A DNA stretch of 53,018 nt from Desulfovibrio sp. An276 (GTDB lineage: Bacteria > Desulfobacterota > Desulfovibrionia > Desulfovibrionales > Desulfovibrionaceae). Shown one piece after another: positions 1-53,018 of this stretch. The stretch's first letter is position 1. Each line of letters begins with the position of its first letter. Under the pieces are notes generated by a model. That model was given only the letters and a program-made list of their open reading frames with translations, was not told where the DNA came from and ran no database searches. The stretch covers positions 1 through 53,018 of the forward strand of contig NZ_NFJC01000021.1 of the NCBI RefSeq assembly GCF_002159665.1, given 5' to 3'. Position numbers and translations under genes: made by a program.

Positions 1-60
1 ACAGCCTGTGGAGAGGCTCCTTGCCTCGTTGAAGCGGAACCCGCCCAGGGATCAAGCTAG
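1..60 (+). CDS. TnpB C-terminal tail (partial)
   Basis: Frame 1 is open from the window edge to the TAG at 58-60 and encodes 19 residues beginning TACGEA. A CGE motif a few residues after the zinc-finger region is typical of the extreme C-terminus of IS200/IS605-family TnpB (RNA-guided nuclease accessory to the transposon). The call rests on this short tail plus the element end directly downstream; the RuvC-like domain and zinc ribbon lie outside the window, so activity cannot be judged. Confidence 0.6.
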   Translation, partial: TACGEAPCLVEAEPAQGSS

Positions 61-112
61 CTTGTTTCCGCTGGGAATCCTCCGCCTTTAGGCGGGGGAG
101 GATGTCAAGACA
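1..112 (+). mobile_element. right end of IS200/IS605-type insertion sequence
   Basis: After the TnpB-like stop codon lies a hairpin at 78-99 (stem TCCTCCGCC, loop TTTA, stem GGCGGGGGA, with one T.G pair) followed by AGGATGTCAAG. This G-rich hairpin-plus-tail is the usual right end of IS200/IS605 elements, which transpose as single strands using subterminal hairpins and make no target duplication. The element boundary is about 110-112, where homology to the DUF3737 gene resumes. The left end and any tnpA are beyond the window. Confidence 0.65.
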
Positions 113-300
113 AGTCCGTGCACGTGCCAGAAGGGGTAGCGCAGGTTGCACAGGCAGTTTTCGGCAATCACGTCGCTGCATTCCTTCACGGCACTCTCGC
201 CGTCAGCCTCGCCTGTGAAGGCGCAGTCTATGAGATGCAGGTGTTGTTTGCCGTAGAGTGCGCGCTCCTCGTCAAAGCTCTTGCCTTGTATGATTTCCAT
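113..300 (-). pseudogene. DUF3737 family protein, N-terminal fragment cut by the IS
   Basis: The ATG at 300-298 has an AAGGAG ribosome site 8 bases upstream. About 60 residues follow, with the DUF3737 hallmarks FDEERALYG, ADGESAVKE and LRYPFWHVHG (right-handed beta-helix family of unknown function). The reading frame then runs into the right end of the IS200/IS605-type element. DUF3737 proteins are normally near 280 residues, so about four fifths is missing here; the remainder may lie beyond the left end of the element. I infer the gene was interrupted by transposition and is no longer functional unless the element excises. Confidence 0.75.
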
Positions 301-513
301 TTTGTTCTCTCCTTGCTTGAGTTGGCCTTGTTTTGTGCGCAATATGTAGAACTTCCCCCCGGATTCCTTCAAGGACAGGGAGGGCTTTTTCTTGCCCAAA
401 ATTCGCAAGAGACGAGCAAGGAGGGATGATTGCCATTTTCGTGAACCTGTGCGAAAGGGCTCCCGACACTGTGCTTTGAGGCTTCCTGGGGCTTCCTGGT
501 GCGCAAGAAGAGC

Positions 514-537
514 AAAAAAAGCCCCCGTAACGGGGGC
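514..537 (-). terminator. intrinsic terminator of the aromatic operon
   Basis: GCCCCCG-TAA-CGGGGGC forms a perfect 7-bp stem at 521-537, followed on the minus strand by seven Ts (514-520). It lies 26 bases past the tyrA stop, so it ends the aromatic operon. Confidence 0.85.
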
Positions 538-563
538 CAAAAGGGAAGGAAAGAGAAAAGTCT

Positions 564-1358
564 TCAGTTGCCTGCACGGGCGTGATCGTCCTTCCACCAG
601 CGCTGTGCCTTGTTCAAAAGCAGGTCTATGTCTCCTGCAGAGGCCAGGCTCAAGAGCTTCGAGAACTGGCGCACTGCCTGCATGCTGTAGGGATTTGAGT
701 CGAAAAGGCCGGCAAACATGGCTCCGTCCTCTGTCAGAAGCTTCTTTGCCGCGTTGAGGCGGCGCCTGAAGGAGGGGGTGATGAACTCCTTCAGAGTCTC
801 GTCGTCCGCTGTCTGTGCGCAGTAGGCAAGGGAGGTGATGAAGTTCATGTTCTGGATGCGGGCCATGGCCTTGTCGTGTGTGTCCGCATCCGTGGCAAAG
901 GCGCGGTAACCCAGGGAGACAAAGAAGTCCCGGACAAGCTCGAAGGCCGTGTTTGTACAGTTTTTGCCGCGCACAAGGGCTATGGGCAGATCCTCGTCCA
1001 TGCCGTGCTGAGGCCCGAAGAGGGGATGGGTTCCCACGATGCTCCCCTGCCAGATGTTTTCCATCTGCTGCATGGGCGCCACCTTGACCGAGGTGATGTC
1101 GCAGAGAATGGCGTCCTCTCTCATGTGCGGGCAGAGCCTGTGCAGGGTCTGTTCGAAAAAGGCTGCGGGAATGCAGACAATGACGAGGCTTGCCCGTGAG
1201 AGGGGCTCAAGATCGTCAAAGGGCTTGTCTATGCCACGCACTCCGTACCCTTTTGATCCTGCCTCGCGAAAGAGCATCCCCCCCATGCGCCCGAAGCAGC
1301 CCACGATGACCACGCTTGAGGGCGCAAGCAGGGCGGAACAGGCATTGGTGCTAGTCAT
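564..1358 (-). CDS. tyrA: prephenate dehydrogenase
   Basis: TyrA oxidatively decarboxylates prephenate to 4-hydroxyphenylpyruvate in the tyrosine branch. The 264-residue protein starts at an ATG that overlaps the aroA stop (ATGACTAG), giving translational coupling; the longer open frame upstream lies inside aroA. A Rossmann motif GCFGRMGG is at residues 20-27 and the substrate-site motif GTHPLFGPQHG at 109-119 carries the conserved catalytic His111. The C-terminal part (170-264) is the helical dimerisation domain. There is no fused chorismate mutase or ACT domain; the mutase is on pheA upstream. It is the last gene of the operon, followed directly by the terminator at 514-537. Confidence 0.92.
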   Translation of the reverse strand: MTSTNACSALLAPSSVVIVGCFGRMGGMLFREAGSKGYGVRGIDKPFDDLEPLSRASLVIVCIPAAFFEQTLHRLCPHMREDAILCDITSVKVAPMQQMENIWQGSIVGTHPLFGPQHGMDEDLPIALVRGKNCTNTAFELVRDFFVSLGYRAFATDADTHDKAMARIQNMNFITSLAYCAQTADDETLKEFITPSFRRRLNAAKKLLTEDGAMFAGLFDSNPYSMQAVRQFSKLLSLASAGDIDLLLNKAQRWWKDDHARAGN

Positions 1359-2733
1359 CGACGAAAGCCTCGAATGTTTTCCAAAAATCCGGGAAGGACT
1401 TGTTGACCACCTTGGGATCGTCCATGAGGCGGAACATTTCCGGTGCGCGCACGTCATTGGCCTTCAGGGCAAAGAGCGCCTGGCTCATGGCCATGCGGTG
1501 ATCGTTGCTGGTTGCAAAGCGCTTGCCCTGGAGATTCAGGCGCACATCGCTGCCCATGCCTTCAATGACAAGCCCGTCCTCCTTTTCCTCCACCTTGACG
1601 CCAATGCTTCTTAATGCATTGGCAGGAGCCTTGATGCGGTCCGTTTCCTTGATGCGCAGATGGGCCACGTTGGAGATGCGCGTTGTGCCATTGGCAAAGG
1701 CTGCCAAAACGGCAACTGTGGGCACAAGATCCGGGCACTGGGACATGTCCACGTCAACGCCGTGCAGGGGGGTGGGAGTGATGGTGATGCCATTGTCCGA
1801 GCTCGTTAGCTTGGCGCCCATGTCCTGGATGATGTTGATAAGGGCGCGATCGCCCTGCAGGGAGTCTGTGCGAACGCCCTTGACGCGCGTGGCCTGCCTG
1901 CCAAGGGCTCCGGCAGCGACAAGGTAGGATGCCCCGGACCAGTCGCCTTCCACATAGAAGTCGCCTGCCCTGTAGGGACCGGGCTGAACCTTGACGCGCA
2001 GGCACATGGGCTCGACGTGACTCAAGGTGCGCCAGTCCGCTGCAAGCCAGTCGTCGTCCACATGCTCCCTTGTCTCGACCAGGAACTTGACGCCAAAGTC
2101 GTGCATGCACTGCAGGGTGAGGCCGATATAGGGCCAGGAGACCACGTGGCTTCCGCCAAGGACCAGGGTTATCATTTCCTCTGCCTGGGGGCTTGCCAGC
2201 AAAAGGCCGGAAAAGTACTGGCTCGACTCGTCCATGCTCACTGCCAGGGCATGCATGCCTACGTGTTCCTGGGCAGGAAGGTTGTTTGCCCTAATGCCGC
2301 GGGTGCGGATCTGCAAAGGCGCAAAGCCTTCCCTTTCCTCGCAGACAATGTCGCAGCCAAGGGCGCGCAGGGCATTCACAAGAAAGCCCATGGGACGCTC
2401 GTGCATGCGCGGTGCCCCGTGTATGCGGAAATTGCCCTTGCCCGAGGCAAGGACCGCAGTCAGAAGGCGGCAGGTCGTCCCGGACTCGTGCACGTAGCAG
2501 GAAAGAGGCTCTGTCTTGCCACCTAGGAGCTTGCCCATTGTCCCCTGCACCTGCCAGCTTCCGCCGGCAAGGGGAGTGAATCTTGCCCCTGCCAGGGAAA
2601 GGATTTCCCTTGTGCAGGTGGTGTCGTTGCTGTCCAGAACGTTGTGTATGGTGCTTGTCCCGCTGGCAAGGGCCGCAGCTATGAGATAGCGGTGGCTGAA
2701 GGACTTGGATGCAGGAGCTGTTACTTCAATCAT
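1351..2733 (-). CDS. aroA: 3-phosphoshikimate 1-carboxyvinyltransferase (EPSP synthase)
   Basis: AroA transfers enolpyruvyl from PEP to shikimate-3-phosphate, the sixth shikimate step. I chose the ATG at 2733 (MIEVTAPASKSFSHR): SKSFSHR matches the conserved phosphate-binding start of the family, and AAAGGA sits upstream; the longer open frame adds unrelated residues. Of 460 residues, the second half shows LRIKETDRI and the NDHRMAMS motif, both active-site signatures. It is slightly longer than the usual 430. A 147-bp gap containing an 11-bp hairpin separates it from pheA, and its stop overlaps the tyrA start. Confidence 0.93.
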   Translation of the reverse strand: MIEVTAPASKSFSHRYLIAAALASGTSTIHNVLDSNDTTCTREILSLAGARFTPLAGGSWQVQGTMGKLLGGKTEPLSCYVHESGTTCRLLTAVLASGKGNFRIHGAPRMHERPMGFLVNALRALGCDIVCEEREGFAPLQIRTRGIRANNLPAQEHVGMHALAVSMDESSQYFSGLLLASPQAEEMITLVLGGSHVVSWPYIGLTLQCMHDFGVKFLVETREHVDDDWLAADWRTLSHVEPMCLRVKVQPGPYRAGDFYVEGDWSGASYLVAAGALGRQATRVKGVRTDSLQGDRALINIIQDMGAKLTSSDNGITITPTPLHGVDVDMSQCPDLVPTVAVLAAFANGTTRISNVAHLRIKETDRIKAPANALRSIGVKVEEKEDGLVIEGMGSDVRLNLQGKRFATSNDHRMAMSQALFALKANDVRAPEMFRLMDDPKVVNKSFPDFWKTFEAFVDD

Positions 2734-2777
2734 TGAAAAAGGGTCCTTTGAAAATATCTTTCTGGTCGAACACCGGG

Positions 2778-2834
2778 CTCCCCCGGCCATACAGGGCATT
2801 CCTTGTTGGGGCTGGCACTGACTGGTCGGGGGAG
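2778..2834 (-). repeat. long-loop inverted repeat between pheA and aroA
   Basis: CTCCCCCGGCC (2778-2788) pairs with GGTCGGGGGAG (2824-2834): 11 pairs with one G.T and a 35-base loop. It lies in the only sizeable gap inside the operon. No T-run follows on the minus strand, so I read it as an RNA processing or stability hairpin rather than a terminator; function unknown. Confidence 0.5.
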
Positions 2835-2879
2835 TCCGCAGGACAAGACAATGGTCGGAAGCGAAGAGAGAGGAGGCCC

Positions 2880-4061
2880 CTAGTCGTCTACGCTGTCTTC
2901 AGGCTCCCAGACGCGGTCGAGCTGCGGGCCTGTGGCATAGGAGCCCAGGATGCGGAAGGTGTTGCACATATCGCTCAGCTCCTGGACAGGTGCCCTGAAT
3001 TCCTCGCGCATAAGATCCTCTTCCACGTCCACGAAGAAGACGTACTTCCACCGCTCTCCGAGCAGGGGACGCGATTCCAGCTTGCGCATGTTGATGCCGT
3101 TCTTGGCAAAGAGCGTCAGCACGGAGGAAAGGGAGCCAGGCTTGTCGGCAAGGGTGAAGAGAATGGAGGTCTTGTGGCCGCTTGTCAAAGGCTTCTTGTT
3201 CAGGGGCAGGCTTCCGAGCCTGTTTTGTTCGCCCTCGCGGGCAATGACCACAAAGCGCGTCCAGTTGCCGGGAGAGTCCTCGATGCGCTTGGCAAGGACG
3301 TTCATGCCGATAAGGTTGGCGAGGCTGCCGTTGCCGATGGAGGCTGCATGCGGTGTCTCGGCTGCCTTGCGGGCAGCAGCTGCAGTGCTTTCTGCAGGAA
3401 TGAGTGCCGCTCCGGGCAAATGGGCCCGCAGCCAGAAGGCGCACTGGGCAAGGGGCTGGGGGTGGGAGTAGACAGTCTTGATGTCCGAAAAGCTTTCTTC
3501 GCGGCTCAAAAGGCAGTGGGAGATGCGCGAGAAAAGCTCTGCCTGGATGACCACAGGGAACTTCAAAAAGAGGTCAAAGCTTATGCCCACGGTTCCCTGC
3601 AGGGAGTTTTCCAGTGGCACTATGCCGAGATCGCAGGTGGTGGCGTTCACTTCCTCGAAGACAGCCGGCAGGTCCACGCAGGCGCGGTACCTTGCGCTGT
3701 GGCCCAGAAATTCCAGGCCTGCGAAGTAGGAGAAGGTTCCCTCTGGCCCAAGGTAGGCGACCCGTAGGGGGCGCTGCAGGGCCCTTGAGGAGGACATGAT
3801 CTCCCGCCAGATGGAGCGAAGGGCAGATTCGGGCAAGGGACCCGTGTTTCGCGCGCACAGGCGCTCCAGGATTTCCTGCTCACGCTGGGGCTTGAAGATG
3901 GAGCTCTTGTCGTCGGCCTTGATGCGGCCAACCTCCCTGCTCAAAGTCGAGCGCTCGTTCAAGAGATCCAGAAGTCTTGAGTCGATCTCGTCGATGCGGG
4001 CCCTGGTCCTGGACAAGAGTTCTTCCCTGGACAGGGCGGGGGCAGATTCTTGCTGTGCCAT
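2880..4061 (-). CDS. pheA: bifunctional chorismate mutase/prephenate dehydratase
   Basis: Makes prephenate from chorismate and then phenylpyruvate. Residues 12-95 are an AroQ-type chorismate mutase (helical, RIDEIDSRLLDLLNER). Residues 100-275 are prephenate dehydratase with GPEGTFS (105-111), ESTAAA (224-229) and WTRF (267-270, the catalytic Thr-Arg-Phe). Residues 297-375 are an ACT domain with ESRP (329-332), the phenylalanine-binding motif, so allosteric feedback by Phe is expected. Its mutase also feeds TyrA. The 393 residues are normal for the P-protein. It follows the DHQ synthase II gene by 4 bases. Confidence 0.94.
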   Translation of the reverse strand: MAQQESAPALSREELLSRTRARIDEIDSRLLDLLNERSTLSREVGRIKADDKSSIFKPQREQEILERLCARNTGPLPESALRSIWREIMSSSRALQRPLRVAYLGPEGTFSYFAGLEFLGHSARYRACVDLPAVFEEVNATTCDLGIVPLENSLQGTVGISFDLFLKFPVVIQAELFSRISHCLLSREESFSDIKTVYSHPQPLAQCAFWLRAHLPGAALIPAESTAAAARKAAETPHAASIGNGSLANLIGMNVLAKRIEDSPGNWTRFVVIAREGEQNRLGSLPLNKKPLTSGHKTSILFTLADKPGSLSSVLTLFAKNGINMRKLESRPLLGERWKYVFFVDVEEDLMREEFRAPVQELSDMCNTFRILGSYATGPQLDRVWEPEDSVDD

Positions 4062-4065
4062 GAAG

Positions 4066-5046
4066 TTAAACCTCGGCGATCTCTTCCTTGATGCGCATGC
4101 CGAAGTGCCTGCCTGCCTCGTCGATGCGGCAGAGTATCTTGTCTCCGGGCTTTAAGGTCACAACGCTGACAGGTCTTCCGCCAGGAGCAGTGAGGCGGAT
4201 GGTCTCTGCGTTCTGCAGGAAAACTGCGCCCTGCTTTTCGCCCTCGGGTGTCTGCACCTTTGCCTTGACAAGGAGCATGGGGCGCACCTCAATCTTGACC
4301 CGACCGACGGTGGTGATCATGGTCTTGCCGTCCTGGTCCACGATCTGGACCTCACGGCCAGCCTTGAGCTCCTCAAGATAGCAGGTCTTGTCGTGGGGAA
4401 GTCTTGTGTAGGCGTGCACTGCACCAGCGTTGATCCGAAAGGGACGGGCTGCCACGTATTCGTTGTGCTCGGTTTCAGCATGCACAAGGAAGGTGAAGTC
4501 CGAGGAATTGCCCACCAGCATGCCCTGGCCGCGGCGCAGCATGGCAATGGTGTCGCAGCACACCCTGTGCCCAAGGCCAGCCTGCTCGACTGCAGTTACC
4601 TCTGCCTCGCAAAGGCACTCGTTTTCGAGGCAGATCTTGCAGTTGGCAACAATGGCCTTCAAGTCGGCCAATGCCTCCGGCAGGACCACAATGCCGGTAA
4701 CACCGCGCTCGAGAATGCCGGAAGCAAGCTCTGCTTCCTTGAGGCTTCTCACCTCGGCATAGACCGCATCGCTCTGGGCCAGGAGGTTTTCGACAGGGAT
4801 GATTTCCCAGCCAGGGGCAAGGGTGGCAAGGCCCTTTTTTGCAGCCTCAAGATAGGTTGCCTCGTCTTCCTTCTGCGTGAGGGCAATGCTTGGCACATCC
4901 TCGGCAGCAAGGACCTTGCAGCGGGAGAGGCCGGACACAAGCTCGACCTCTTTGGCAGGCACAATGACTGCGTCGACGCCGGACTCCAGGGCCAGGGTGA
5001 CGTCTTCCTTGGAGTAGGGGATGGCCTTGAAAAGAATCTGTGCCAT
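4066..5046 (-). CDS. 3-dehydroquinate synthase II
   Basis: A 326-residue protein of the archaeal-type dehydroquinate synthase family (DHQS-II, MJ1249 type), unrelated to AroB. In the family it oxidatively deaminates and cyclises 2-amino-3,7-dideoxy-D-threo-hept-6-ulosonate to 3-dehydroquinate with NAD. The C-terminal half (about 170-326) carries the characteristic VGNSSDFTFLVHAET and ARPFRINAGAVHAY segments. It stands 5 bases downstream of the aldolase-type ADH synthase gene that supplies its substrate, an arrangement that defines the alternative entry into the shikimate pathway. The gene is widespread in archaea and Desulfovibrionales. Confidence 0.9.
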   Translation of the reverse strand: MAQILFKAIPYSKEDVTLALESGVDAVIVPAKEVELVSGLSRCKVLAAEDVPSIALTQKEDEATYLEAAKKGLATLAPGWEIIPVENLLAQSDAVYAEVRSLKEAELASGILERGVTGIVVLPEALADLKAIVANCKICLENECLCEAEVTAVEQAGLGHRVCCDTIAMLRRGQGMLVGNSSDFTFLVHAETEHNEYVAARPFRINAGAVHAYTRLPHDKTCYLEELKAGREVQIVDQDGKTMITTVGRVKIEVRPMLLVKAKVQTPEGEKQGAVFLQNAETIRLTAPGGRPVSVVTLKPGDKILCRIDEAGRHFGMRIKEEIAEV

Positions 5047-5051
5047 TGGAG

Positions 5052-5849
5052 CTATTCTCCCACGATCTTGAGTGCGGTTTCGACGTCTGCGTCCTCGTGC
5101 ACGAGAGCGCGCAGGGCGCGGACCATCTGTACGCGCCTCGGATGGGCGAAGACATTGCGGCCCATGGAGAGACCGGAACCGCCGGCCTTCAGGCTGTCGT
5201 GGACCATGTTGAGCACGTCGCGGGTGGATTCCATGCGGGGGCCGCCGGCAATGACCACGGGCACGCAGCAGGAGGCAACAACGTCGGCGAAGCTGGACAT
5301 GTCGCCGGTGTAGCTCACCTTGACGATGTCTGCGCCAAGCTCGACACCCACGCGGGCGCAGTGGGCCACGACTTCGGGAGCGTAGGAATTCTTGATCTTG
5401 GGTCCGCGGCCGTACATCATGGCGAGCAGAGGCATGCCCCAGTTGTCGCAGGCTTCGGCAACGCGGCCGAAGTCGGCGAGCATCTTTTCCTCGTTGGGGT
5501 CGCCAAGGTTTACATGGATGGACACGCAGTCAGCGCCGTGGCGGATGCCTTCCTCAACGGAGGAGACCAGGGCCTTGTAGTTGCACTGGGGAGAAAGGTC
5601 GGTGGAGGCGGACAAATGGACAATGAGGCCGATGTCAGAGCCAGCCCTTCTGTAGGAGCAGCGGATAAGCCCCTTGTGCATGAGCACTGCGTCTGCACCG
5701 CCCTGGGCCATGTCGTTGACGGTTTCCTTCATGTCCATGAGACCGGGGACTGCGCCCATGGAAACACCGTGGTCCATGGGAACGATGATGGTGCGGCCGT
5801 TGTTGCGGTTGATGATGCGTTCGAGGCGGATTTGTTTGCCGAAGTACAT
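5052..5849 (-). CDS. 2-amino-3,7-dideoxy-D-threo-hept-6-ulosonate synthase (class I aldolase family)
   Basis: First gene of the aromatic operon. The family condenses a 6-deoxy-5-ketofructose phosphate with aspartate semialdehyde, replacing DAHP synthase. The 265-residue TIM barrel shows VPMDHGVSMG (24-33), GADCVSIHVNLGD, and DIVKVSYTGD with Lys177 as the expected Schiff-base residue, followed by the phosphate-binding AGGPRMES. A related class I aldolase or LsrF assignment is possible by fold alone, but adjacency to DHQ synthase II decides the call. Its expression is set by the attenuator directly upstream. Confidence 0.9.
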   Translation of the reverse strand: MYFGKQIRLERIINRNNGRTIIVPMDHGVSMGAVPGLMDMKETVNDMAQGGADAVLMHKGLIRCSYRRAGSDIGLIVHLSASTDLSPQCNYKALVSSVEEGIRHGADCVSIHVNLGDPNEEKMLADFGRVAEACDNWGMPLLAMMYGRGPKIKNSYAPEVVAHCARVGVELGADIVKVSYTGDMSSFADVVASCCVPVVIAGGPRMESTRDVLNMVHDSLKAGGSGLSMGRNVFAHPRRVQMVRALRALVHEDADVETALKIVGE

Positions 5850-5906
5850 TGGACTGCTCCTTTCCCTGCTTCATGCGGGATGAAATCTGCGTGGTTTTCC
5901 GGCGGC

Positions 5907-5949
5907 AAAAGAAAAAGGCCGCCGGCTTGAAAGATAAGCCTGCGGCCTT
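5907..5949 (-). terminator. attenuator terminator upstream of the aromatic operon
   Basis: Read on the minus strand: AAGGCCGCAGGCTT (5949-5936), loop ATCTTTC, AAGCCGGCGGCCTT (5928-5915): 13 pairs with one A.G mismatch, continuing into TTTTTCTTTT. It is a textbook intrinsic terminator but lies 58 bases before the first structural gene and 25 bases after the leader peptide stop, so it should end transcription prematurely. Confidence 0.88.
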
Positions 5950-5998
5950 GTTGAGCTCAGTTTTCTTGGGGCGTCAGCCGAGCTCCCGACCACAGGCT
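5937..5998 (-). promoter_or_regulatory. antiterminator alternative of the aromatic attenuator
   Basis: AGCCTGTGGTC (5998-5988), inside leader codons 14-18, can pair over 11 positions (two G.U) with GGCCGCAGGCT (5947-5937), the 5' arm of the terminator. The two structures are mutually exclusive. A ribosome stalled early in the aromatic codons leaves 5998-5988 free, allowing the antiterminator; one that reaches the UGA covers it, freeing the terminator. GAGCTC at 5985-5980 and 5958-5953 gives a further possible hairpin. Pairings were found by hand; energies were not calculated. Confidence 0.75.
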
Positions 5999-6039
5999 CT
6001 TCTAAAGTACGCAAAGTAAAACCAGCACATGCCGGCCAT
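5974..6039 (-). CDS. aromatic-codon leader peptide (transcription attenuation)
   Basis: A 21-codon frame from ATG (6039-6037) to TGA (5976-5974), too short for ordinary gene finders. Residues 6-12 are W-F-Y-F-A-Y-F, six aromatic residues in seven, so all three aromatic tRNAs are sampled. It lies between a sigma-70-like promoter and a terminator upstream of genes for chorismate, Phe and Tyr synthesis, just as in the enterobacterial pheA and trp leaders. The ribosome site is weak; a second in-frame ATG at codon 4 is an alternative start. The role is inferred from layout. Confidence 0.82.
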   Translation of the reverse strand: MAGMCWFYFAYFRRACGRELG

Positions 6040-6102
6040 GTTTGCGGAGGAGATTGTGGTGGAAGCAGCGTTCATGTTCGTCCCGATACGAAAAAATAGT
6101 TG

Positions 6103-6124
6103 GCAAACTTCCATTGAAGTTTGC
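6103..6124 (-). promoter_or_regulatory. 9-bp perfect palindrome at the predicted transcript start
   Basis: GCAAACTTC-CATT-GAAGTTTGC. It begins at the expected +1 of the operon promoter (6131-6160), so it could be an operator for a repressor or a 5' stem-loop that protects the leader RNA. It is followed on the minus strand by a T-rich run (6097-6091), so it could also act as a terminator for the upstream DHH gene. Confidence 0.55.
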
Positions 6125-6130
6125 AGCAAG

Positions 6131-6160
6131 TGCATACGTCCAAAGGCCTGTTCTTGTCAA
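6131..6160 (-). promoter_or_regulatory. sigma-70-type promoter of the aromatic operon
   Basis: On the minus strand TTGACA (6160-6155, perfect consensus) and TATGCA (6136-6131) are 18 bases apart, placing the start near 6124, about 85 bases before the leader peptide ATG. No better promoter is seen between the DHH gene and the leader. Confidence 0.7.
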
Positions 6161-6228
6161 GGGAGTGCGGGATTTTTTTCACGCACAAGGGGAATGCTCC
6201 TTTCCCCAAAGGCCCCAAAAGCCACTCA

Positions 6229-7239
6229 TCACTTGTCTCTGGCGCGCGGTCTGAGCTTTCTTTTCTGCAGCCTTTCCTGGACAAATTCCATGCAGCTCTT
6301 GCCCTCGGGGACATTCTCGAAGGGAAACTCTGCCCTGCCAAGGGTGCGGTGGCCGCCGGCAGTGCCCACGTCGTAAAAGCAGGCGTCCGCAAGCCTTCCT
6401 ATGTCCCTGCTGCCGTCCCCGCGGAAGATGACGACAACGGTCTTCTTGAGCACAAGGCCGCTGACTGCTATCCACTTGAGCCCGTGCACGCGGGTGAAGA
6501 AGTCCGCAATGGCAACCAGAAGGTCTGCGTTGGTGACGTCTCCCACCCAGGCGTGGGCGCCGGAGCCCCTGCATTCGGAGAGGTTGCGGAAGGCCCTGGC
6601 AAAGAGGGGGAGCCAGTTGCGCAAATATTCGCTGCGTATGATGCGGCGCAGGAGCTGCTGGTTTGCCTTGCCCGAGAGCCACTGGTAAGCATCGAGGTCG
6701 TCCTTGCCGCCGCCACGCTCGAAAAGGGCCGTGTCCGTGCGTATGCCAAGCGTCATGGCTGTAGCGAGTGTGGGGCTTGGACGCAGGCCAAGGCCACGCA
6801 GGTAGGAGCAGAAGATGGTGCAGGTGGCACCTATGTGGGGGCGTATGTCCACAAACTGCGGCTGAAAGTCCGGCTGGCATTCAGCTCGCGGTGCAGGATG
6901 GTGGTCCACGATGACCGAGAAGGGAATGTCTGCAAAGGCCTTCGAGTGATGGGGCTGGCTGTCCACAATGGCAAAGTGGGTGTACTTTTCCTTGAGGCTC
7001 TCCTCCCACATGGGAATGTTGAGGTGCAGGTAGCGCAGCATGGCCAGATTGTCCGGCCTTGTAATTTCGTTGATGCGGTACATGTCTGCGCTTGTGCGGC
7101 TTGCCATGATGCGTTTCAGGGCCGCTGCAGAGCCCATGGCGTCCGGGTCGGCGTTGATGAGAATGCACCAGCGCTGATTCCTGTTCACGGTCTTGAGCCA
7201 GTCCTTCAAAGCCTGCAGGATCTTTCCTCGTTGAGCCAT
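6229..7239 (-). CDS. DHH family phosphoesterase
   Basis: A 336-residue DHH/DHHA1 protein (RecJ/NrnA superfamily; nanoRNase, pAp-phosphatase or c-di-nucleotide hydrolase activities are known in the family). Metal-binding motifs: NADPDAMGS (29-37), VDSQPHH (92-98) and VDHHP (111-115), with a C-terminal GGHRTLG typical of DHHA1. I take MAQRGKIL at 7239 as the start because it has an AAGG site and the longer frame adds unrelated sequence. Substrate cannot be told from sequence. It lies 82 bases after the CbiR-like gene on the same strand. Confidence 0.85.
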   Translation of the reverse strand: MAQRGKILQALKDWLKTVNRNQRWCILINADPDAMGSAAALKRIMASRTSADMYRINEITRPDNLAMLRYLHLNIPMWEESLKEKYTHFAIVDSQPHHSKAFADIPFSVIVDHHPAPRAECQPDFQPQFVDIRPHIGATCTIFCSYLRGLGLRPSPTLATAMTLGIRTDTALFERGGGKDDLDAYQWLSGKANQQLLRRIIRSEYLRNWLPLFARAFRNLSECRGSGAHAWVGDVTNADLLVAIADFFTRVHGLKWIAVSGLVLKKTVVVIFRGDGSRDIGRLADACFYDVGTAGGHRTLGRAEFPFENVPEGKSCMEFVQERLQKRKLRPRARDK

Positions 7240-7321
7240 TGTGTTGCCTTGTCCGGGCAGCCGGACCGTTCGGGGAGACGTCTTGGGAGACGTTTTTGGG
7301 GAAATGGGAAAGGCGCGTCTT

Positions 7322-8101
7322 TTAGGCGAGCTTGTCGTGCACCCTGCGCCACAAATCCTGCACGATAGCAAGGCTTGCCTCGACACCCTGCCAGTCGAAG
7401 ATTTCCAGCACATGCACGGCAGACGCAGGGACGTGCTCCATGACATGGCCCAAAAGGCCTTCCTCTTCCTTGCTCATGGCAGTGAGTGGCAGATGCCTGC
7501 CCGCTGAATCCGCCAGATTCCAGTGCACCATGGCCGCTTTGGCAAGCAGACACGGCTTTAGCAGATCCTTTTGATGGTAGCGCAGAAGGTGTCCAAGGTC
7601 CAGACAAAGGCCGTCTGCGCCCAGGCTTGCAGGATCAAGGCAAGCCCCCGGAATATGAGCCGTATTGCAGTATCTTGTGTTTTCTAAAAGCACAGGGCAG
7701 GCACACCCCTCGCGCCAGACCCCGAAAAAGGCTTCAAGCATGGCAGGGGCCGCAGCCATGTCTTTTGGCGGGTGCAGGACCACGCACCAGGGGGCAAGGT
7801 GCGCAACTTGTGCATACAGCTCAAGGCAAATTTGGGCTGTCCTTTTGCCTGTATCTTTTGCGTTCATGCCGGGCGCAAGGTCCTTTTCCCAGGGCAGATC
7901 CAGGGGAAGGTGCGCATGAAAGGCCAGATCACGGGGTGCCTCGGGCAGATCCTCAGGCCCGTAGGCAAGGCAGGCACTAGTCTCGAAAAGGCACAGTGCA
8001 ACCTCGGGGGCCTTGCCTTGGAGAAAGCTGCAGTTTTGGGAAACGGATCCTGGCACAACCCAGGAGGGGGCTGCCCAGCGAAAGACGGGTTTTTCCTGCA
8101 T
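7322..8101 (-). CDS. cbiR: CbiR-like cobamide remodelling phosphodiesterase (TIM barrel)
   Basis: A 259-residue xylose-isomerase-like TIM barrel. The N-terminal PSWVVPGSVSQNC, then VALCLFE and FHAHLPLDL are features I associate with CbiR, which removes the nucleotide loop of salvaged corrinoids so that they can be rebuilt; Desulfovibrio-type bacteria use cobamides in several methyl transfer pathways. The start at 8101 (MQEKPVF) is chosen because the longer frame runs through the terminator of the preceding protease gene. A generic sugar-phosphate isomerase/epimerase of the same fold is the alternative. Confidence 0.6.
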   Translation of the reverse strand: MQEKPVFRWAAPSWVVPGSVSQNCSFLQGKAPEVALCLFETSACLAYGPEDLPEAPRDLAFHAHLPLDLPWEKDLAPGMNAKDTGKRTAQICLELYAQVAHLAPWCVVLHPPKDMAAAPAMLEAFFGVWREGCACPVLLENTRYCNTAHIPGACLDPASLGADGLCLDLGHLLRYHQKDLLKPCLLAKAAMVHWNLADSAGRHLPLTAMSKEEEGLLGHVMEHVPASAVHVLEIFDWQGVEASLAIVQDLWRRVHDKLA

Positions 8102-8124
8102 GGCGAGATGGACCAGTTTGGGGC

Positions 8125-8164
8125 AAAAACAGGGCGCGGCACGGGAGAAAGCCTCGTGCCGCGC
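8125..8164 (-). terminator. intrinsic terminator of the M16 protease gene
   Basis: Perfect 10-bp stem GCGCGGCACG/CGTGCCGCGC (8134-8143 with 8155-8164) followed on the minus strand, after four bases, by TTTTT (8129-8125). It sits 22 bases past the protease stop and directly before the CbiR-like start. Confidence 0.8.
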
Positions 8165-8186
8165 AAGTCTTTTCAAAAAGGAAGGA

Positions 8187-11090
8187 TTAGAGAAGCTGCG
8201 TGCAGCGCCAGCCCTTTTCTTCGGCTGCGCGCGCTGCGTTGGCTCCGCCTATGACGCAAGTTTCGCCCTTGCTCGCTGCCTCCTTGAGGATGGGCGCAAA
8301 GGCACGGAAATCGTCGTTGGTAGTGGAAAGGATTTCCTCGCGCAAGGCTTGCAGGGCCTCGTCGCTTTCACCGGCAAGCCAGCGGCCAAGGGAGTAGGCG
8401 CCGCGGGCTTCGGGCAGGCGGTAAAGATCCAGATCGCCTATTGTGCCCACAATGGCCCTTGTCAGATCTCCCCTTGTGAGGGAGATGCCGGCAAGGTAGT
8501 CAGCCATGGAGTCGTATACCGCAACGGTCTTTTCCACATTGGGATCGCGGTAGCTTGAGCAGACAAAGTTGCCGCTCGTCCTGTCGAGCGAGCAGAAGGC
8601 ACCGTAGGCACCGCCAAGGACGCGGACCTGTTCCCAGAGGTAGCTGCGTGCAAGGTGGCGCATGATGACAGCTGCCGAGCCGTGGTAGCTGTAGCCAAGA
8701 GCCTTCAGATTGCAGCCCTTGGCAACGTAGTTCACCTGGCTCGGCGTTGCGAAGACCTCTGCGCCCACTGGTGCCGCAAGCGAAATGCACTGGGTTCCGT
8801 CCACCCTTGCTCCGCCTGGCAGGGCGTGCCAGACATGTTCGGCAAGACGGGCCACGTTTTCCATATCGTCAGTACTTCCCACGCAGTGCACAACCCCCGG
8901 GCGTGCCACCACAAGGAGTCTGCGCAATTCATCAAGATCCTCGAGAAGCTGGGGCAGGGCAGTGTCCCAGTTGTCGAGGCGTGAGCGCAGGGTGTTGAGA
9001 TAGTGTATGCCATCCATGGCCTCGCCAATGACAGCTGCTGGCGAAAAGTGCGTGAGCACGCGCGTGGAGGCCGCCTTGTGGCCGGAAGCCACCAGATCCT
9101 GCTCAAGGCCTGCCTTGTCCTCGAGGAGCATTTCCTTGAGGCGCTGGGAAAGCACGTCTTTGTCCTTAATGGGCTCCAGCAGGATTTCGTTCAGGATGTC
9201 GAAAAGGTCCTGCACCTTGGAGCTTACGGCCTTGCCTGTCAGGTTCAGGTAGCAGCGCAAGTTCCCGTCCGTGTGGTTCACCATGGTGAGGCTTGCGCCA
9301 AGGCCGCCGGTCTTGGCGGCAATGAGCGCGCCAAGTTCGGTGTAGTCGCGCCTGGCTGTGCCCACATCCCTGAAGGTGCGCAAAAAGAGGCTTAAGGAGG
9401 GAACAAGCCGCACCGGGAGTTTTGGCAGGGGAATGAGAAGATTCATGTAGGCCACGCCGCGGGTGGGAAGCTCGTGGCCTACCATGGTAAAGTCGGAAGT
9501 TTCCTGTATGGCACGCTGGGTCAGCCTGTTGTGGCTGGGCAGATCCCCAAGGCCAAGGCTTGGGATGGAGGCGAGAGCCTCGGGTGTGTCCGGGGTTGCC
9601 TGCGCCTTTTGAAGCTCCCTTGTTATGCGCACAACCTCTTCGCGCTCCTTGAGGCTCATGGCTGCCTGTGCCGCACTCACGCGTGCTGCTTCCTCTTCCT
9701 CGATGCGCGCGGCAAGGCCCTCGTCCGGGGTCAGGACGACTGTGGCGCGACTGGGGTTTTCAAGGAAGAGAGTGCGGATGGCTTCCTCGAAGACGGGATC
9801 TCCCTTGGCAAGGCGCTCCTTGATGCTTGCAAGGGGCTTTTCCCATGCCAGGGAGTCCAGGGGATTTTCGTCGTAGAGCCAGGTGGCAAGGCACTGCAGC
9901 ATGGCGGCAAGGCCCTGCGGAAAGTTTCCGGTATTGCTCTCGCGGTAGCTGAACTCAACAGTGTTCACTGCTGCTTCAACAAGGGATTTGTCTATGCCCT
10001 TCTCGGCCAGCTCCTTCAGTGTCGAGAATATGAGCTCTTCGGCCCTTGGAAGATCTTCTTCGGCCACACCCTTGAGGCCAGTGGAATAGCTTGTCTGGGC
10101 AAGATCCATCTGCAGGCCGTCGCCAGTGGTGTCCTCGCCAAGGCCCGAGCTTATGAGCGCGCGGCGCAGGGGCGAGCCTGGCATGCCTTCCAGAATGTGC
10201 TGCAGCATCTCCAAGGTCAGCGTGCGTTCCAGATCCCCGCGCTTGCCTGTGAGCCAGTTCACGGTAAAGAGGCACTTTGCGCCCTTTTCTGCAGGATAGG
10301 CCCTTGTCACGCGGGTCGGGGCCGCAAAGGCCGGCTGGAGGGAAATGGAAGAATCCACGTCGCAGTGCCCCTTGCCGGCAAGGGCCCTTGCCACTATTGC
10401 CAGGCGCTCTTCTTCCGGATCGTCTCCCCAGAAGAAGAAGCGGGAGTTGGAGGGATGGTAGTAGCGGCTGTGGAAGTCCCTGAATTCCTCGTAGCTGAGC
10501 GAGGGAATTTCGTCCGGGCGGCCGCCGCTGTCCAGACTGTAGAGGGTGTCCGGGAAGATGGCGTGCTGGCTTTCCTCGCTCAAACGTGAGTCTGGAGAGG
10601 AGTAGACACCCTTCATCTCGTTGTAGACTACGCCCTTGTAGAGCCAGGGACCGTCGCTGGTCTCTGCTTCCAGGTGCCAGCCTTCCTGGCGGAAGATGTT
10701 TTCGCTGATGATGGGGTGAAAGACAGCGTCGATGTAGACGTCGATCAGATTGTAGAAGTCCTGCAGATTGGCACTGGCTACTGGGTAGCAGGTCTTGTCC
10801 GGGAAGGTGAAGGCGTTGAGGAAGCTCTGCAGGGAGCTTTGCAGAAGAACAAGGAAGGGTTCCTTGGTGGGATATTTTTTCGACCCGCACAGGACGGAGT
10901 GTTCGAGAATGTGGGCAACACCCGTGCTGTTCTTGGGCGGAGTGCGGAAGGTCACGCCAAAGACCTTGTTTTCGTCGTCGTTGGTGACGGACACTATCTG
11001 GGCGCCTGTGGCATTGTGCCTGTAGAAACGGGCAGTGCCGTTGACCTCGGCCATGCTGCGCTCTTCGACAAGTGTAAATTCCGTATTCAA
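8187..11090 (-). CDS. M16C metallopeptidase, presequence protease (PreP/Cym1) type
   Basis: About 967 residues, the length of PreP-like two-halved pitrilysin proteases, which degrade short peptides in a closed chamber. The inverted zinc motif HILEH (60-64) is intact and is followed by SVLCGSKKYP; NEMKGVYSS further on carries the region of the third ligand. The second half repeats the fold without the zinc site. The start is probably TTG at 11090, 6 bases after a perfect AAGGAG; the open frame reaches 11123 only through a GTG with no ribosome site, while the next ATG (11054) would remove conserved sequence. No signal peptide, so cytoplasmic. Confidence 0.88.
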   Translation of the reverse strand: MNTEFTLVEERSMAEVNGTARFYRHNATGAQIVSVTNDDENKVFGVTFRTPPKNSTGVAHILEHSVLCGSKKYPTKEPFLVLLQSSLQSFLNAFTFPDKTCYPVASANLQDFYNLIDVYIDAVFHPIISENIFRQEGWHLEAETSDGPWLYKGVVYNEMKGVYSSPDSRLSEESQHAIFPDTLYSLDSGGRPDEIPSLSYEEFRDFHSRYYHPSNSRFFFWGDDPEEERLAIVARALAGKGHCDVDSSISLQPAFAAPTRVTRAYPAEKGAKCLFTVNWLTGKRGDLERTLTLEMLQHILEGMPGSPLRRALISSGLGEDTTGDGLQMDLAQTSYSTGLKGVAEEDLPRAEELIFSTLKELAEKGIDKSLVEAAVNTVEFSYRESNTGNFPQGLAAMLQCLATWLYDENPLDSLAWEKPLASIKERLAKGDPVFEEAIRTLFLENPSRATVVLTPDEGLAARIEEEEAARVSAAQAAMSLKEREEVVRITRELQKAQATPDTPEALASIPSLGLGDLPSHNRLTQRAIQETSDFTMVGHELPTRGVAYMNLLIPLPKLPVRLVPSLSLFLRTFRDVGTARRDYTELGALIAAKTGGLGASLTMVNHTDGNLRCYLNLTGKAVSSKVQDLFDILNEILLEPIKDKDVLSQRLKEMLLEDKAGLEQDLVASGHKAASTRVLTHFSPAAVIGEAMDGIHYLNTLRSRLDNWDTALPQLLEDLDELRRLLVVARPGVVHCVGSTDDMENVARLAEHVWHALPGGARVDGTQCISLAAPVGAEVFATPSQVNYVAKGCNLKALGYSYHGSAAVIMRHLARSYLWEQVRVLGGAYGAFCSLDRTSGNFVCSSYRDPNVEKTVAVYDSMADYLAGISLTRGDLTRAIVGTIGDLDLYRLPEARGAYSLGRWLAGESDEALQALREEILSTTNDDFRAFAPILKEAASKGETCVIGGANAARAAEEKGWRCTQLL

Positions 11091-11272
11091 GAGAATCTCC
11101 TTGGAAGCAGGGCCCTTGCGCACGCCACAAGCATCCGCAAGTGGGCCCCGATATCGGATGTTCGGTTTGTTGGTTCAGGACGTTTTTTGCCAACTATTGG
11201 CCGCTCTGTCCACAGGACAGAAAAGGCCCAAAGACACCGCCTCAAGGACTGGTTCGGGGCAGCCCTGCAGGC

Positions 11273-11306
11273 AAAAGAAAAGACCCGAAGGTTGTCTTCG
11301 GGTCTT
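11273..11306 (-). terminator. terminator-like hairpin in the protease leader
   Basis: AAGACCCGAAG-GTTGT-CTTCGGGTCTT, an 11-bp perfect stem (11280-11306), followed on the minus strand by TTTTCTTTT. It is 190 bases upstream of the M16 protease start and no minus-strand gene ends here, so it is either an attenuator or the 3' end of a small RNA. Confidence 0.6.
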
Positions 11307-11427
11307 GAAAGGGGAGAAATGAAAAAGCGTGAGGAGGAAGCTTGCTGGTTCAGGATGTCTGGTTGGGCTTGTATATGCAGTCTCTGTTCCCGTCTTGCGG
11401 GATACGGACGTTGTTCTGGTCTTGGGT

Positions 11428-11460
11428 GTGGCGGCGTGCCTTGGGCAGTCACGCCGCCAC
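11428..11460. repeat. 11-bp perfect inverted repeat
   Basis: GTGGCGGCGTG (11428-11438), 11-base loop, CACGCCGCCAC (11450-11460). No T-run on either side. A very stable RNA hairpin on the minus strand, 120 bases upstream of the terminator at 11273-11306. Confidence 0.55.
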
Positions 11461-11994
11461 CAGAGGAGAAACATGGGAGGCTTCAGCCACCGGGAAGAAG
11501 GAGTGAATCTGTCTGGATGATGAGGAGGTCTGTGGGCAGTGTGAAGGCAGATTCTGGCTGAACCCCTTTGTCTGTGTATCTGCAGGATGTGTGCCAAACA
11601 GGAGATGTTATTGCCAATAACTTGAGATTGCTTGTACTTTTTGCTTTCTGATTTCCCTGATACCACAGGATGTGGAGTATTCCCTTTCCCCAGCCTGTCT
11701 AGAAATCAGACAGTTTGCGGCAAGGGGTGTGCGAAAGGTATGCAGCGAGAAGCTGGCCTGTGTGAAAAAAAGGCACTGTCAGGCGGGGCAGGATGTGTAA
11801 AAACGGCCTGCATGGCCCCTGTGGCATAAAATTTCAGATTTTGGCACGCATTGTGCATTATCCCTTTCAACCAACCCAAGTGACGTTTTTGGGTGCAAGC
11901 CATTTCTCTCCTTTCCTTTCCCAATAACCTCAAAGACTCAACCAACGGGATACTCCCGAAACATTCCATCTCTCCTCCAAACATAAGCCTCCCT

Positions 11995-12027
11995 GCCCGC
12001 TTCCCTCCCAAGAGGAAGCGGGCTTTT
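11995..12027 (+). terminator. plus-strand terminator upstream of terC
   Basis: GCCCGCTTCC-(9)-GGAAGCGGGC, 10-bp perfect stem, then CTTTT. No plus-strand gene ends nearby, so it either closes a short untranslated transcript or acts as an attenuator 190 bases before terC. Confidence 0.6.
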
Positions 12028-12217
12028 GGGATCCTGCCCCTGGAAAGTCTGACCCCTGTGCAGCTCAAGCCCTGCACAAACCTTGCGAAAAAGGGCTTCA
12101 GCCTGTACCTTGCGGCCTGCGCCGTACACCAGCGGCAATTCAAGCACAGCATACGTCAATCATCCCCTTCCTCCAGCCTGGCATTGCGCATTGCCAGACC
12201 CAAGGCTCCTTTCAACC

Positions 12218-13234
12218 ATGGAACACATAGGCTTTCCTACCGAAACAGTCGTCATCTTTGTCGTGGTCGTCTTCGCCTCCCTTTTCCTGGACCTCTATGC
12301 CCACAAAAAGGACGAGGACATCACCCTGAAAAGCGCCTGCGCCTGGACAATCTTCTGGATACTCTTGTCCGTGGCCTTTGGCCTGTACCTCTACTTCCAC
12401 CACAGCGCCGAGATGGCAAGCCTCTTCTTCACAGGCTATGTGCTTGAAAAGGTGCTTTCCGTAGACAACCTCTTTGTCATCATGGCCATCTTCTCCTGGT
12501 TCTCTGTGCCCGAGAAGTACCGCCACCGTGTGCTCTACTGGGGTGTGCTGGGTGCCATTGTCTTCCGCGGCATCTTTGTGGCCATAGGTACGGAGCTGCT
12601 CTCCTTTGGCCCCTACATGGAACTGGTCTTTGCGGCCCTGGTCGGTTACACGGCCGTCATGATGCTCAAAAAGCGCAGCGAGACCGAGGAAATCAAGGAC
12701 TATTCCAACCACATTGCCGTGCGCATGGTGCGCAAGATCTTCCCTGTCTGGCCCAGAATCAAGGGGCATGACTTCTTTGTGAAGAGCTCCTGGGCCGAGG
12801 AAGAGTCCAGGAAGGAAAACATCAAGCTCGACGGCCTTGGCAGGAAGGCTGCCTACGCTGTCACCCCGCTCTTTGTCTGCCTGGCAGTCATTGAAGTGAG
12901 CGACGTCATGTTCGCCTTCGACTCCGTGCCTGCAGTCATTGCCGTGAGCCGCGAGCCCTTGATCATCTACTCTGCCATGATCTTCGCCATTCTGGGGCTC
13001 AGAAGCCTGTACTTTGTGCTTGAATCCTTGAGCAACAGGCTTGTCTACCTGGAAAAGGCCGTTGTGGTCCTGCTCTTCTTCATCACTGCCAAGCTGCTTT
13101 TGTCCGGCTGCAACCACATCTTTGGCGTGGGCTTTGACATCACGCCCAATCAGTCCCTGGTCATTGTCTTGAGTGTTCTGATTATCGGCATCGTGGCCTC
13201 ACTCTTTGCCACCAGAAAGCCTGAACAAAAGTAA
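12218..13234 (+). CDS. TerC/Alx family integral membrane protein
   Basis: A 338-residue membrane protein with seven or more hydrophobic spans and the two TerC signatures EKVLSVDNLFV and EVSDVMFAFDSVPA, each with acidic residues in the membrane that are thought to bind a metal (manganese or calcium export in characterised members). I start at the ATG at 12218 (MEHIGFPTE); the longer frame has no similarity. The ribosome site is weak. It is a lone gene with its own strong terminator, and no Mn riboswitch motif was seen upstream. A second TerC domain protein lies at 20513-22078. Confidence 0.88.
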   Translation: MEHIGFPTETVVIFVVVVFASLFLDLYAHKKDEDITLKSACAWTIFWILLSVAFGLYLYFHHSAEMASLFFTGYVLEKVLSVDNLFVIMAIFSWFSVPEKYRHRVLYWGVLGAIVFRGIFVAIGTELLSFGPYMELVFAALVGYTAVMMLKKRSETEEIKDYSNHIAVRMVRKIFPVWPRIKGHDFFVKSSWAEEESRKENIKLDGLGRKAAYAVTPLFVCLAVIEVSDVMFAFDSVPAVIAVSREPLIIYSAMIFAILGLRSLYFVLESLSNRLVYLEKAVVVLLFFITAKLLLSGCNHIFGVGFDITPNQSLVIVLSVLIIGIVASLFATRKPEQK

Positions 13235-13257
13235 GCAAGCACTTTTTTGCAGACAGG

Positions 13258-13292
13258 AAAGGCCCGTGCGAGACACTCTCGCGCGGGCCTTT
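13258..13292. terminator. bidirectional terminator between terC and tsaB
   Basis: AAAGGCCCGTGCGAGA and TCTCGCGCGGGCCTTT around a CAC loop: 16-bp stem with one mismatch, A-rich before and T-rich after, so it can serve convergent terC and tsaB. Confidence 0.85.
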
Positions 13293-13315
13293 GTGCAGTG
13301 TGCTTTGTGTCTGTG

Positions 13316-14164
13316 CTATTCCTCTGTGTGCCTTTCCTCGTTGAGGTCGCGGACCTCGCTGTGCAAGAGGCGATCGAGCTCGGCTGTCGCCCTGTCCGCG
13401 TCCTGACCCATACGCCTCGAAAGCTCAGGCAGATTGTCCACTGCGTCGCAGGGCCTGATGTAGAGAGGCTCCACATCCTTCGGGAAATAGTCCCCGTGCC
13501 GCCCAAGCAGGCGCAAAGCGTCGATGGTTGGTGTTGCAAGGGTGCGTGTGGCAAGTCTGCCTTGCGTGCTTGCCTCGAATTTTTCAAAGAGCTCCTTGTG
13601 GCGGGCAAGGGCAGAGCCAGCTAAAAGCACCTGTTCTGTCTCGTTCTCAAGGCTTGCCTGGAGCTTCTCGCAGGCACCTTCGGGAGAGATGAGATGCACC
13701 GGTTCAAGGCAGATCGCAGGTATGACTGGGCCGTAGGAGACGTACCCTGCCAGATGGACCAGATCCCTTCTTGCGTGGGTGGCAATCCATATCTTGCGCC
13801 CGAAAAGAAGCTGTTCGTTCATGGCAAGGCTTGTGGCAAGCGCCTGCATGTAGTCGAGGGCTGCAAGCTGCGCTCTTGTTGTCCTGCGCAAGGCTGCTGC
13901 CGTGGCAAGCACAAGGCGTATGCCCGTAAAGGAGCCAGGCCCGCGCACGCAGCCTATGCGGCGCAGTTCGGAAAAACTGTGTCCTGAAAGATCGAACATC
14001 TGTTTCAGGGTTGGCGCAAGCAGCTCGGATGCCCTGTCCTGCAAAGCCCAGACAAAGGAGAAGACAAGCTCCTCGTCATCGGTGAGCACGCACAAAAGTT
14101 CGCGCTCACAGGAACAGAGCACAAGTTCGAGCCCGGTCGAGTATTTCTTCCATTTTTTGACCAT
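13316..14164 (-). CDS. tsaB: tRNA threonylcarbamoyladenosine biosynthesis protein TsaB
   Basis: ASKHA-fold partner of TsaD in the t6A37 tRNA modification complex. The signature GPGSFTGIRLV is present, as in all TsaB proteins. I start at the ATG at 14164 (MVKKWKK) with AGGAG 8 bases upstream; the longer frame covers the intergenic spacer. At 282 residues it is longer than the E. coli 231, with a divergent C-terminal 100 residues, as in other Desulfovibrio homologues. It follows rseP on the same strand but after a 570-bp spacer. Confidence 0.85.
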   Translation of the reverse strand: MVKKWKKYSTGLELVLCSCERELLCVLTDDEELVFSFVWALQDRASELLAPTLKQMFDLSGHSFSELRRIGCVRGPGSFTGIRLVLATAAALRRTTRAQLAALDYMQALATSLAMNEQLLFGRKIWIATHARRDLVHLAGYVSYGPVIPAICLEPVHLISPEGACEKLQASLENETEQVLLAGSALARHKELFEKFEASTQGRLATRTLATPTIDALRLLGRHGDYFPKDVEPLYIRPCDAVDNLPELSRRMGQDADRATAELDRLLHSEVRDLNEERHTEE

Positions 14165-14403
14165 GACACGTTCTCCTGTCCGGGGCTTGTTGCAAGGCCG
14201 GGAAGGGTCCGCAAGGTACCCTGGAAGTGTCCCTGCAAAAGGTCTGAAAACAGCCCAGGGGCAGGGTGCGCGGACCAGCAAAAAAACAAGTGCCCCGCAC
14301 AATAGGGGAAAAGGGGTGGGCACGCAAGGCGATGCCCTTCTGACAAGTTTGATCGGGAGCTGGGGGAGGAGAAAAGAGAAGAGCCGCTCGGCTTGCCAAA
14401 AGG

Positions 14404-14620
14404 ATGGAATTTCCCAACAGGAAAATAGGGTCTTTGGAGGTGACTGATCGGGGACAGGAATTTTTGCGCCTGTTGGAGCAAGAGCCAGGCTCTACTGTGT
14501 CGCAGCTGGCAGAGCCCAGGCAGTCGCAAAAAAAACGGTAGGCGCGCGGGGCTGAAGGACGCAGGGCTCATCAGGCGCATTGGCTCCAACCGCAAAGTGA
14601 GTTGGAAAGTATGGAACTGA
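14404..14620 (+). pseudogene. winged-helix C-terminus of an AlbA_2/RecG-like or Fic-type protein, frameshifted remnant
   Basis: One frame gives DRGQEFLRLLEQEPG then TVSQLAE, and a +1-shifted frame downstream continues with SRK, AGLKDAGLIRRIGSNRK, VSWKV and a stop at 14618-14620. Joined, these make a standard winged-helix domain ending in the IGSNRxxxW motif found at the C-terminus of divergent-AAA/AlbA_2 proteins and some Fic proteins. The frame break lies near 14512-14525, next to an A8 run. Only about 70 codons remain, no start or N-terminal domains, so a dead fragment of a once larger gene. Confidence 0.65.
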
Positions 14621-14677
14621 AGGATCTGCGCAAAGTTTTGGCATTGGCAAGACAGTCCCTTGCCTGACACATATGAA

Positions 14678-14712
14678 AAGCGGGCCATGCATTGCTTATG
14701 CATGCCCCGCTT
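14678..14712 (-). terminator. hairpin after rseP
   Basis: AAGCGGGCCATGCAT and ATGCATGCCCCGCTT around TGCTT, 14 of 15 positions paired, followed on the minus strand by TTTTC. Located 26 bases past the rseP stop; probably the end of the rseP operon. Confidence 0.7.
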
Positions 14713-14737
14713 GCCGTATTCTTTGCTGCGCTTTGGA

Positions 14738-15823
14738 CTATCCCCGCACAAGGCGCATGACGTCGTTGAAGGTGGCAAAGATCATGAGCGCTACGAGCAG
14801 GGCCACGCCCACGCGCACGCTGTAGTCCAGCACCTTGGTATTGATGGGTCTGCGGAAGATGATTTCCCACAGGCAGAAGAGGGCTGTTCCGCCGTCAAGG
14901 ACAGGTATGGGCAGAAGGTTCAGGATGCCAAGGTTGATGCTGATGAGTGCCGCAAGGCCAAGCAGACCCACAAGGCCGTTGTCCGTCTGCTCGCCAATGA
15001 TCTGCGCGATCATGATGGGCCCGCCCACCTGATCCGCTGGCACAACCCTTTCCACCAGTTTCACAAAGCCCTGCCAGGTCAGCGAGAGCATGTTCCAGCA
15101 CTGGGTAAAGCCTGCCTTGATGCCATCCACAAGGCCCACGTCCTCGTTGACAAAGAGGCCAGCAGAGCGGATGCCAATGAGCCAGGCAATTTCCGTTTCG
15201 CCGAAGATGGTCTTGCGCTCGTTGCGCTCTGGCGTGATGGTGGTCTCGAAGACCGTTTCCTGGCCCGTATCGTCCTTGCGGCTTATCTCGAAGACTATGG
15301 GTGCGCCATTGCCCCGGGAAATGCGGTCGGAAAGATCCGTCCAGGAGGGCACGGCAACCCCGTCCATGCTGAGCACGAGATCGCCCTTCATAAGGCCTGC
15401 CCTTGCTGCAGGAGTTCCCTGCTGGACATCGCCAACTGCGGGAAGAAGGGTTGTGACACCCCAGCCCAAGGCCACCACGATGCACAAAAAGAGTGCCAGA
15501 ACGATGTTGGCCACAGGGCCTGCCAGGACAACCAGAAGGCGCTGCCAGGCCGGGCGCAGGCTGAAGCTCTCTTCCTTTGTGAAACCGTCCGGCAGTTCCG
15601 CGTCATGGCTTTCCCCCACCAGGGCCACGTAGCCGCCAAGGGGGACAAGGGAGAGGGCGTATTCGGTTTTGCCGACCTTCTTTTTCAGTATCTTGGGCCC
15701 AAAACCCAGGGAAAAGGTGGAAACACCCATGCCCAGGGCCCTGGCTACGGAAAAATGGCCGAGTTCGTGAAAGAAGATGAGTCCGCCAAAGACTATGACT
15801 ACGGCTAGTATGCTCAAAAGCAC
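14738..15823 (-). CDS. rseP: site-2 intramembrane zinc protease RseP
   Basis: Membrane metalloprotease that releases membrane-held regulators such as anti-sigma factors after a first cut. The zinc motif HELGH is at residues 19-23 in the first span and the third ligand is in NLLPIPVLDGG near residue 305. One PDZ domain sits in the middle (about 115-195), as in Gram-negative homologues with a single PDZ; E. coli has two. The 361 residues are normal for this version. It follows dxr by 48 bases in the classic cdsA-dxr-rseP order. Confidence 0.93.
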   Translation of the reverse strand: MLLSILAVVIVFGGLIFFHELGHFSVARALGMGVSTFSLGFGPKILKKKVGKTEYALSLVPLGGYVALVGESHDAELPDGFTKEESFSLRPAWQRLLVVLAGPVANIVLALFLCIVVALGWGVTTLLPAVGDVQQGTPAARAGLMKGDLVLSMDGVAVPSWTDLSDRISRGNGAPIVFEISRKDDTGQETVFETTITPERNERKTIFGETEIAWLIGIRSAGLFVNEDVGLVDGIKAGFTQCWNMLSLTWQGFVKLVERVVPADQVGGPIMIAQIIGEQTDNGLVGLLGLAALISINLGILNLLPIPVLDGGTALFCLWEIIFRRPINTKVLDYSVRVGVALLVALMIFATFNDVMRLVRG

Positions 15824-15871
15824 CTGCTTGTACCTCGTTTCTGTATGTCTTATCTGCCAGCCTGCGGGGGC

Positions 15872-17194
15872 TTAGGCCGTGAGAAAGTCCCTCACAAAGG
15901 CGGCAGTCCTTTGCTGCAGCCTGTCCATGGTTTCAAGCATCTGCCAGCAGGCGTCCGCCAGGGCCTCGCCTTCCAGGGCAAGCATGGTTTCTGAGAGGCA
16001 GAAGGGCGTTTGCCTGCCCTTGTCACCTGCACGGATTTCCATGAGATGGTTTTCCATGGCTTGGGCCACGCTGTGCGTAATATCGGGGAAGGAGCACTTG
16101 CCTTCCAGAAAAATCTCGACCGCTGCCTCGTCCGCGGCATTGAGCACTATGCTCATGCCCGAGCGTACCTGCATGGCCTTGCGGGCAAGCTCTATGGCAG
16201 GAAAGACGGCATTGTCCACCTCGGAGAAGGTGAGCGTGCCAATCCTTGCAAGGGACAGGGGAGCAATGTGGCTTTTTTCCACTCTGGGCCAGAGGATGCA
16301 GTTTCCTATGGGCAGGCGCATGTCCGGCGTGGCAAACTGTCCGAGCAGGCCGCCGTCCTTGAAAAGGACAAGGGAGTGCACAATGGACTGGGGGTGCACA
16401 AGCACCTGCACCCTGTCCGGGGAAAGACCGTAGAGCTGGCAGGCCTCAATGAGTTCGAGGGCCTTGTTCATGAGCGTCGCGCTGTCGATGGTGATCTTTG
16501 CGCCCATGTTCCAGTTGGGGTGCTTCAGTGCCTGGGCAGGAGTCACGCTTTCAAGGTCTTCGGCGCCCTTGCCCCTGAAGGGGCCTCCGGAAGCCGTGAG
16601 CACCAGCGCCTCGGCATCGTCTTCCCTGCCGCACAGGCAGTCGAAGAGGGCAAAGTGCTCGCTGTCCACAGGCAGGATGCTTGCCTTCGTCTTCGCGCAC
16701 ACAAGGCGCAAAAGATCCCCTGCCTGCACTAGGCTTTCCTTGTTGGCAAGGCAGATGACCTTGCCTGCCAGGGATGCCGCAAGGGTTCCCGCAAGGCCGG
16801 CAGTTCCGGCCTGGGAGGAGAGCACAGTGTCTGCCTCTGGCAGGGAGGCCAGGGTGCGGTAGCCCTCCTTTCCCACGTGTATGTGCGGGGTGTAGCCGCA
16901 AGGCAACAGTTTTTTGAGGTTTGCCGCGGAGTCCTCGTCCAGGACAGCCAGGTGGTCTGGACGGAACTGTTCCGCCTGTTCTGCCAGGCGGTTCACGCTG
17001 CGTGCGCAGGCAAGGCCAAGGACGCGTATGGTCGCGGGATTGGCCTGCGCTATGGAAAGGGCGCTGCGCCCGATACTTCCCGTAGAACCAAGAATGACCA
17101 GGGAGCGACAGGGCTTTTTTTGCCACCCTTCAGACGGCATGTCGGTGATGTAGCGTATGCCTGGGCCCTTGCGGCCCGGCCACAGGTTGGACAT
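15872..17194 (-). CDS. dxr: 1-deoxy-D-xylulose 5-phosphate reductoisomerase
   Basis: Second, committed step of the MEP isoprenoid pathway (DXP to MEP, NADPH and a divalent metal). Motifs in order: GSTGSIG (NADPH loop), LANKESLV, VDSEHFALF with a metal ligand, TASGGPFRG, KHPNWNMGAKITIDSATLMN (active-site lid) and VHPQSIVHS. GAGG lies 9 bases before the ATG at 17194. The 440 residues include an N-terminal extension of about 25 residues before the Rossmann motif. Supplies precursors for UppS two genes upstream. Confidence 0.94.
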   Translation of the reverse strand: MSNLWPGRKGPGIRYITDMPSEGWQKKPCRSLVILGSTGSIGRSALSIAQANPATIRVLGLACARSVNRLAEQAEQFRPDHLAVLDEDSAANLKKLLPCGYTPHIHVGKEGYRTLASLPEADTVLSSQAGTAGLAGTLAASLAGKVICLANKESLVQAGDLLRLVCAKTKASILPVDSEHFALFDCLCGREDDAEALVLTASGGPFRGKGAEDLESVTPAQALKHPNWNMGAKITIDSATLMNKALELIEACQLYGLSPDRVQVLVHPQSIVHSLVLFKDGGLLGQFATPDMRLPIGNCILWPRVEKSHIAPLSLARIGTLTFSEVDNAVFPAIELARKAMQVRSGMSIVLNAADEAAVEIFLEGKCSFPDITHSVAQAMENHLMEIRAGDKGRQTPFCLSETMLALEGEALADACWQMLETMDRLQQRTAAFVRDFLTA

Positions 17195-17235
17195 GGCTTA
17201 AACCTCAAAAATGGGGGCCTTGCGCCCCCTGCCCA

Positions 17236-18039
17236 TTAAAAGAAGAAGAACCACTGGTCGACAACAGCAAACACAGGCATGGCAAAGAGCAGGCTGTCCG
17301 CCCTGTCGAGAATGCCGCCGTGTCCGGGCAGAAGATGGCTGCTGTCCTTGATCTTGGCAGAGCGCTTGAGTGCGGACTCAAAAAGGTCGCCAAGCTGGGC
17401 AAAGGCGTTGATGACTATGGCCAGCGGAATAAAGGCCAAAAAGTTCACCTTGCCGAATATGGCACCGTAGATGGTGCAGAAGATGACGCAGCCAACAAGG
17501 CTTCCCACAGCTCCCTCGGAGCTCTTGTTGGGGCTCACGCTGGGCCAGAGCTTGTGTTTGCCAAAGCGCGTTCCCACGAAATAGGCGCAGGTGTCGGAGA
17601 TGGAGACAGCCGCGATGATGAAGACAAGCTTCACTGTGGAAAGGTAGGTTGCAGGCAAAAGCAGAAGGGGAATGTAGGCAAGGGCTGCCATGAAAAGTCC
17701 GCTCGGCTCAAAGGCTTCCTCAACAACGCGCCAGCGGAAGAGGAAGATGAGGGCTGCCAGCACAAAGCCTGCGCCAAGGCAGACCAGGGCATCCTGCGGC
17801 CTGTTCATCCAGGTGAGGATGAGCATGCCCCAGCCAAGGGCTATGCCGCACAGACGGGAGGGGATGCGCTGGCCCGGGCCCCAGAACATGGAGAAGAATT
17901 CCCACAGGGCAAGGGCGCAGACAAGAAGGATGATGCCCAGGAGGAAATAGCCCCTGAAATACAGCGCAGCCACGATGACTGCTGCCATGGCAAGGCCTGT
18001 GCCTATGCGAACGATGTCTGTCTTGTGATTGGCGCTCAT
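17236..18039 (-). CDS. cdsA: phosphatidate cytidylyltransferase
   Basis: Makes CDP-diacylglycerol for all phospholipids. 267 residues with about eight hydrophobic segments. The C-terminal signature is complete: SPNKSSEGAVGS followed by GHGGILDRADSLLF, which carry the conserved Ser, acidic and Asp residues of the family. It lies 9 bases after uppS and 41 before dxr. Confidence 0.93.
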   Translation of the reverse strand: MSANHKTDIVRIGTGLAMAAVIVAALYFRGYFLLGIILLVCALALWEFFSMFWGPGQRIPSRLCGIALGWGMLILTWMNRPQDALVCLGAGFVLAALIFLFRWRVVEEAFEPSGLFMAALAYIPLLLLPATYLSTVKLVFIIAAVSISDTCAYFVGTRFGKHKLWPSVSPNKSSEGAVGSLVGCVIFCTIYGAIFGKVNFLAFIPLAIVINAFAQLGDLFESALKRSAKIKDSSHLLPGHGGILDRADSLLFAMPVFAVVDQWFFFF

Positions 18040-18048
18040 ATGTTGCTC

Positions 18049-18801
18049 CTACACACGGCCCTTTTGCTCGTCCACCTGCTCCTGTGTCTTGCCAAAGCGG
18101 CGCTGGCGGTGGGCATAGTCGTAGAGTGCTTGGTCCAGGCTTTCCTTGTCGAAGGCCGGCCAGGGCTTGGAGGTGAAATAGAATTCCGAGTAGGCGCACT
18201 GGTAGAGCAGAAAGTTGCTCAGCCTCTGTTCGCCACTGGTGCGGATGACAAGATCCGGATCCGGCTGGCCGGCAGAATACAGATAGGCGCTTATGCGCTC
18301 TTCCGTGACGTCTTCCGGCTTCAGGCCATCTGCCATCATGTTTTTGACAGCCCGGACAATCTCGCCCCTGGAGCCGTAGTTCAAGGCCAGGTTCAAGTCC
18401 ATGTCCCTTCCCCTGGCAGTGGTCTTGATGGCGAGCTTGAGGGCAGTGCGCACAGCCAGTGGCAGGCCGTCTATGTCGCCAAAGACCTTGAGGGAAATGC
18501 CCTCGCGCAGCATACGCGGGACTTCTGTCTGAATGAATTCCAGCAGGATGGAGAACAGGGTTGTGACCTCGCTTTGCGGGCGATTCCAGTTTTCGCTGGA
18601 AAAGGCGTAGAGAGTCAGATGGCGGATGCCGATCTCGCGACAGCGGGTGACTATGTCACGCACCGTGTTCGCACCTGCCCTGTGGCCTTCGCTGCGGCTC
18701 ATGCCCCTTGCCTGCGCCCAGCGGCCATTGCCGTCCATAATGATGGCAAGATGCCCTGGCAGACTTTCGGGGGAAAGGGTGGGGGTGGTCTGGGATGTCA
18801 T
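18049..18801 (-). CDS. uppS: undecaprenyl diphosphate synthase
   Basis: cis-Prenyltransferase making the C55 lipid carrier for peptidoglycan and O-antigen. 250 residues from the ATG at 18801 (MTSQTTP), with AAGGCA upstream. Motifs: IMDGNGRWA with the catalytic Asp, SEGHRAG, YAFSSENWNRP, and IRTSGEQRLSNF near the C-terminus for diphosphate binding. The long-loop hairpin at 18846-18890 separates it from frr. Confidence 0.94.
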   Translation of the reverse strand: MTSQTTPTLSPESLPGHLAIIMDGNGRWAQARGMSRSEGHRAGANTVRDIVTRCREIGIRHLTLYAFSSENWNRPQSEVTTLFSILLEFIQTEVPRMLREGISLKVFGDIDGLPLAVRTALKLAIKTTARGRDMDLNLALNYGSRGEIVRAVKNMMADGLKPEDVTEERISAYLYSAGQPDPDLVIRTSGEQRLSNFLLYQCAYSEFYFTSKPWPAFDKESLDQALYDYAHRQRRFGKTQEQVDEQKGRV

Positions 18802-18845
18802 GAGTGCCTTGCCTGTTGTTGCTGTGTCCAAGCGTTTTCCAGGGC

Positions 18846-18890
18846 AAAAAGCCCGCATTCAGGCGCATTTCCTGCCCCGAAAGCGGGCTT
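18846..18890 (-). terminator. long-loop hairpin between frr and uppS
   Basis: AAGCCCGC (18849-18856) pairs with GCGGGCTT (18883-18890), 26-base loop, followed on the minus strand by TTTTT. A partial terminator within the cluster is plausible, lowering uppS-rseP expression relative to pyrH-frr. Confidence 0.5.
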
Positions 18891-18898
18891 CAAGAGAA

Positions 18899-19459
18899 CT
18901 AGATTTCCAGGATTTCCTTTTCCTTGGCAGAGGTGATCTTGTCTATCTCGCCCACGTACTTGTCGGTGAGCTTCTGGACGTCTTCCTCGCTCTTCTTGCG
19001 CTCGTCCTCGGAGATGAGCTTTTCCTTTTCCATCTTCTTGAGCTGGTCGTTGGTGTCGCGGCGCACGTTGCGCACAGCCACCTTGGCGTCTTCCGAGTAC
19101 TTGCGGGCCACCTTTACCAGTTCCTTTCTGCGCTCTTCCGTGAGGGCGGGGATGGTGATGCGGATGATCTTGCCGTCGTTCACGGGAGTGAGGCCGAGAT
19201 CGGACTTCAGGATAGCCTTCTCCACTGCGGCAAAGCCGGACTTGTCCCAGGGCTGGATGGTGATGGTGCGGCTGTCTGGCACAGTGATGGAGGCCATCTG
19301 GGAGATGGGGGTGGGGGTGCCGTAGTAGTCGGCCTTCACGCCGTCAATAAGGGCAGAAGTCGCGCGGCCTGTGCGCAGTTTGGCAAATTCCTTTTCCAGG
19401 GAAGTGCCGGCCTTGGACATGCGGTCTTCGCAATCAAGAAACAGTTCGTCGAGATCCAC
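18899..19459 (-). CDS. frr: ribosome recycling factor
   Basis: Splits post-termination ribosomes with EF-G. 186 residues, standard length. [13 protein letters not shown] and the middle beta domain are followed by [10 protein letters not shown] near residue 135; the C-terminal helix completes the three-helix bundle. Located 95 bases after pyrH, as in most bacteria. Confidence 0.96.
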
Positions 19460-19554
19460 GGGATTTCTCCTTCACGATCGAGCAGGAGACAGCCGGCAGC
19501 GACTGCCCTGGTCGGTTTGTATGTTTTTGTCAATATGGTCGTTTTGCCTGTTGC

Positions 19555-20268
19555 CTAGCCTGTGACTATGGTGCCAACGGACTCGCCCTTGACGGCCTTC
19601 AGAATGTCGCCGCCGAGCATGCGGCAGACGATGATCGGGACCTTGTTGTCGCGCAAAAGGGCAAAGGCCGTGGCGTCCATGACGCCAATGTGGCGGTTCA
19701 AGGTCTCGTCAAAGGTGATGGTGGAGAACTTGACTGCATCCGGGTATTTTGCCGGATCCTTGTCGTAGATGCCGTCCACCTTGGTGGCCTTCACGATGGC
19801 GTCGCACTGAAGCTCCATGCCGCGCAGGGCAGCAGTGGTGTCCGTGGTAAAGTAGGGGTTGCCGGTGCCGGCAGCGCAGATGACAACGCGACCCTTTTCC
19901 ATGTGGCGCAGGGCCCTGCGGCGGATGAAGGGCTCGCAGACCTCGCGCATGGAGATGGCGGAAAGCACTCTGGTGGGGTGTCCGAGCTTTTCCAGATAGT
20001 CCTGGACAGCCAGTGCGTTGAGCACTGTGGCAAGCATGCCCATATAGTCCGCGGAGGAGCGCTCCATGCCCTGGGCAGAGCCAGAGAGGCCGCGGAAGAT
20101 GTTGCCGCCGCCGATGACCAGGGCCATCTGCACGCCGTAGTCGAGCACTTCGCCCAGTTCCTTGCAGATTTCCTGCACGGTTTCCTGCCTGATGCCGAAA
20201 CCCTGTTCGCCGGCAAGGGCTTCACCGCTGAGCTTTATGAGGACGCGTTTGAACCGGAGATCTTCCAT
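19555..20268 (-). CDS. pyrH: UMP kinase
   Basis: Phosphorylates UMP to UDP; hexameric amino acid kinase fold. 237 residues from the ATG at 20268 with GGAGG 5 bases upstream. Motifs: [36 protein letters not shown] and [11 protein letters not shown]. It leads the minus-strand cluster; its usual upstream partners rpsB-tsf are not here but at 47449-49170 on the other strand. The 244-bp gap upstream holds no gene. Confidence 0.95.
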
Positions 20269-20512
20269 ACATGCCTCCATCCGAAGGCTGTCGCCCTGCA
20301 TTTTGTACAGGGCGCCATACCTACGGGTACTTTGGACAATTTTCGGTTGAGACGTGAGTTGTCGGGCTGCTGGTCGTGCTTTTTTGCAGGGAAATACTCG
20401 CAAAAAGGCCTCTCGCCCCTGATTTGAGCCGCAAAAATGTAGCAAAAAGAGCGGATCTGGGAAAGGGGCCAGGATTGTGCAAGCCCGGATTGCGCAAGAG
20501 AGGAGGGTGCGC

Positions 20513-22078
20513 CTAGACCAGGGAGCGCGGCCTTGCCTTCACGGCCCGAACCTCGTCGATTCTCTTGCCGTCCATGCGGGTGATTTCCATGTTCCAGCCC
20601 TGGAGCTGGAGCTTTTCCCCTGTCTGGGGGATGTGCTGCAGCTGTTCGAGGATAAGGCCTGCCAGGGTGGCGGACTCGCTTTGTTGGGGCAGATTTATGC
20701 CAAGCCAGGAGGTGGCCATATCGACGCTCAGGCGCCCGGGCAGCTTCCAGGACCCGTCCGGCATGCGGCAGGAATCGGGGTTTGTGGGCATGTCGCCCAT
20801 CTGGCCTGCCAGGACAGAGAGCAGGTTGGAGGGCAGGATCTGGCCGACAACGCTTCCGTACTCGTCCACCACAAAGAGCAGGGGCACGGGCTGCCTGCGG
20901 TAGTCCGCAAGAACATCGGCCAGCGAGGCGTGCTCAAGGACAGTGGGCGCAGGCTGGGCAAGGCCTCTCAGGGAAAAGGCATTTTTTTCCTGCGCTTCCA
21001 GAAGCCTGACCACAGGGACAACACCCAAAACGTCGTCCGTTTCCGCATCGCGCACAGGAAGCCAGGCCATGCCGGTTTTCGCTGCAAAGCGCTGGGCTTC
21101 GGCAAGGTCTGCGTCCGCATCAAGCCAGGGTGCCCTCTGGGAGGGGGTCATGATAAAGCGGGCGGTCCTGCCGGAAAGGCGGATGACGCGCCCGACCATG
21201 TCGCGCTCCTCGGGAGCAAAGGTCGTGCCGTCCGTGACAGCGCCAAGGGCCATGGCGTCCATGGAGGCCGAGTCCGTGGTGGTCTTGCCGCCGAGAAGGC
21301 CCAGGATGACGCGGGCCGTTGCCTCGCGCATGTCACGCATGCTCACCCTGCGGCGACGGTTGCGCAGGGCGTACTGGTTGCAGAATTCGATGGCAAGAGA
21401 GAAGAGGATTGCGCTGTAGAGGTAGCCCTTGGGGATGTGCAGGCCAATGCCTTCTGTAATGAGGCTTAAGCCAATCATGAGCAAGAATCCCAGACAGAGG
21501 ATGATGACTGTGGGGTGACGCTCAATGAAGCTCACAAGTGGCCCTGACGCCATGAGCATGAAGCCCACTGCGCAGATGACAGCAATGTACATGATGCTCA
21601 AATGCTGCACCATGCCGACCGAGGTGATGACAGAGTCCAGGGAGAAGATGGCGTCCAGGATGACTATCTGGGTTATGACCTGCCAGAAGGCCGCGTGGTG
21701 TTCCGCCTTCTTCGTGGGATCGAAGATCTGGCCCTCAAGCCTTTCGTGCATCTCCATGGTGCCCTTCAGAAGCAGGAAGATGCCGCCCACAATCAGGATG
21801 ATGTCGCGCCAGGAGAAGTTGTGACCCAGAAAGGCGAAGAGTGGCTCTGTCAGGGTGACAACCCAGGCTACGGCAGCGAGGAGGGCAAGACGTGTCAGAA
21901 GGGCAAGGCCAAGGCCGACCAAGAAGGCGTGCCTGCGCTGCGAGTGGGGCAGGGTGGTGGAAAGAATGGAGATGAAGACGATGTTGTCTATGCCCAGAAC
22001 AATTTCGATAAGTATGAGCGTTCCCAGGCCGGCCCAGGCTGAAGGGTCTGTCACCCAGGCAAATTCCAAAACGGGCAT
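20513..22078 (-). CDS. TerC-type membrane protein with CBS pair and CorC/HlyC domain (YegH/YoaE type)
   Basis: 521 residues. Residues 1-230 form a TerC membrane domain of about seven spans with [15 protein letters not shown] and [12 protein letters not shown], the two acidic metal-site motifs. A CBS pair follows (about 300-420, with [10 protein letters not shown]), then a C-terminal CorC/HlyC transporter-associated domain (430-515). E. coli relatives of this architecture are YegH and YoaE, linked to manganese or other cation efflux. Ribosome site upstream is poor. Stands alone between pyrH and ribF. Confidence 0.88.
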
Positions 22079-22177
22079 TGTTTTTCCTTGCGGCTTTTGC
22101 CGCGTTGTATACGATACTTTTTTGTCTTTTCCCTGCTGCGCGTGCAGGCAGGGCGTACCCCATGGGTACAGAGAGGA

Positions 22178-23152
22178 CTAGCGGCCTTCCCTTTCGAAGT
22201 CGTGGTTGATGCGTCTGCCTTCGGCTACGTCCAAATCTATCTGGGCCACGAGCTCCTTTGGAGAGGCAAAGCGTTTTTCCGCGCGCAGGCGCTGCAGAAA
22301 CTGCACTTCAACGCGCTCTGCGTAGAGATTGATGTCACAGTCGAGAAGGAAGCTTTCGATGGTTCTGCCCTTTCCTTCAAAGGTGGGCTTGAAGCCTATG
22401 TTGGTGACAGCAGGGTAGCTTTGTCCCCTGTGCACCACCCTTGTGGCGTAGACGCCGTCCGGGGGGAGCAGCACTTCTGCCGGCTCAAGGTTGGCAGTGG
22501 GAAAGCCAAGGCCGGATCCCCTGCCGTCCCCGTGGATAACCATGCCCTGCAGGGTATGCGGGCGGCCGAGCATGTGCCGGGCTGCCACCATATCGCCTTC
22601 CTCGATGGTCTTGCGTATGCGCGTGGAGCTGATGGGGGCTTCCTCAAAGAGAAGAGGGGGCACCTGGTGGACCGCAAAGCCGTACTTTTCCCCGAGCCTT
22701 GAGAGTGCGGCAAAATCCCCGCTCCTGCCCTTGCCAAGGCAGAAGTCGTAGCCCACCACAAGGATTTCCATCTTGAGGGGCGCAAGGTAGCCCAGGTAGA
22801 ATTCCTCTGGACTCAGGGCTGCGATTTCCCGTGTGAAGTTGAGCTCCATGAGAAATTCCACCCCAAGAGACCCCAAAAGACGCCTTCTGGTCTGCAAATC
22901 TGCCAGGGGCGGCATGTGCTTTCCCGAAAAGAGCGCCCTTGGGTGGGGCGAAAAGGTCACGACCACGCTGTCGAGATCGTATTCCTTGCAAAAGCCTAGG
23001 GTCGTTCCAACCAAAAGCTGGTGTCCGCGGTGCACGCCGTCAAAATTGCCTATGGTGACAGCACATTTCCTGCCGTTGGCAGGGCGTACTGGAATGGTGT
23101 GCATGGCCTTGTCCGGATCCTGTGTGTCCCGGGCAGTGTCGCCTTGGGGCAT
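22178..23152 (-). CDS. ribF: bifunctional riboflavin kinase/FAD synthetase
   Basis: Makes FMN and then FAD. The N-terminal adenylyltransferase domain (about 28-185) has TIGNFDGVHRGHQ and SSTRIRKTI; the C-terminal flavokinase domain (195-318) has GLGFPTANL and the YPAVTNIGFKPTF segment. 324 residues; GGAAAAGGA lies upstream of the ATG at 23152. Set 41 bases behind the helicase gene and 99 before the TerC-CBS gene. Confidence 0.93.
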   Translation of the reverse strand: MPQGDTARDTQDPDKAMHTIPVRPANGRKCAVTIGNFDGVHRGHQLLVGTTLGFCKEYDLDSVVVTFSPHPRALFSGKHMPPLADLQTRRRLLGSLGVEFLMELNFTREIAALSPEEFYLGYLAPLKMEILVVGYDFCLGKGRSGDFAALSRLGEKYGFAVHQVPPLLFEEAPISSTRIRKTIEEGDMVAARHMLGRPHTLQGMVIHGDGRGSGLGFPTANLEPAEVLLPPDGVYATRVVHRGQSYPAVTNIGFKPTFEGKGRTIESFLLDCDINLYAERVEVQFLQRLRAEKRFASPKELVAQIDLDVAEGRRINHDFEREGR

Positions 23153-23193
23153 TTGTCTGTCCTTTTCCTTTTTGTATCCCTAAATCTGTGAAA

Positions 23194-25020
23194 CTAGTCG
23201 TCGCCAATCCCTGAAGCCTGGGGCTGCGGGCTTGTCTGGGCGCTGTCGGCCTTGCCGGAGCGCGAGCTCTTGCGCCGTCTCGGGCGGCGACGCCTGCGGC
23301 TGCGATCAGACTGGCGCTCGGCTGCATCCGTGCCGGCTTCGGCGCTGCTTCCTGCGTCCGTGTCAGCAGACGTTTCCGCAACCGGGGCTGCTTCCCTGGT
23401 TTCTTCAGGCTTGCCCTGTGTGCCAGCGGCATCCTGTGCCTTGTCGCGACCCTTGCCCCTGCGCCTCTTGCTCTTGCGCTTTTTCTCCTCGCCCTCCTTT
23501 GTCGGGGAAGAGATCTCGCCTCCATCCCGTCCGGCCTTTTTGCCGGAGGGCAGGGCAAGCTCGTTCAGGGTGTTGTGGTGGAAGGCGTCGAGCAGCATGG
23601 CAAGCAGGCTTGCGCCCGTGCCCTCGCTCTCCTCGCCCTCCGCAAGGCTGGCAAGCTCCCTTGCAAGTTCAACGTACCTGCGCGAGCGCACCTTCTGCAG
23701 CGAGGTAAGACCGCGGTAGTGGGATTCGAGCAGGGTGAGCAGACGCCCGGAAACCACTTGGGCCACCTCGTCGTCCGTGGGGTTGGGGATTTCCTGAAGC
23801 CTCAGGCTGTAGTGGCGCGCAATGCGGTCAAGCTCCATGCGTTCCATGATGTCCACAAGGGAGATGACTGTCCCTGCAGCATTGGCCCGACCTGTCCGGC
23901 CTGCTCTGTGGATGTAGCTTTCGTGATCCTCGGGCGGTTCGTAGAGGAAGACGTGGGAGAGGGCTGGAATGTCTATGCCGCGCGCTGCCACGTCGGTAGC
24001 CACAAGGAAGCGCACCTTGCCCTCGCGCACCCTGCGCATGACGTCCTCGCGGGCGTTCTGGCTCTGGTCAGCGCTCAGTTCATCCGCGTTGTAGCCAAAG
24101 CCCTGCAAGACACCTGTCACGTAGTGCACGTTGGCCCTGGTGTTGCAGAAGATAATGGCAGAGGCAGGGTTTTCCATCTCTATGAGGCGGATGAGGGCCC
24201 TGTCCTTGTCCATGCGATCCACAGCGCAAAAACAGTGCTGCACCTCGGCCACGTAGACCTGCTTTTGCGAGAGGGAAAGCAGGCAGGGGTTCAGCATAAA
24301 CTCTTTTGCAAGGTTCAGGACGTGGTGCGGGTAGGTGGCGGAAAAGAGGCTTGTGTAGATGCGGCGCTTCGGAAGATAGCGCTGCACCTGCTTCATGTCC
24401 GGATAGAAGCCTATGGAGAGCATGCGATCCGCTTCGTCAAAGACCAGGGCGCGCAGGTTGTCCAGCGAGAGGGTTCCGCGCAAGAGATGGTCCAGGATAC
24501 GGCCGGGGGTGCCTATGACAAGCTGCGCTCCCTTGCGCAGTTGCTCGCGCTGGGCGTGGTAGCCCACACCGCCGTAGAGGACGGCTATGTTCAGGCCTGT
24601 GCCTTCCATGAGCACTTCGGCCTGCTTTGCCACCTGCAGGGCAAGCTCGCGCGTGGGCACAAGGACCATGGCCTGGGTGCATGTGTAGGCTGGCCTCAGG
24701 GCAGGGACCAGAGGCAGAAGGTAGCAGCCGGTCTTGCCGGAGCCTGTGCGCGACTGGATCATGATGTCTCGCCCGTCCATGAGGTAGGGCAGGGCAAGGG
24801 ACTGCACTGGCATGAGCCTGTCCCAGCCGGCCCTTGCGCAGGCTGCCTGCATGCTCGGGGGAAGCTCTTCCAGGACCACTGGAGCCAGGGGATTGTCCGG
24901 ATGGGTAATTTCAAGACTGTCTGCGTCGGGAGCTGGTACGCTTTCCTGGGCGGAGATGTCCTGGGGATTTGTCTGTTGATTCAGTAGATGCGGTTGTGCT
25001 TTGTCGCTTGAGTCGGGCAT
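23194..25020 (-). CDS. DEAD-box ATP-dependent RNA helicase
   Basis: 608 residues from the ATG at 25020. Motif I SRTGSGKT (90-97), Ia PTRELA, TPGR, II DEAD, III SAT, then FCNT, V ATDVAARGID and VI HRAGRTGR: all core motifs intact. The C-terminal 110 residues are low-complexity, with acidic/alanine stretches and Arg/Lys clusters (RSRRRRRPRRRK) likely to bind RNA. RhlE/CsdA-like; the exact subgroup is not resolved. The N-terminal 50 residues are also divergent. Divergent from hisI. Confidence 0.9.
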   Translation of the reverse strand: MPDSSDKAQPHLLNQQTNPQDISAQESVPAPDADSLEITHPDNPLAPVVLEELPPSMQAACARAGWDRLMPVQSLALPYLMDGRDIMIQSRTGSGKTGCYLLPLVPALRPAYTCTQAMVLVPTRELALQVAKQAEVLMEGTGLNIAVLYGGVGYHAQREQLRKGAQLVIGTPGRILDHLLRGTLSLDNLRALVFDEADRMLSIGFYPDMKQVQRYLPKRRIYTSLFSATYPHHVLNLAKEFMLNPCLLSLSQKQVYVAEVQHCFCAVDRMDKDRALIRLIEMENPASAIIFCNTRANVHYVTGVLQGFGYNADELSADQSQNAREDVMRRVREGKVRFLVATDVAARGIDIPALSHVFLYEPPEDHESYIHRAGRTGRANAAGTVISLVDIMERMELDRIARHYSLRLQEIPNPTDDEVAQVVSGRLLTLLESHYRGLTSLQKVRSRRYVELARELASLAEGEESEGTGASLLAMLLDAFHHNTLNELALPSGKKAGRDGGEISSPTKEGEEKKRKSKRRRGKGRDKAQDAAGTQGKPEETREAAPVAETSADTDAGSSAEAGTDAAERQSDRSRRRRRPRRRKSSRSGKADSAQTSPQPQASGIGDD

Positions 25021-25339
25021 GGGTAGGATCCGCGTAAAAAGTAGGAAGATGCCGGCCAATTCCGCAAAGAGGGAGAAGGGGCATTGTAATGGGAAGGAGG
25101 TGAATGCGGCCCGAAATGTGCCATAAAGCCGACATGCTGGCAAGGGGCGTGCAGAAAGCCTGCAGGGAGTCCCTTTGCCGCAGTATCTTTGCCGCTTTGT
25201 CACAAGAATGCTTCTTGCCTCCGAACGGGTTTGAGTTTAGTTTTGCTTCCGCTCATCTGCCGGCGTGACCGTATTGTCACACATGGGGCAGAAGGTGTGC
25301 ATCAAAGGGTGTGCATCAGGGGCACATCAGGAGGACTAC
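25021..25339. promoter_or_regulatory. divergent helicase/hisI control region with palindromes and a tandem repeat
   Basis: 319 bases without a gene. CAAGAA-TGC-TTCTTG at 25203-25217 and GTGAC-CGTATT-GTCAC at 25265-25280 are perfect inverted repeats; the second resembles a CRP/FNR-family site but with an 8-base centre between GTGA and TCAC instead of 6. GGTGTGCATCA occurs twice (25294-25304 and 25308-25318). All precede hisI, so regulation of the his genes is the likeliest use. Confidence 0.45.
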
Positions 25340-25723
25340 ATGCAAAAACCCAGCTTTGTTCCCGATTTTTCCAAGGGTCTTGTTCCGGCCATCGTGCAGG
25401 ATGCCAAAGACGGCGAAGTGCTCATGCTGGCTTATATGGACGAAACCGCCTGGATAAAGACACTTGAAACAGGCGAGGCCCATTACTGGAGCAGATCGCG
25501 CAAGAAGCTCTGGCACAAGGGAGAAAGCAGCGGCAATGTGCAGAAGGTCCACTCCATACGCATAGACTGCGATCTTGACACCATTTTGCTTTCGGTCACG
25601 CAGATTGGCGATGCGGCCTGCCATACGGGCAGACGCTCCTGCTTCTACCGCAAGTGGGACGAGACCGGCGAGAGCATCTGCTCTCCCCAGATCTTCGATC
25701 CCGAAAAGGTCTACAAGAAGTAG
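25340..25723 (+). CDS. hisI: phosphoribosyl-AMP cyclohydrolase
   Basis: Third step of histidine synthesis, opening the purine ring of PR-AMP. 127 residues; ATG at 25340 with AGGAGG 5 bases upstream. [19 protein letters not shown] is the conserved active-site block, followed by DCDLDTILL (metal Asp residues) and the Cys/His of [11 protein letters not shown]. Single-function HisI without the HisE pyrophosphohydrolase domain; HisE must be encoded elsewhere. hisG follows after 103 bases. Confidence 0.94.
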
Positions 25724-25826
25724 TATCGGGAGAGACACCACATCACAAGGCAAATCAGCTGTGACGCGCACGACATTTTACAAGGACATGCGCGCCTGCA
25801 AAAAAGAATTTGTTTGGGGGAAAACA

Positions 25827-26717
25827 ATGGACAAGAAGAATCCGATTCTGAAATTCGGCGTGCCCAAGGGGTCGCTCGAGGACGCCACCGAGGACCTTTT
25901 CGCACGCGCAGGCTGGAAGATCTACAAGCACGAGCGCAACTACTTTCCCGAAGTGAATGACAGCGAGATGGTCTTGAGCTTGAGCCGCGTGCAGGAAATC
26001 GGCGGCTATGTGGCAGCAGGCATCCTGGACGCCGGCATCTCCGCCCTGGACTGGCTGCGCGAAATGGATCTGGAAGACGAGGTGGTGCAGGTCTGCAATC
26101 TTGTCTACTCCAAGAATTCCCTGCGCCAGAGCCGCTGGGTTTTGGCAGTTGCCGGCGACAGCCCCTACCAGAAGGCAGAGGATCTGCAGGGCAAGCGCAT
26201 TGCCACCGAAGTGCAGCATCTGTCCGAGCGCTATTTCGCGGAAAAGAACGTTGATGTAAACATCTTCTATTCCTGGGGTGCAACAGAGGCCAAGGTTGTG
26301 GAAGGCCTTGCCGACGGCATCGTGGAAGTGACCGAGACCGGCACCACCATCCGCGCCCACGGCCTGCGCATCATCGACGAGGTCATGTGCTCGAACCCCG
26401 TGCTTGTGGCCAACAAGAAAGCCTGGGAAGATCCGGCAAAGCGCCGCAAGATCGAACAGCTGCAGCTTCTTCTCGAAGGTGCCCTGCGTGCCGAGAGCCT
26501 TGTGGCCATCAAGATGAACGTGGCAAAGGAGAATCTCGCCAAGGTGGAGGCCATGCTGCCTGCCCTCAACTCCCCCACGGTCTCTCCCCTGCAAAACGGC
26601 ACCTGGTTCTCTGTGGAAACCGTTGTGCGCACGGATGTTGTCCGCGACCTCATTCCTCAGCTGAAGGAAGCCGGTGCCGAGGGCATCATCGAATACACCC
26701 TGAACAAGGTTATCTAG
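25827..26717 (+). CDS. hisG: ATP phosphoribosyltransferase, long form
   Basis: First and feedback-controlled step of histidine synthesis. 296 residues: the catalytic domain has FGVPKGSLEDAT near the start and GIVEVTETGTTIRAHGL (PRPP loop), and the C-terminal 75 residues are the HisG_C regulatory domain, so this long form does not need HisZ. Start at 25827 has GGGGGA upstream. Only two his genes are here, so the pathway is scattered. Confidence 0.94.
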   Translation: MDKKNPILKFGVPKGSLEDATEDLFARAGWKIYKHERNYFPEVNDSEMVLSLSRVQEIGGYVAAGILDAGISALDWLREMDLEDEVVQVCNLVYSKNSLRQSRWVLAVAGDSPYQKAEDLQGKRIATEVQHLSERYFAEKNVDVNIFYSWGATEAKVVEGLADGIVEVTETGTTIRAHGLRIIDEVMCSNPVLVANKKAWEDPAKRRKIEQLQLLLEGALRAESLVAIKMNVAKENLAKVEAMLPALNSPTVSPLQNGTWFSVETVVRTDVVRDLIPQLKEAGAEGIIEYTLNKVI

Positions 26718-26788
26718 CGAATTTCGCAAATTTCGGGCATGTTCGGGCTTACCCCTTGGGGCAGCCCGTGCACAACCCAAATTTCAAG

Positions 26789-26810
26789 GGCGCCTTCGAG
26801 CGCCTTTTTT
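26789..26810 (+). terminator. terminator after hisG
   Basis: GGCGC-CTTCGA-GCGCC stem followed by TTTTTT; 72 bases past the hisG stop and before the YkgJ-type gene. Confidence 0.8.
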
Positions 26811-26857
26811 CGCACAAAGGCGCAGGCACAAGGACTTGCGTCGCAAAGGAGAAATGA

Positions 26858-27655
26858 ATGAGCGGCAAGGAAACCCAACCCCTGTTTGACGAGGAAAAGG
26901 CCCAGGACTGGCTCGATTCCCTGCCCACCGTGGGCGAAGGCCAGACCTTCTGTTTTGAGTGCAACCCCGACATGCCCTGCTTCAACCGCTGCTGCAGGCA
27001 GCTCACCTTGCCGCTCACGCCCTACGACGTGATGCGCCTGTGCCGCAGGCTTGGCATGAAGTCGGATGTCTTTCTGGACAATTTTGCAAAGCTCAAGACC
27101 TTTCCGGATTCCGGCCTGCCCATAGTCATGCTGAACATGCTGAAAGATCCGGACGAAACCTGTCCCTTCGTGACACCCGCTGGCTGTCATGTCTACGAAG
27201 ACAGGCCGAGCGCGTGTCGCAGCTATCCCCTGGGCCGCGGAACCCAGCTTTCCCGCAACGGCGTGAGCGAGACCTTCTACCTTGTGCAGGAGCCCCACTG
27301 CCACGGCTTTGACGATGGCCGCGACTGGACAGCCAGGGAATGGTTCGAGCACGAGGGCCTTGAGCCCTACAATGTCTCAAACGATCGCTACATGCGCCTT
27401 GGCGCCATGATCACAGCCTCCGGCTCTCCCATAAGCGAGAAGATGGGCAACATGGCACTTTTGTGCCTCTATCAGCTCGACAGATTCCGCGAATTCATCA
27501 CCACCATGAACATCTTCAAGCGCGTGGAAGTGGACGAGGAGCGCCAGAAGGCCATCATGGAAAGCGATGAAGCTGCCCTCGAATTCGGCTACGATTGGGT
27601 TGAGCTTGTGCTTTTCGGTCAGAGCGAGGGACTCAAGAAGAAGGGACAGGCATAG
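26858..27655 (+). CDS. YkgJ family cysteine-cluster (putative Fe-S) protein
   Basis: 265 residues. Cysteines C32, C35, C41, C45 and C46 cluster near the N-terminus (FCFECNPDMPCFNRCC) with further ones in TCPFVTPAGCHVYEDRPSACR, the YkgJ/zinc-or-iron-chelating domain pattern. Function of the family is not established; Fe-S binding and maturation roles are proposed. An AAAGGAG site precedes two nested ATGs; only the one at 26858 is in frame. The C-terminal 130 residues are less conserved. Confidence 0.85.
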   Translation: MSGKETQPLFDEEKAQDWLDSLPTVGEGQTFCFECNPDMPCFNRCCRQLTLPLTPYDVMRLCRRLGMKSDVFLDNFAKLKTFPDSGLPIVMLNMLKDPDETCPFVTPAGCHVYEDRPSACRSYPLGRGTQLSRNGVSETFYLVQEPHCHGFDDGRDWTAREWFEHEGLEPYNVSNDRYMRLGAMITASGSPISEKMGNMALLCLYQLDRFREFITTMNIFKRVEVDEERQKAIMESDEAALEFGYDWVELVLFGQSEGLKKKGQA

Positions 27656-27695
27656 TTTTTGTCCGCAGAAGCAGCCTGGATATTTTTTGTTGGTG

Positions 27696-27725
27696 GTGCC
27701 AGACGGAATGCCTTCTGTCTGGCAC
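27696..27725. repeat. 13-bp hairpin upstream of tyrS
   Basis: GTGCCAGACGGAA-TGCC-TTCTGTCTGGCAC, fully paired with one G.T. No T-run follows on either strand (a T6 run lies before it on plus). 40 bases past the YkgJ-type stop; may be the processed 3' end of that mRNA or part of the tyrS leader. Confidence 0.5.
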
Positions 27726-27889
27726 TCAACATCTTGGGATAATAGATGAAATTTTGTATACCTTGGCTGTGGCAAAAAGTGCGGGCAAGCAGGGCAACTG
27801 TTTGCAATTGCTGAAAGGTCACGGTATGCTGTGAGGTTGAGAAGCCCAGATTTTTCCTGGGCCCGCCATATGTACAAGGAGAAGCATTG

Positions 27890-29083
27890 ATGCAGGATAT
27901 TGACTCTCAAATGGCCCTCATCAGGAGGGGTGCAGCCGAAATCATCGACGAGGGCGAACTTCGCAAGAAGCTTGAGAAGGGCACACCCTTGCGCGTCAAG
28001 GTCGGATTTGACCCCACAGCCCCCGATCTGCACCTGGGCCACACTGTCATCATGCAGAAAATGCGTCATTTCCAGGACCTCGGCCATACGATCATCTTCC
28101 TCATCGGCGACTTCACCGGCCGCATCGGCGATCCTTCCGGCAAGTCTGCCACAAGGCCTCCGCTCACCGAAGAGGAAGTGAACGCCAACGCCACAACCTA
28201 CAAGAAGCAGCTGTTCAAGATCCTGGATCCCGAGAAGACCATCGTGGAATTCAACTCCCGCTGGCTCGGAAAGATGGGCGCCGCGGACTTCATCCGTCTG
28301 GCCTCCAGCTACACAGTTGCCCGCATCATGGAGCGCGACGACTTTTCCAAGCGTTTTCATGAAAACACCCCCATTGCCATCCACGAATTCCTCTACCCCC
28401 TCTGCCAGGGCTACGACAGCGTCGCCCTGAAGGCAGACGTGGAAATGGGCGGCACGGACCAGAAATTCAACCTGCTTGTCGGCCGCAACCTCCAGTCCCA
28501 CTACGGCATGGAGCCCCAGTGCATTCTCACCATGCCCCTGCTCGTGGGCCTCGACGGCGTGCGCAAGATGAGCAAATCCTACAAGAACTACATCGGCATC
28601 GACGAGGCTCCCTCGCAGATCTTCGGCAAGACCATGAGCGTTTCCGACGATCTCATGTGGTCCTACTACGAGCTTCTTTCCGCAAAGGACATGAACGAGA
28701 TTGCCGCCTTAAAGAAGGGGGTGGCCGATGGCTCCCTGCATCCCAAGAAGGTCAAGGAGGAGCTGGCCCACGAGTTTGTGGCAAGGTTCCATGGCGAAAA
28801 GGCAGCAGACGAGGCCAGGGCCGACTTCAACGCAGTCTTTGCGGACGGTGGTGTTCCGGCAGACGCCCCCTCCGGCGAGATGGACGCAAAGGACGCCGAC
28901 CCCGTGTCCATCCTGGCCAATTTCGGCCTTGCCAAGAGCCGCAGCGAAGCCAGGCGCAAGATAGCCGAGGGTGGCTTCTACGTGGATGGCGCCCAGGTCA
29001 AGGACGACAAGACGCCCCTGACAAGCGGAAGCTACGTCATCCGCTTTGGCAAGAAGAAGTTCCTGAAGCTCACTGTTCGCTAA
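27890..29083 (+). CDS. tyrS: tyrosyl-tRNA synthetase (TyrZ type)
   Basis: Charges tRNA-Tyr. 397 residues: class I motifs HLGH (48-51) and KMSKS (226-230), tyrosine-site [20 protein letters not shown], and a C-terminal S4 RNA-binding domain (about 330-395). The KMSKS form is the TyrZ subgroup, not the E. coli KFGKT type. AAGGAG is 8 bases before the ATG at 27890; a TTG three bases earlier is possible but less likely. No T-box is visible in the leader. Confidence 0.95.
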
Positions 29084-29107
29084 GGGCAGCGCGCAAAGGT
29101 TTTTGTT

Positions 29108-29132
29108 GGGCCCCCATTTGCGGGGCCCTTTC
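29108..29132 (+). terminator. terminator after tyrS
   Basis: GGGCCCC-(7)-GGGGCCC followed by TTTCC. 25 bases after the tyrS stop. Confidence 0.75.
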
Positions 29133-29194
29133 CGTATCTGACAGGCATTGTTTTGTCGGACACTGTTTTGGACAGCACCAGAGGGATTGGTGTC

Positions 29195-30406
29195 ATGAGC
29201 AAGCTTTATGTCGCCCTGGTAGGACTTCCTGCCAGCGGCAAATCCACACTGGCCAAGAGAATACGCGACGATTTTGTGGATGAGGGCATCAACTGCGCCA
29301 TCTTCAACAATGGCGAACTGCGCAGAAAGATTGCTGGGCCAGCCTCGACAGAGTCCTCCTGGTACGCGCCGGACAACATCGAGGGGCGGGAGATCAGGGA
29401 ACACATCGCCCTTGCCAACATGCAGGAGGCCAGGAAGTTCCTCGCAGAAGGCGGGGATGTGGCAGTCCTTGACGCCACCAACGGCAGCCGCAAGCGCAGA
29501 AGACTCCTTGAGGAGACTCTGAACGACCATCCCCTGCTCTTCATAGAGTGTCTCAATGAGGACCCTGTCCTGCACGAGGCCTGCATACGCCGCAAGGCCC
29601 TTTTGCCGGAGTACGCCTCCTACAGCGAGGAGGATGCGGTAGAGAGCTTCAAGGCACGCATAGCCTACTACAACTCCATCTACGAACACCTGGACGAGGA
29701 AAAGTTCTACCTGTGCGTGGACACCATGGCAAACCGCATCATGGCGGAACGCCCCATGGAAGGATCTCCCTACTATCCTGCCATCCGCGAACTCATCGTG
29801 ACCACCTGGGCCAGGGAACTCTATCTTGTGCGCCACGGCCAGACAGAGTTCAACGCCGAGGGCCGCATTGGCGGGGATCCGCTTCTTTCGGAAAAGGGGC
29901 GCATGCAGGCAGCCCAGCTTGCAGAGCACATGAAGGACACGCGCATTGACTACATCTTTACCTCGACCCGCAGGCGCTCTGGGGAGACCGCAGCCTTCCT
30001 GGCGAAGACAAGGCCCGATGTGCGCATCTATGCCCTGCCCGAATTCGACGAGCTGAACGCAGGCATGTGCGAGAACATGCGCTACGAGGAAATACGCGAG
30101 ACAATGCCCGAGGTGACAAAGGGGCGCAATGCGGACAAGTTCAATTTCTGCTACCCCGGGGGCGAGAGCTACGCCATGGTCATGCAGCGCGTCTTGCGGG
30201 GTTTGCGCAGGGCACTCTTCCTCTCTGCAGGCGCGCCCACCTGCATAGTGGGCCATCAGGCCATAAACCGCGTGGTTCTTTCCATGTTCATGCGCCAGCG
30301 CACAGAGGACATTCCCTACATGTTCGTGCCGCAAAACCAGTACTACCGCATAGAGTGCACACCGCGCGTGCGGCTGGTCAAACGCATCCCGTATCTGCCC
30401 AAGTAA
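29195..30406 (+). CDS. 6-phosphofructo-2-kinase/fructose-2,6-bisphosphatase-like bifunctional protein
   Basis: 403 residues. The N-terminal half is a P-loop kinase of the 6PF2K family (GLPASGKST, 10-18; DATNGSRKRR). The C-terminal half is a histidine phosphatase with YLVRHGQTEFN (His214 expected phospho-acceptor), a second region FTSTRRRSGETA and VGHQAINR with the second catalytic His. This is the domain order of the eukaryotic regulator of fructose-2,6-bisphosphate, known in a few bacteria including Desulfovibrio. I start at the ATG at 29195; an upstream frame adds 14 residues. True substrate unproven. Confidence 0.85.
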   Translation: MSKLYVALVGLPASGKSTLAKRIRDDFVDEGINCAIFNNGELRRKIAGPASTESSWYAPDNIEGREIREHIALANMQEARKFLAEGGDVAVLDATNGSRKRRRLLEETLNDHPLLFIECLNEDPVLHEACIRRKALLPEYASYSEEDAVESFKARIAYYNSIYEHLDEEKFYLCVDTMANRIMAERPMEGSPYYPAIRELIVTTWARELYLVRHGQTEFNAEGRIGGDPLLSEKGRMQAAQLAEHMKDTRIDYIFTSTRRRSGETAAFLAKTRPDVRIYALPEFDELNAGMCENMRYEEIRETMPEVTKGRNADKFNFCYPGGESYAMVMQRVLRGLRRALFLSAGAPTCIVGHQAINRVVLSMFMRQRTEDIPYMFVPQNQYYRIECTPRVRLVKRIPYLPK

Positions 30407-30485
30407 GGTGTAGGGCAAGAGGGCTAGACAGAGGACAGTGAACAGCCTCTCACTCCAAGGTAAGACAGTTTAAAAGGGGAAATCT

Positions 30486-31784
30486 ATGTTTGTACAGCAT
30501 ATTGAAGGTCATAATTTCAGAGGTCTCCCAGACTTCTCCTTGGACTTACATAAAAGATTAAATATATTTATAGGTAATAATGGCACTGGAAAATCCAGTA
30601 TACTTTATTTTATAGCGTTGATGGTTTCACAATGTAGAAATATAACAAAATATGAATTATCTTGTAAATATTCAGATATTAATAATGAAAGTAATGAGTT
30701 TAATGGAAAAATAAAATGTAAACATGAAAACTCTTATGTTATAGCAAGTTATTCATATAGTGAAAATGAAAAAAAATCAAAATATTTTGAAAATTTTTCA
30801 GGTGAATTCAACGATAGCAATGAAAAAAATGGTCCTCTTTTTCAGCTGAGGAAAGAGGTCGAAGAGGGTGTCATTCCTTTTAAAAAGAATTTCCCTTTAG
30901 TTGTTTCCTATCCAACAAATAGAGCAATTCTCGAAATTCCTGAGCGTATAAGAGGATTTAAGCCAGCAGTAAATCCTGTTGATGCCCTTGATAATGCACT
31001 TGAAAGTAATCTTGATTTTCGCTCTTTTATTGCTCTCCTCCGCATGAGTGAAAATTATGCAAAAATAACTAAACAGAATAACGATCCATATATTCAATGG
31101 AAAGCAAAACAGATACAGGCAGTAAATACAGCTATCAGCACAGTGATCCCAGAATTTGGACAATTACACGTTACACAAAATCCATTTAAAATATCTATAC
31201 TAAAAAAAGAAAAACAGTTCTATTTTTTGCAACTTTCTGATGGAGAGAAGTGCTTGATCGCTTTGCTGGGAGACCTCGCGCAGCGACTTGCGATTTGTAA
31301 TCCTGCACTGGATAATCCATTGGAAGGCGATGGAGTTGTCCTAATTGATGAACTGGACCTTCATCTTCATCCTGCGTGGCAAAGTACTCTTATAGAGAAA
31401 TTGCTGAAAACATTTCCTAATTGCCAATTCATTGTCACAACTCATTCGCCTCTTGTCTTAAGTAGTGTTGAAGCTGACAGTATTTGGATAATGCAGGATG
31501 AATGTGCCCCCTATCACCCCGAGCGCTCCTATGGAATGGAAGCGTCGGAGTTGCTTCGAGAAATCATGGGAACACAAAGCCGTCCACAAGCCGTGACAAC
31601 AGCCCTTGAGGATATAGATCGCCTCATTGATGCAGAAAAATTTGATGAGGCTAGAGCTGCTATACGAAAATTGGCAAGTGTCACTGGAAAAATTCCTGCT
31701 ATATACGCAGCAAACAGCTACTTGACCATGATGGGAGAAGAACAGGCAGATATAGAGGATGAAGAACGTGATACCCATTCATAA
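30486..31784 (+). CDS. ptuA: AAA/ABC-type ATPase of a Septu-like defence pair (PtuA-like)
   Basis: 432 residues. Walker A GNNGTGKSS (30-38), signature-like LQLSDGEK (248-255), Walker B VVLIDELDLHLHP (284-296) and H-loop TTHSP (318-322): the OLD/RecF-like ATPase core used by PtuA of Septu and by the effector ATPase of Ec78-type retrons. AAAAGGGGAA precedes the ATG. Codon use and base content are strongly AT-rich in the first 700 bases compared with the neighbours, a sign of transfer. The 3' end overlaps the HNH gene by 26 bases. In known systems the ATPase forms a complex that restrains and directs the nuclease. Confidence 0.85.
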   Translation: MFVQHIEGHNFRGLPDFSLDLHKRLNIFIGNNGTGKSSILYFIALMVSQCRNITKYELSCKYSDINNESNEFNGKIKCKHENSYVIASYSYSENEKKSKYFENFSGEFNDSNEKNGPLFQLRKEVEEGVIPFKKNFPLVVSYPTNRAILEIPERIRGFKPAVNPVDALDNALESNLDFRSFIALLRMSENYAKITKQNNDPYIQWKAKQIQAVNTAISTVIPEFGQLHVTQNPFKISILKKEKQFYFLQLSDGEKCLIALLGDLAQRLAICNPALDNPLEGDGVVLIDELDLHLHPAWQSTLIEKLLKTFPNCQFIVTTHSPLVLSSVEADSIWIMQDECAPYHPERSYGMEASELLREIMGTQSRPQAVTTALEDIDRLIDAEKFDEARAAIRKLASVTGKIPAIYAANSYLTMMGEEQADIEDEERDTHS

Positions 31785-32481
31785 AAATCAAGAAAATCCA
31801 TTATTGGAATTTGAAAGGATTCCTGGTGTTACATATGATGACAACAGACTTCCTAAGAAGGAGCTAAAAGCAAGTCTTCTCAAAGAACAAGGTTATTTAT
31901 GCGCCTATTGTATGTCACGTATTTACGAAAATTCAATGAAGATTGAACATTGGTTGCCACAAAATCCTGACAATGAAGGATGTGAACTTTCGTCTGAGGA
32001 AAAAGAAGCTAATAGACAACATTCTATAGACTATAAAAATTTGTTGGCAGTTTGTAAAGGTGAAGAAGGAAAGCAATCACATCTTCAACATTGTGATACA
32101 AAGAAAGGTAATAAACGTCTATTATATAATCCGGCAAACCCAGATCATTATAATAAACTTAGAATAAAATATCTTCGTACAGGTAAAATTGAATCAGAAG
32201 ATAGTGATTTTAATGAACAACTTGGGGATGAAAAAATAGAATATGAAAAAAATACAAATGAAGGCATTCTTAATCTTAATTGTTCTAAGTTAATGTCTAA
32301 TAGGGCAGATGTAATTAATAAAATAATTGACACTTTGAATCAATTAAAAAATAGAGCTCCTTCAAGACAGATTGATTCTATTCTAGAAAAATGGTGTTCA
32401 CCAGACAGAAATGGAAGACTACAAGAATATGCAGGAGTTGCAATTTATTTTTTAACAAAAAGGCGTAAAATTAGATTGTGA
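31759..32481 (+). CDS. ptuB: HNH endonuclease of the same pair (PtuB-like, TIGR02646 type)
   Basis: 240 residues. CAYC (48-51) and KIEHWLPQN (61-69, with catalytic-site His64) followed by YKNLLAVCKG and LQHCDTKKGN give the zinc-finger HNH layout of TIGR02646, the putative HNH nuclease found beside retrons and Septu ATPases. The ATG at 31759 lies inside ptuA; a GTG at 31768 with GAGG 9 bases upstream is an equally good start. The gene is about one third GC. Expected to cut nucleic acid of infecting phage once released by the ATPase; target unknown. Confidence 0.82.
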   Translation: MKNVIPIHKNQENPLLEFERIPGVTYDDNRLPKKELKASLLKEQGYLCAYCMSRIYENSMKIEHWLPQNPDNEGCELSSEEKEANRQHSIDYKNLLAVCKGEEGKQSHLQHCDTKKGNKRLLYNPANPDHYNKLRIKYLRTGKIESEDSDFNEQLGDEKIEYEKNTNEGILNLNCSKLMSNRADVINKIIDTLNQLKNRAPSRQIDSILEKWCSPDRNGRLQEYAGVAIYFLTKRRKIRL

Positions 32482-32507
32482 CTAATAATTCTTGCCCGTA
32501 TACAGAA

Positions 32508-32542
32508 GAGGGACGGTCGAACACGATGTTCAACCGTCCCTC
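32508..32542. terminator. hairpin between the defence pair and azlD
   Basis: GAGGGACGGT (32508-32517) pairs with ACCGTCCCTC (32533-32542); the loop can extend the stem (AACA with TGTT). No strong T-run, but it lies between convergent gene ends and marks the edge of the AT-rich segment. Confidence 0.6.
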
Positions 32543-32569
32543 CTGCGTTCCTGCAAGACACGAAGGATC

Positions 32570-32911
32570 TTAGACATAGAGCCCGAAATAGCGCATGCCG
32601 GCCACAAAGGCCATGGCAAAGACAATGGTCGCAAAGAAGTTCTTGCTGACTATGGCGAAGATCATGCTGGCTATGCCAGCGACAAGGAAAACGTTGTTCA
32701 GGGGATCGGGGTTGAAGTTCCCCCCGTAGAACAGCAGATCCGGAGCCACGAGGGCTGCCATGACGGCTGCCGGTATGTAGTTGAGCCAGGTCTTTACGAA
32801 GGCCGGAAGCTCTCTTGAAAAGGCGTACAGAGGAAGGATGCGGGGGAGAACAGTGGCAAGGACGCAAACGCCCACGCAGATCATCATATTGCCAAGGGAC
32901 GTAGGGTTCAT
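32570..32911 (-). CDS. azlD: AzlD family branched-chain amino acid transporter subunit
   Basis: 113 residues with four hydrophobic segments; the small partner of AzlC. ATG overlaps the azlC stop by 4 bases (ATGA), so translation is coupled. The longer frame upstream is antisense-like sequence within azlC. Family members export branched-chain amino acids or analogues. Confidence 0.88.
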   Translation of the reverse strand: MNPTSLGNMMICVGVCVLATVLPRILPLYAFSRELPAFVKTWLNYIPAAVMAALVAPDLLFYGGNFNPDPLNNVFLVAGIASMIFAIVSKNFFATIVFAMAFVAGMRYFGLYV

Positions 32912-33660
32912 GCCTGAACCTCCTTGCCGGGATCGGAATCCCCGAATTTGCCCTTTTGCGACATCTTGGTCTCCACAATGGCGCAGATGGTTGCGGCAAT
33001 GATGGTTCCGAGAACCACGTTCCACTGTCCAAGGCCTGCGAGGCGCAGCATAATGGAGAAAAGGGCTGCGAGGATTGCGGCAATGATGTGCAGCCTGTCC
33101 GTGCACTGGGGAATGAGCAGGGCTATGAACATGCCGCACAGGGCGTAGTCAAGGCCAAGAGGGCGAACGTCGCTCACCATGCTTCCGCACAGGGCGCCGA
33201 CAACCGTTCCCATCACCCAGGCAAACTGGGCACAGCCCGTGGCCGTGAAGATGGCGGTCTTGTTGAGCTCCCAGCCCTGCTGGAAGGCTGTAATATGCAC
33301 TGCAAAGAGCTCGTCCGTTATTTGCCAGCCATAGATGAGGCGCGCAAGGCCCTTCAAGGGGCGGACATGGGGTGCCAGGGCCACGGCCATGAGGAAGTAG
33401 CGCAGGTTGGTGACAAAGACCGCCAAGGCAGTGGAGATGAGGCCTGCTCCTGCGAACCAGAGGGAAATGGTAATGAACTGGCCGGATCCTGCAAACATGA
33501 GGATGGAGGTGGCTGTGGCAAGCCAGATGGGCATGCCGCTTTGGGTGGCAAGCACGCCAAAGGCAAAGGCCACGGGCGCATAGCCAAGCATGATGGGCAA
33601 GGCTCTTGCAAAGCCAACTCGTACGGCCTTGAGCGTTTCGGGGGAAGTGGTGGCGTCCAT
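32908..33660 (-). CDS. azlC: AzlC family branched-chain amino acid exporter
   Basis: 250 residues, about eight hydrophobic segments; LGYAPVAFAFGVLA and MFAGSGQFI are typical of the family. Start at 33660 (MDATTSPETLK); the longer frame crosses the intergenic region. No good ribosome site is seen. In Bacillus azlCD is repressed by an Lrp-family protein; the tandem repeat directly upstream may be a comparable site. Confidence 0.88.
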   Translation of the reverse strand: MDATTSPETLKAVRVGFARALPIMLGYAPVAFAFGVLATQSGMPIWLATATSILMFAGSGQFITISLWFAGAGLISTALAVFVTNLRYFLMAVALAPHVRPLKGLARLIYGWQITDELFAVHITAFQQGWELNKTAIFTATGCAQFAWVMGTVVGALCGSMVSDVRPLGLDYALCGMFIALLIPQCTDRLHIIAAILAALFSIMLRLAGLGQWNVVLGTIIAATICAIVETKMSQKGKFGDSDPGKEVQA

Positions 33661-33666
33661 GTAGAA

Positions 33667-33692
33667 TGAATTGTTTGGGTGAATTGTTTGGG
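33667..33692 (-). promoter_or_regulatory. tandem 13-bp repeat directly upstream of azlC
   Basis: TGAATTGTTTGGG occurs twice without spacer (33667-33679 and 33680-33692). It ends 6 bases before the azlC start codon, so a bound protein would block translation initiation region or promoter. Candidate operator for azlCD. Confidence 0.5.
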
Positions 33693-33829
33693 GGCATGCC
33701 AGGTATAAGTCCTGCCTGGCACAGGCCGGCAGTCCAAATGCCGCATGTGTGGGCAACCAGCCAGCGGCCGCGCATGTATAATCCCCCATGCTCAGTTCGA
33801 CAAGAGTATGGGAGGGAAGGTGGTTTGTC

Positions 33830-33858
33830 TTGTTTCCGAAGGCACTGGGAACTATAGT
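33830..33858 (+). promoter_or_regulatory. promoter of aroE
   Basis: TTGTTT (33830-33835), 17-base spacer, TATAGT (33853-33858); start near 33865, 57 bases before the aroE ATG. Confidence 0.55.
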
Positions 33859-33921
33859 GCGCGCCATGCGCGGGATGGGATCAACCTTCCTGCAAAGATT
33901 TTCGAATCTCGGAGGCAGCAC

Positions 33922-34737
33922 ATGGAAACGCACAAGTCTGGACAGTATTTTGTCATAGGAAAGCCCATAGCGCACAGCCTAAGCCCGCTCATCCACAATC
34001 AGGCCCTAAGGGAACTGGGCCTTGAAGGGACATACAGTGCCAGGGAAGTGGCAGTGGAAGAGTTGGCGGACTTTTTTGCGGAGTTTCGTTCTGCCCACCA
34101 TGCAGGCTGCAACATTACCCTGCCTTTGAAGGTAGCTGCCTTAAGTCTTGTGGATGAGGCAAGCCAAAGGGCGCAAAGGCTTGGCGCCATCAACACCCTC
34201 TACTGGAGAGAGGGGCGCCTGATTGGCGAAAACACGGATGTTATCGGCTTTCGGGTACCCCTTGAGGGCAAGAATTTTGCCCACGCCCTGATTCTCGGTG
34301 CCGGTGGTGTCTCGCGGGCAGCCATCTGCGCCCTGCAGGAAATGCAGGTCAAAAAAATCACCATAACCAACAGAAGCCCTGAAAAAGCTCAGGCCCTGGC
34401 AGAGGAATTCGGCATAGGCTGCTCGCCCTGGGAGGAGCGCTCTGGCCTTGAGGCAGACCTTGTCATCAACGCCACAAGCCTTGGCATGAAGGGCGAGCGC
34501 GAGGACATGACCCCCTACCCCTTGTTCAGAGGCACAGGCCTTGCCTATGACATTGTTTACACGCCGGAGAAGACGAGATTCTTGCGCGAGGCCGAGGCCG
34601 CTGGCTGGCAGACGCAGAGCGGTGTTGCCATGTTTGTGGAGCAGGCCAGGGCATCCTTCAGGCTCTGGACAGGCCTTGAGATGCCCAAGGAGAGCGCCTA
34701 CACGGTTGTGCGCACAGCCCTTGCCGCAAGGAGCTGA
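33922..34737 (+). CDS. aroE: shikimate dehydrogenase
   Basis: Reduces 3-dehydroshikimate to shikimate with NADPH. 271 residues from the ATG at 33922, GGAGG 6 bases upstream. GKPIAHSLSPLIHN (shikimate site), NITLPLK with the catalytic Lys, GENTDVIGF and the NADP loop GAGGVSRA are all present. Monocistronic and 28 kb from the aromatic operon, without the attenuator. Confidence 0.94.
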   Translation: METHKSGQYFVIGKPIAHSLSPLIHNQALRELGLEGTYSAREVAVEELADFFAEFRSAHHAGCNITLPLKVAALSLVDEASQRAQRLGAINTLYWREGRLIGENTDVIGFRVPLEGKNFAHALILGAGGVSRAAICALQEMQVKKITITNRSPEKAQALAEEFGIGCSPWEERSGLEADLVINATSLGMKGEREDMTPYPLFRGTGLAYDIVYTPEKTRFLREAEAAGWQTQSGVAMFVEQARASFRLWTGLEMPKESAYTVVRTALAARS

Positions 34738-34740
34738 TAC

Positions 34741-35799
34741 CTACTTCTTGCCTCTTGCGCGCTTCAAGTCGCGCAAGGCCTTCTTGGCGTCCGGGTCGCC
34801 ATTGTCCGCTGCCAGTGTGTACCATCGCTGGGCCTCTGTGATGTTCAAGGGAACGCCCGTTCCCTGCTCGTACATGAGGCCAAGGCTGTACTGGGCTGCA
34901 GCGTCGTTGTTTTCCGCTGCCTTGCGATACCACTCGACTGCCTTTGCGTAGTCTTGGGCAACGCCGTGTCCCTGCTCGTACATGAAGCCCATGTTGTACT
35001 GGGCAGGCGCATAGCCTTGGTCTGCAGCCTTCTGGTACCACATGAGAGCTTTCGTGTAGTCCAAAGCGTAGCCTCTGCCCTGGGAATACATGAAGCCAAG
35101 ATTGTTCTGGGCCTTGGGAAGGTCCTGTTCCGCAGCCTTCTCCAGCCAGTGCACGGCCTTGGTGTCGTCCTGGAACTGGCCCTTGGAATTCATGTAGATC
35201 CAGCCAAGGCTGTACTGGGCCTCTGCCAGCCCCTGATTGGCAGCCCTTGAGTACCAGTCAATGGCCTTTGCCTCGTCCCTCTTCACACCCCTGCCCTGGG
35301 CGTAGAGATAGCCCAGGTTGAACTGGGCCGTGGCATGGCCCTGTTCGGCAGCCCTGGCAAACCAGCGCGAGGCTTCGAGGAAGTTGCGGCGCACGCCGGC
35401 ACCCATGGCCAAAACCTCACCATAGGCATTCTGTCCTCTGGCGTCGCCCTGTTCGGCAGAAATCTTGAAGTACTGGGCAGCGCGGGTGCGGCTCTTGCGT
35501 ATGCCCTGTCCTGTCTGGATGAGCCTGCCAAGAACATAGGCTGCCTCGCCGTTTTTCCTGTTGGCAAGGGGGGTGAGCAGATCGACAGCCGTGCGGTAGT
35601 CCTGGGCGTCCAGGGCCTTTTGTACCTTGACAAGGACAGCGTCGTCCTCGTCGACGCCACTTTGGGCGGATGTCTGAATGTCCTGGGAGCCTGTTTCGAC
35701 AGCGTGGACAGGCAGGGCGAGAGACAGGCAGAGGAAGGCGGAAAGGAGAAGGGAAAGGGCACTCCGGTTCAGGGATTTGCTTGTATGAAGGTCTGACAT
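34741..35799 (-). CDS. secreted Sel1-repeat protein
   Basis: 352 residues: an N-terminal signal peptide (hydrophobic stretch about 13-32, cleavage near PVHA-VE) followed by a degenerate TPR-like part and seven 36-residue Sel1 repeats (pattern AQYxLGxMYxxGxGVxxDYxKAxxWYxKAAxQ), ending in a basic tail KRARGKK. Sel1 repeats are protein-interaction scaffolds; partners unknown. Probably periplasmic. GGAG lies 8 bases before the ATG. Convergent with aroE, stops 3 bases apart. Confidence 0.88.
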   Translation of the reverse strand: MSDLHTSKSLNRSALSLLLSAFLCLSLALPVHAVETGSQDIQTSAQSGVDEDDAVLVKVQKALDAQDYRTAVDLLTPLANRKNGEAAYVLGRLIQTGQGIRKSRTRAAQYFKISAEQGDARGQNAYGEVLAMGAGVRRNFLEASRWFARAAEQGHATAQFNLGYLYAQGRGVKRDEAKAIDWYSRAANQGLAEAQYSLGWIYMNSKGQFQDDTKAVHWLEKAAEQDLPKAQNNLGFMYSQGRGYALDYTKALMWYQKAADQGYAPAQYNMGFMYEQGHGVAQDYAKAVEWYRKAAENNDAAAQYSLGLMYEQGTGVPLNITEAQRWYTLAADNGDPDAKKALRDLKRARGKK

Positions 35800-35856
35800 A
35801 TGGGACTCCGTCAGAAGGCAAGGAGGAATCGGGAAACGGGTGGAAAGGTACCGTGT

Positions 35857-37263
35857 CTATATGGGCTTGTCTTCCGCGACCTCTGGTAACGTGAAGCCAA
35901 GCTTTTGCAGCATCGAGGCTGTCTCGCAAGAGAGGGCAGGGCGAAAGTCCGAGCATGACCAAGAATCCGGCTCACCCTTTTCAACGTGGCATTGAAGAAG
36001 GCCAAGGGCGGCAAGGATGCGGCCCATGTGCGTCTTTCCAAGAAGCCCCGTATCATGGGCCCTTTGCACAATCCTGCGCAGGACAAGGGCAGTGACAAGG
36101 AAAACAAGGCCCGCACCTTCGCGCTCCCTCTCCTTCAGGGAGCAAGCGGACAGGAGAAGGGGAGCCAAGTGGGCAAGAATACGCTGCCAGAGAGCTTCCT
36201 CGTGCGCAAGGGCAGGGATGCAGGAAAGGGGAAGGTCCACATCCGAGCGGAAGACTCTGACGTTCTCCCTGGCCTTTTTGTTCTTCTTTTTCTTGCCCTG
36301 AGTCTGGCTTTGGGCCTGTTTGGCTGGCGCAGCGGGGCTGCCTGCAAAGGCGTAGAGATACTCGTCGTCCGGGCTGCGCTTTTTCCTGCAGGGGGTGTCT
36401 GCGCCATCCACAACCTCAAGGCCGTCGAAGGAAAGCTTTTTGCAAAGCTTGTCGTCCCATTTCACAGGGACAAGGTAGTGCAGGCCCCTCTCCCTTGCGA
36501 GGAAGCGAAGGGATTCGCTGGACGCTTCACGGGCGGTGAAGAGTGTGCAGCCTGTGTCACAGCATGTGGCTGCGCGGGGAAGGCTCTCTCCTTTCATGTC
36601 GAGAAGTCGTCCGTACACGGGCTCGAAGCCGGTGTCGCCACCCTGCAGTGCAAGGCAAAGGCCAGGGCCATTGTCCTTGCAGGCATCTTTCCCAAAAGCT
36701 GCAAGTGTTGCGGGACATTCCATCGGCATCAGCAAAAGATACGAGGATGTGTCCGAGCCTTTTGCTTGCCCGAGGGAGCGGAACAATTCGTCTGCCCCCT
36801 TTTTGCCAATCTTAGCATACAGTGCATGGATGCTTTTTTCGGAAAGGTCGAGTCCGGGAAAGACAAGAGAGGCAAGAGATGCCTTGTACTGTGCGGCACG
36901 CAAATCTTCCCCAAGGTCCGGGTGCAGGATGCCTAGGCTTGCCAGGGCAAGGACAAGGTCTGCGTCCTTGTCGCCCAAATGCGCCGCAAGCCTTGCGCGC
37001 AAATCGGCGTCTAAGTCTGCCACAAGCAGCGCACAGCCGAGAGTGCGCCTTTCTTTTGCCTTCATCCTGGAGCTAACCGGAACAAAGGCGCCGTCCACAA
37101 TGTGGCCTATGACCTTGCCGTTGCGCGGCTGAAAACCCTTGGCCGTGCGAACGGCCTTGGTCCTTGCGCGCACGCAATAGCGCAATGGCCCCTTGCCACC
37201 CGTGTCGATCACTACGGTATTCTTGGGCCTTGGAACTGCTCGTATGTCCTGAGGAACACCCAT
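35857..37263 (-). CDS. divergent IS1634/IS4-like transposase relative, possibly domesticated
   Basis: 468 residues. The N-terminus PRPKNTVVIDTGGKGPLRY and NGKVIGHIVDGAFVP match the leader segment of IS1634-type transposases, and LHYLVPVKWDDKL and VFLVTALVLRRIVQRAH match later conserved parts. The catalytic core is odd: where the first Asp (usually IDGT) is expected the protein reads YLLLMPMECPA, and only an Asp in CCDTGCT is seen, so DDE activity is doubtful. A Lys-rich insert (GKKKKNKKAR) precedes the C-terminal part. The frame is intact, has a GGAGA ribosome site and a palindrome array upstream, and I see no clear terminal inverted repeats. Confidence 0.55.
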   Translation of the reverse strand: MGVPQDIRAVPRPKNTVVIDTGGKGPLRYCVRARTKAVRTAKGFQPRNGKVIGHIVDGAFVPVSSRMKAKERRTLGCALLVADLDADLRARLAAHLGDKDADLVLALASLGILHPDLGEDLRAAQYKASLASLVFPGLDLSEKSIHALYAKIGKKGADELFRSLGQAKGSDTSSYLLLMPMECPATLAAFGKDACKDNGPGLCLALQGGDTGFEPVYGRLLDMKGESLPRAATCCDTGCTLFTAREASSESLRFLARERGLHYLVPVKWDDKLCKKLSFDGLEVVDGADTPCRKKRSPDDEYLYAFAGSPAAPAKQAQSQTQGKKKKNKKARENVRVFRSDVDLPLSCIPALAHEEALWQRILAHLAPLLLSACSLKEREREGAGLVFLVTALVLRRIVQRAHDTGLLGKTHMGRILAALGLLQCHVEKGEPDSWSCSDFRPALSCETASMLQKLGFTLPEVAEDKPI

Positions 37264-37293
37264 GGGACAAATTCTCCGAAAAATTTTGTACCT

Positions 37294-37325
37294 TTTTGAA
37301 CTATCTATAGTTCAAAATTTTGAAC
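37294..37325 (-). promoter_or_regulatory. overlapping palindrome array upstream of the transposase-like gene
   Basis: TTTTGAACTAT-CT-ATAGTTCAAAA (37294-37317) is an 11-bp perfect inverted repeat; its right arm is shared with GTTCAAAATTTTGAAC (37310-37325), a perfect 16-bp palindrome. Three alternating TTTTGAAC half-sites thus lie 31-62 bases before the start codon at 37263. This looks like a cooperative operator; the regulator is unknown. Confidence 0.6.
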
Positions 37326-37337
37326 TGACAAAATCCG

Positions 37338-39050
37338 CTACAGGCGGCGCAATGTGCCAGTCCAAAGCGCATCCCTGTGGCGGGGAGCAACCCAGGCGTA
37401 GGCATCCATGAATGCTTCCCTGGCAGCCTGCGTCTTTTTGTCGCGCCACCAGCTTGAAGGATCGTCCCAGACGCGGACAACATGGACTGCCGCATCCTCT
37501 GCGCTCGAGTGCCAGATGCCGGCCTCCCCCAGTTTCAGTAGCATGGCGTGGAAGTCGTCGTCGATGGGCCAGCAGGTGGGATCCCAGTAGCAGATGGTGG
37601 GAATGTTAGCTGCCATGGCTTCAAGCATGGTGGTTCCGTGGTGATCGAGGACCAGCAGGCGGCAGTGCAAAAGCTGTGGCATGAGGGGGCCTGTGCACAA
37701 ACGCAGGCGGGGAAAGCGCGAAAGCAGCCAGGGTGCGTCGTCCAGCGTTCCCGGAACAGGGAAGTAGGGCCTGTACAGCGTCTGGGACTGTATCTTGTGT
37801 CCCAAAGATTCCACAAACCACTGCTTGTCCTCCCTGTACTGGAGGTTTTGCATGGGTGTGGGATGGCAGTCCAGCTGGTAGCCCACTGTGGGCATCTCCG
37901 TGCCAACCAAAATGAGGTTGTTTGAGCCACCCCGCCAGCAGTTGGAGACATTGGCAAGCTGGGCCGGGGGCAGGGGCAGGAAGTTGGCCTTGCCGCACTT
38001 TCCTTCCACAGCCGATTCCTGATGCTTCCAGCCCCAGGTGATGAAGGCGTGCTGGGTATACTCCACAAGCTCCATGGCGCAGATGTGGCGCATCATGCCG
38101 TAGTTTCCGCCGTGCTGAACGCAGGCAAGCCTTCCGCCCCTGGCGCGCCAGAGGGCAAGCTTTTGCCTGTAGTGCGCGTCCTCGTACATGAGAATGTGAG
38201 CCACGCGAGTCTTGTGCTTCGGGCCTGGCGCATGCTTTGGGTGTTTGAGGGAGCGTATGCTCTTGGGCAAAAGGGCCAGGAAGATGGGCATGGGGTCAAG
38301 GGGCAGATCAATGTGCGCCCCGGTGACTTTGGATGAGTAGTGGTCGCGAAGGCTGCGCGAGTGATCCTCGCCCCTGCTCTTGTGCAAGAGGGCCAGGGAG
38401 TAGCGCATGGCCCTTGCCATGGACATGCCCCTAAGGGGTGGGCAGGGCAGGGAGAGGGCGAGATTGCGCAAATTTTCGCGCATCCTTTCCCCGAAACTCT
38501 CGGGCTTGTGCAGGGGGTAGTCCTCCCTCACGGCGTCAGCTTCCACCACATGCCAGGCCCCTGGTAGCATGGGGCGCAAAAGCAGCGAGCACAGCCAGTG
38601 CAGGCAGACGGGATTGAGGCAGCCGTGCAGGACCACATCCTGATCGCAGCCCATGTCAAAGGAACAGTTGTCCGGAAGAAGGGCAACCGAGATTGAGCTT
38701 GCGCCATAGGTGTCCACCATGGCCCGGACCCTGTACGTCAACTCGACCAGAATCTTGGCAACATTGATGCAGTAGGGCGCAAGCAGGGTTTCCCAGTAGA
38801 CGTCGGGAAGGGCTACCTTTGGAGCAAGGTGGTGGGCAAGGGGCGGGATCATGTCCGTTGCCAGGGCAAAGGCTTCGCCAATGGCCCTTTTTTGCAGCTC
38901 ACGATCTGTGAAGGGCTCAGGGGCTATCTCGAAATGTTCCTCCCAGTAGGGGAAGAAGTCTTCCTCTGCCGCAAAGCACCAGGGGCCAGCGGCTATGATG
39001 TCTGTTCCGTCTGAAGGCACGGCCATGGGGCCAAGCACAAGCTTTTTCAT
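37338..39050 (-). CDS. LIC12162 family putative transferase
   Basis: 570 residues from the ATG at 39050. The N-terminal IIAAGPWCF and YCINVAKILVE segments, CVQHGGNYG in the middle and LDHHGTTMLEAMAANIPTICYWDP near the C-terminus resemble TIGR04331 (LIC12162 family), a GT-B-like group found in surface polysaccharide loci with sialic-acid-like sugars. Reaction unproven; a glycosyl- or CMP-nonulosonate-linked transferase is likely. No signal peptide. It follows the NeuB-type gene by 107 bases. Confidence 0.75.
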   Translation of the reverse strand: MKKLVLGPMAVPSDGTDIIAAGPWCFAAEEDFFPYWEEHFEIAPEPFTDRELQKRAIGEAFALATDMIPPLAHHLAPKVALPDVYWETLLAPYCINVAKILVELTYRVRAMVDTYGASSISVALLPDNCSFDMGCDQDVVLHGCLNPVCLHWLCSLLLRPMLPGAWHVVEADAVREDYPLHKPESFGERMRENLRNLALSLPCPPLRGMSMARAMRYSLALLHKSRGEDHSRSLRDHYSSKVTGAHIDLPLDPMPIFLALLPKSIRSLKHPKHAPGPKHKTRVAHILMYEDAHYRQKLALWRARGGRLACVQHGGNYGMMRHICAMELVEYTQHAFITWGWKHQESAVEGKCGKANFLPLPPAQLANVSNCWRGGSNNLILVGTEMPTVGYQLDCHPTPMQNLQYREDKQWFVESLGHKIQSQTLYRPYFPVPGTLDDAPWLLSRFPRLRLCTGPLMPQLLHCRLLVLDHHGTTMLEAMAANIPTICYWDPTCWPIDDDFHAMLLKLGEAGIWHSSAEDAAVHVVRVWDDPSSWWRDKKTQAAREAFMDAYAWVAPRHRDALWTGTLRRL

Positions 39051-39072
39051 TTTTTTGGCTTTGGGAAATATT

Positions 39073-39102
39073 GTCGCTGCCCCCTTGGAGGAGAGCAGCG
39101 AC
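39073..39102 (-). repeat. hairpin between neuB-type and LIC12162 genes
   Basis: GTCGCTGC (39073-39080) pairs with GCAGCGAC (39095-39102), 14-base loop; only a weak AT-rich tail follows on minus. Possible partial terminator. Confidence 0.4.
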
Positions 39103-39157
39103 CAGAAGAATGAGTGAGAGAAAGATTGGGTTTGGGCACTTTGCCCCAAAACACAGC

Positions 39158-40219
39158 CTAGCGATCGAGGTCTGCCCAGGAGAGAACAGTGTCCTCGGGG
39201 ATGTCCCTGCGAGCGCGCATGGTGAGCACCTCGTCAAAGTTGCGGGGGCTTATGCCGTGGGCAGGGCGCTTCCAGGTGAGATCCTCGGGCGTGATCTGGC
39301 TTCCCCTGGCAATGTTGCGCGCAGCAACCAGGGAGCGCCTGGCATTGGACCTTGCGGGTGCTTCGGAGGCGTAGGAGCGCACTTTGAAGTCGCCAACCAT
39401 GGTGATGAGATGGGACATCTTCTCCCTGAAGAGCTTGAGATCCTCCTTGTCCATGGCATGGTAGTGATCGTTGCCGGGCAGAGTCTTGTCAAAGGTAAAG
39501 TGCTTTTCAAGAATGCGGGCGCCGAGCAGGGTTGCCGTGACCAGGGTGTGCATATCCATGGGCAGGGTGTGGTCGCTGTAGCCTATGACAAGGTCCGGGA
39601 AGTGGCGCTTCAGGCCCACGATCATGCCAAGGCCTGCGTTCTCGTCCATGGTGGGGTAGTTGAGGACGCAGTGCAGAAGGGCCAGGGGATTGCCTTTTGC
39701 GCCTATCCACTCCACTGCCTCAGCCACCTCGTGCAGATCCGAGGCGCCGGTGGAGAGGATGATGGGTTTGCCAAAGCCGCACATGTATTCGATGAAGGGC
39801 TTGTTGGTGATGTCCGAGGAGGAAATCTTGTACACATCCATCAGGGGATTGAGGAAATTGGCGCTTTCCACGTCAAAGGGCGTGGACATGAAGGCAATGT
39901 CCTCATCGTCACACCAGCGCTTGAGCTGCTCGAACTCGTTTTTCCAGAAGCTGTCGTGCTTTTTGAAAAGCTCGTACTGGCTTAAAGTGGGTTCCTTGCT
40001 GGTGTCCCAGTAGGCAGGGCTGTCCTTGGAGGCAAGGGTTCCGGCCTTGTAGCTCTGGAACTTGATGGCGTCAGCACCACCTTCCTTGGCCTCGCAGATG
40101 AGGCGCTTTGCAAGGTCCATGCTGCCCTCGTGGTTCACGCCTGCCTCGGCGATGATGTAGGGCATGGGAATGGACTTTTCCTGGGCAGGAAGAGTGAGAA
40201 AATCGTGTATGTCGCGCAT
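39158..40219 (-). CDS. neuB: NeuB family nonulosonate synthase (sialic, legionaminic or pseudaminic type)
   Basis: 353 residues. TIM barrel with IAEAGVNHEGS, KFQSYKA, STPFDVES, KISSSDITN and the HFTFDKTLPGNDH metal/PEP site, then a C-terminal SAF (antifreeze-like) domain (about 285-345). Condenses PEP with an N-acetyl-hexose to a nine-carbon acid sugar. I prefer the ATG at 40219 with AAGGA upstream over a GTG 18 bases earlier. Which sugar is made cannot be told; no CMP-transferase or epimerase is nearby. Confidence 0.87.
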   Translation of the reverse strand: MRDIHDFLTLPAQEKSIPMPYIIAEAGVNHEGSMDLAKRLICEAKEGGADAIKFQSYKAGTLASKDSPAYWDTSKEPTLSQYELFKKHDSFWKNEFEQLKRWCDDEDIAFMSTPFDVESANFLNPLMDVYKISSSDITNKPFIEYMCGFGKPIILSTGASDLHEVAEAVEWIGAKGNPLALLHCVLNYPTMDENAGLGMIVGLKRHFPDLVIGYSDHTLPMDMHTLVTATLLGARILEKHFTFDKTLPGNDHYHAMDKEDLKLFREKMSHLITMVGDFKVRSYASEAPARSNARRSLVAARNIARGSQITPEDLTWKRPAHGISPRNFDEVLTMRARRDIPEDTVLSWADLDR

Positions 40220-40475
40220 GATGGTCTTGTCCTTCACGTAGCGTGCTTTTGCAAAACGGGTATGTCACGAAGGGCGCGCAATTGCCCCAGCCCTTCGAGA
40301 AGGCTTGCTAGCATACAAAGAACCGAAAGGCAAAAGAGCACAAAGGGAGCATGCTGGCCGAAACAGGGGGCCAATGGCTGAAAAAAGGGGAAAAGCCCCT
40401 GTCTGGCAATTTGTCCGCGCACGGGGTATAGAGGCCTTCGCGCTCGCAGGCGCAATACATCAAGGAGTGACGGAT

Positions 40476-41120
40476 ATGGCTGAGCCTCTCAGGGTCGTTT
40501 TGGCAACACACAATCAGGGCAAGGTGCGCGAGCTGGCCGAGCCTTTGGCCGCTCTCGGCGTGGAATTGGTTGGCCTCGATGGCTTTCCGCAGGTGGGCGA
40601 GATAGTCGAGGATGGCGCGACCTTCGCCGAAAACGCGCTCATCAAGGCGTACACAGTGGCAGAGGCAACAGGCCTTATTGCCATTGCCGACGACAGCGGC
40701 CTCGAAGTGGACGCATTGGACGGTCGCCCAGGCATCTATTCTGCGCGCTATGCGGACTCCGAGCTTCCCCTGGAAGGCGAGACAAGGGATCAGCGCAACA
40801 ACAGAAAGCTGCTCTTCGAACTCAAGGACGTGCCCTACGAGCGCCGTCAGGCCCGCTTTGTCTGCTGCATGGCCTGTGTGGCGCCAGGACACTACGAGGA
40901 CGACGAAACACTTGTGGTGCAGGGAACCTGGGAGGGCCGCATCCTGAACGAACCCATGGGAGAGAACGGCTTTGGCTACGATCCTGTTTTCGCGGACATT
41001 GTGCTTGGCAGAAGCGCTGCCCAGCTTACCCGGGAAGAGAAGATGGCAAGAAGCCACAGGGGGGCTGCCGTGCGCTCCCTTGTCTCCTGGTGGCCCAAGT
41101 GGCTTGCCTCCCTCAAATAG
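40476..41120 (+). CDS. rdgB: XTP/dITP diphosphatase (non-canonical purine NTP pyrophosphatase)
   Basis: Cleans ITP/XTP from the nucleotide pool. 214 residues from the ATG at 40476 with AAGGAG 9 bases upstream; the longer frame is not conserved. Motifs: LATHNQGKVRE, TFAENALIKA, ADDSGLEVDALDGRPGIYSARYA, GENGFGYDPVF and SHRGAA near the C-terminus. Divergent from the NeuB-type gene, with a bidirectional terminator behind. Confidence 0.93.
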   Translation: MAEPLRVVLATHNQGKVRELAEPLAALGVELVGLDGFPQVGEIVEDGATFAENALIKAYTVAEATGLIAIADDSGLEVDALDGRPGIYSARYADSELPLEGETRDQRNNRKLLFELKDVPYERRQARFVCCMACVAPGHYEDDETLVVQGTWEGRILNEPMGENGFGYDPVFADIVLGRSAAQLTREEKMARSHRGAAVRSLVSWWPKWLASLK

Positions 41121-41139
41121 CAGACAGGAATTTTTCGTA

Positions 41140-41175
41140 TTGAAAAGGCCGGGTGTTTTCACCCGGCCTTTTCAA
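41140..41175. terminator. bidirectional terminator
   Basis: TTGAAAAGGCCGGGTG-TTTT-CACCCGGCCTTTTCAA, a perfect 16-bp stem, between convergent rdgB and the AT-rich secreted-protein gene. Confidence 0.9.
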
Positions 41176-41277
41176 CTGGTGTGTTGGAGATTACCTACTG
41201 GATGTAGCAGCGTTCAATACTCCACTAAAATCTTTTAGATCATACGTGCAATGTAAAAATATACCGCTTACAACTAT

Positions 41278-41805
41278 TCATACATGGAGCTTTTTTCCTT
41301 TTTGGGCTTGAGAAATTATATTTGCAATTTTCGTATCCCATTCAAAGGTTATTGTCGGTCCATTTACTCTTTTTTTGAATTTCTTGATTGTATACAGATT
41401 TCCCTTGTCTATTCTAACTACGATATTTTGTGTGTTTAACTTTGTATCGTTGAGCAAACGTTCATCAACAAAAGCTAGTGTAAACTCCATCTTGTTTGGA
41501 ATTCCTTTATTGTTTATAAAAACGGCAAATATATTAGTTCTTACTGAATAATTTTGACTTGTTTCAGTTTTTCCATTTTCAGTACATGTAAGAAATGTAT
41601 TTTTACTGCCATCTTCAGGAATACATACAAATTTATTTGCAACATGCCAGTTTCCTAATTGAATTCTATCCATTGCAGCTTGAGAAGAAACATTGGTTGC
41701 ATAAACTGGTTCAGCTGCATAAGTCTTGTTTGAACCTACATATAAAAAAATTAATAGCAAAAATGGTAAAAAGAGAAAAAGGGAGATTCTGGGAAGTTTT
41801 TTCAT
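41278..41805 (-). CDS. AT-rich secreted protein of unknown function
   Basis: 175 residues, not recognised. A strong signal peptide (MKKLPR, hydrophobic 8-26, likely cleavage after TYAA) directs it to the periplasm or outside. Two cysteines (about 61 and 73) could form a disulfide. The rest is polar and Lys/Asn-rich. GGAGG lies 6 bases before the ATG. Base content of 41180-41890 is close to one third GC against well over half around it, so recent acquisition is likely. No neighbour explains its role. Confidence 0.7.
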   Translation of the reverse strand: MKKLPRISLFLFLPFLLLIFLYVGSNKTYAAEPVYATNVSSQAAMDRIQLGNWHVANKFVCIPEDGSKNTFLTCTENGKTETSQNYSVRTNIFAVFINNKGIPNKMEFTLAFVDERLLNDTKLNTQNIVVRIDKGNLYTIKKFKKRVNGPTITFEWDTKIANIISQAQKGKKLHV

Positions 41806-41899
41806 TGTCCACCTCCATAATCACCTATTACAAGTTTTGCTGGCACAAAAACTGCATAAGAAAATAGTTTTTGAGCCAAGAAAAAACGCTATTTCTGTG

Positions 41900-42529
41900 T
41901 TATTGGAGACTTGCAAGAAAATGTCCCAGGAGTTCTCCAAGAGCCCTGTGGCCTTCCTGTGACATATGGTAGCCGTCCATGGCGTCCATGTGGGCAAGAG
42001 CCTTCGATCCGTCAAGGAAGAGGAAGCCCTCCTCAAGAGCAGCAAGCTTGAAGTCGTGGGCAAGGTTTTGGCCAAGGATGTCCGCACTGCCGTAGCCTGT
42101 GGCGCACAGATCTGAGATTCCGTGAGGCGCAAGGGGCGGGGGGCTCAGGAAAACAACCTTCGTGTCCGCTCCGCAGCGCTTTTTGGCAAGCCTTGCCATG
42201 CGGATGAGGTTGTCCGCGATCGATGAGCCTGCAAGATTGAGGGGTGCCATGACGTCGTTTGTGCCTAGCATGAGCACTAGGCCCTGCAGGGGAAGATTGC
42301 TCTCAAGAATGCCGGCAAAGGTTGCCCCGCCGTGCAACTCCCCGGGAAAGAGCTCGTGTTCCCAGACCGAGGCTCTGCCGTTCATGCCGTCTGCCACAAG
42401 TGTCGGGCAGCCTGGCACAGTCATGGCAACTGACGGGAAGATGGCATCCAATGGCAGGCGCCCGCCACCTGGCTGATAGCCCCATGTGTTCGAATCTCCA
42501 TAGACAAGGAATCGGGCAAACGCGTCCAT
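41900..42529 (-). CDS. SGNH/GDSL-type hydrolase
   Basis: 209 residues. Block I VYGDSNTWG (catalytic Ser13), Gly in block II, block III GTND and block V DGYHMSQEGH with the catalytic His. Esterase or lipase-like enzymes of this group deacylate lipids, carbohydrates or thioesters; the TesA-like length suggests a small esterase. No signal peptide, so cytoplasmic. It starts 1 base after the stop of the secreted-protein gene at 42531, so co-transcribed. Confidence 0.85.
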   Translation of the reverse strand: MDAFARFLVYGDSNTWGYQPGGGRLPLDAIFPSVAMTVPGCPTLVADGMNGRASVWEHELFPGELHGGATFAGILESNLPLQGLVLMLGTNDVMAPLNLAGSSIADNLIRMARLAKKRCGADTKVVFLSPPPLAPHGISDLCATGYGSADILGQNLAHDFKLAALEEGFLFLDGSKALAHMDAMDGYHMSQEGHRALGELLGHFLASLQ

Positions 42530-42530
42530 G

Positions 42531-43040
42531 TTAGCGCCTTATGGTGGAAGCTGAAGGCAAAAGCATGGGATCCTGGTTGCGCATATAGTCGAAGAAGGAG
42601 AAGGCGTCTTCCTTGTTGCCTGCGGCAAAGGTTAGGGCAATAATATCGCCATTGGTGCCCACCCAGATGGTGGTCGGAGCACCTGTGGCCGTGGCCTCGA
42701 TGCGCATGAGATAGCCCTCGCGTACAGGAGCCGAGAGAATGGTGACACCTTGTTTCTCAAGGCGCTTCAAAAGGCTCTCGGTTTCCTCCTCGAGGGTTGT
42801 ATACTCTTCTGTTTCGCCCACCTGTACAAGGACCGAGACGTTCTTCTCCTTGTTCACGTAGTAGCCGAGGGAGTTCTTTATGGTATTGAGGCCAGGGGCC
42901 ATGGACACGTCCCACTGATCGGGCATGTCGATAATGTCGTAGTAGTCGCAGGTAAAGGATGTCCGAGCCCAGCTACTGGCAGGCAGGATGAGGAAGCCAA
43001 GAAGAAGCAGCAGGATAAAAAGAGAGCGAATAACTTGCAT
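42531..43040 (-). CDS. secreted protein of unknown function
   Basis: 169 residues from the ATG at 43040 (GGAG 7 bases upstream). Signal peptide: hydrophobic 4-21, cleavage near SSWA. The mature part (TCDYYDIIDMPDQWDV, then YYVNKEKNVSVLVQV) resembles small periplasmic proteins of Desulfovibrio annotated only as hypothetical; I cannot name a family. Probably the first gene of a two-gene unit with the SGNH hydrolase. Confidence 0.75.
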   Translation of the reverse strand: MQVIRSLFILLLLLGFLILPASSWARTSFTCDYYDIIDMPDQWDVSMAPGLNTIKNSLGYYVNKEKNVSVLVQVGETEEYTTLEEETESLLKRLEKQGVTILSAPVREGYLMRIEATATGAPTTIWVGTNGDIIALTFAAGNKEDAFSFFDYMRNQDPMLLPSASTIRR

Positions 43041-43168
43041 GTATGGCTCCGGATGAATTGGCGTTGCCGATTTGGTATTGTCGAGGGGGAAGGTCCCATG
43101 AGGGCGCATATACTAGCCGACTCCTGCCCGACACGCCAGTGCAATTGCATGCGGGGTTTCGCAAAACG

Positions 43169-43194
43169 CAAAAGACCCCTTGCGGGGCCTTTTG
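43169..43194 (-). terminator. terminator of the P-type ATPase gene
   Basis: CAAAAG-A-CCCC-TTGC-GGGG-C-CTTTTG with one A.C mismatch, T-rich on the minus strand; 45 bases past the ATPase stop. Confidence 0.75.
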
Positions 43195-43238
43195 TACAGG
43201 AAGGAGATGCCTGAAAAGGGCTTGCTCTGTTGTGTCCG

Positions 43239-45149
43239 CTAGACCTTCTGTTCTGTTTGAGCAGGAACAAGGGCCGAGTGTGAACTCTTCCAGTTGAGCA
43301 GGAAGATGGAATTCACAATGACAAAGACCGAGCCTGCGTTGTGCACAAGGGCGCCTGTGACGGGATTGAGCACAGCGGTCATGGCAAGGATGATAGCAAC
43401 GAAGTTGAGAACCATGGAGAAGGCCAGATTGGCCTTGATGGTTCGCATGGTGCGCTTCGAGAGTGCAAAAAGATGGGGCAGCATGCGGATGTCGTCGTTC
43501 ACAAGGACTATGTCCGCGGCGTCGATGGCAATGTCGCTTCCTATGCCGCCCATGGCTATGCCAACTCTTGCCCGCTTGAGCGCAGGGGCGTCGTTAATGC
43601 CGTCGCCTATCATGCACACGGGATGGCCCTGATTTTCATGGGAAGCTATGAAGGAGAGTTTATCTTCCGGCAGACAGTCCGGGTGAACCTCGTCCATGCC
43701 GGCCCTTGCGGCAACAGTGCGGGCAGCGCTTGCGTGGTCGCCAGTCAAAAGCACTGGTGTAACCCCCACGTTTTTGAGGCTGCGCATGAGGGATGGTGCG
43801 TCCTCGCGCATGGTGTCGGCAAGGGCAATGAGGCCGGAAAGATGATTGTCCACGCACACATGGATGACACTCTTGCCCTCGTCAATGAGCCTGGCTGCGA
43901 GTTTCTCCGCTTCGGGAGAAAGGGCCAGGTCAAGACTTTCCACAAGATCCCTGTTGCCAGCGCTCACTCTGTGCCCCTCGACAGTTGCCGAGACACCTTT
44001 GCCCGGAGTCATGACAAAATCTTCCAGGGCAGGCTCGGCATTTTTGTTCGTTTTGCGCCAGTGTGAGACAACAGCCTTGCCAAGGGGATGCTCGGAGCGC
44101 AGCTCCACAGCTGCCGCAAGGCGCAGGACATCTTCCTTCGAAAGGTCGGAGACAAGGCTTTTCACGTCCGTGACCGAAGGGGTTCCCAGTGTCAGGGTGC
44201 CGGTCTTGTCAAAGGCTACGTGCTTCACTGTGGCAAGGCGCTCCAGGGCATCTCCCTCGCGCACAAGAAACCGGTGCCTTGTGGCATTGCCAATGGCAGC
44301 CATGATGGCCGTGGGCGTAGCAAGGACAAGGGCGCAGGGGCAGAAGACCACAAGGATGGTCACGGAGCGCAGGATTTCGCCTGTGACAAACCAGCAGAGG
44401 ATTGCGGACACGAGGGCAATGACCACGACCCAGGTTGCCCAGCGATCGGCAAGGCCCACAATCTTGGCCTTACTTGCGTCCGCGGACTGGACCAGACGTA
44501 TCATGCGCTGCAGGGAGCTGTCCTCGCCTACCTTGAGGGCGCGCATGTCAAAGGCGCCGAACTGATTGACAGTTCCGGAGAAGACAGTGTCCCCGGGGTG
44601 CTTGTCCACTGGCAGGGATTCGCCAGTCATGACAGCCTGATTGATGGAGGTGGAGCCTGTCACGACAACGCCGTCTACGGGAATGGTCTCGCCTGGCAAA
44701 ACTCGGATGAGATCGTTTACCCTTGCCTCTTCGGCTGCCACAACATGTTCTGTCCCATCCGTATGCACGATGCGGGCAGTCCTGGGTGTGAGATGCACAA
44801 GGCGCTCGATGCCTGCCCTGGCCTTGGCAACAGTCAGCTCTTCCAGAAGGGCGCCCAGCTGCATGATGAAGGCCACTTCACCTGCAGCAAAGTCCTCGCC
44901 CACTATGACGGCCGCGACAAGTGCCATGGAAACAAGAACGTCCGCCTTGATATCGAAGGCAGTAACAAGGCCGTTTATGGCTGCCAGGATAATTGGTACA
45001 CCGCAGAGGATGATGGCTATCCAGGCAGCGTCAAAGGGGAGGGAAAAAAGATCGAAGCCGCTGACAATCAGGGCAAGCCCAGAAATGACCAGAAAGACGA
45101 TGTCCCTTTTGGTCCCGCCAAGCTCGAGAAGTTTTTCAAGAGGATTCAT
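43239..45149 (-). CDS. heavy-metal translocating P1B-type ATPase, probably Cu(I) exporter
   Basis: 636 residues. Actuator TGES, membrane metal site CPC (270-272), phosphorylation site DKTGTLT (Asp314), the P1B marker HP in EHPLGKA, and GDGINDAPALK. There is no N-terminal metal-binding domain. The last span region HNAGSVFVIVNS differs from classic CopA, so sequence alone does not fix the metal. A CsoR-type operator 11 bases upstream of the start and a csoR gene 2 kb away make copper the best guess; zinc/cadmium or nickel remain possible. Confidence 0.88.
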   Translation of the reverse strand: MNPLEKLLELGGTKRDIVFLVISGLALIVSGFDLFSLPFDAAWIAIILCGVPIILAAINGLVTAFDIKADVLVSMALVAAVIVGEDFAAGEVAFIMQLGALLEELTVAKARAGIERLVHLTPRTARIVHTDGTEHVVAAEEARVNDLIRVLPGETIPVDGVVVTGSTSINQAVMTGESLPVDKHPGDTVFSGTVNQFGAFDMRALKVGEDSSLQRMIRLVQSADASKAKIVGLADRWATWVVVIALVSAILCWFVTGEILRSVTILVVFCPCALVLATPTAIMAAIGNATRHRFLVREGDALERLATVKHVAFDKTGTLTLGTPSVTDVKSLVSDLSKEDVLRLAAAVELRSEHPLGKAVVSHWRKTNKNAEPALEDFVMTPGKGVSATVEGHRVSAGNRDLVESLDLALSPEAEKLAARLIDEGKSVIHVCVDNHLSGLIALADTMREDAPSLMRSLKNVGVTPVLLTGDHASAARTVAARAGMDEVHPDCLPEDKLSFIASHENQGHPVCMIGDGINDAPALKRARVGIAMGGIGSDIAIDAADIVLVNDDIRMLPHLFALSKRTMRTIKANLAFSMVLNFVAIILAMTAVLNPVTGALVHNAGSVFVIVNSIFLLNWKSSHSALVPAQTEQKV

Positions 45150-45159
45150 TGTGGTCTCC

Positions 45160-45183
45160 TATACCTATGGGGGTATAGGTATA
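45160..45183 (-). promoter_or_regulatory. CsoR-type operator upstream of the metal ATPase
   Basis: TATACCTAT-GGGGGT-ATAGGTATA: 9-bp perfect arms round a G tract. The core TACC-(3)-GGGGGTA matches the CsoR/RcnR-family operator, e.g. the B. subtilis copZA site. It starts 11 bases before the ATPase start codon. Confidence 0.82.
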
Positions 45184-45320
45184 TTGCAGGGAGAGGAATG
45201 GGTCAAGGAAAATTGTCCTGTTCCATGAGTTAGATAAAAGACAAGGGCTAATCTTTGCGCTGTCTTGTCAGGACTCATGACTTTAGCTATCCTGTTTTTG
45301 TTGCCCAATAAAAGGAAGTA

Positions 45321-45367
45321 TATTTCCAGATAAATTTAATTAACAGATAAAATATTTCCGGTTAAAT
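45321..45367 (+). promoter_or_regulatory. AT-rich direct repeats at the hipB start
   Basis: TATTTCCAGATAAAT (45321-45335) and TATTTCCGGTTAAAT (45353-45367) agree at 13 of 15 positions; the second ends one base before the hipB ATG. Likely HipB autoregulatory sites, though they lack the E. coli TATCC-N8-GGATA form. No ribosome site is present, so translation may be leaderless. Confidence 0.55.
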
Positions 45368-45368
45368 T

Positions 45369-45680
45369 ATGCCCAATTTGGTCGTTATCCGCTCCATCCG
45401 AAAGCTTGGCAGAGACATCAGATCCGCACGTCTTCGTCGCAGACTACCCATGTCCCTGGTAGCCGAGCGTGCCGGAATATCCGTAAAGACACTGAGCAGC
45501 CTTGAAAAGGGCGAAACAGGGGTGAGTATTGGCCATGTGGCTGCAGTTATCGCTGCACTCGGCATGGGGACACCCTTTTCGGACATCCTGGATCAGAAAA
45601 ACGACAATTTCGGACTTCTGCTTGACGAAGGGCGCCTTCCCAAACGGGCTCGTCTTTCCAGAAAGGAGCCTTTTGCATGA
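45369..45680 (+). CDS. hipB: HipB-like XRE antitoxin/repressor
   Basis: 103 residues: an XRE helix-turn-helix (about 15-70, RRRLPMSLVAERAGISVKTL) with a short C-terminal tail. HipB binds its own promoter and neutralises HipA. The stop overlaps the hipA start by 4 bases (ATGA). Upstream DNA is AT-rich with direct repeats. Confidence 0.83.
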   Translation: MPNLVVIRSIRKLGRDIRSARLRRRLPMSLVAERAGISVKTLSSLEKGETGVSIGHVAAVIAALGMGTPFSDILDQKNDNFGLLLDEGRLPKRARLSRKEPFA

Positions 45681-46918
45681 GCGAACGGTATAGCATCTAT
45701 CTCCAGCGCAGAAAGCTGGAATTGGTCGGAACTCTGTGGCTACGTAACACAAGAGGACATATCTCCTCGGCCTTCACCGATGATGCTTATTGGCTCGGGA
45801 CGCCAGGTGCTTTTGCCTTGAGTCCAGACCTTCCACTCAATCAGTATCCCAAGACGTGCAAAGAGCTCTTCTTATGTTTTCAGGATTGCTCACCCGATCG
45901 CTGGGGCAGGGTTCTGCTCCAGCGCCAGGAAAGGCAGCATGCACGCAGGGAAGCTCGCAAGCCACACGCTTTGCTTATATCAGATTATTTGTTGCGCGTT
46001 CAGGACTGTACACGGCAGGGCGCCTTACGTATTTCTGCAGATGAAGGAAAGAGTTTTTTGGCGGAATCCGGCCCGGAATCAGTCCCTCCCCTTGTATCTT
46101 TGCCAAAACTTCTTCGTGCCGCGCAACATGTGAGCCAACAGACAGACAGCGATGCTGATTTGCAGCTCTTGGTTGCTCCAGGAGCTTCCCTCGGCGGTGC
46201 CAGGCCAAAGGCGTCTGTCCTTGGTGTCAATGGGGAACTTTTCCTCGCCAAGTTTCCCAAGCCCGATGATGAACGGGACATTCCTCTCTGGGAATACGTA
46301 ACCTTTCAGCTTGCGCGCAGAGCAGGTCTAAATACTCCCGATGTACAGCTGCAACGCATTGCTAACAAAAGTATCCTGCTCGTACAGCGCTTTGACAGAG
46401 TTTGTGAACAGGGAGGCGACAGGCAGAATCTTGGACGCATCCCCTTTCTCTCCGCCATGAGCCTCCTGCAGGCAAAAGATGGAGAGCACTCAAGCTATGC
46501 GGAGATAGCTGCAGCAATACAAGAGGAAGGCGCATCCCCATTCAACGATTTGCGTGAACTCTGGTCGCGGATGGTTTTCAATATCTGTGTCTACAACGTG
46601 GACGACCATCTCAGGAATCACGGCTTTTTGCGCGAGGCACAGGGCTGGCGCTTGTCTCCTGTCTACGACCTCGAAAACTCATATCCCGGGGAAAAGGCGG
46701 CCATGCTGCACACCTGCATGATCGATGAGGAAAGTGTCCTCGATGTGAACACTGCTCTGGAAATTGCAGAGTTTTTCCGATTGCGAGCAAGCGAGGCAAA
46801 GGAGCGCCTTGCCGAGATACGCAGGGCTGTTTCCTTCTGGAGACAGGAGGCAGTGAGGGTGAACGCGAGGCCTGCGGAAATGGCGATCATGAAGGAAGCC
46901 TACGAGTACAGCCTGTGA
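45677..46918 (+). CDS. hipA: HipA-type serine/threonine kinase toxin
   Basis: 413 residues: HipA N1 domain, then the kinase core with the Gly-rich loop GASLGGARPKA (about 169-179), catalytic loop NVDDHLRNHGF (Asp309-Asn313 region) and LSPVYDL (metal Asp). HipA toxins phosphorylate targets such as glutamyl-tRNA synthetase and induce dormancy. Convergent with csoR, 23 bases apart. Confidence 0.9.
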   Translation: MSERYSIYLQRRKLELVGTLWLRNTRGHISSAFTDDAYWLGTPGAFALSPDLPLNQYPKTCKELFLCFQDCSPDRWGRVLLQRQERQHARREARKPHALLISDYLLRVQDCTRQGALRISADEGKSFLAESGPESVPPLVSLPKLLRAAQHVSQQTDSDADLQLLVAPGASLGGARPKASVLGVNGELFLAKFPKPDDERDIPLWEYVTFQLARRAGLNTPDVQLQRIANKSILLVQRFDRVCEQGGDRQNLGRIPFLSAMSLLQAKDGEHSSYAEIAAAIQEEGASPFNDLRELWSRMVFNICVYNVDDHLRNHGFLREAQGWRLSPVYDLENSYPGEKAAMLHTCMIDEESVLDVNTALEIAEFFRLRASEAKERLAEIRRAVSFWRQEAVRVNARPAEMAIMKEAYEYSL

Positions 46919-46941
46919 CACAGGTCCCAGACCGTCAAGTC

Positions 46942-47220
46942 CTAGCCCTTCATGTTGGCAAAGCGCTCCACTGCCTTGGTGAAACTGGCTATGGTCTGCT
47001 CCGCGTCCCCGTGCTCAATGCCGTCGCGCACGCAGTGACGGATGTGCCCTTCCAGCACTACCTGGCCCACCCTGTGCAGGGCGGATTTGGCAGCATTGAT
47101 CTGGGCGAGGACGTCTTCACAGGGCACGTCCTTGTCGACCATGCGGTCTATGGCCTCTATCTGGCCCAGAATCTTTTTGAGGCGCCTGTGGAGATTGGGC
47201 GCATCCATGCACTGCTTCAT
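46942..47220 (-). CDS. csoR: CsoR-family copper-sensing repressor
   Basis: 92-residue all-helical repressor. Cys34, His59 and Cys63 have the same 25- and 4-residue spacing as the Cu(I) ligands C36, H61 and C65 of Mycobacterium CsoR; RcnR and FrmR lack the last Cys. The ATG at 47220 has AAGGA 8 bases upstream. Its likely target is the operator at 45160-45183 upstream of the metal ATPase, from which it is separated by hipBA. Confidence 0.88.
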   Translation of the reverse strand: MKQCMDAPNLHRRLKKILGQIEAIDRMVDKDVPCEDVLAQINAAKSALHRVGQVVLEGHIRHCVRDGIEHGDAEQTIASFTKAVERFANMKG

Positions 47221-47448
47221 GAGAAATCCTTTGTGGGTTGTGTTTCGGGTCCGTGACCATGCAAAAAAAGGTGCGGACAAGGAATGAAGGGGACAAGGGC
47301 AACTTTTTGCTTGCCTTGCGCGCGACAATAAGATATGCAGGCCCTCCACATCAAGTAAGCACATCGGGGCAGCAGCCTGGGGTGCCCGGCAAAAGCCAGG
47401 GTAGAAGGGCTAGGGCCTCGATGGAAGATGAACCCAGGAGGTTTTATC

Positions 47449-48192
47449 ATGGCATACGTTACCATGAAGCAGATGCTGGAAACCGGCGTCCACTTCGGCC
47501 ACCAGACCCGTCGCTGGAACCCCAAGATGCGTCCCTACATCTTTGGTGACCGCAACGGCATCCATATCATCGACCTGCAGCAGACCGTGAAGCTGTTCCG
47601 CGTTGCCTACGACAAGGTCGTGGACACAGTTGCCAAGGGCGGCAAGGTCCTGTTCATCGGCACCAAGCGTCAGGCCCAGGAAGCCATTGCTACCGAAGCC
47701 ACCCGTGCCAACCAGTTCTACGTCAGCAACCGCTGGATGGGCGGCACCCTGACCAACTTCGTGACTATTCAGAAGAGCATTGATCGTCTGAAGAAGCTCG
47801 AGACCATGTTCGCCGACGGTTCCATCAACCGTTACCAAAAGAAGGAAATCCTTCTCCACGAGCGCGAAATGCAGAAGCTCGAACAGGCTCTCGGCGGCAT
47901 CAAGAACATGGATCACCTGCCCCAGCTGGCCTTCATCATCGACCCCAACAGAGAAGACATTGCCGTCAAGGAATGCCGCAAGCTGGGCATCCCGATTGTG
48001 GCCGTGACCGACACCAACTGCGATCCCGACCTCATCGACTACATCATCCCCGGCAACGACGACGCCATCCGCGCCATCAAGCTCTTCGTGGGTGCCTTTG
48101 CAGAAGCCTGCCTCGAGGGCGAGGCCGCAGCTGCCGACAAGGGCAGCGAGGAAGAGGCCATGGAGAAGGGCGCAGAAGAAGCTGCCCAGTAG
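47449..48192 (+). CDS. rpsB: 30S ribosomal protein S2
   Basis: 247 residues; ATG at 47449 with AGGAGG 7 bases upstream. [19 protein letters not shown] and the [11 protein letters not shown] and [13 protein letters not shown] segments are standard for S2. The C-terminal 25 residues are acidic and variable. The 228-bp gap to csoR holds the promoter and several GC-rich inverted segments that could form an S2-type leader; not resolved. Confidence 0.97.
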
Positions 48193-48227
48193 TTTCTGAT
48201 TAGACGACAGTCATACAACCGACACAT

Positions 48228-48264
48228 AAAGGCAGTATTGTCTTCCAAGGACGATGCTGCCTTT
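48228..48264 (+). terminator. attenuating hairpin between rpsB and tsf
   Basis: AAAGGCAGTATTGTC and GACGATGCTGCCTTT pair over 15 positions (two G.T), 7-base loop, followed by GTTTG. Probably a leaky terminator that lowers tsf relative to rpsB. Confidence 0.65.
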
Positions 48265-48288
48265 GTTTGAAAATTCAAGGAGATCTCA

Positions 48289-49170
48289 ATGGCCATTACT
48301 GCTGCAATGGTGAAAGACCTGCGTGAAAGAACTGGCGCTGGCATGATGGATTGCAAGAAGGCCCTCGTGGAAGTGGGCGGCGATATGGAAAAGGCCGTCG
48401 ACTACCTGCGCGAGAAGGGCATGGCCAAGGCCGCCAAGAAGGCCGGCCGCGCCACCAGCGAAGGTCTGGTGGTCTTTGCCGAGAATGCCGACGCCACCAG
48501 GGTTGCCATGGCTTCCCTGCAGTGCGAGACCGACTTCGTGTCCCGCGGTGACGACTTCAAGGATCTCGCTGCCCGTGTCGTGAACGCAGTTCTCGAGAAC
48601 AAGCCCGCCGACGCCGAAGCCCTGCAGGGCCTGGTTGGCGAGGATGTGAACAACCTCATTGCCAAGATTGGCGAGAACATGCGCCTTGGCAAATTCTACG
48701 TGTACGACCGCGCTGCCAATGAGGTTGTGGGTCAGTACCTGCACACCGCCAGCGGCAAGCTGGGCGTCATGGTTGTGCTTGAGGTTGGCAAGCCCGAGAC
48801 CGCTGCCAACGAGCAGGTGCAGAACCTTGCCCGCGAAATCGCCATGCAGGTCGCTGCCCTGCGTCCCATGGCCCTCGATCGCGCAAGCCTCGCTCCCGAA
48901 GTCATCGAGCGCGAGCGCAACGTGTACCGCGAGAAGGCCCGCAACGACGGCAAGCCCGAGCAGATCATCGAGAAGATCGCCGAAGGCGCAGTGGTGAAGT
49001 TCTGCAAGGAAGTCTGCCTCCTCGACCAGCCCTACATTCGTGACGACAAGAAGAGCATCTCCGATTTCGTCAGGGAGACCGGCAAGGCAGTGGGCGACAC
49101 CATTACCGTGAAGTCCTTCGAGCGCATCGAGCTCGTCGCGGAGGAAGCTCCGGCAGAAGCTGCCGAGTAG
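48289..49170 (+). CDS. tsf: translation elongation factor Ts
   Basis: Nucleotide exchange factor for EF-Tu. 293 residues: N-terminal UBA-like domain with LRERTGAGMMDCKKAL, then CETDFVSR (TDFV contacts EF-Tu) and the two core subdomains. AAGGAG precedes the ATG by 6 bases. Followed by a strong terminator, so pyrH is not co-transcribed here. Confidence 0.97.
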   Translation: MAITAAMVKDLRERTGAGMMDCKKALVEVGGDMEKAVDYLREKGMAKAAKKAGRATSEGLVVFAENADATRVAMASLQCETDFVSRGDDFKDLAARVVNAVLENKPADAEALQGLVGEDVNNLIAKIGENMRLGKFYVYDRAANEVVGQYLHTASGKLGVMVVLEVGKPETAANEQVQNLAREIAMQVAALRPMALDRASLAPEVIERERNVYREKARNDGKPEQIIEKIAEGAVVKFCKEVCLLDQPYIRDDKKSISDFVRETGKAVGDTITVKSFERIELVAEEAPAEAAE

Positions 49171-49195
49171 TCTTTCCCAAAGGCATATTTTTCGG

Positions 49196-49228
49196 GAGGG
49201 GTCCTTCGGGATCCCTCTCTTTTTTTTT
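49196..49228 (+). terminator. terminator after tsf
   Basis: GAGGGGTCC-TTCG-GGATCCCTC, 9-bp stem with a stabilising UUCG loop, then TCTTTTTTTTT. Closes the rpsB-tsf unit. Confidence 0.92.
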
Positions 49229-49334
49229 GCCCTGCAAAAGGGAAGCCTCTCCTGGCCCACGTTGTCCGGGCAATGCTTTTTTTCTATGATAGCAGCACTG
49301 TTTTTCTCTCTTTTAAAAGCACAATGGAGGCAAG

Positions 49335-49703
49335 ATGGACCAGACAACGCTTTTGCGCCTGCATGAGATCGGCATTGACGCTGAAGAGCTTCTCGAACGC
49401 TGCATGGGCAACGAGAAGCTCGCCTGCCGTCTGCTGCTCAAATTTGTGGATGATAGGAATTACGATAGCCTGACCGATGCCCTGGCAGTCAACGATACGG
49501 AAAAGGCCATAGCGGCTGCCCACGCGCTCAAGGGCATGTGTGGCAACCTCTCCATGAAAAGGCTGCAGACTTTGTTCGAGACTGAGCTCACCCTTTTGCG
49601 TGGAGGGGATGTTGCCGCAGCCAGGGAGCTTTTGGGCGAGGCAAGCGCTGTCTATACCGAAACACGGCTTGCCCTGCCCTCTCTTTTGGGCCCCATTGGC
49701 TAG
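49335..49703 (+). CDS. Hpt domain phosphotransfer protein
   Basis: 122 residues; a helical Hpt domain with the phospho-accepting His63 in AAHALKGMCGNL. GGAGG lies 4 bases before the ATG. It comes 41 bases before the hybrid histidine kinase whose receiver domain it most likely serves, moving phosphate to or from an unlinked response regulator. Confidence 0.85.
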   Translation: MDQTTLLRLHEIGIDAEELLERCMGNEKLACRLLLKFVDDRNYDSLTDALAVNDTEKAIAAAHALKGMCGNLSMKRLQTLFETELTLLRGGDVAAARELLGEASAVYTETRLALPSLLGPIG

Positions 49704-49744
49704 TCTACGGTCCCGATAACCCGATTTTGTTCTGCGAGGTTCCC

Positions 49745-52321
49745 GTGAAGAACAGTACCCTCAAAATTTTCCTCAGATTTGCAGTTTTTCTGCTCATCAC
49801 CATCTTCTGCGTGCTTGCCGTTCATGTGTTGCGGGAGAACACGCTGCAAAACGCCCAGAAGGTGGGTATGGTCAGCACGAGCAACTTTGCGGCAGAGGTG
49901 CACCGGAACTTCATGATCATGGAAAGCCAGCTCAAATTCGGGGTTGCCCTGCTGGAGGGAGAAGTCGGCATGGGCCGGGAGCATGTGGAAAAAATCGCGA
50001 GACCCTTCATGGACCAGGCACGCAAAGTGCTGGACAGCAGCATGACCCCCTACATAGTGGGAGAGGATGGCCGTGTCATCGTGTCATCTGGCGAGCAGTA
50101 TCCCATGACCAGTCAGGATATGTCCAAAAAGGCCTGGTACGCGGACACAATCGCACGGGGTGGAGAGATTTGCTACACGGATGTCTACAGGGAGCAGGCA
50201 ACTTCCAGGCCAGTCATTACCATTGCCAAAAAGTTCAGTCACTCCAATCACGTCATTGCCTTTGACGTGTACACGGATATCTATGACCTCTATTTCGACA
50301 GGACCATGCTGCGCAGCGGGGAATCCTTCTTCTTCAGTGACAGCAGTGGGGGGCTCTTATACGCCTGTACGTCGCTTACTCTGAACGAAGAAGCTCTCAA
50401 GAATTATGTGCGCTGGATCATAAAGGGAATCAAGGCAGGAAAATTCGATCCGTATGATTCGTTTCTGATCGATTTTGACGGAAGGCGCAGGGCAGTCTAC
50501 TACACAAGGCTCGACAACGGCTGGTACAGCATCATGACAGTGCCCCAGTCAAACATTGTCAGGGATGTCAATCTGCTCTATGGCATACTGGGCATAGCCA
50601 TACTGTTGTTCATGAGTGCCATTATCTTTTTTTCCTGGCGAGAATTGCGTGCCAGGGGGCTCATGGAGCGCTCCATTGCTACCATTGGCGTGCTCGGCAA
50701 TCACTACGCCGCCATTTACCGCATCAACTACGAAAAAAATACCTACGAAATGATCAAGGGCACGCCCTACGCCCGGGCCAGACTGGAGAAAAACGGCAGC
50801 TACGACGATCTGCGCAACGTGGTGGTTGGCTACTTCGAGCCCAAGGGCGTGGAACTTTTCCTGGAAAACTTTTCGGTTGCCAATATGCGCAAGCTGGTGG
50901 AACAGAAGGTTCGCAACTTTGTGGGGGACTTCCAGCGCATGTGCGATGGTGTCTACCGCTGGACCAGCGTATACCTGCTCTTTGACGACTCTCTGGCTCC
51001 AGGAGAGGTTGTTCTGTGCTTCCGTGACATAGAGGACGAGAAGCAGAAGGAGCAGCGGGAGAGGAAGCTTTTGCAGGACAGCCTGGAGATGTCCCGGCAG
51101 AGCGAAAAGTCCAAGCAGAACTTCTTCAGCAATGTCTCCCACGAGATGCGGACTCCGCTCAATGCCATCATAGGCATGAGCGAGCTTGCCCTGAAAAGGC
51201 TGGGACAGTGGGAAGAAAGTCGCAACGACAGGAGTGCCGACGGGAAGAACTCCGACGAGAGCATGGACAAACTGCGCCACTGCATTGAACAAATCCGTTT
51301 TTCCGGGCGGCAGATGAAGAATCTCATCGATGACATCCTTGAGATTTCGCGCATGGAACAGGGCAAGTTTTCCCTGAACAACGAACCCCTGAATCTCTGG
51401 CAGTGCCTCAATGATGCCCTTGCACCCTATTTTCTCCAGGCAACTTCGGAAAAAAAGACCTTTCTTTTCAAGATGGAGAAGAGTAGGGAGACAGTCTTGG
51501 GGGATCCTCTGCGCATAGCCCAGGTCATGAACAACCTGATTTCCAATGCCTTCAAGTTTACGGACGAGGGTGGAACCATCAGGGTCGAGGTGGAGCGTCT
51601 TCCTCAGGAGGGTGTGGCAAAGTACCGCATTGCTGTCAGCGACAACGGGGCAGGCATGTCCAAGGACTTTCTGCCCCTGGTCTTTACTCCCTACAGCCGC
51701 GACACCAGCTTTGCTGCCAGAAAGACAGTCGGCACAGGCCTTGGCATGCCCATCACAAGACATCTTGTGGAGCAGATGAACGGCGAGATCAGCGTGCAGA
51801 GCGAGGAGGGTGCGGGCACGACCTTTACCGTGGTTTTGCCCTTTGCCCTGGTCCAGGAGGACGATGCGGGACAGGCGGTTGAAGAGTCTTGCTCCGTAGA
51901 GAGCCAGAAGAAGGATGGTTTCGACCTTTCTGTGCTTTCTGGCCTGCATGTGCTGGTTGCCGAGGACAATGCCATAAACATGGAGCTTGTGACCGAGGTT
52001 TTGACCATGCAGGACATGCATGTGACCCAGGCCTGGAACGGCAAAGAGGCAGTGGATCTCTTTGCCCAGAGCAACCCCTTCCACTACGCCATCATCCTGA
52101 TGGATATGAGAATGCCTGTCATGGACGGCTGCGAAGCTGCCAGAGCCATACGCGAACTGAAGCGCGAGGACGCCTCTGTTCCCATTGTGGCTGTGACTGC
52201 CAACGCCTTTGCAGAAGATATCCTTGCCTCGACCGAGGCCGGCATGAACGGCCATGTCTCTAAGCCCCTGGACTTTGGGCAGCTGTTACGCCTCCTTGCC
52301 CAGCTTGTCGGAGGAAAATAG
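49745..52321 (+). CDS. membrane hybrid sensor histidine kinase with receiver domain
   Basis: 858 residues from a GTG at 49745 with GAGG 5 bases upstream (a TTG 18 bases earlier is possible). TM1 about 8-27; a periplasmic dCache-like sensor about 30-275; TM2 about 280-297; a PAS-like linker; HisKA with His466 in [11 protein letters not shown]; HATPase with [15 protein letters not shown] and GTGLGMP; receiver domain (about 733-855) with acidic ED at 740-741, Asp787 in [11 protein letters not shown] and TANAF. The kinase lacks a DNA-binding output, so it relies on the Hpt protein upstream. Signal unknown. Confidence 0.9.
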
Positions 52322-52359
52322 GAAAGAGCTTTTGTGCCGGTCTGAAAAGGAGTTTTGGC

Positions 52360-52893
52360 ATGGAAACGGACAAGCACGCGTTTTCCAGGAAATACCCGGA
52401 ACTTTTCAGGGATCTGCAAGGCTACATTGCTGAAGTCCACAAGTTCGGGGCAGGAGTTGGTGCTGGAATAGTCTATGGGGAGTGCCTTGGCGGGGCTGCA
52501 GCCACAGCCTCGGTAACGCGCTGCCTTTTGGCCAAGTTTCTCAAACAAAAGGATCTGTCCTTTTCGCAGCTTCTTTTGCGCACCATAGACGAGAAGGGGA
52601 TGAGCCAGACGGAGTGCTACAAAAGGGCCCTCGTAGACAGAAAGCTCTTCTCCAAGATCCGCTCCAATCCAGAGTACAAGCCCTCCAGGGAAACTGTGCT
52701 GGCCTTTTGCGTTGCCCTTGAGCTGGATCTGGAGGAGACAGCCGAGCTTCTGAAGGCGGCTGGCTATACGCTTTCCAACAGCAGGGACTTCGACATCATA
52801 GTGCGTTTTTTCATCGAGAGAGGCATCTACGATGTTGTGCAAATCAACGAGGCCCTGCTTGAATACGACCAGCCCCTGCTGGGCTACAGGTAG
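52360..52893 (+). CDS. HTH protein of unknown role
   Basis: 177 residues. The C-terminal 110 residues ([60 protein letters not shown]) match a helix-turn-helix module common in bacterial proteins, sometimes fused to macro domains; here the N-terminus is a short unrelated 60-residue stretch instead. It lies 38 bases after the hybrid kinase, perhaps in the same transcript, but a signalling link is only inferred. Confidence 0.7.
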
Positions 52894-52910
52894 CCTTTCC
52901 TTCGAGCACA

Positions 52911-53018
52911 ATCGGGTAGGCGGGGGCGATCGCTCGCCCCAACCTCCCACACCACCGGACGTACGGGTCACGTATCACGGCGGTTCAACTAAACAAGGCT
53001 TTCTTGGCTCTGAGGCAC
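52911..53018 (-). mobile_element. 3' end of a group II intron (domains V and VI)
   Basis: On the minus strand the sequence from 52993 (GAACCGCCGTGATACG) through TGAC-CCGTACGTCCGGTGGT has the paired form of domain V, and GGGAGG-(hairpin GGGGCGAGCGATCGCCCC)-GCCTACCCGAT (ending at 52911) that of domain VI and the intron 3' end. These sequences follow group II intron reverse transcriptase genes, so the RT gene and the 5' end should lie beyond the window. It is inserted 18 bases past the HTH gene stop. Confidence 0.75.

Follow-up and report, generated by a model that had tools for sequence, protein, structure and literature searches.

Which signal governs the genes that open aromatic amino acid synthesis in Desulfovibrio sp. 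An276, and what kind of device reads it? The question is raised by a short segment of the minus strand, 6160-5907 of the window (by which we mean the whole 53,018-nucleotide stretch of contig NZ_NFJC01000021.1 analysed here). In this segment a preliminary description had recognised a promoter, a small frame crowded with aromatic codons and two alternative RNA pairings, followed by the genes for ADH synthase, 3-dehydroquinate (DHQ) synthase II, pheA, aroA and tyrA. Our analysis, which combines the comparison of related genomes with a folding model, indicates that 6160-5907 is very probably a ribosome-mediated transcription attenuator of the ADH synthase–DHQ synthase II–pheA–aroA–tyrA operon.

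Layout of the regulatory region and its operon

The ADH synthase/DHQ synthase II operon is predicted to be the entry to the aromatic pathway in this genome, because family searches of the genome gave no match for AroB or for a class II DAHP synthase, and both of its PF00793 matches are KDO8P synthases. A single ADH synthase match was found across the 3.2 Mb and 98 contigs. The two KDO8P synthase genes lie about 18 kb apart on contig C22 (13764-14525 and 32571-33323; loci L334 and L333), each flanked by frames of similar size.

The features of the region are collected in Table 1. The promoter TTGACA-18-TATGCA of the preliminary description is borne out when the minus strand is read, and the 11-bp antiterminator pairing (two of its pairs being G-U) and the 13-bp terminator with its T run are present as claimed; the terminator stem consists of 8 bp, an A.G mismatch and 5 bp, and stands 65 bases ahead of the ADH synthase gene. 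The downstream genes are also those that had been named, four of them above curated cut-offs and the TyrA-like one below; the contig starts 563 bases beyond the end of the latter. The leader frame had been described correctly in its W-F-Y-F-A-Y-F cluster and needs correction at its start, since the 21 codons counted from 6039 are part of a 33-codon frame from 6075. A start at 6039 was rejected because that codon reads Ile in L139, and L139 and L140, the closest two of the relatives compared, both retain a start at 6075. A weak Shine-Dalgarno-like GGGA lies 5 nt upstream of this ATG, and the stop codon TGA occupies 5976-5974.

Two further observations concern the sequence upstream. A T-rich run comes after the 9-bp hairpin 6124-6103. 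This hairpin was rejected as a part of the family device, because the matching segments of 62 loci fold on average like shuffles (mean z-score 0.08, at or below -2 in 6 of them; -3.4 in the window). A gene for a CbiR-type cobamide remodelling phosphodiesterase is found at 7322-8176 (minus strand), two genes upstream.

Table 1. Features of the attenuator region and operon in the window
Feature	Position	Strand	Basis or remark
-35 box TTGACA	6155..6160	-	read from sequence
-10 box TATGCA	6131..6136	-	18-nt spacer from TTGACA
Hairpin, 9 bp, at predicted transcript 5' end	6103..6124	-	folding
Leader peptide frame MNAASTTISSANMAGMCWFYFAYFRRACGRELG	5974..6075	-	33 codons + TGA, ATG at 6075
Regulatory codons W-F-Y-F-A-Y-F	6004..6024	-	read from sequence
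Antiterminator 5' arm AGCCTGTGGTC	5988..5998	-	within last codons of leader frame
Antiterminator extension, 5' side, GAGCTCGG	5978..5985	-	paired in nascent-RNA fold
Antiterminator extension, 3' side, CTGAGCTC	5953..5960	-	paired in nascent-RNA fold
Antiterminator 3' arm GGCCGCAGGCT = terminator stem 5' side	5937..5947	-	pairing, covariation
Intrinsic terminator	5907..5949	-	stem 5949-5915, T-rich run 5916-5907
ADH synthase (2-amino-3,7-dideoxy-D-threo-hept-6-ulosonate synthase), operon gene 1	5052..5849	-	TIGR01949, 385.8 bits (cut-off 299.45)
3-Dehydroquinate synthase II	4066..5046	-	NF002628, 512 bits (cut-off 508)
Chorismate mutase/prephenate dehydratase (pheA)	2880..4061	-	NF008865 and TIGR01807 above cut-off
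EPSP synthase (aroA), putative start	1351..2799	-	TIGR01356 above cut-off; frame overlaps tyrA frame
Prephenate dehydrogenase-like (tyrA)	564..1457	-	best NCBIfam matches below cut-off; same position in relatives

Conservation across the order and selection on the RNA

The family sample comprised 119 genomes, with a DHQ synthase II match in 109. Besides the genome of the window, 100 of the 107 usable genomes were examined; the fragment G064 was excluded, and G049, G055, G078, G095, G097, G109 and G111 are missing. The 100 loci counted here include the window and leave out L085, which comes without upstream sequence. When a leader is scored as at least six W, F or Y within 10 codons, located in the 500 nt that precede the first ADH synthase gene, it is present in 96 of the 100 loci, compared with 11 of 2000 base-shuffled segments. 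Below this threshold are L042, which scores 5 and has a leader by eye, and L100, L129 and L131, in none of which a leader was found (L100 is without an adjacent ADH synthase). A terminator and a paired arm follow the leader in 97 of the 100 loci, L131 having been left out of this count for a spurious terminator call; the preliminary description had looked to relatives without the frame or the arms as a sign against its reading, and frame, terminator and arm are kept at these 97.

The anatomy extends well beyond this sample. Among 80 loci from named relatives, a leader is seen by eye (score of at least 4) in 72, including D. piger, Nitratidesulfovibrio, a Bilophila MAG, Mailhella, Humidesulfovibrio and Desulfonauticus. 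Seven of the eight misses are without upstream sequence, and the remaining one, L195, is a true miss, with an ADH synthase present and no leader found in its upstream sequence. In five other families of the order, 26 of 30 loci have the leader and 24 the full anatomy, and in 22 of these 24 at most one of 50 shuffled arms pairs as well as the real one; the four leaderless loci hold an ADH synthase copy around which the stretch examined contains no DHQ synthase II. All six families sampled within the order have the anatomy. The observation is real and far beyond chance.

If the frame were there by chance and the terminator simply belonged to the gene upstream (6229-7446), the promoter of the operon lying downstream of 5907, it would be natural for a terminator to be found 3' of a gene on the same strand. 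The probability of this explanation is practically negligible, given that the anatomy recurs at 97 of 100 loci and that a promoter element accompanies it: all 65 non-redundant loci have TTGAC within the 170 nt that precede the aromatic codons, compared with 35 of 325 control segments drawn from the genes downstream. TTGACA allows 62 of these 65 loci to be aligned, and exactly 18 nt downstream of it the alignment is enriched in T (63%) and A (66%); the -10 box shows no conservation beyond these two bases.

On average, an arm pairs better with the partner from its own genome than with one from another genome. The mean pairing energy is -27.3 kcal/mol for an arm with its own partner and -23.3 kcal/mol when partners are swapped between genomes, compared with -16.6 for a shuffled arm and -16.8 for neighbouring segments; the own partner is better than the swapped mean in 86 of the 97 loci. 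No more than one of 50 shuffled arms pairs as well as the real arm in 89 of the 97, and more than one does so in L035, L079, L080, L105, L113, L124, L125 and L130. Covariation was followed in 65 non-redundant sequences, obtained from the 97 with an 85% identity filter. In this set 88.8% of the antiterminator is paired, and 5 of its 11 pairs show double changes (as many in 1 of 500 shuffles); for the terminator the corresponding figures are 98.0% and 8 of 11 (as many in 0 of 500). For the antiterminator, one of the five measures, that of further pair types, is no higher than in shuffles (157 of 500), and the outer pairs (columns 10-109, 11-108 and 20-99) often fail. The pair formed by columns 14 and 105 is U-A in 35 sequences, C-G in 19, U-G in 7 and A-U in 3, with 22 double changes from U-A to C-G or A-U. 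Column 105 falls on the A.G mismatch, which stays unpaired in the terminator, so that the terminator does not explain this covariation.

The residues at the C-terminus of the leader peptide are similar in many loci, as they might be in a control of the TnaC type, where the leader peptide itself stalls the ribosome on ligand binding. In such a scheme a ligand, for example an aromatic amino acid, would stall the ribosome and the C-terminal ACGREL would be the arrest motif. The conserved stretch is, however, the RNA arm. Pair 14-105 falls in the Cys/Arg/Ser residue of ACG, ARG and ASG, and the changes of this residue match the base in the terminator arm; moreover, in L099 and L086 (QPVV) and in L219 (SVV) the RNA arm is kept while being read in another frame. 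No conserved peptide independent of the RNA pairing was found, the residues following the pairing and the frame changes. Judging from these alignments, it is the RNA rather than the peptide that is under selection in the arm, because some genomes keep the arm in another reading frame, and peptide arrest is very unlikely.

A structured RNA of another class acting at the leader site, such as a T-box, a riboswitch or the target of an RNA-binding protein, would agree with the finding that the leader of the window folds better than its shuffles (z -4.05). We give this little credence, less than peptide arrest, since in neither the window nor six related loci did any Rfam family, amino-acid operon leaders included, reach its gathering score. 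The three sub-threshold matches in the leader region belong to unrelated families.

Proposed switch and the amino acids that it may sense

A leader-peptide attenuator, as first proposed, is the best reading of an anatomy found at 97 of 100 family loci and at 24 of 30 from other families. In the proposed mechanism, the speed of translation through the aromatic codons of the 33-codon leader would decide whether RNA polymerase enters the operon. As long as charged tRNA-Phe, tRNA-Tyr and tRNA-Trp are plentiful, the ribosome would reach the stop codon at 5976-5974 and cover the arm 5998-5988, upon which the terminator 5949-5915 would form and transcription would stop near 5907. With any of the three charged tRNAs short, the ribosome would wait within 6024-6004 and leave the arm 5998-5988 free; the arm could then pair with 5947-5937 before the 3' half of the terminator exists, and the operon would be transcribed.

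To model this switch, a ribosome was placed at each codon in turn, and the RNA that it leaves uncovered, assumed to begin 13 nt past the first A-site base, was folded in the window and across 65 loci. With the ribosome at W, F, Y or F of the window, the probability of the antiterminator is 0.99; it is 0.75 at the last Y, 0.50 at the last F, and 0.00 from the codon after that through the stop. The best stall gives a probability of at least 0.8 in 63 of the 65 loci, and the ribosome at the stop one of at most 0.1 in all 65. The regulatory codons are placed, in the folding model, so that the arm is exposed by a stall and hidden once the ribosome reaches the stop; RNA folding, which had been suggested as a check, thus comes out in favour of the attenuator, with stalls at aromatic codons allowing the antiterminator and a ribosome at the stop forbidding it. 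In the full-length RNA of the window the complete terminator is a competitor even when the stall is a favourable one (0.42-0.55), so that the model depends on the antiterminator forming before it.

In the trp operon of E. coli, a protector hairpin gives termination without translation. In the window a protector-type (1:2) pairing is seen in the full-length fold and is absent from the nascent fold. As a general feature the protector hairpin is unsupported, since the antiterminator forms without a ribosome in many loci (median probability 0.77; at most 0.2 in just 22 of 65), and for the same reason an untranslated leader might read through.

As to the residues that may be sensed, every one of the 65 non-redundant leaders has both F and Y no more than 12 codons from the arm. 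Of the three aromatic residues originally put forward as sensed, Phe and Tyr are thus represented by constant codons and Trp by variable ones. Where trp genes lie downstream in the operon, the leader has one W in 13 of 37 cases and at least two in 24; in operons with no trp genes, W is absent in 10 of 24, single in 13 and double in one (L042). Four leaders, that of the window among them, were left out of this comparison where the sequence ends. The trend has the same direction when redundant rows are included (62 and 28 loci). It appears that more Trp codons are present where trp genes follow. On the DHQ synthase II tree, however, about three changes suffice to account for the trp label, and well supported branches force two of these; the trend is therefore only suggestive and was rejected as proof of Trp sensing.

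The leader could also be an attenuator of the enterobacterial kind that answers to Trp only or to Phe only, with the other aromatic codons as bystanders. W does come first in the cluster of the window, and leaders with runs of Phe codons exist on ADH synthase paralogs. This explanation is nevertheless unlikely, being at odds with the constancy of F and Y and with the absence of W in 10 of the 24 leaders without trp genes. In addition, dominance of the best 8-codon stretch by a single residue (80% or more of its aromatics) is seen in only 1 of 65 main leaders, compared with 22 of the 27 paralog leaders that come with a terminator. What these comparisons predict is a real, order-wide attenuator with a mixed aromatic leader.

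In the genome of the window, trpE is on a different contig from the operon. This separate trpE (locus L031, contig C23) is preceded, at 3082-2981 of the minus strand, by the frame MYSTSFTYNMLAETGFAGFWWWHCARKGVGQAL and a terminator; the leader frame at these trp genes contains FWWWH, and the terminator adjoins trpE. We infer that this Trp leader is a candidate attenuator of the separate trp operon. In the relative L140 (88% in DHQ synthase II), trpE was not found within the stretch examined.

Leaders on other synthase copies and relation to known systems

Leaders of related design are found ahead of stand-alone ADH synthase copies. We examined 40 upstream regions (L253-L292), hand-picked among the matches listed and lying away from the DHQ synthase II operon, and frames were listed in 20 paralog neighbourhoods. 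A Phe-run (at least four F in 8 codons, such as RFFFFSFF or FFFSFFFF) occurs in 19 of the 40 and a Tyr-run (at least four Y in 10 codons, such as SSYYYYGY or AYAYYYYY) in 10; none has both, 11 have neither, and two of the 19, L288 and L292, are mixed. Shuffles reach a Phe-run in 3 of 2000 cases and a Tyr-run in 3 of 2000. Examples of paralog leaders are L262, L271, L275 and L287. Among the 30 paralog loci with an aromatic frame, a terminator is present in 27 and was not found by the scan in 3. The arms pair at -18 kcal/mol or better in 25 of these 27, and 19 of the 27 beat their shuffles (1 of 50), namely 13 of 14 Phe-run, 4 of 10 Tyr-run and 2 of 3 mixed leaders. From the 13 of 14 as opposed to the 4 of 10, a predicted antiterminator is well supported at Phe-run leaders, whereas at Tyr-run leaders the support is patchy and in most of them it is a candidate. 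On a tree of 20 full-length ADH synthase copies the Phe label changes four times (three forced) and the Tyr label three times (two forced), which fits, and does not prove, more than one origin of the two kinds of leader.

Taken together, these observations incline us to the view that in the Desulfovibrionales one RNA device has been re-specified by its codons, with a mixed version on the entry operon, a Trp version on trp genes and Phe-only or Tyr-only versions on the additional copies. The isozyme-specific versions are the least secured part of this account. If it is true, the isozyme feedback known elsewhere from allostery and repressors would here be written in leader codons, and from the Phe-run and Tyr-run leaders of the additional ADH synthase copies one could learn, as from a natural experiment, what becomes of attenuator specificity once a gene is duplicated.

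Outside the order the device is harder to recognise. At E 1e-4, a model built from the leader alignment (R1) has matches in 65 out of 395 genomes from the phylum; the family of the window accounts for 17 of the 65. Fourteen matches outside the order were examined, the genes being named by family search for 6 and by frames alone for 8. Aromatic leaders were seen ahead of an ordinary DAHP synthase in L300, L302 and L307, from other families of the phylum, and ahead of an ADH synthase in L295; in the other 10, no aromatic leader before an ADH or DAHP synthase was seen. An R1 match alone was rejected as a sign of membership, since 4 of the 14 have both leader and synthase. L294 and L308 are among these 10, and the match in L294 (E 4.7e-12) lies ahead of a transporter gene. 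Aromatic-rich short frames are found, again in other families of the phylum, at 385-481 of L308, ahead of a metallo-beta-lactamase-like gene, and at 172-469 of L299, ahead of a gene with no shown role in aromatic metabolism.

The preliminary description knew of no described case of this kind, which must be qualified. In 2005 a putative attenuator was listed, in Table 7 of a study whose entry was drawn from a database of predicted attenuators, at the D. vulgaris aroA'-aroB'-pheA-aroF-tyrA-[trp] operon (PMC1173090); operon type and predicted upstream attenuator are the same as here. The term 'leader peptide' is absent from the main text of that study, and its relevant passages do not treat codons, covariation, spread or paralogs (PMC1173090). 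A search by term found no mention of this attenuator in the searched text of PMC545781 and PMC2965389. In the literature covered, whose scope leaves out most subscription papers, no account of a Desulfovibrio leader peptide for this operon, of its codon logic or of the isozyme versions was found. A survey from 2013 of four Rfam attenuator motifs places them, in the parts consulted, mainly in gamma-proteobacteria, and suggests a gamma-proteobacterial origin with few transfers (PMC3766115). For Actinobacteria, the consulted part of another study reports leaders of trp, leuS, ilvB and cys and none for Phe or Tyr (PMC1262725).

Expression studies offer points of contact. According to the relevant passages of PMC5701242, nitrate induces the operon and the trp genes in D. 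desulfuricans, which its authors called unexplained, and co-regulation under nitrate and nitric oxide is operon-wide. The corresponding passages on D. hydrothermalis describe lowered expression of the operon at high pressure, again with operon-wide co-regulation (PMC4162548). If the attenuator is real, it would provide one mechanism to test against both the nitrate induction (PMC5701242) and the lowering at high pressure (PMC4162548). It would also explain how the aromatic pathway is controlled in an order of sulfate reducers, gut members included, whose entry into the pathway is unlike that of the textbook.

The closest models for such a device are enterobacterial. The trp and pheA leaders (trpL and pheL) sense one amino acid each and control end-branch genes. 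The Desulfovibrio leader resembles them in its short frame with codons for the product, in its overlapping antiterminator and terminator, and in preceding an operon for the same amino acids. It differs from them in having Phe, Tyr and usually Trp codons, in preceding the entry enzymes, in being without an Rfam match, and in that a protector hairpin is not general. In the multivalent attenuators of ilvGMEDA, ilvBN and thr, one leader senses several related amino acids. The multi-residue leader is alike in these systems, although theirs are concerned with branched-chain amino acids or with threonine and isoleucine, and that of Desulfovibrio with aromatic ones. Finally, in E. coli the DAHP synthase isozymes AroF, AroG and AroH each answer to one aromatic amino acid, through allostery and repressors. 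Copies of a first enzyme are common to both cases, and in Desulfovibrio the specificity is predicted from the leader codons of the ADH synthase copies.
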